Positions 1 through 22,130 of a stretch of 22,130 nt of DNA are shown here, piece by piece. This stretch comes from a virus, in IMG/VR virus record IMGVR_UViG_3300050018_000092, positions 1 through 22,130 of that record; one strand, 5' to 3'. Within the stretch, counting starts at the first letter, position 1. Every line of letters starts with the position of its first letter. A program made the position numbers and the translations under genes. The notes beneath the pieces are model-generated. The model was not told where the DNA came from and did no database searches. It worked only from the letters and a program-made list of their open reading frames with translations.

Positions 1-10
1 GTTGTCACCC

Positions 11-1348
11 ATGCGCAGCGCCAAACAAATCAAACCGCAGTCCCCGTCCTTCGCCGTCGAGTGGTGGCTGATTGGCCGCGTCACGCCGTATCCGAACAAC
101 GCCCGGGTGATTCCTGCGTCGGCAGTTGAGAAGGTCGCGTCCTCAATTCGGGCCTTCGGGTGGCGTCAGCCCATCGTGGTCGATGCCGCTGGCGTGATCA
201 TCGTTGGGCACGTTCGTCTACTGGCTGCACAGTCGATGGCGATGACCGAAGTTCCCGTTCACGTCGCGCTCGATCTCACGCCCGGCCAGGTGAAGGCGTA
301 CCGACTGATGGACAATCGGTCCCACGATGAGGCGACGTGGGATTTGGATCTGATTGGGCCGGAGCTTCAGAGCATCCAGGAACTGGACAGCGATTTCGAT
401 TTGGCGTTAACCGGGTTCGATCAGGATGAGTTGAACGCCTATCTGTTCCCGGAGGAGGAAACCAGCGGGGAAGAGGATCTGGTTTCTCTGCCGCCGGTCG
501 TGCCGGTCACTCGGCCCGGCGACTTGTGGCTCTGCGGTGAGCACCGCGTGCTCTGCGCGGATTCAACCAGCCCTGAGGCGGTCGCTCGGTTACTCGGGGA
601 TCGCAAACCGTTTCTGATGATCACGGACCCACCGTACGGAATCGAGCTGGATTCAGAGTGGCGGGATCGAGCCGGGCTGAACGGCTGCGGACCCGCTGAG
701 GCGAGCTACATGAAGCACCGCACCGAAGGCCACACTCAAACGGAAATCTCGGGCGACACGCGCGCGGACTGGTCGGAAGCCTTCGCGCTGGTGCCAAGCC
801 TTGAAGTGGGGTATATCTGGCACGCATCGAAGTTCACGCGCGAGGTCCTCGACGGCTTGCTGCGAATCGGTTTTCTGCATCACCAGCAGATCATCTGGAA
901 CAAGGGGCGCACCGTGCTCACGCGCACGCACTACTGGTTTCAACATGAGCCGTGCTGGTACGTCCGAAAGAAGAATGCGCCGTGGTACGGAAAGCCCGGC
1001 GAGAACTCGACGATCTGGGATTCGCCGTCGCCGAAATTTATCATGGGCGGTTCGGATGAGGAGAAGCTCGATCACCCCACGCAAAAACCCGTCGCGCTGA
1101 TGCGGCGCCCGATTCTGAATCACACCAAGCAGGGCGAGCTGGTGTATGAGCCGTTCCTTGGCAGCGGCACAACGCTCGCCGCGGCGGAGCTGACCGAACG
1201 CGTCTGCTGCGGACTGGAGCTCGATCCGAAGTACGTCGATGTGGTGGTCGAGCGATGGCAGCGGCTCACGGGGCTGGAAGCAACGCTCGATGGCGATGGC
1301 CGGACGTTCGAACAGGTGAAATCCGAACGTGTGGGGATCGCGGCATGA
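11..1348 (+). CDS. ParB-like nuclease domain / beta-class DNA methyltransferase fusion
   Basis: Predicted site-specific DNA methyltransferase (N6-adenine or N4-cytosine) with an N-terminal ParB/Spo0J-like domain. Numbering from the ATG at 11, the ParB-like part covers about residues 20-105 and carries a GHVRLLAA box (66-73). The catalytic part has DPPY (206-209, motif IV), then a putative target-recognition region, HPTQKP (355-360) and FLGSGTT (382-388, motif I, SAM binding). The order IV before I is that of beta-class enzymes. This two-domain architecture is common just upstream of phage terminase genes, where it may protect phage DNA from host restriction or mark it for packaging (inference). 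The frame is open to the window edge, with a TTG at 2, so the true start could be the TTG or lie upstream. The stop overlaps the ATG of the next small gene (ATGA). Confidence 0.9.
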   Translation: MRSAKQIKPQSPSFAVEWWLIGRVTPYPNNARVIPASAVEKVASSIRAFGWRQPIVVDAAGVIIVGHVRLLAAQSMAMTEVPVHVALDLTPGQVKAYRLMDNRSHDEATWDLDLIGPELQSIQELDSDFDLALTGFDQDELNAYLFPEEETSGEEDLVSLPPVVPVTRPGDLWLCGEHRVLCADSTSPEAVARLLGDRKPFLMITDPPYGIELDSEWRDRAGLNGCGPAEASYMKHRTEGHTQTEISGDTRADWSEAFALVPSLEVGYIWHASKFTREVLDGLLRIGFLHHQQIIWNKGRTVLTRTHYWFQHEPCWYVRKKNAPWYGKPGENSTIWDSPSPKFIMGGSDEEKLDHPTQKPVALMRRPILNHTKQGELVYEPFLGSGTTLAAAELTERVCCGLELDPKYVDVVVERWQRLTGLEATLDGDGRTFEQVKSERVGIAA

Positions 1349-1492
1349 ATCGCCCGCTGCCACCACGAGATCGCGGAATTAGAATCGCTCATTCTTTCCG
1401 GGCACCCCGATCTGCAGGGCCTGTGCCTCGCGCTCTCGGACTGGTCGGCTGAGCTGAGGATTCTGAAAGCAGAACTGCCGCCGGATCGTTGA
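1345..1492 (+). pseudogene. Small phage ORF (about 48 aa), apparently split by a one-base frameshift
   Basis: An ATG at 1345 overlaps the methyltransferase stop (ATGA), but its own frame turns into Arg/Pro-rich low-quality sequence ending at 1452. The frame one base further on, from about 1361 to the TGA at 1490-1492, reads like a real small protein: it contains HHEIAELESLILSGHPDLQG and then LCLALSDWSAELRILKAEL, an amphipathic helical pattern, but it has no start codon. Removing one C near 1360 joins ATG-start residues MNRPL directly to HHEIAEL and gives an uninterrupted 48-aa product. I infer a one-base insertion, a sequencing error, or less likely a +1 programmed shift. The function is unknown. 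Confidence 0.55.
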
Positions 1493-1504
1493 ACCCGGCG
1501 GCGG
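1475..1504. terminator. GC-rich hairpin, possible bidirectional terminator
   Basis: GCCGCCGG at 1477-1484 and CCGGCGGC at 1495-1502 form a perfect 8-bp stem around a 10-nt loop. The stem can be extended by a G-U and a C-G pair. It lies at the end of the plus-strand small ORF and just past the end of the convergent minus-strand DUF3489 gene, the usual place for a shared terminator. There is no T-tract on the plus side and only a broken T-rich stretch on the minus side, so intrinsic termination is plausible but unproven. Confidence 0.45.
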
Positions 1505-1527
1505 CTTGGTGAGGCAGGTGGAAGGCT

Positions 1528-1956
1528 CTACTTGGCGACGCGGTATACGCGGTCGCCTGCTTCGTTTTTCGAGGACTCGATATTGATGCTGTGCTTCTTG
1601 GCGGCGATGGAAATGAAACCCCTGACGCTGTGGGCCTGCCAGTCGGTAGCCTTCATGATCTCGGCAAGGGTCGCGCCCTTGGCGCGGGCGATCATGTCCA
1701 GGATCTTCGCGCCCTTGCTCTCGGCGCGGGGGGCGGCGGCCTTGCGTTCGGGCTTGGCGGCTTTCTTCGCGGCCTTGGCTGCCTTCTTCGGCGCGGCGGC
1801 TTTGGCTTTGGCACCCTTGGCGGTTTCCTGGCCCTTGGGCGCGCCTTTCTTCTGAGTGGCAGCCTTCTTCGAGGCGGCCTTGGCGGGCGCAACGGGCGCG
1901 CCCTGTTCCGCAACGGCGGCGGATTGGGTGGTTTCGGTAACTTCGTGGTTCTTCAT
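1528..1956 (-). CDS. Lys/Ala-rich protein with C-terminal DUF3489 domain
   Basis: A 142-aa basic protein. Roughly residues 1-80 are low-complexity Ala/Lys/Pro sequence, including PKKAAKAAKKAAKPERKAA, similar in composition to histone H1 or AlgP-like tails. Residues 80-142 match the DUF3489 pattern: KGAKILDMIARAKGATLAEI, then TDWQAHSVRGFIS, then a beta-rich end, which I read as a winged-helix-like DNA-binding fold (inference). I chose the ATG at 1956, preceded by an AAGGGAT Shine-Dalgarno-like stretch, rather than the longer frame from 2004. DUF3489 proteins are frequent in phages and integrative elements. The function is unknown; DNA or nucleoid binding, or regulation of the adjacent late genes, would fit. 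It is transcribed against both flanking plus-strand genes. Confidence 0.85.
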   Translation of the reverse strand: MKNHEVTETTQSAAVAEQGAPVAPAKAASKKAATQKKGAPKGQETAKGAKAKAAAPKKAAKAAKKAAKPERKAAAPRAESKGAKILDMIARAKGATLAEIMKATDWQAHSVRGFISIAAKKHSINIESSKNEAGDRVYRVAK

Positions 1957-2051
1957 GGTGGTTATCCCTTTCTGTTCAATCGCTTGCGCGTCTCTGCGCA
2001 CCACGATTCATCACTCCGTTTGAACCGGAAAGCAAGGCAATTGTTAGTCGA
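1957..2051. promoter_or_regulatory. Divergent intergenic region (DUF3489 protein / terminase small subunit)
   Basis: Ninety-five bases separate two divergent starts and must hold the leader of the minus-strand DUF3489 gene and probably a start point for the packaging genes. I see a short dyad, TGCGC-gtctct-GCGCA at 1985-2000, that could be an operator or a small hairpin. There is no convincing -35/-10 pair on either strand and only a weak Shine-Dalgarno before the ATG at 2052. The regulatory role is inferred from position. Confidence 0.3.
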
Positions 2052-2567
2052 ATGGGAATCTCTTTACGGGCTTACGCAAAGGCGCGCGGATGCAGCCTGA
2101 CCGCTGTTCAGAAGGCGATCGCCACCAAACGGATCACGAGGCTCCCGGATGGAAGTATCGATGCGGAGCGCGCCAACCGGGAGTGGTCGAAGAACACGTT
2201 CGCCGGCCAGACGATCCGTGAAGCTACCCCACCAGAGCGGCTTCCGATGCACGAGTCCCCGGCTCCCACGGGCGATCCCGTCACTGCTTACTTGCGGGCA
2301 CGTGCGGTCAAGGAGAGTTTCCAGGCACGGACGGCTGAGCTGGATTACAAGGAGCGCGCCGGGAAGCTGATCGACGCAGCGCGGGCTTCCGAGTACGCGG
2401 CTACGTTCTCCGCGATCGTCAAGGACGGACTGATGGCTATGCCGGATCGCCTGGCTCCGATGCTGGCGGCGGTGGACGACGAGAAGACGATTCATCGAAT
2501 GCTGGGAGCTGAGATTACAGCCTTGTTACGGAAGGTGAGTAAGTCGGTCGCGGACGCGGGTCTTTGA
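2052..2567 (+). CDS. terS: Terminase small subunit (Nu1-like)
   Basis: A 171-aa protein expected to recognise the packaging site and load the large terminase subunit onto DNA. The N-terminus (about residues 1-45: SLRAYAKARGCSLTAVQKAI, then a TRLPDGSIDA turn) is a helix-turn-helix/winged-helix of the kind seen in lambda Nu1-like proteins. The middle, YLRARAVKESFQARTAELDY followed by KERAGKLID, is typical of Nu1-family small terminases, and the helical C-terminus would be the oligomerisation and large-subunit contact region. It lies directly upstream of, and overlaps or nearly touches, the large-subunit gene, which strongly supports the call. The ATG at 2052 starts exactly at the DNA-binding domain; its Shine-Dalgarno is weak. 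Confidence 0.88.
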   Translation: MGISLRAYAKARGCSLTAVQKAIATKRITRLPDGSIDAERANREWSKNTFAGQTIREATPPERLPMHESPAPTGDPVTAYLRARAVKESFQARTAELDYKERAGKLIDAARASEYAATFSAIVKDGLMAMPDRLAPMLAAVDDEKTIHRMLGAEITALLRKVSKSVADAGL

Positions 2568-2569
2568 AG

Positions 2570-4465
2570 ATGCAGCCGTTCTCGATTCACGAAGTGGGCG
2601 CCGCGGCGATGCTGCCACCACGCGACATCACGGTCGCGAAGTGGGCAGACGAGAATCGTGTCCTCACCGGCGGCGCGGCGGCCGAGCGTGGACAGTGGCA
2701 CACGCGTCCTTACCAACGCGAGCCGATGGAGGTGCTCAGCCCGGCGCATCCGTGCCGGCAGGTCGTGCTGCTTTCGGCGGCGCAGCTTCTGAAGACCGAA
2801 GTGCTGCTGAATTTCATCGGCTTCATTGCCGACGTCGATCCGGGGCCGGTGCTGGTGGTCGAGCCGCGCGCCGAGGACGCGAAGGCTCTGTCGAAGGACC
2901 GCGTAGCTCCCATGTTTCGTGCGACGCCTGCACTGCGCGGGAAGATCGCGCCCGCGAAGTCGCGCGACTCGAACAATACGACGCTGCATAAAGTTCTCGC
3001 CAACGGCGAAGGGCACATCACTTTTACTGGGGCGATCTCACCGTCCGGTCTTGCGATGCGGCCGATCAGGTATGCGTTACTCGACGAGATCGATCGTTAT
3101 CCTGCGAGCGCAGGCACGGAGGGCGATCCGGTATCGCTGGCCATCCAACGCACCTCCGAGTTCGCGCACAACAAGAAGATCGTCATGGCGTCGACGCCGA
3201 CGATCAAAGGCATCAGCCGGATCGAACTGGCGTGGCTTGAAAGCGATCAGCGCGATTACTTTGTGCCCTGCCCGAAGTGCGGTGAGTATCAGGTGCTGGT
3301 GCTGGGCGACGGCACTGGGCCGGGACTGGTGTGGCCGGAGGGGAAACCGGACGAAGCGGCATATCGCTGCGTCGGATGCCGCGAGCTGGTCCCGAACCAC
3401 GAGAAAGCGCGGATGGTCGAGAGCGGCGAGTATCGCGCGCAGAATCCTTTGTCGCCGATTCCGGGATTCCGTGTCTCGCAGTTGATCTCGCCCAAACGGA
3501 GTTGGGGATCGATTGCGGTGGAGTTCCTCGCGGCCAAGAAATCGCCCGAGACACTCAAGGCGTTCGTGAACACGGTGCTCGCAGAACTGTGGGAGGAGAA
3601 GCATGAGACTCCCATGGACGAGCGCGCATTGTGGAACCGATGCGAGCCCTTCGAGTCCGAGGCACCGGATGGTGCGGCGCTGATCACCGCCGGAGTGGAC
3701 GTACAGGCCGACCGGCTCGAGGTGGAGATCGTTGGATGGGGTCGCGACGAGGAGTCGTGGTCGATCGCCTATCACGTGATCCCCGGCGACATCATGCGCA
3801 ACGAAGTGTGGGATCACCTGGAGAGCCTGCTCACTTCCGAGTGTATGCACGAATCCGGTCTGGGCATGCGCGTGGTAGCGGTGGCGATCGATTGCGGATT
3901 CAAGGACGCGCTGGTCCTTCGGTTCACGCGCGACCGCTACGCCCGCCGCGTTTACGCCGTTAAAGGACGCCCGGGGCAGACTCCGATCTGGCCGCGCAAG
4001 CCGAGCCGTAAGAATCAGACGCCATTCTTCATGGTCGGGGTCGACGCCGCGAAGACGGCGATCTATGACCGGCTGAAGATCCAGGAGCCGGGACCGGGAT
4101 TCTGTCATTTCCCGCTTGGGCGCGAGCTGGAGTATTTCGAGCAGTTGACGGCGGAGAAGAAATTCACGCGCTACCACAACGGGTTCCCGAAGCAGGAATG
4201 GAAGAAGGCCGCCGGCGCGCGCAACGAGGCGCTCGATTGCCGGGTGTACGCCTACGCGGCGCTGTATGCGCTGTACGCGAGCGGCTTGCGTCTGAGTGCG
4301 CACTGCGACAAGTTCGCTCAGATGGCGGGCGGTCGACGCGCCGAGTCAAAGACGGTGATGCCTCAACAGGAGCAGCGCTCGCAGCCGCCGACTGAAAGCG
4401 TGCCACCCGCGCTCATCGAGCGGACGGCTCCCGGGCCGTGGGTCCCACGAAGGAACTGGTTCTGA
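2570..4465 (+). CDS. terL: Terminase large subunit, GpA (lambda) family
   Basis: A 631-aa packaging motor and nuclease. Numbering from the ATG at 2570: the ATPase part has a Walker A-type loop SAAQLLKTE (69-77), of the Q-x-x-KTE variety common in GpA-type terminases, and Walker B LLDEID (170-175). A zinc finger follows (CPKC near 234-237 and CVGC near 267-270). The RNase H-like nuclease begins at TAGVDVQADRLEVE, with candidate metal ligands Asp377 and Asp441 (AIDCGFKD), and ends with the conserved NEALDCRVYAYAA stretch. Length agrees with lambda gpA (641 aa). A TTG at 2564 overlaps the previous stop and is an alternative start. The TGA is fused to the next ATG (TGATG), implying translational coupling with the joiner gene. 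Confidence 0.97.
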   Translation: MQPFSIHEVGAAAMLPPRDITVAKWADENRVLTGGAAAERGQWHTRPYQREPMEVLSPAHPCRQVVLLSAAQLLKTEVLLNFIGFIADVDPGPVLVVEPRAEDAKALSKDRVAPMFRATPALRGKIAPAKSRDSNNTTLHKVLANGEGHITFTGAISPSGLAMRPIRYALLDEIDRYPASAGTEGDPVSLAIQRTSEFAHNKKIVMASTPTIKGISRIELAWLESDQRDYFVPCPKCGEYQVLVLGDGTGPGLVWPEGKPDEAAYRCVGCRELVPNHEKARMVESGEYRAQNPLSPIPGFRVSQLISPKRSWGSIAVEFLAAKKSPETLKAFVNTVLAELWEEKHETPMDERALWNRCEPFESEAPDGAALITAGVDVQADRLEVEIVGWGRDEESWSIAYHVIPGDIMRNEVWDHLESLLTSECMHESGLGMRVVAVAIDCGFKDALVLRFTRDRYARRVYAVKGRPGQTPIWPRKPSRKNQTPFFMVGVDAAKTAIYDRLKIQEPGPGFCHFPLGRELEYFEQLTAEKKFTRYHNGFPKQEWKKAAGARNEALDCRVYAYAALYALYASGLRLSAHCDKFAQMAGGRRAESKTVMPQQEQRSQPPTESVPPALIERTAPGPWVPRRNWF

Positions 4466-4734
4466 TGGCGCTCACGACTCTGACCGTCGCGCAACTGACG
4501 GCGAACCTGAACGCGCTGTACATGGCGTTAGGTAATCCGCTGCTCCGCGCTCGCTTTCCCGATGGACGCGAGGTGCAGTATCGAATTGTTGACGATATTC
4601 GGAAGGCCATCGCGGAAACTGAGGATGCTATCCGAGAGGCCAGCGCGCAGAAGACTAGCAAATCGACGCTCGCGGAACACCGGCGCGGGGATGGCCCGTA
4701 CGTGGCGGGGTTCCCGCCGTGGGAGCAGTGGTGA
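4465..4734 (+). CDS. gpW-like head-tail joining protein
   Basis: An 89-aa protein in the position of lambda gpW, between large terminase and portal. The N-terminal helix (TVAQLTANLNALYMALGN) is followed by a short hairpin, RARFPDGREVQYR (28-40), and a second helix, IVDDIRKAIAETEDAIREA. This helix-hairpin-helix pattern (basic hairpin, V-x-Y/F, then D-I-x-K-x-I-x-E-T/L-E) is that of the gpW family, which stabilises DNA-filled heads and makes the platform for the tail. The C-terminus (GDGPYVAGFPPW) resembles the flexible basic/aromatic tail of gpW. The ATG at 4465 overlaps the terminase stop; a GTG further upstream at 4438 is less likely. Confidence 0.75.
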   Translation: MALTTLTVAQLTANLNALYMALGNPLLRARFPDGREVQYRIVDDIRKAIAETEDAIREASAQKTSKSTLAEHRRGDGPYVAGFPPWEQW

Positions 4735-4922
4735 TGCGAATCAATCCAACCGTTATCCAATGCGACTGCGGGTCGCCGGTACTCGTGTTGAATGAGCATG
4801 GCCTGTTTACCTGCTCGAATCCGCAGTGCGTGAACTTCGAGAAGGTGTTCAAACCTATCGAGGTGAAGGCGGTCCGCTCGCAGAAGACGTATCGGGAAAC
4901 TGTTTACACGGCGGCCGAATGA
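4734..4922 (+). CDS. Mini zinc-ribbon protein (62 aa), function unknown
   Basis: A small protein with two cysteine knuckles, CDC at 10-12 and CSNPQC at 27-32, spaced as in a zinc ribbon, followed by a charged tail. It is fused to the preceding gpW-like gene by a TGATG junction and overlaps the portal start by four bases (ATGA), so it is clearly translated as part of the packaging/portal run. It recalls the Com-like mini zinc fingers that activate translation of a neighbouring gene in Mu-like phages, but I cannot claim homology; a structural or terminase-associated role is equally possible. Confidence 0.7.
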   Translation: MRINPTVIQCDCGSPVLVLNEHGLFTCSNPQCVNFEKVFKPIEVKAVRSQKTYRETVYTAAE

Positions 4923-6610
4923 ACGTTCTCGATCGAGCGATCAACTTCGTTGCGCCGCGCTACGGGCTGCGGCGGACGCAGGCTCGCATGGCGCTGGAGT
5001 TGACCGCGGGTTACCTCGACCGGCACGCTTCGCGCTTCTCCTACGACGGGGCGAGCGCGGGGCGGCGCGCGTACGGCTGGTACGCTCCGTCGACCGACGC
5101 CAACGTCGAGTTGATGGGATCACTGGTATGGCTCCGCAACCGGAGCCGGGATCTGATCCGCAATAATCCGTATGCGTCGAAGGCGATTGAGGAGTTGGCA
5201 GGCAACACGGTCGGGACCGGCATCGTGCCGCAAGCGAAGACGGGAGACGCGGGGCTCGACCGTATCATCGATGCCGAGTGGCCGTACTTCGTCGAGAACT
5301 GCGATACGCCGCAGCGGCTGGATTTTTATGGGATGCAGTCCCTGATCATGCGCACTGCCGCCGAGAGCGGCGAGGCGATCCTGCGATTCAGGCCGCGCCT
5401 GGCGAAGGACAACCTGCGCGTGCCGCTTCAGCTTCAGATCCTGGAGGCCGACTTTCTCGATCAGACCAAAACGATGGGCACGGTCAACGGCCACATCATG
5501 CAGGGCGTCGAGTTCGATCTACTTGGTCGGCGCTCGGCGTACTGGCTCTATACGTATCATCCGGGCGGCGTTCTGATTTTGAATCCGCGCGGCGGAATCC
5601 TGAGCCAGCCGATTCCCGCCGAGCAGGTGCTGCACACATATCGCGTCCTGCGGCCCGGCCAGGTGCGCGGCATTCCGTGGCTGCATCCGGTGATGATGGC
5701 GCTGCGCGATCTCGACGATTACGCCGACGCGGAACGCGTGCGCAAGAAGATCGAAGCGTGCGTGGTGGCGATGGTGACACAGCCGGAGGGGATCGACGGC
5801 TCGACGCTTGGCCTTCAGGGAAAAGACCCGCTGACTCGCAATCCGGTCGAGTCGTTTCAGCCGGGAATGACCGCGTACTTGAAGCCGGGCGAGGATGTGA
5901 AGTTCAACAATCCGCCGGTCGCGGGTGGGTATCGCGAATACAAGATGACGGAGCTGCAGGGGATCGCGGCGGGCCTGGGGATTCCCTACGAGATGCTGGC
6001 GGGCGATCTATCGCTGGTCAACTATTCGAGCTGGCGCGGCGGCCAGTTGGGGTTCCGCAACACCATCGAAGGATACCGCTGGCTGACGCTGATTCCGATG
6101 TTCTGCATGCCGGTGCGAAGGCGCGTGATCGATACGCTGGTGCTCCTGGGTAAGGTTCCGGCGAAGGCCGTCACTGATCCAAAGATCAATCTGTACGGCA
6201 CGCAGTGGACGGCACCTCGGTTTGAATCGGTGGATCCGGTGAAGGATGCCGAGGCCGCGCTGAAAGATATCCGCATCGGACGCGTCACCTGGTTCGAGGC
6301 GGTGGTGGCCAACGGGTTCGATCCCAACGCGCAGATCGAGCAGATCGCGCTGTTCAACAAGCTGATGGATAAGTACGAGATCATCCTCGACTGCGATCCG
6401 CGCAACATGACCCTACGCGGACAGGAGCAGCCCGCTGGGACCGAGGAACGAACGCCGACGAGCAAAGCCGTGGGGGGCGCGCCGAAGCCTGGCAATCAGT
6501 CGACGAGGCTCTCCGATGAAGACCTGGGAATGATCAAGGAACTGCTCGTGGCTGGCGCAACGAACCGCGCGCGTGGATGGGAATCTCCCACGCGGATGTA
6601 CTTGACCTAA
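4919..6610 (+). CDS. Portal protein, lambda gpB family
   Basis: A 563-aa protein that should form the dodecameric DNA gate at one capsid vertex. The N-terminus has the hallmark RNRSRDLIRNNPYASKAIEE segment followed by NTVGTGIVPQA, characteristic of lambda-type portals. Later come LQLQILEADFLDQ, VLHTYRVLRPGQVRGIPWLHP, DLDDYADAE and AGDLSLVNYSSWRGG, all standard landmarks of this family in the expected order. Length is close to gpB (533 aa). The ATG at 4919 overlaps the zinc-ribbon stop (ATGA) and is preferred to the upstream in-frame codon at 4826, which lies inside the previous gene. The C-terminus from about residue 500 is polar and probably disordered. Confidence 0.96.
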   Translation: MNVLDRAINFVAPRYGLRRTQARMALELTAGYLDRHASRFSYDGASAGRRAYGWYAPSTDANVELMGSLVWLRNRSRDLIRNNPYASKAIEELAGNTVGTGIVPQAKTGDAGLDRIIDAEWPYFVENCDTPQRLDFYGMQSLIMRTAAESGEAILRFRPRLAKDNLRVPLQLQILEADFLDQTKTMGTVNGHIMQGVEFDLLGRRSAYWLYTYHPGGVLILNPRGGILSQPIPAEQVLHTYRVLRPGQVRGIPWLHPVMMALRDLDDYADAERVRKKIEACVVAMVTQPEGIDGSTLGLQGKDPLTRNPVESFQPGMTAYLKPGEDVKFNNPPVAGGYREYKMTELQGIAAGLGIPYEMLAGDLSLVNYSSWRGGQLGFRNTIEGYRWLTLIPMFCMPVRRRVIDTLVLLGKVPAKAVTDPKINLYGTQWTAPRFESVDPVKDAEAALKDIRIGRVTWFEAVVANGFDPNAQIEQIALFNKLMDKYEIILDCDPRNMTLRGQEQPAGTEERTPTSKAVGGAPKPGNQSTRLSDEDLGMIKELLVAGATNRARGWESPTRMYLT

Positions 6611-6626
6611 CCACAAGGAGAAATCT

Positions 6627-8858
6627 ATGAGCGAACCCCGAGGCGAGTACTTTGCCGCGAACGACGAAGAAATGTCGTTTGTTCCGACCACGCTCGACGC
6701 CGACGAGCGCACCGTCGATGTGGTCTGGTACGGCGGCGCGACCGTCCCCAGGACCGATCCCGACACCGGCGATGACTACATGCTCCAACTGGATATGGAC
6801 GGCGCGCGACTGGACCGTCTAAACAACGGCGCGCCCGTCTTCGACAACCACATGAACGGAACCGATGTTCGTTCGGTGATGGCGAACAAGTCCGGGACGC
6901 GGGCGCAGATCGGAGTCGTGCAGAAGGCTTGGGCCTACGGTCCGAAGGGGATGGCGACGCTGAAGTTCCGGCCGGAAGGTCAGGACCAAACCAGCGACCT
7001 GGTCTGGTCGGGAATCCAGTCTGGAATTATTCGGAGTCTCAGCTTCGGCACGTGGCTCTATGCCAAAGAGCCGCAGGACGCGAGCAACGGCGCGACGAGC
7101 AATGTTTTTACGGCGACCGATTGGGAGCCGTTTGAGATCTCGGCGGTGAACGTACCGGCGGATTTCACCACCACTTTTTTGTCCGCGACACCTTTGTCAG
7201 CTAAAGCCGCGGATCACACTCGGGCAACACGCCCAACTAAGGAGACCATCGTTATGGAAACGACGACTCAAGCGGGCGGAGATGCCCGTAATGATCAGGT
7301 AGTGCTCGACGCGGCGCGCGCCGAGGGAACGAGGCTGGAGCGGCAGCGCGTGAGCGAAATCACGTCGCTGGGCGCCAGTTTCAAGTTGGAGAAGCTCGCC
7401 GCTTCTCTGGTTAGTGGGGGCGTGTCAATTGAGGACGCGAAGTTGCGATTCGCCGGGGCTTCGGAGATCCGCACGATCGGAGCGCCGATGCTGAAGTACG
7501 GCGTCCCGCAGCAGTTCATCGACGGATTGATCGATGAAGGCGTGACGGTCGATGCGGCTCGCGCGAAGATCCAGGACGAGTTGGCTGCGCGGGCGAACCA
7601 GACTCGCGAGGGCCGGGAGTTTCAGCCGCGAAGCGAGGTGGTGATCACGCGCGACGCTAACGAGACGCGCCTCGCCTGCATGCAGGAAGCTCTGGTGCTG
7701 CGATGCAATCCGCAGTTCTACATGCAGAAGCGCCGGTCGTTCGCAGGAGAGATGGAGTTCCTGCCGGGCGGCGGTTCCGAGATGCAACGCCGCGCCGAGG
7801 AGATGGGCCGCGAATACGTCGGCTTCTCGCTGCTCGAAATGGCGCGCGAGAGCCTGGAGCTGCGCGGCGTCAACACGCGCGGCATGGACAAAATGACCAT
7901 CGCGACCAAGGCGCTGATCCAGTACGACGGCAAGGTCGAGATCTTCGGAGGCGGCGCAGAGTCCACCAGCGACTTCCCGTCGATCCTGGCGAACGTCGCG
8001 AACAAAACGTTGCGGCAGTCGTACGAGGCGTACCCGCAGACCTTCAAGCCGTTTAGCCGTCAGGTGACAGCGCCCGACTTCAAACCAATCAATCGGGTGC
8101 AACTGTCGGACTCGCCGGCGTTGCGTCCGTTGAATGAAAAGGGCGAGTACACGCGCCTGACTCTCACCGACACGAACCAGAACTATTCGCTCGCGACGTA
8201 TGGCGGCGTGGTAGCGCTCACTCGCAAGACCATCATCAATGACGACCTGCAGGCGTTCACGCGGATTCCGGCGGTCCTGGGTGTCGCGGCCGCGCGCAAG
8301 CAGTCGGATGTGGTCTGGGCGATTATCACCGGCAACCAGGTGATGCAGGTCGACAACACCGCGATGTTCGCCACCGCCCACAACAACTTGCTGACCGGGG
8401 CCAACAGCGCGTTGGCGCTCGGGGCGGGCAACCCAGTGACGGGCATCGCTGCCGGGCGCGTCGAGATGCGCACGCAGACAGGTCCGCAGGGCACGCCGCT
8501 GAATTTGATTCCGCGGTACCTGCTGGTTCCCGCCGCGCTGGAAACGCTGGCGCTGCAACTGATCTACCCGATCCAGTTGGCGGCCAACCAGATCACCGGC
8601 GTGGTGCCCGAGTGGATTCAGGGGCTGGTGCCGATCGTCGAGCCGCGTCTCGACGTGAACAGCACGACCGCCTGGTATATGGTCGCCGATCCGACGCAGA
8701 TCGACACCATCGAGTACTGCTTCCTCGAAGGGCAGGCGGGCGTGTACTTCGAAACTCGCCAAGGCTTCGAGGTGGATGGTATCGAGATGAAGGCGCGCAT
8801 GGATTTCGCGGCTGCGGCGATCGACTATCGCGGGCTGCAAAAGAACGCGGGGAGCTAA
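6627..8858 (+). CDS. Prohead protease / major capsid protein fusion
   Basis: A 743-aa protein joining maturation protease and shell protein. Residues 1-200 look like an HK97-type (U35/S78) protease: VFDNHMN gives the candidate catalytic His75, RSLSFG gives Ser139, and EISAVNVPAD is the conserved strand after them. Residues 210-350 are polar and helical, probably a scaffold or delta-domain. Residues 350-743 resemble Mu gpT-like/HK97-fold major capsid proteins (MTIATKALIQYD, then SILANVANKTLRQSYEAYPQ, then QLSDSPALRPLNEKGEYT). Protease/capsid fusions of this kind are a recognised phage family. The ATG at 6627 has AAGGAG six bases upstream. An in-frame internal ribosome site at 7239 may also release a separate scaffold-capsid product of about 534 aa. 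Confidence 0.93.
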   Translation: MSEPRGEYFAANDEEMSFVPTTLDADERTVDVVWYGGATVPRTDPDTGDDYMLQLDMDGARLDRLNNGAPVFDNHMNGTDVRSVMANKSGTRAQIGVVQKAWAYGPKGMATLKFRPEGQDQTSDLVWSGIQSGIIRSLSFGTWLYAKEPQDASNGATSNVFTATDWEPFEISAVNVPADFTTTFLSATPLSAKAADHTRATRPTKETIVMETTTQAGGDARNDQVVLDAARAEGTRLERQRVSEITSLGASFKLEKLAASLVSGGVSIEDAKLRFAGASEIRTIGAPMLKYGVPQQFIDGLIDEGVTVDAARAKIQDELAARANQTREGREFQPRSEVVITRDANETRLACMQEALVLRCNPQFYMQKRRSFAGEMEFLPGGGSEMQRRAEEMGREYVGFSLLEMARESLELRGVNTRGMDKMTIATKALIQYDGKVEIFGGGAESTSDFPSILANVANKTLRQSYEAYPQTFKPFSRQVTAPDFKPINRVQLSDSPALRPLNEKGEYTRLTLTDTNQNYSLATYGGVVALTRKTIINDDLQAFTRIPAVLGVAAARKQSDVVWAIITGNQVMQVDNTAMFATAHNNLLTGANSALALGAGNPVTGIAAGRVEMRTQTGPQGTPLNLIPRYLLVPAALETLALQLIYPIQLAANQITGVVPEWIQGLVPIVEPRLDVNSTTAWYMVADPTQIDTIEYCFLEGQAGVYFETRQGFEVDGIEMKARMDFAAAAIDYRGLQKNAGS
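7239..7256 (+). promoter_or_regulatory. Internal Shine-Dalgarno and ATG inside the protease/capsid gene
   Basis: AAGGAG at 7239-7244 stands nine bases before an in-frame ATG at 7254 (codon 210). This is as good as the gene's own start signal and sits exactly at the junction between the protease domain and the scaffold/capsid part. It would give a 534-aa product (7254-8858) lacking the protease. It recalls the nested Nu3 scaffold start inside lambda C, although here the nested product would also include the capsid protein. Use of this start is inferred. Confidence 0.55.
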
Positions 8859-8878
8859 AGAGAAGAGGAGAATCCAAC

Positions 8879-9241
8879 ATGAAAAACTACATTCAACGCG
8901 GAGAAACGGTCACCGTCACTGCGCCCTACACGGTGCTGTCGGGCGGCGGCCTCCTTGTCGCTGGAACTGGCCACATTTTCGGGGTGGCGGTCAACAACCA
9001 GAGCAGCGGCGACAGCACCGAGGTCCTGACCGAAGGGGTGTTCGATCTCGCCAAGGACACGAGCACCTTTGCTGAGGGCGACTACGTGTATTGGGACAAC
9101 ACTGCGAAGCTGTGCACCTCGACCGCGACCAGCAATACAAAAATCGGTGTGGCCGCGCTCACCACGCCGAGCGGAGTGAACGCGCCCGGCGGTCTGTCGG
9201 GCGATCCCACCGTTCGCGTAAGGCTGAACCAGTCCTTCTAA
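8879..9241 (+). CDS. DUF2190-type capsid cement / decoration protein
   Basis: A 120-aa, beta-rich, glycine- and threonine-rich protein immediately after the capsid gene, the usual place of capsid decoration proteins. The opening MKNYIQRGETVTVTAPYTVL, the SGGGLLVAG turn, TEGVFDLAKDTS, then EGDYVYWDN and a final VRVRLNQSF match the DUF2190 pattern, a family that stabilises the expanded shell by binding its outside. AGGAG at 8866-8870 lies eight bases before the ATG, so expression should be high, as expected for a protein needed in hundreds of copies. A longer in-frame reading from 8612 lies inside the capsid gene and is not credible. Confidence 0.88.
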   Translation: MKNYIQRGETVTVTAPYTVLSGGGLLVAGTGHIFGVAVNNQSSGDSTEVLTEGVFDLAKDTSTFAEGDYVYWDNTAKLCTSTATSNTKIGVAALTTPSGVNAPGGLSGDPTVRVRLNQSF

Positions 9242-9243
9242 CC

Positions 9244-9567
9244 ATGTCGGACTGGTCCACCATCGACGCGGCCGCGACCGCCGTCATGCAGCAGACGTTC
9301 GGGGAGCCGGTCGTGTATCAACCGGTCGAGTCCGGCGCGGCGGTGGGCTCGCCGTTGACGATCACGGCGATTCGCCATGCACGCGAACGCGAGGAGTCGG
9401 GCGCGACGGCGGGCTTCGAAGAGATTTCGGTGAACCCATCCGACTTCTCGAATCCGCCGGCGAAAGGCGATTGGGTGACCGCCTGGGGCACGCAGTACGT
9501 GGTGACGACAGTGCGCCAGCCCGACGCCTACGGCATGCTCAATCTGGCACTTCTTCAGCGCTCGTGA
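9244..9567 (+). CDS. Putative head-tail joining / head completion protein
   Basis: A 107-aa protein starting three bases after the cement gene stop. Its N-terminus is helical (SDWSTIDAAATAVMQQTFGE) and the rest is predicted beta strand, ending KGDWVTAWGTQYVVTTVRQP and LNLALLQRS. This shape and position (after the cement gene and before the tube) fit the gpFII-like or small head-completion proteins that bridge the portal/gpW complex and the tail. I recognise the pattern rather than a specific family. The ATG at 9244 is preferred to the upstream in-frame codon at 9091, and the stop overlaps the GTG of the next gene. Confidence 0.6.
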   Translation: MSDWSTIDAAATAVMQQTFGEPVVYQPVESGAAVGSPLTITAIRHAREREESGATAGFEEISVNPSDFSNPPAKGDWVTAWGTQYVVTTVRQPDAYGMLNLALLQRS

Positions 9568-10067
9568 TCAATCCGAAAATCATACTCGGCGAGTGGGTGA
9601 CCGCGCTCCAATCGTGCCCGGACTTGGTCACCGCTATCGGTGGCGACGCCGACCACATCCGCGCGTTCATGGAAGGGCTGGCCGACGACAACAATCTCCG
9701 GCTTGCCATTCTGCAAATGCCGCCTGGCTCGATCCTGGTCGCGTGGAACGGCACCACGCCACGTCGTCTCACGGGCGGGGCGCTGCACTTTGCGCATCGC
9801 TTCTCGATTTACCTGCGTGCGCCGGAACTCAACTCGACCGCCACGTACGCCGATCTGTTCTGGCTGCTGGTCAGCGCAATACCAACGGGCGCTCCATCCT
9901 GGTCGTCGCTCTTACATTTCCAGATCGATCCCGATTGCTACCCGATGGACATGGATCTTCCGTCCGCTCAACGGAACACCGTAGTCGTGAGCGCGGACGG
10001 CGCAACGCTCGATTACTTCGAAGTGCAAGCAACGCTGGTCGAACAAGGCAACCCCGGCGGGGAATGA
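9564..10067 (+). CDS. Putative tail terminator / neck protein
   Basis: A 167-aa protein beginning with GTG at 9564, which overlaps the previous stop (GTGA), so the two are probably translationally coupled. Visible segments are LGEWVTALQSCPDLVTAIGG, GSILVAWNGTTPRRL, ALHFAHRFSIYLRAP and TLDYFEVQATLVEQ. The mix of an N-terminal helix and beta strands, and the place just before the tail tube, suggest a gpU/gpZ-like tail terminator or completion role. This is mainly synteny; I do not recognise the family with confidence. Confidence 0.55.
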   Translation: MINPKIILGEWVTALQSCPDLVTAIGGDADHIRAFMEGLADDNNLRLAILQMPPGSILVAWNGTTPRRLTGGALHFAHRFSIYLRAPELNSTATYADLFWLLVSAIPTGAPSWSSLLHFQIDPDCYPMDMDLPSAQRNTVVVSADGATLDYFEVQATLVEQGNPGGE

Positions 10068-10078
10068 AGGAGAACGTT

Positions 10079-10249
10079 ATGGACTGGGTTCTTATGCAAT
10101 CGCCCCAGGGCGAACTGAGGGAAGTTGAAGCGACCACCGAGGCGCTCACGCCGCTTATGGTCGCGGGATGGCATCAAGTTCCCGCTCCGGCGGCAAGCCC
10201 GGTGCCGGTCGCCCAGAAGCCGGTAGCCCCGACTGAGGAGGAAAAGTAG
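10079..10249 (+). CDS. Small tail-region protein (56 aa), function unknown
   Basis: A short protein, MDWVLMQSPQGELREVEATT then EALTPLMVAGWHQV, followed by a Pro/Ala/Val-rich tail. The ATG at 10079 has AAGGAG six bases upstream and is preferred; the frame also opens with an ATG at 10064 that overlaps the previous stop. The N-terminal 40 residues look folded, and the end looks like a disordered tail. Small proteins of this look recur between the neck and tail tube genes of phages, but no role is known to me. Confidence 0.65.
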   Translation: MDWVLMQSPQGELREVEATTEALTPLMVAGWHQVPAPAASPVPVAQKPVAPTEEEK

Positions 10250-10250
10250 C

Positions 10251-11279
10251 ATGGCAAACATCAACGAGTTGATGGAGGGCTGGGGCTTCGGCAAACAGAC
10301 CGCCATCGGGACGGCGAACGCGGGAACGGCAATCTGGCGTCACACCAACCTCAATACCAAGCCTTGGGCGAAGGTTCCGGTGAACGAGGACGACCGGGCG
10401 GAAATCGGCAAAGGCCATGAGTTCCCGACACAGCTCTTCAGGTCGCATTACAACATGCCGCCTTTTGAGCTCTCCAAGTACGCCTCGTCGGAATTCCTCG
10501 CATGGGCGATGTGCTTCTCTCTGGGCAACGTCACCCTGACGGGCAGCGGACCCTATACGTATGTGATCGTTCCGGCCTTGGGCGCCACGAACGCGACCGG
10601 CCTCGAGCTGCCGTATTTCTCGTTCGTACAGCAGATCCGGCCCGGCGGCTCGGCGGTGCTCGATGAAATGCTGGTGGGCTGCGCTGTCAAATCCTGGAAG
10701 CTGTCGATCAAAAACAGTCCGGGCCGCGCCAGCGCGATGTGTTCGGTCGAATGCGTTACCACTGGCCAGTACACGGCTCCCAGTGGAATTACGCTGCCCG
10801 CCGTTTCGACGCCGCATGAATTCAATGCTGGAATGATCACCGCGTTGACGTTCAACGGGATCAATTACCTCTCGGGCGGGAGCGCGAAGCAGTTCGTCTC
10901 TATGGACGCTTCCTGGGAAAACAATTTCCGTCCCGGCTTCTTTCCTGGCTCGGGTTCGCAGGATGGCTACCAGATCCAGGGACGCTTCGAGTGGGGCGAC
11001 CGCGCCTTCGCGGTGCAGTTCGTGGTGCGCGTCCAAGCCGGTTCGACCGAGTACGCGACCTTGATCAACCTGACCACCGGCACGGCCACGTTCACGGTGA
11101 CCCGCGACGCCAACAATTCCTTCTCGATGCTCATCCAGAAGATGGGCTTCAGCGTCGCCGAACTCGGAAACACGGATGGCATCGTGACGCTTCAGATCAC
11201 CGGCGTTCAACTATACGACGCCACCAACGGGCTGGTGACGATGACGATCGTCACGCCGATAACGGGCATCTGCCAATAG
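10251..11279 (+). CDS. Tail tube (major tail) protein
   Basis: A 342-aa protein expected to polymerise into the tail tube. The N-terminus (INELMEGWGFGKQTAIGTAN) is typical of large phage tube proteins in which FGKQT/AxGT precedes the first strand. Long beta-rich stretches follow, with GSGPYTYVIVP, SVECVTTGQYTAPS and a C-terminal Ig-like/beta region (TGTATFTVTRDANNSFSMLI). AGGAGG at 10236-10241 lies nine bases before the ATG, a strong signal suiting an abundant structural protein. It stands directly before the two chaperone-like frames and upstream of the tape measure, as in lambda V. Confidence 0.85.
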   Translation: MANINELMEGWGFGKQTAIGTANAGTAIWRHTNLNTKPWAKVPVNEDDRAEIGKGHEFPTQLFRSHYNMPPFELSKYASSEFLAWAMCFSLGNVTLTGSGPYTYVIVPALGATNATGLELPYFSFVQQIRPGGSAVLDEMLVGCAVKSWKLSIKNSPGRASAMCSVECVTTGQYTAPSGITLPAVSTPHEFNAGMITALTFNGINYLSGGSAKQFVSMDASWENNFRPGFFPGSGSQDGYQIQGRFEWGDRAFAVQFVVRVQAGSTEYATLINLTTGTATFTVTRDANNSFSMLIQKMGFSVAELGNTDGIVTLQITGVQLYDATNGLVTMTIVTPITGICQ

Positions 11280-11287
11280 GAGTTCAC

Positions 11288-11896
11288 ATGGAAACTGAAA
11301 AGAAGACTGGCTTCGACGCAACGAAGCCGTTTGTTGTGCCGATCCTGTCGGGCGGCGAGAAGAGCTGCGAAGTGCGGTTCCCAACGGATGAGGAGTGGTG
11401 CGCCTGGGCGCGGGCACAGCGGACGGTGCGGCATTTTCTCGGGCGCGGCAAATCGCATAGCGAGGACGTGGACCTGCCCAAGATCAACGCCGAATTGTTC
11501 GCCAAGATTCGCATCGACAAACACGGTCCCGAGTTCGATGATGCTGAGGCCGGCATGGTGATCGGACGCATCGAGCGTTGCGCTGTGGCCAGCGTCGAAC
11601 GCGAGGGGATCAACTACCGGATCGAGATGAAGGTCCCCGGCGCGCGTGTGGTTCACGTGTTGCGGATGCCCACCGCCAAGGAGATGCAGGACCACGAACG
11701 TGGTTCGACCAGTGTCGTCGCCGCACGCAGGTCCGTCGAGACGCGCGCGTTCCTGGAGCCAAGCGGCGCTCTCTATGACAAGCTGCATGTCTCGCACGAC
11801 GGTTACGCCGCCGCGGTGCCGATCGTGCACAAGTCGGCGACGGTGTCCGAAGTCATCGCGCAACTGGCGATTGAGGCCGACGAAGACCCGGAATAG
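11288..11896 (+). CDS. Putative tail assembly chaperone, first frame (lambda gpG-like position)
   Basis: A 202-aa protein starting at an ATG with AGGAG five bases upstream. It opens with a charged METEKKTGFDATKPFVVPIL, followed by PTDEEWCAWARAQRTVRHFL and an acidic, mostly helical body ending LAIEADEDPE. Sequence similarity to gpG is not obvious to me; the assignment rests on position between tail tube and tape measure and on the second, overlapping downstream frame in the -1 register. If correct, it holds the tape measure in an extended, soluble state while the tube polymerises. It ends at TAG 11894-11896, where the downstream frame is already open. Confidence 0.65.
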   Translation: METEKKTGFDATKPFVVPILSGGEKSCEVRFPTDEEWCAWARAQRTVRHFLGRGKSHSEDVDLPKINAELFAKIRIDKHGPEFDDAEAGMVIGRIERCAVASVEREGINYRIEMKVPGARVVHVLRMPTAKEMQDHERGSTSVVAARRSVETRAFLEPSGALYDKLHVSHDGYAAAVPIVHKSATVSEVIAQLAIEADEDPE

Positions 11897-11949
11897 CTGC
11901 GCCCGGCGATTGGCCGGAAGAGCCGGGCGTTCGTTTCCTGATCCGGTCC

Positions 11950-12327
11950 GTGCTGCAGCAGGGCGGGCTGTGCGCGCGTGAGGAAGATTGCCCCGACCGC
12001 GTCTTCCGTTGCCGGAAATGCGGATACTCGGCTGGGTCGGAGTTGGATGGCTGTCCCGCGTGCGGTGCGAACTGGAAGGCCATCGACGTCAGTCACGGTT
12101 CGGCCTGCCCGAAGAATCGGCTCGAAGAAGCGATGGACACGCCCAACGGCGCTCTCGTCCGCCGTTGTTTCCGGATTCTGAACGCCAAGTGCATCGGACT
12201 AACGATCACCCTGGCGGATATCACAGAGGAGGAGTTCCGCTTGTTAGAGCTGATCGAAGCCGAGCGGCAGGAACAGATCGGGAGAGGGGACGCCGGCGCT
12301 CAGGATCGCCGGTCACGAGTCAGCTAG
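11950..12327 (+). CDS. Zinc-ribbon protein, possible second tail-chaperone frame (gpT-like position)
   Basis: At least 125 aa. A zinc ribbon (CRKC at 21-24 and CPAC at 35-38, with extra Cys at 8, 14 and 53) is followed by a helical part, GALVRRCFRILNAKCIGLTI, then DITEEEFRLLELIEAERQEQ. The GTG at 11950 is the first usable start, but it has no Shine-Dalgarno, and the same frame stays open and protein-like upstream (AAPGDWPEEPGVRFLIRSVL) to 11875, inside the end of the previous gene. The real product may begin at ATA 11893, or arise by -1 frameshifting from the upstream gene, as for lambda gpGT. No classic slippery heptamer is seen in the overlap. Confidence 0.65.
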   Translation: MLQQGGLCAREEDCPDRVFRCRKCGYSAGSELDGCPACGANWKAIDVSHGSACPKNRLEEAMDTPNGALVRRCFRILNAKCIGLTITLADITEEEFRLLELIEAERQEQIGRGDAGAQDRRSRVS

Positions 12328-12328
12328 C

Positions 12329-12390
12329 GGTTTGGCGACAAACCAGCCAAGTGAACATAGCGCCGGAATATCGGAAGCTGGCTGGGCTTT
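12329..12390 (+). terminator. Possible terminator after the chaperone genes
   Basis: Two bases after the stop codon, GGTTTG-gcga-CAAACC (12329-12344) forms a perfect 6-bp stem closed by a GNRA tetraloop. Overlapping it, CCAGCC (12343-12348) can pair with GGCTGG (12380-12385), which is followed by GCTTTTC. The two pairings exclude each other in part. This is the convergent gap between the plus-strand tail genes and the minus-strand methyltransferases, so a terminator is expected, but the T-run is short. Nothing else is seen in 12328-12459. Confidence 0.35.
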
Positions 12391-12459
12391 TCGCCGTATC
12401 CCGAAAGGGTAGGTTTCGAGACGCGCAGAATCAGCGATTGGTTCGGCGTCGGCCCGATT

Positions 12460-13086
12460 TCAATCCTCGAAGGGTGTTCTAACGCAGTAGCAGTACAGGA
12501 ACTGCTGCGCCGTCCCCCAAGGGGTGTAATGCAACTCCTGGGAGGCATCCATCAAGCGGAATCCAGCGCCGAACTCGCCGTGCAACGCTTGGGCGTCGTA
12601 CCGGACAACATCCAAACCGCTGCAACGGGCGGGACCATCAGGCCCGAAGGTGCTCACGATAACGTACCCGCCGGGACGAACGCTTCCCCTAACCGCACGC
12701 ACATAGGCGCTGCGATCTTCCGGCGACGTTAGAAAATGGAATACGGCGCGGTCATGCCAAACGTCGAAACCATGGCTCGGCAGTAAGGCCTTGGTGATGT
12801 CTGCCGCGATCCAACGGACGTGTTCTGCCGCGCTTCCGAGCCGACGTCGGGTGTCATCCAAGGCAGTCCGCGAGATGTCCAGGACCGTTAAGTTCCGATA
12901 GCCACGCGCGATCAGGTCGTCCACCAGCGTGGATTCGCCCCCTCCGACATCGACGACCGAAGCATCCACAGACCCGGCCGCGCGTTCGATCAAGCCGAGC
13001 GAAATATCGAGATGCGGGCGATACCAGCTCACCGCATTGGCTGGCTTGCTCTTATACACGGACTCCCAATGGCCTTCTGAGTTCAT
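12460..13086 (-). CDS. Class I SAM-dependent methyltransferase, cytoplasmic
   Basis: A 208-aa methyltransferase without signal peptide. The N-terminus, HWESVYKSKPANAVSWYRPH, followed by motif I VVDVGGGEST (44-53), the acidic TVLDIS strand (Asp70), WIAADIT (Asp96), DVWHDRAVFHFLT (108-120) and GGYVIVSTFGPDG, matches a widespread conserved family of small class I enzymes with a W-x-x-x-Y-x-x-K...SWY opening; its substrate is unknown to me. The ATG at 13086 overlaps the stop of the upstream methyltransferase gene (ATGA), indicating one operon with coupled translation. It points against the phage late genes and is probably host-derived cargo. Confidence 0.85.
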   Translation of the reverse strand: MNSEGHWESVYKSKPANAVSWYRPHLDISLGLIERAAGSVDASVVDVGGGESTLVDDLIARGYRNLTVLDISRTALDDTRRRLGSAAEHVRWIAADITKALLPSHGFDVWHDRAVFHFLTSPEDRSAYVRAVRGSVRPGGYVIVSTFGPDGPARCSGLDVVRYDAQALHGEFGAGFRLMDASQELHYTPWGTAQQFLYCYCVRTPFED

Positions 13087-13796
13087 GGATTTGGACGTAC
13101 GAGCACCATCACCCACATATCTGGGGAGTTCGGTCTCCAGCTTTCGGGGCGCCATTTGACGAACGGGTCCTCGATGCTCGACACCTGAAAGCCCGCCTCG
13201 ACAGCCTCGGCCCGGACTAACGCGGGAGCGATCTCATGCTGCTTGAGCTGATCGGCGCGCGACAGCGATCGATGTTCGGTCAGGCTAAAATCGGCGATGA
13301 CCAGTCTTCCGCCGGGTTTGAGCGCGTGGAGAAGCTTGTCGAGCATCGCCTGGTAGCTTTTGAAGTGATGATAACTGTCGAGAACCAGAACCGCGGCCAA
13401 ACGGCTCTGCGGAAGATTGGGGTCCTCCGGTTCGCCTTTGACGACAACGACGTTAGCGAGATTGAACAATCGTCCCCGAAGATTGAGGCTGCCGATGGCG
13501 ATATCGTCGATATCTTCGGCCAAAACCTTTCCATCCGGCCAAGTGAGCTGCGCCATGCGCATCGAATAGTAGCCGTTGCCTGCGCCCACGTCGGCGACCC
13601 AGTCGCCCCGTGAGATCTTCAGGTGTTCTAGAAGGCCAGTCGGGTTCTGTACCAGCTCGCGCCGCGCGTCCCCTTCTTTGAAATTCTGAATTGTCGAGCG
13701 ATCGTCGGCATTTTGCGGAACCTGGAAGGCGAGCGCTGCCGCGGCCACCAGCAGCAAAGTAACGCCGCCGGATATACATCGCATACGTACGATCAT
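13083..13796 (-). CDS. Class I SAM-dependent methyltransferase with N-terminal signal peptide
   Basis: A 237-aa protein (233 aa from the second Met at 13784). The first 25 residues, with a short basic start, GGVTLLLVAAAALAF and small residues after it, form a Sec-type signal peptide or a membrane anchor. The enzyme part has motif I VADVGAGNGYYS (67-78), AEDID (93-97), DSYHHFKSYQAML and LKPGGRLVIADF (159-170). It shares this layout with the next gene upstream, so the two are diverged tandem paralogues. Its stop overlaps the start of the cytoplasmic methyltransferase gene by four bases. The substrate is unknown. Export of a SAM-dependent enzyme is puzzling because SAM is made in the cytoplasm. 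Confidence 0.83.
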   Translation of the reverse strand: MIVRMRCISGGVTLLLVAAAALAFQVPQNADDRSTIQNFKEGDARRELVQNPTGLLEHLKISRGDWVADVGAGNGYYSMRMAQLTWPDGKVLAEDIDDIAIGSLNLRGRLFNLANVVVVKGEPEDPNLPQSRLAAVLVLDSYHHFKSYQAMLDKLLHALKPGGRLVIADFSLTEHRSLSRADQLKQHEIAPALVRAEAVEAGFQVSSIEDPFVKWRPESWRPNSPDMWVMVLVRPNP

Positions 13797-13873
13797 AACA
13801 ACTGCGGCCTAGCGGGATCAGGCTATGGTGATGGGCTCGCGCCGAGAGTCGCGGCGCAGTGCTTGTTTTCGAA

Positions 13874-14506
13874 CTACCGCTGCGCGGCGACCAGAAAGTA
13901 ATAGATTGGACCGTCAGGGATGTGCGCCGACTTTTCACGCGATTCAACGATCGTGAAGCCGACGCTGGTGAGTTCATCGCGGACGAACCCGGAAGCGATG
14001 TGGTGTTTCGCGGTTTGCTGTGCGCGCGTTTCCTCACCGGCGAGCGGAGAGGGCTCCGAAATCACGAGACGGCCGCCGGGCTTCAACGCGTCGTAAATAT
14101 GCCGGAGCATCTCTTGATAGGACTCGATTTCGTGATAGGCGTTCAGGATTACAACAGCGTCCAATTGGCCGGTGGGGAGCTTTGGATCGGCGGCGGCGCC
14201 AAGGATCGTCGAGACGTTCGAAAGGTGAGCCTCATCGACGCGCTTGTGCAAGCGGGCCAATCTCTTTTCGTCGATGTCTTCCGCATAAACCTGGCCGGAG
14301 CTGCCAACCACAGCCGAGAGACGAACCGTCAGGAAGCCATCGCCTGCGCCGATATCGGCGACGACGCTCCCGGGATGGACGTTCATGGCGGCAAAGACAT
14401 CGTCGATGTGCTGCCAGAGCTCTCGCTCGGATTCGTGGGCGATGTCCTGAGCGGAGATGGCGAGGGTTATGAACAGGGCGGCGGCGAGGGGTCGTGCGAG
14501 TCGCAT
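13874..14506 (-). CDS. Class I SAM-dependent methyltransferase with N-terminal signal peptide (paralogue)
   Basis: A 210-aa protein. Residues 1-20 (MRLARPLAAALFITLAISAQ) are a clear signal peptide with a probable cleavage after ISA. Motif I is VVADIGAGDGFLT (48-60), then YAEDIDEKRL, LDAVVILNAYHEIESYQEML and LKPGGRLVISEPS. It aligns by eye with the neighbouring exported methyltransferase through AEDID, the Y-H-x-x-x-S-Y-Q motif and LKPGGRLVI. It is the first gene of the minus-strand cluster, 77 bases upstream of its paralogue. I see no Shine-Dalgarno before the ATG at 14506. The role is unknown; similar exported methyltransferases are, as far as I recall, common in Acidobacteriota. Confidence 0.83.
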   Translation of the reverse strand: MRLARPLAAALFITLAISAQDIAHESERELWQHIDDVFAAMNVHPGSVVADIGAGDGFLTVRLSAVVGSSGQVYAEDIDEKRLARLHKRVDEAHLSNVSTILGAAADPKLPTGQLDAVVILNAYHEIESYQEMLRHIYDALKPGGRLVISEPSPLAGEETRAQQTAKHHIASGFVRDELTSVGFTIVESREKSAHIPDGPIYYFLVAAQR

Positions 14507-14724
14507 CTAATTTGACGATCTTATCCTATATTGACGCTTCTGTCCGAAACCGAGTCTCCTGGGTCAGCCCCTTCGCCTTTTGCTGTTCCCCGGGCAGATC
14601 TTATTAGAACGATAAGCATCGTCTACCAGCCCACAGAAGACCGGCGCTTGGGCGAAAACGCCCATTCCGGAGACTGACCACCGCATTATCCCCTAGGGAT
14701 CATGCTTCTCGCAGAGGTTAAACC
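14507..14724. other. Divergent gap between methyltransferase cluster and tail genes
   Basis: The 218 bases contain no gene I can support. They should hold the promoter of the minus-strand cluster; an AT-rich stretch at 14518-14532 (TATAGGATAAGAT on the minus strand) could be a -10 region, but no matching -35 is convincing. TGGGCG-aaaa-CGCCCA at 14649-14664 forms a perfect 6-bp stem with tetraloop, flanked by CCGG on both sides, and ATCCC-cta-GGGAT at 14688-14700 is a short dyad. AGAGG at 14713-14717 is the ribosome site for the next gene. Confidence 0.5.
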
Positions 14725-15183
14725 ATGTCCCGATTCCAAACCGTCATCAGAAGCGCTCGCTTCGTTTATTCGCCCTATACCGCGACCGAGATGCAGGGCT
14801 TCGCGCAGGTGCTGGCCGACTCGATCCGCGCGCGCATCCAGAGCGGGCAGAATATTTACGATCAGGCTGCAGCGCCGCTGAAACCCGGCCAGTCGGGCCG
14901 CCGCGGCTATCCCGATTACAAGTCGGCGCGTGGACTGAAGCCTATCCGTGACTGGACCTGGAGCGGGCACACCTTGCGTTGCCTCAAGGTCCTGACGGCG
15001 AACGAAAACCGCACGGCGATTGGATTTCTGGATGAAGCTCTTTCGGGCCGTCGGCAGACCGCCTCGCAGATCGCCGCTTTCAACAACCGGCGCGAGGCGC
15101 AGTGGGGCGTTTCGCCGCACGATCGCAGGGTGGTACTCGCTGCGTTCCAGGCGCGTCCCTTCGTGATGCTCAAGGCAGCGTGA
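14725..15183 (+). CDS. Small protein upstream of the tape measure, possibly virion-morphogenesis-like
   Basis: A 152-aa protein with a helical N-terminal half (TEMQGFAQVLADSIRARIQS) and a basic centre with GRRGYPDYKSARGLKP and TWSGHTLRCLKVLTANENRT. It ends AAFNNRREAQWGVSPHDRRV then a short RPFVML segment. The late N-x-R-x-x-x-Q-x-G and RPF elements resemble the A/N-x-x-H-x-x-G...P-x-RPFLG ending of phage virion-morphogenesis or tail-completion proteins (P2 gpS/Mu gpG-like), but I hold this loosely. AGAGG is seven bases before the ATG. It ends one base before the tape measure start, so it belongs to the tail operon. Confidence 0.6.
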   Translation: MSRFQTVIRSARFVYSPYTATEMQGFAQVLADSIRARIQSGQNIYDQAAAPLKPGQSGRRGYPDYKSARGLKPIRDWTWSGHTLRCLKVLTANENRTAIGFLDEALSGRRQTASQIAAFNNRREAQWGVSPHDRRVVLAAFQARPFVMLKAA

Positions 15184-15184
15184 A

Positions 15185-18100
15185 ATGGCAGACCAGGCAG
15201 AGCGCGTAATTCTCGAAGCCGAGGATCAAGTTAGTCCAGTCGTGGACAAGGCCAACGCCGGCCTGGATCGCTTCGAGAAGCAAGCGGAATCGTCGCACGG
15301 GAAGGTGATCCGGATTTCGGATCAGACCAGAACCAGCGTCCAGCGTCTGATTTCGTCGCTCGAAAAGCAGGCTGAGACCTATGGCAAGAGCGGCGTGGAC
15401 CGGTTGATCACGCAGCGGGATCAGCTCTTGCAGCGGTACAACCGCGAGCCGCAGGCCATCGATGCGATCACCAAATCCTACGAGAAGATGATCGCGATGG
15501 AGGAGAAGGCTGCGCGCGAATCGCTCGCGCTCAAGGCCGCCAAGGAAGCCGAAGAGGCGCTGCTAAAGCAATCGGAAGCCATCAAAGGGTTCGGGGAACG
15601 TGTCAGCCAGTTCATGGAGAATCCGCTTCAGGGAGCGAAGGGCGCAGTCTCGTCCGTGCTTTCTGCTCTTGGACCGTTCGGAATCGCGGTCACCACCGGC
15701 GCCGCCGTCCTCGGCACCATTGCGGTGTCGGCATTCGAGGCTGCGAAGAGTCTCGGCGAGTACGGCACCCGCGTGAAGGATGCGGAGTTGCGAACTGGAT
15801 TGACCGCGAAGGAGGTCGGCCAGTTCGGTTTCGCGGCGCGCGCGGTCGGGCAGGACATATCGATTGTCGAGCGCCTCATGCGCGGCATGGCCCAGGCGGC
15901 GAACGACAACTCCAACGAAGGTGAAAAAGCGCGGGCAACGATGCGCGCGATGGGGATCGAGTTTCACACCGCTACCGGAGAGATGAAACCCACTTCCGAG
16001 ATCCTGATCGAGCTCTCGGAGGGACTGAACAAGCTCCCGGCGGGGTTTGAGCGGGACGCCGCTGCGATGGCGCTATTTAAAAAGGTCGGCGTCGAGGCGA
16101 TTCCGTTCATGACGGAGCTGAATGAGAACCTGCGTGTCGCTCACGAGCAGGGGTTCGGGCCGACGGAGGAGGACATTCACCGTTTCTCCGAATACCAGCG
16201 GCAGATAACAGTGCTCGAAACCAAATGGGACGGGCTGGTCCGCAAGTTCAAAGAAGGGTTGGTTGTCACCGTGACGCTGGTCGGGAAGGGCGTTGACTGG
16301 TTCCTAAACAACATCGGGACGGCTGGTGATGACGAACGGCAGCACCACGAAGAAAAGCAGGCGCTTCAGGATGCCGCGCAGATCAAGTTGGTGGGTGGTT
16401 ATGGCGCGAGTGCGTCGGTCAGCGCCCATCGTAGCGAGGTGGCCGACATGGATCGTCAGGCGCCGGAGATCATGAAGAATCGCGACGCCACATTGAAGCG
16501 CATCGAGGAGATGCGGGCCGAACAGGAACGGTTGACCGCCGGTTTCGGTATGCTGCAGGCGATCGCTCCCACGCGCGACGAGGAAACTCGCTCGAAGAAG
16601 GCGAGCGACATCCAGGACCAAATCCAGCAGTTACAGAAGATGCTGGCGGATGCGGAGGCATCTACCAAGCGGAGCGATCTGCATGCGGGCAAGGAAGAGA
16701 CGAATCGGATTCGCGCCCGGTTCTTCGGCACGCACGATGGCATGGAGAAGGCATACGCCGACGCCAAGAAGGATGTCGAGCGGCTGCAGAAGCAATTACT
16801 TGAACCCGACAAACCTTTGACCAAATCGCAGGCGCAGGACCTGGATCAACAACTCCACGCGGCGCAAGCGAATGAGACTCGCCGCAAATCGGCACTGGAT
16901 GCGGTGACGAAGGGCGCGGAGCAGCTCAAGGAGTTCCAACGCCAGGCGGCAGAGTTCGAGAAGAAGGGCGATGAAGCTGAGCTGGACGCGATCGGCAAGA
17001 TCTACTATCAGCGGGACCAGCTTCTGAAGCAGGCCGCGCAGGTGAAGGCGTCGGAAAAAGAGATCACTGCGATCCGCAAGTCTGCTGAAGAGCAGGCGTC
17101 CGTGATCTACAAAAAGTCGTGGGAGGAGTTTGAAAAGTACGACGAGAAGCAGATGGCCGCGCGGAGTAAGAGGATGCTCGCGCTGATGGGGCCGTCGAAA
17201 GACCAGATGAAGGAGTGGGAGGAATATTTCGCCGCGCAGGAAAAGATCGAGGACATCGGAGTGCAGACGCAGCGCGAAGAGGCTCGACGGAGCGCGGCGC
17301 GATCCGGGCGCATGGCGGAACTGACTGCCGGTCAGGAAGCGCCCGTGGCGATGTCCGAAGCCGAAAAGCGGGACCGGGCAGATCGTAAAGAAGTGGCGGC
17401 TGCGCAGCAGGCATACCAGACTAGGCTCGACCTAGCGGTCCAGTTGGCCGGCATCGAAGCCGAGCGTATCTCGAAAGAGGAGAATGCGGCGAAGCGCTCC
17501 GTGCTGGCGGCGCAGGCGCAGAAGGATCTGTTCACGGAGCTTGCCCTGGCTCAGGATCAGTTCGAGGAAAAGCAAGCGCAGATCCAGCAGAAGCGCCAGC
17601 AGGAAATACAGTCGCAGATCGACGGGCTACAAAAGCAGGCAGAACGGCTGTTCGATGTGCTGTTCACCAAGCCAAAGAATTTCGGTAAGGATCTGTTCAG
17701 CACGATTCACGCCGCGGTGCTCAAGCCAGTGACGGAAACGCTCGGTGGCGCGGTGGCGAACGTGGTGCATCCGATCATCTACGGGTCTGACGGGCGCGGC
17801 GGCCTCAGTGGAATGTTGCGCGGCACGTCGCAGGATCCGGTGCGCGTCTCGACCGACATGAACACATCGGCGACCATGCAGAACAGCGCCGTGATGGCCA
17901 GCTTGACGGCGATTCTTGCCGCCAGCATGGGAGTGGCGGCACCGTCCATGTCGGGCGGCGCGGCTGGCGTTCCATCGATCTCGATCCCGTCGATTTCGGC
18001 TCCGGCGAGCGCGAGTGCCAGCTTGAGTTTGCCAGCGATCCTCGGGGGCGGCCTCTCGCTTGGCGGAACGTCGATGCCAGTCGGCGGCGGTGGAAGCTCG

Positions 18101-19132
18101 GTTTCAGCGACGGCCGCGCCCGATATTCATGACCTTCCAATGCGTTCCACTTCAGGGAGCGCCGGATTCAATCCGCTGGGGTTGCTGTTTCCAAGTTCCA
18201 GCAAAGGGATGGGCGGGATTGCGGGAAACATCTTCAAGCCCGGTGGCCTCACCGGCATGCTTGGAAATCTGAAGAACTCCGTCTACAACTCCGGCGGTAT
18301 CATCATGGGGCCTGGCGTCGGGACCACCGCAGCCGGAATCGGTGGTCCGCTGGGCACAGTTGCCGGCGTTGCTTCCAGCCCGGCGGCGGGCATGGCAGGG
18401 CTGATGCTCGGCATCAACGGAGTCCAGCGTCAGGGCGTGGGAGGAACGATCGAGGCCGGTCTGGGCGGCGCTCTCGCGGGCTTTTCCCTCGGCTCGCAGA
18501 TTGGTTCGCTCGGTGGTCCGATGGGTGCGGCGATTGGTGCAGGGGCCGGTGTACTCGCTGGAGTCATAAGTTCGGTGTTTTTCGAGTCTCCGCAGAAGAA
18601 AGCTCACGAAGACATCCAGCAAATCTACGGTGTGAATATTCCGCAGAACAGCGGCACGATCAAGCAGGTGGTGCAACTCGCACAGTCGCAGTTCGGCGGT
18701 GATATCGCCGTCGCGGTGCGGTCGCCTAGCGTCCGTCAACTGGTGATGCTGTATTCGGAGGCCACAGGCCAGAAGATGCCGCTGTCGGCCACCACGCCGT
18801 ACGCAGGGAGTCTCGTGGAGCAAGGCGGCAAGGTCTATCAACAAGCCAGCTACCAGGACGGACAGGCTCACACCTACGCCTCGAACATCCCGACGCTCGG
18901 CGGGATCGCATCGGGAACCTACCCGACTCCCGGAGGCCCGAACACCTCGGGGGGCACCGGCGCGACGTACATGTCGCTGAACATCAGCGGCAACGATGCC
19001 GCGAATTTCATGACGGGCCAGTTCGTGACGCCGCAGTTCGTGACCGACCAGGCGATGGCGGCGCAGTATTCGAGCTACGGGCGCACGCAGCAGTCGGCCA
19101 ATATGCAACTGCCCGGTTTGACAGTGTCCTAA
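15185..19132 (+). CDS. Tail tape measure protein
   Basis: A 1315-aa protein, the longest in the window. Residues 20-145 and 480-860 are charged, Glu/Lys/Gln-rich and predicted coiled coil. A hydrophobic Ala/Gly/Val segment lies at about 155-185 (SSVLSALGPFGIAVTTGAAV onward), and Gly/Ser/Ala/Met-rich, partly hydrophobic sequence fills 910-1140, as expected for the region inserted into the host membrane. By the usual rule of about 0.15 nm of tail per residue, the tail would be near 200 nm (inference). It has no recognisable peptidase or lysozyme domain. It starts directly after the small tail gene stop and is followed, 34 bases on, by the fibre-like gene. Confidence 0.93.
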   Translation: MADQAERVILEAEDQVSPVVDKANAGLDRFEKQAESSHGKVIRISDQTRTSVQRLISSLEKQAETYGKSGVDRLITQRDQLLQRYNREPQAIDAITKSYEKMIAMEEKAARESLALKAAKEAEEALLKQSEAIKGFGERVSQFMENPLQGAKGAVSSVLSALGPFGIAVTTGAAVLGTIAVSAFEAAKSLGEYGTRVKDAELRTGLTAKEVGQFGFAARAVGQDISIVERLMRGMAQAANDNSNEGEKARATMRAMGIEFHTATGEMKPTSEILIELSEGLNKLPAGFERDAAAMALFKKVGVEAIPFMTELNENLRVAHEQGFGPTEEDIHRFSEYQRQITVLETKWDGLVRKFKEGLVVTVTLVGKGVDWFLNNIGTAGDDERQHHEEKQALQDAAQIKLVGGYGASASVSAHRSEVADMDRQAPEIMKNRDATLKRIEEMRAEQERLTAGFGMLQAIAPTRDEETRSKKASDIQDQIQQLQKMLADAEASTKRSDLHAGKEETNRIRARFFGTHDGMEKAYADAKKDVERLQKQLLEPDKPLTKSQAQDLDQQLHAAQANETRRKSALDAVTKGAEQLKEFQRQAAEFEKKGDEAELDAIGKIYYQRDQLLKQAAQVKASEKEITAIRKSAEEQASVIYKKSWEEFEKYDEKQMAARSKRMLALMGPSKDQMKEWEEYFAAQEKIEDIGVQTQREEARRSAARSGRMAELTAGQEAPVAMSEAEKRDRADRKEVAAAQQAYQTRLDLAVQLAGIEAERISKEENAAKRSVLAAQAQKDLFTELALAQDQFEEKQAQIQQKRQQEIQSQIDGLQKQAERLFDVLFTKPKNFGKDLFSTIHAAVLKPVTETLGGAVANVVHPIIYGSDGRGGLSGMLRGTSQDPVRVSTDMNTSATMQNSAVMASLTAILAASMGVAAPSMSGGAAGVPSISIPSISAPASASASLSLPAILGGGLSLGGTSMPVGGGGSSVSATAAPDIHDLPMRSTSGSAGFNPLGLLFPSSSKGMGGIAGNIFKPGGLTGMLGNLKNSVYNSGGIIMGPGVGTTAAGIGGPLGTVAGVASSPAAGMAGLMLGINGVQRQGVGGTIEAGLGGALAGFSLGSQIGSLGGPMGAAIGAGAGVLAGVISSVFFESPQKKAHEDIQQIYGVNIPQNSGTIKQVVQLAQSQFGGDIAVAVRSPSVRQLVMLYSEATGQKMPLSATTPYAGSLVEQGGKVYQQASYQDGQAHTYASNIPTLGGIASGTYPTPGGPNTSGGTGATYMSLNISGNDAANFMTGQFVTPQFVTDQAMAAQYSSYGRTQQSANMQLPGLTVS

Positions 19133-19166
19133 TACCGGTTTCATCACCCCACAACTAGGATCGATC

Positions 19167-21311
19167 ATGCGGAAACTGCTTCTCCTTCTTGCGTTCTGGC
19201 TGTTGTGCGCCCCGCTGTGCCGGGCGCAACCCACGCTGACCACGATCCAAGACACGCTCTACAACATCGACGGGTCGCTGATGGATGGCAACATCATTGT
19301 GACCAATACGGCCTTCTCAGTCGGAGGCGTGCCGATCGCGCGCGGGGCGCGGGCCTTTCTGATCACGAACGGCGTCGTCAACATTCAGCTTGCCCCGACG
19401 GATCACGCGAGCCCGGCTATCGTCTACACGGTGAACACGGTCTCAAACGGGCAGACTTCCACGAGCGTCTGGTCGGTGCCGACGCTCCCGTCGTCCCGCT
19501 GCCCCAGGGGGACTTGCACCATCGTGCAAGTCACGACGCCCTACACGCCCGGCCCGACGACGACGGTCGCGCTCTCGCAACTCTCCACGCAAGGCGCCAC
19601 GAACGGGCAGCTCATCTGCGACAGCAGTGGTGTTGCGGTGTGGTGCAATCCGCAGGCGACGGGCGTCACTTCGTTCGATGGCAGGACTGGGGGGGTCACG
19701 CCTGCAGCGAACGATTACAACTTCAATCAGCTTGCGGGCGCGGCTTCGGTCGGCCAACTGCCCACAGGAATCCCAACCGCCAATATCGGAGGAGGCACCG
19801 TCGGGAATACGGCTTTCGGATACGTCGCCAACCTGACGAGCGATGCACAAGCCCAGCTCAATGCGAAGCTCGCCGCGGCGAACAATCTGTCCGACGTAGG
19901 CAGTCCAACGACAGCGCTATCGAATATAGGTGGACTCCCGAAAGGGATTGTCACAACCTGGATCGATCAGTATTGCAGCGTGCCGGGGACCTATGACGAC
20001 ACCTGCTTCTCAGGCGCGTTCAGTGCAGCCGGGTCCGCACAGAACGTGGCGTTCATGATGGGACCGAATACCTACACGCTGCAAAACGGGCTCTCGATCT
20101 CCAGCAAGACCGGGTGGACCATCATGGGTCTGGAGGCTCGAAGCAAGCTCACCGTGAAGAACGGACTGAACACCGCGATGCTGACTCTGAACTCGACGAC
20201 CGATTTTGCGATGCGGGATGTGTTCGCCGACGGAAACTATGCGAATCAGACGAGCGAAACCTCTGTGATCTCGGCGACGAATATCATCGGTCTGATCGTA
20301 CAGGGAAACAGGTTCTCGAACGTGAAGGGCCGGGCGGTGGTGGTCAGCAACACTTCTCCTGATTCCAGCGACGGCTTGTTCATCGTGGACAACATCATCT
20401 CCGGCACGACGGACTCCGCGCTTTATCTGACGCTGTACTTGGACGCCCTGACGATTGCCGGCAACCGGATCGACGGCGTCGGCGTCGATGGAAGCAACCC
20501 GCAGAAGTCGGCTGCGATCTACGTCACCAAGGGCGTAGTTTTCGGCCACCTCGTCGGGGTCGGCTACAGCGGGAATTACGTCATGGCCTCGCCTAACGTT
20601 AACGGCAGTACGTATCTCCAGTATGGAATTTTGTTCGATTCGATCGGCGGTCTGCCGGTCACGGACATGACGAACGCGTACACGAACATCCAGACCAACT
20701 GCGGCACTATCAATTCTGCGCTGTCCTGTGTCACGGGCGTCCCCAGCATGGTGAGCGGGAACCCGACGCAGATTTACCCCCTCGGATACTGCTCCTCGGT
20801 CGGCGCGACTCCCATCCCGAGTCCACACTTCATGGGATCGAGCGCGGCGATGCAGTGCATCTCGGTCGGAGGCACCGCGATGGCAGCGGTTCCGCTGGCC
20901 CACGGCAGCGGCGACGTATACGTTTCGATGTTGGTCGAGCCTCCGGTGACGTACCTTTCGACGACCTTGTCCTTGGGTGGTTACACGGATGCTTCCGGCG
21001 GGAACGTGGATTTCATCGCGCTGATGGCGTGCGCACCGTTCAGCGTTTCCAGTGGGCCGAGTTTTCCTGCCATGCTGGCGGGTTCGTATGCGCTTCCGGT
21101 GACGTCGGGCGGCAGCAGCTCGTCGATCAGCAGTTCCTCGGTCAACGAGTTCGCCCCGCCGTACAGTCTCGGCATAAACTCGACTTGTCAGATTCCAACG
21201 GGAGCCGTGATCACGCGTCAGTATCGACGCGGCAGCAACGCGGCGGATACGAACACCGGCACCTTGTGGATTGTTTGGGCCAAGTACGAACAGAACTTCA
21301 GGGTCCAGTAG
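19167..21311 (+). CDS. Beta-helix, tail-fibre/spike-like protein with a signal peptide
   Basis: A 714-aa protein. Residues 1-20 form a textbook Sec signal (MRKLLLLLAFWLLC then CRA, cleavage before Gln-Pro). Residues 22-130 are a beta domain (LYNIDGSLMDGNIIVTNTAF). Residues 167-185 hold the fibre motif TSFDGRTGGVTPAANDY, and 230-255 a fibre-type repeat, NAKLAAANNLSDVGSPTTAL. Residues 295-450 read as parallel beta-helix rungs (LIVQGNRFSNVKGRAVVVSN, then IVDNIISGTTDSALYLT, then ALTIAGNRIDGVGV). The C-terminal 200 residues are Ser/Gly/Thr-rich beta sequence. It probably binds or cuts a host surface sugar. TAGGA six bases before the ATG supports this start. The signal peptide is odd for a virion protein. 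Confidence 0.75.
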   Translation: MRKLLLLLAFWLLCAPLCRAQPTLTTIQDTLYNIDGSLMDGNIIVTNTAFSVGGVPIARGARAFLITNGVVNIQLAPTDHASPAIVYTVNTVSNGQTSTSVWSVPTLPSSRCPRGTCTIVQVTTPYTPGPTTTVALSQLSTQGATNGQLICDSSGVAVWCNPQATGVTSFDGRTGGVTPAANDYNFNQLAGAASVGQLPTGIPTANIGGGTVGNTAFGYVANLTSDAQAQLNAKLAAANNLSDVGSPTTALSNIGGLPKGIVTTWIDQYCSVPGTYDDTCFSGAFSAAGSAQNVAFMMGPNTYTLQNGLSISSKTGWTIMGLEARSKLTVKNGLNTAMLTLNSTTDFAMRDVFADGNYANQTSETSVISATNIIGLIVQGNRFSNVKGRAVVVSNTSPDSSDGLFIVDNIISGTTDSALYLTLYLDALTIAGNRIDGVGVDGSNPQKSAAIYVTKGVVFGHLVGVGYSGNYVMASPNVNGSTYLQYGILFDSIGGLPVTDMTNAYTNIQTNCGTINSALSCVTGVPSMVSGNPTQIYPLGYCSSVGATPIPSPHFMGSSAAMQCISVGGTAMAAVPLAHGSGDVYVSMLVEPPVTYLSTTLSLGGYTDASGGNVDFIALMACAPFSVSSGPSFPAMLAGSYALPVTSGGSSSSISSSSVNEFAPPYSLGINSTCQIPTGAVITRQYRRGSNAADTNTGTLWIVWAKYEQNFRVQ

Positions 21312-21312
21312 C

Positions 21313-21726
21313 ATGCCCGGAAACATTCAATATGCCGTGCCGAGTGGCGTGATGCCGGCCTCGCTGTGCACCGCGTTCACGGAGTTGCGCGAATACGTTC
21401 AACTCCAGAACCAGTATCACGATGGGAACGTCCAGCGGTCGCAACTCGCGCAAACCTCGCGGCGGACGTTTCGGCTCAGCAAGCGTTTGACCGCATCGCT
21501 GCTCTCGGCGCTGTACAGCTTCTGGAACTCCCAGGGCGGAATGACGCCGTTCGCTTTCTACAATCCGTTCGACGTGGCGTCGGGCCAGGAGATCGGAAGC
21601 AACTACGATCCCAGCGGCAATAACACACAGGGTCGTGTAACGGTGGTGTTCCGTGGCAACTGGGCGCAGGCCACGGACGTCGCGCGGACCAACGTGCAGG
21701 GGTTGGAATTGGTGGAGGTGGCGTAG
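21313..21726 (+). CDS. Putative minor tail protein
   Basis: A 137-aa protein beginning two bases after the fibre gene stop. It is beta-rich, with SRRTFRLSKRLTASLLSALY, SFWNSQGGMTPFAFYNPFD, then GSNYDPSGNNTQGRVTVVFR and a final QGLELVEVA. The aromatic PFAFYNPFD, NYDPSGN and GR-x-x-V-x-F-x-x-x-W pattern is like small minor tail proteins (lambda gpM or distal-tail adaptors) encoded after the tape measure, but I cannot name the family. The ATG at 21313 is preferred to the upstream in-frame codon at 21271, which would overlap the fibre gene. Confidence 0.6.
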   Translation: MPGNIQYAVPSGVMPASLCTAFTELREYVQLQNQYHDGNVQRSQLAQTSRRTFRLSKRLTASLLSALYSFWNSQGGMTPFAFYNPFDVASGQEIGSNYDPSGNNTQGRVTVVFRGNWAQATDVARTNVQGLELVEVA

Positions 21727-21854
21727 GGAGCTCGCTTGTTGTGTTTTCGCGAAGCCGACCTTCCCGCGTTGGAACCCGCGCGTGGCAGCACATTGATGGA
21801 TTTATTGGAGCGTATCGTGTTACAAGTATAGCTGCGCCACCGTTAGGAGGATCA
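21727..21854 (+). promoter_or_regulatory. Gap between tail genes and last gene; possible weak promoter
   Basis: The 128 bases contain no gene. TTGGAG (21805-21810) and TATAGC (21827-21832), 16 bases apart, or TTGATG (21793-21798) as the -35, could make a weak sigma-70-like promoter for the last gene. A short palindrome TTCGCGAA lies at 21746-21753, and CGCG repeats at 21765-21780 could form a small hairpin. None is decisive. The gap itself, after a run of tightly packed genes, suggests a transcription boundary. Confidence 0.25.
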
Positions 21855-22130
21855 ATGGGAAGCAGGGGATCGGGAAGGATCAGCGACTACCCAGGCTCAT
21901 CATCGGGCAAATCCGGCGGAACCGGTGGCAGCAATGATGACGCCGCACAGGATCGCTGCGCCAGAGCATTTAGCACGCGTTTGGAGGACGTAGAGCAGTC
22001 TCAGTACTTTCGGATGCGCGGAACGATTCCGCCGATTGGCACGCCGCTGGAATTAGTGCAGCGTAAGCGGCTTGTAGCTCAGACGACAGGCGGGGAAAGC
22101 ATTGGCAATCTTCCGACTTCATTGAATTAC
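21855..22130 (+). CDS. Unrecognised protein, N-terminal part (continues beyond window)
   Basis: The frame opens with ATG at 21855, four bases after AGGAGG (21845-21850), and is still open at the window end after 92 codons. The N-terminus is MGSRGSGRISDYPGSSSGK, then a Gly/Ser/Asn linker, then a more ordered part: CARAFSTRLEDVEQSQYF, PPIGTPLELVQRKRLVAQTT and GESIGNLPTSLNY. I recall similar GSRGSGR-DYPG...GNLPTSxNYL proteins as small conserved hypotheticals in genomic islands, but cannot name the family or function. No signal peptide or membrane segment is visible. It may be accessory or host DNA rather than part of the tail module. Confidence 0.75.
   Translation, partial: MGSRGSGRISDYPGSSSGKSGGTGGSNDDAAQDRCARAFSTRLEDVEQSQYFRMRGTIPPIGTPLELVQRKRLVAQTTGGESIGNLPTSLNY

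Follow-up and report, generated by a model that had tools for sequence, protein, structure and literature searches.

The junction between the tail chaperone frames and the gene preceding the tape measure is probably a hotspot slot for cargo genes in a family of temperate phages of Acidobacteriota (Bryobacterales), and the three minus-strand methyltransferase genes found there are likely the cargo of this particular phage, with a putative role in small-molecule methylation. The window, i.e., the whole stretch of DNA analyzed, is a complete IMG/VR record of 22,130 bases and contains the late gene block, in which the portal (PF05136), a capsid–protease fusion (PF25209), the tail tube, the chaperone frames, and the tape measure were assigned with Pfam and PHROG. 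The tape measure gene (15185–19132, plus strand) matches phrog_12506 and phrog_1533, and together with the tube gene it suggests a siphovirus (long-tailed) form. It is adjoined by gpX (14725–15183, plus strand), the right anchor of the slot, which has 107 relatives in viral contigs, with 78–97% identity among those kept and aligned, and no match in deposited phages. More distant gpX relatives with 52–56% identity occur on three contigs of one host genome (G003:C19, C94, and C97), which suggests a wider phage family sharing this anchor gene.

The left anchor is chap1 (11288–11896, plus strand), conserved in nearly all related loci and followed by chap2 (11950–12327, plus strand), the -1 frame continuation that forms the left boundary of the hotspot and has a variable C-terminus, with lengths of 76–186 aa. 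The chaperone identity of chap1 is only deduced, because it has no Pfam or PHROG match. Relative to chap1, chap2 is read in the -1 frame. The two are joined by a linker of 53 or 50 nt in 77 of 79 loci, and in all loci except one the chap2 frame stays open through the chap1 stop. The linker varies mostly where the chap2 frame has its third codon positions (entropy 0.58 vs. 0.12 and 0.16), and chap1 ends in a nearly constant sequence (GACCCGGAAT in 55 of 61). These features support the reading of 11288–12327 as a -1 frameshifted tail chaperone pair with a putative programmed frameshift, and the constant-frame linker, the coding-type variation, and the near-invariant chap1 end back the earlier note, which had named these genes tail chaperone frames from the sequence of the window.

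A gpX search of IMG/VR viral contigs yielded the 107 relatives, 80 of which were kept, and both chap2 and gpX are present in 79 of these 80 contigs. The chap2–gpX junction has a median length of 1,243 bp (range 6–5,534) and exceeds 250 bp in 77 of 79 contigs, in contrast to the neighboring junctions that serve as an internal control, with medians of 9 bp for tube–chap1, 53 bp for chap1–chap2, and 1 bp for gpX–tape measure and at most one exception each; the chap1–chap2 distance is 50–54 bp in all 78 loci measured. The three methyltransferases (MT1, MT2, and MT3) have matches in none of the 80 relatives, whose junction is instead filled with other DNA in 77 of 79 cases and empty or nearly so in two, one of them (L081) being an empty allele of 6 bp. 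The trio is therefore carried by one phage and missing from the corresponding site of its close relatives, as expected of the moron or lysogenic-conversion cargo for which the earlier note had taken it. Three loci deviate in other ways. L061 (6453–7307) has a nearly empty chap2–gpX slot of 32 bp and, between gpX and the tape measure, an insert of 850 bp with a minus-strand ORF that is guanylate-kinase-like by eye, and its poor chap1 match makes sequence errors possible. L077 (2478–3226) carries a 720 bp tube–chap1 insert with minus-strand ORFs that resemble a HicA–HicB toxin–antitoxin pair by eye. In L030 (1–6000), the 6 kb preceding gpX match neither tube nor chaperone, and the insert may be longer than 6 kb or the gene order may differ.

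The position of the trio inside the tail gene block could be taken to indicate a role in virion assembly or structure as a member of the tail module, a reading that is hardly credible, since the genes are absent from all 80 relatives that have the same tail genes, lie on the opposite strand, and have bacterial genes as their relatives, so that it is largely excluded. The content of the slot differs in nearly every phage, so that the trio, which had seemed an unfamiliar kind of cargo, is not special in this respect. After removal of near-identical contigs, 118 deduplicated cargo ORFs (the three of the window included) fell into 109 blastp clusters, with only seven spanning more than one locus, these counts being approximate because the ORF caller was home-made and in its final form missed MT2 of the window. 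Two pairs of loci (L017/L023 and L031/L035) are approximately 93% identical on both flanks and have unrelated cargo, and the cargo of the window is likewise unrelated to that of its nearest relatives, L003 (92% and 89% in the flanks) and L002 (91% and 87%). L031 and L080 share a MazF-type cassette at 86% identity, although their gpX genes are only 78% identical, suggesting that cargo may be exchanged between lineages. The GC content of the cargo is lower than that of the flanks in 78 of 78 loci (medians 0.555 vs. 0.628); in the window, the cassette also lies below its flanks, but by a small difference (0.590 vs. 0.613), which counts against the cargo reading. In 51 of 69 loci, the longest ORF of the cargo runs opposite to the tail genes (p = 9e-5).

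On the gpX side, the slot ends in a sequence of approximately 80 bp directly upstream of gpX that is common to about 20 occupied loci, including the window at 14648–14721 (right border feature 14648–14724, plus strand, nhmmer profile); since most of these loci were used to build the profile, they match it in part by design, and elsewhere it gave only one chance-level match. On the chaperone side, the left border DNA (12328–12354) belongs to a region around 12290–12354 with short blastn matches to L020, L047, L055, and L069. The left edge of the window cassette (12290–12337) matches L020 at 90%, and at the right edge 24 of 24 bases are identical to the same locus, whose cargo differs. These borders place the foreign segment at approximately 12355–14647. 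They also bear on the possibility that the window is a phage–host chimera produced by misassembly, as the bacterial type of the genes and the failure to find the cassette on any second contig might indicate. Such a chimera is very improbable, because the cassette is flanked on each side by phage border DNA that also occurs in L020, a locus with other cargo, and dozens of other contigs and prophages in metagenome-assembled genomes (MAGs) hold cargo at the corresponding position. No recombination site was found repeated at the two ends, the shared border being confined to the gpX side; therefore, no site-specific cassette system is proposed, and recombination through the conserved neighboring genes would be the simplest mechanism.

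Prophages with the same junction were found in MAGs named Bryobacterales, Solibacteraceae, and Acidobacteriia (L082–L085), and a tyrosine integrase is present in seven of 18 tested viral records, a set that may include several fragments. On the basis of these prophages and integrases, at least part of the phage family is temperate. The chaperone-to-gpX/tape-measure junction is a fixed and almost always occupied slot, with cargo of approximately 0.4–5.5 kb that differs in nearly every phage. In the proposed mechanism, the cargo would be swapped when the conserved tail genes and border DNA on either side recombine. Antisense cargo might be expressed in the lysogen by transcription separate from the late operon, and its retention would reflect a benefit to the lysogen. 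A sigma-70-like promoter was not found around the cassette, and an Rfam search gave no match. The cluster is framed by spacers of 132 and 218 bases as first described, yet the hairpins said to accompany them stand out weakly, with six terminator-like sites in 11850–15200 against 3.2 ± 1.6 expected.

The trio corresponds to three minus-strand ORFs at 12460–13155 (231 aa), 13083–13796 (237 aa), and 13874–14506 (210 aa), all intact and each matching general methyltransferase domains above the Pfam gathering scores (Methyltransf_25, _11, and _12), which upholds the description of three class I SAM-dependent methyltransferases between the chaperone frames and the gene before the tape measure; a Rossmann domain with motif I, as defines this class, is present. 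MT1 (13874–14506, minus strand; Methyltransf_25, 2e-15) and MT2 (13083–13796, minus strand; Methyltransf_31, 1e-10) are paralogs with 35% identity, and an alignment of the two has the motif I, YH, and LKPGG positions intact in both. The structural model of MT1 (pLDDT 89) has mostly small-molecule methyltransferases as its best PDB matches and resembles 3dh0, AtmM, RebM, and MitM in a fold search. MT3 is of the cytosolic type and matches Methyltransf_25 in Pfam (4e-12) and phrog_26773 over its full length (7.5e-75). Homologs align with the longer ORF only from about residue 24 onward; hence, the true start is probably the ATG at 13086 rather than at 13155, giving a 208-aa protein (12460–13086, minus strand) whose start would overlap the MT2 stop as ATGA, the overlap of two genes reported earlier becoming visible once the start is moved. 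Judged by their motifs, the enzymes look active. Under a simple home-made rule for signal peptides, MT1 and MT2 qualify, as do 20 of 29 inspected host loci of the MT1 type, so that the export claimed for two members is plausible. If both are really exported, extracytoplasmic SAM chemistry would be hard to explain.

The relatives of the trio point to a probable host origin of the genes. MT1-type genes occur in 175 of 200 host-order genomes (E <= 1e-20) with up to 46% identity and MT3-type genes in 32 of 200 with up to 66% identity, and MT2 has one close host relative (59%) in genome G166. This relative (L131, G166:C412, 3995–5416) stands beside small genes that are mercury-resistance-like by eye, and the hotspot L075 contains a MerR regulator and a similar small protein. 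A relative of MT3 with 55% identity is present in Pseudomonas phage Y11 (L142, 4001–4609), in a record that is unverified and unannotated. Scans of the viral contigs with MT1, MT2, and MT3, sensitive to close relatives only, gave no relatives, and the three genes were not found together in any inspected host stretch. MT1 and MT2 resemble an exported-type methyltransferase family of Acidobacteriota in their domain, plausible signal peptide, and DP, YH, and LKPGG motifs; however, they share only 35–59% identity with it and are phage-borne beside MT3. MT3 is similar to the phrog_26773 type in its full-length match and has relatives in phage Y11 and in host-order genomes; the MT3-type genes of inspected host stretches differ in that they come without MT1 and MT2. 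The preferred reading combines two related enzymes of exported type with a cytosolic one, from families that are all represented in the host order.

Regarding the action of the trio, small-molecule methylation seems the most likely and anti-phage defense less so. DNA methylation or restriction–modification was rejected, as the Pfam matches are to general methyltransferase, Ubie, PCMT, and RNA-type domains and to no DNA methylase family. Methylation of a metal or metalloid leading to tolerance in the lysogen is a quite improbable alternative, suggested by an ArsM-type model as the top NCBIfam match of MT1 and MT2, by the mercury-type genes seen by eye next to the host relative of MT2, and by the MerR regulator of L075. 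ArsM requires conserved cysteines, and yet MT1 has none and MT2 a single one in its signal-peptide region, with scores of 49–58 bits against the ArsM cut-off of 510; an ArsM arsenite methyltransferase was rejected on both the missing cysteines and the scores far under the cut-off. The trio could also be an anti-phage or superinfection-exclusion system whose products make other phages fail by altering the envelope or a signal, which would accord with the two exported-looking members and with the many other cargoes of the slot that match known or candidate defense families. This is unlikely, given that MT3, the one member with a singly reported PADLOC result, matches only the family mads_2 (4.3e-10) and does so through the general methyltransferase domain only, and that the host order commonly carries housekeeping-type genes of the same families as the trio.

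Among the Pfam and PADLOC matches of the cargo in the sister loci are TIR proteins (L054 and L067); AIPR/AbiU (L060); GmrSD_N/NsnA with PDC-S15 (L006); a HATPase with a REase_II match (L023); HD-CE (L029); a kinase/ORC-CDC6 protein (L042); a KAP NTPase (L044); a DNA methylase with Vsr, ORC-CDC6, and CARF proteins (L056); pentapeptide repeats (L064); MazF (L031); HigB/PD-Lambda-2 (L078); an IrrE-type peptidase (L036); PD-(D/E)XK and RNase_T (L073); HNH (L077); MerR (L075); and an FGE-sulfatase domain (L004). Many of these resemble defense, toxin–antitoxin, and restriction families, by homology only; the trio of the window has no specific defense match. More than half of the 40 cargo ORFs scanned individually have no Pfam family at 1e-5. 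It is possible, if rather doubtful, that the slot is a dedicated site for defense and fitness cargo in a widespread family of soil Acidobacteriota phages and that many of its matchless large ORFs are undescribed anti-phage systems, the trio among them.

The Acidobacteriota rank with the most abundant bacteria of soil, and little is known of their phages. With cargoes that often resemble anti-virus defenses and often match nothing, the slot is a promising place to seek new defense systems, and its single anchor, gpX, offers a simple route for mining metagenomes for new defense, toxin–antitoxin, and lysogenic-conversion genes. It also indicates that a cargo hotspot can occupy the middle of the tail gene block while the neighboring gene order stays fixed.

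Among the papers searched, none describes a hotspot at this position, and a paper on acidobacterial viruses makes no mention of one. Among known systems, the slot shares with morons and lysogenic-conversion genes the presence of extra genes amid conserved late genes, usually antisense, of differing base composition, and dispensable in relatives, but here an empty slot is rare, and nearly every phage has a different content in it. The diversity hotspots of phages were described as small loci of approximately 1–5 kb with high turnover between two conserved genes, for instance, near cos or in the repressor–integrase interval of other phages, and were expected to be findable in small metagenomic contigs (Rousset et al., 2022; PMC9122126). 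In the present family, two conserved flanking genes in 79 loci, a size of approximately 1–5 kb, turnover, and temperate carriers were found. Judged from sequence comparison, the closest known kind is therefore this type of phage diversity and defense hotspot, here at a new position and in a new host phylum. Both are small, have a conserved phage gene on either side, turn over rapidly in content, and include many defense-type genes; the present one differs in lying inside the tail block, in another phage family and another host phylum, and in having its defense content assigned by homology only.
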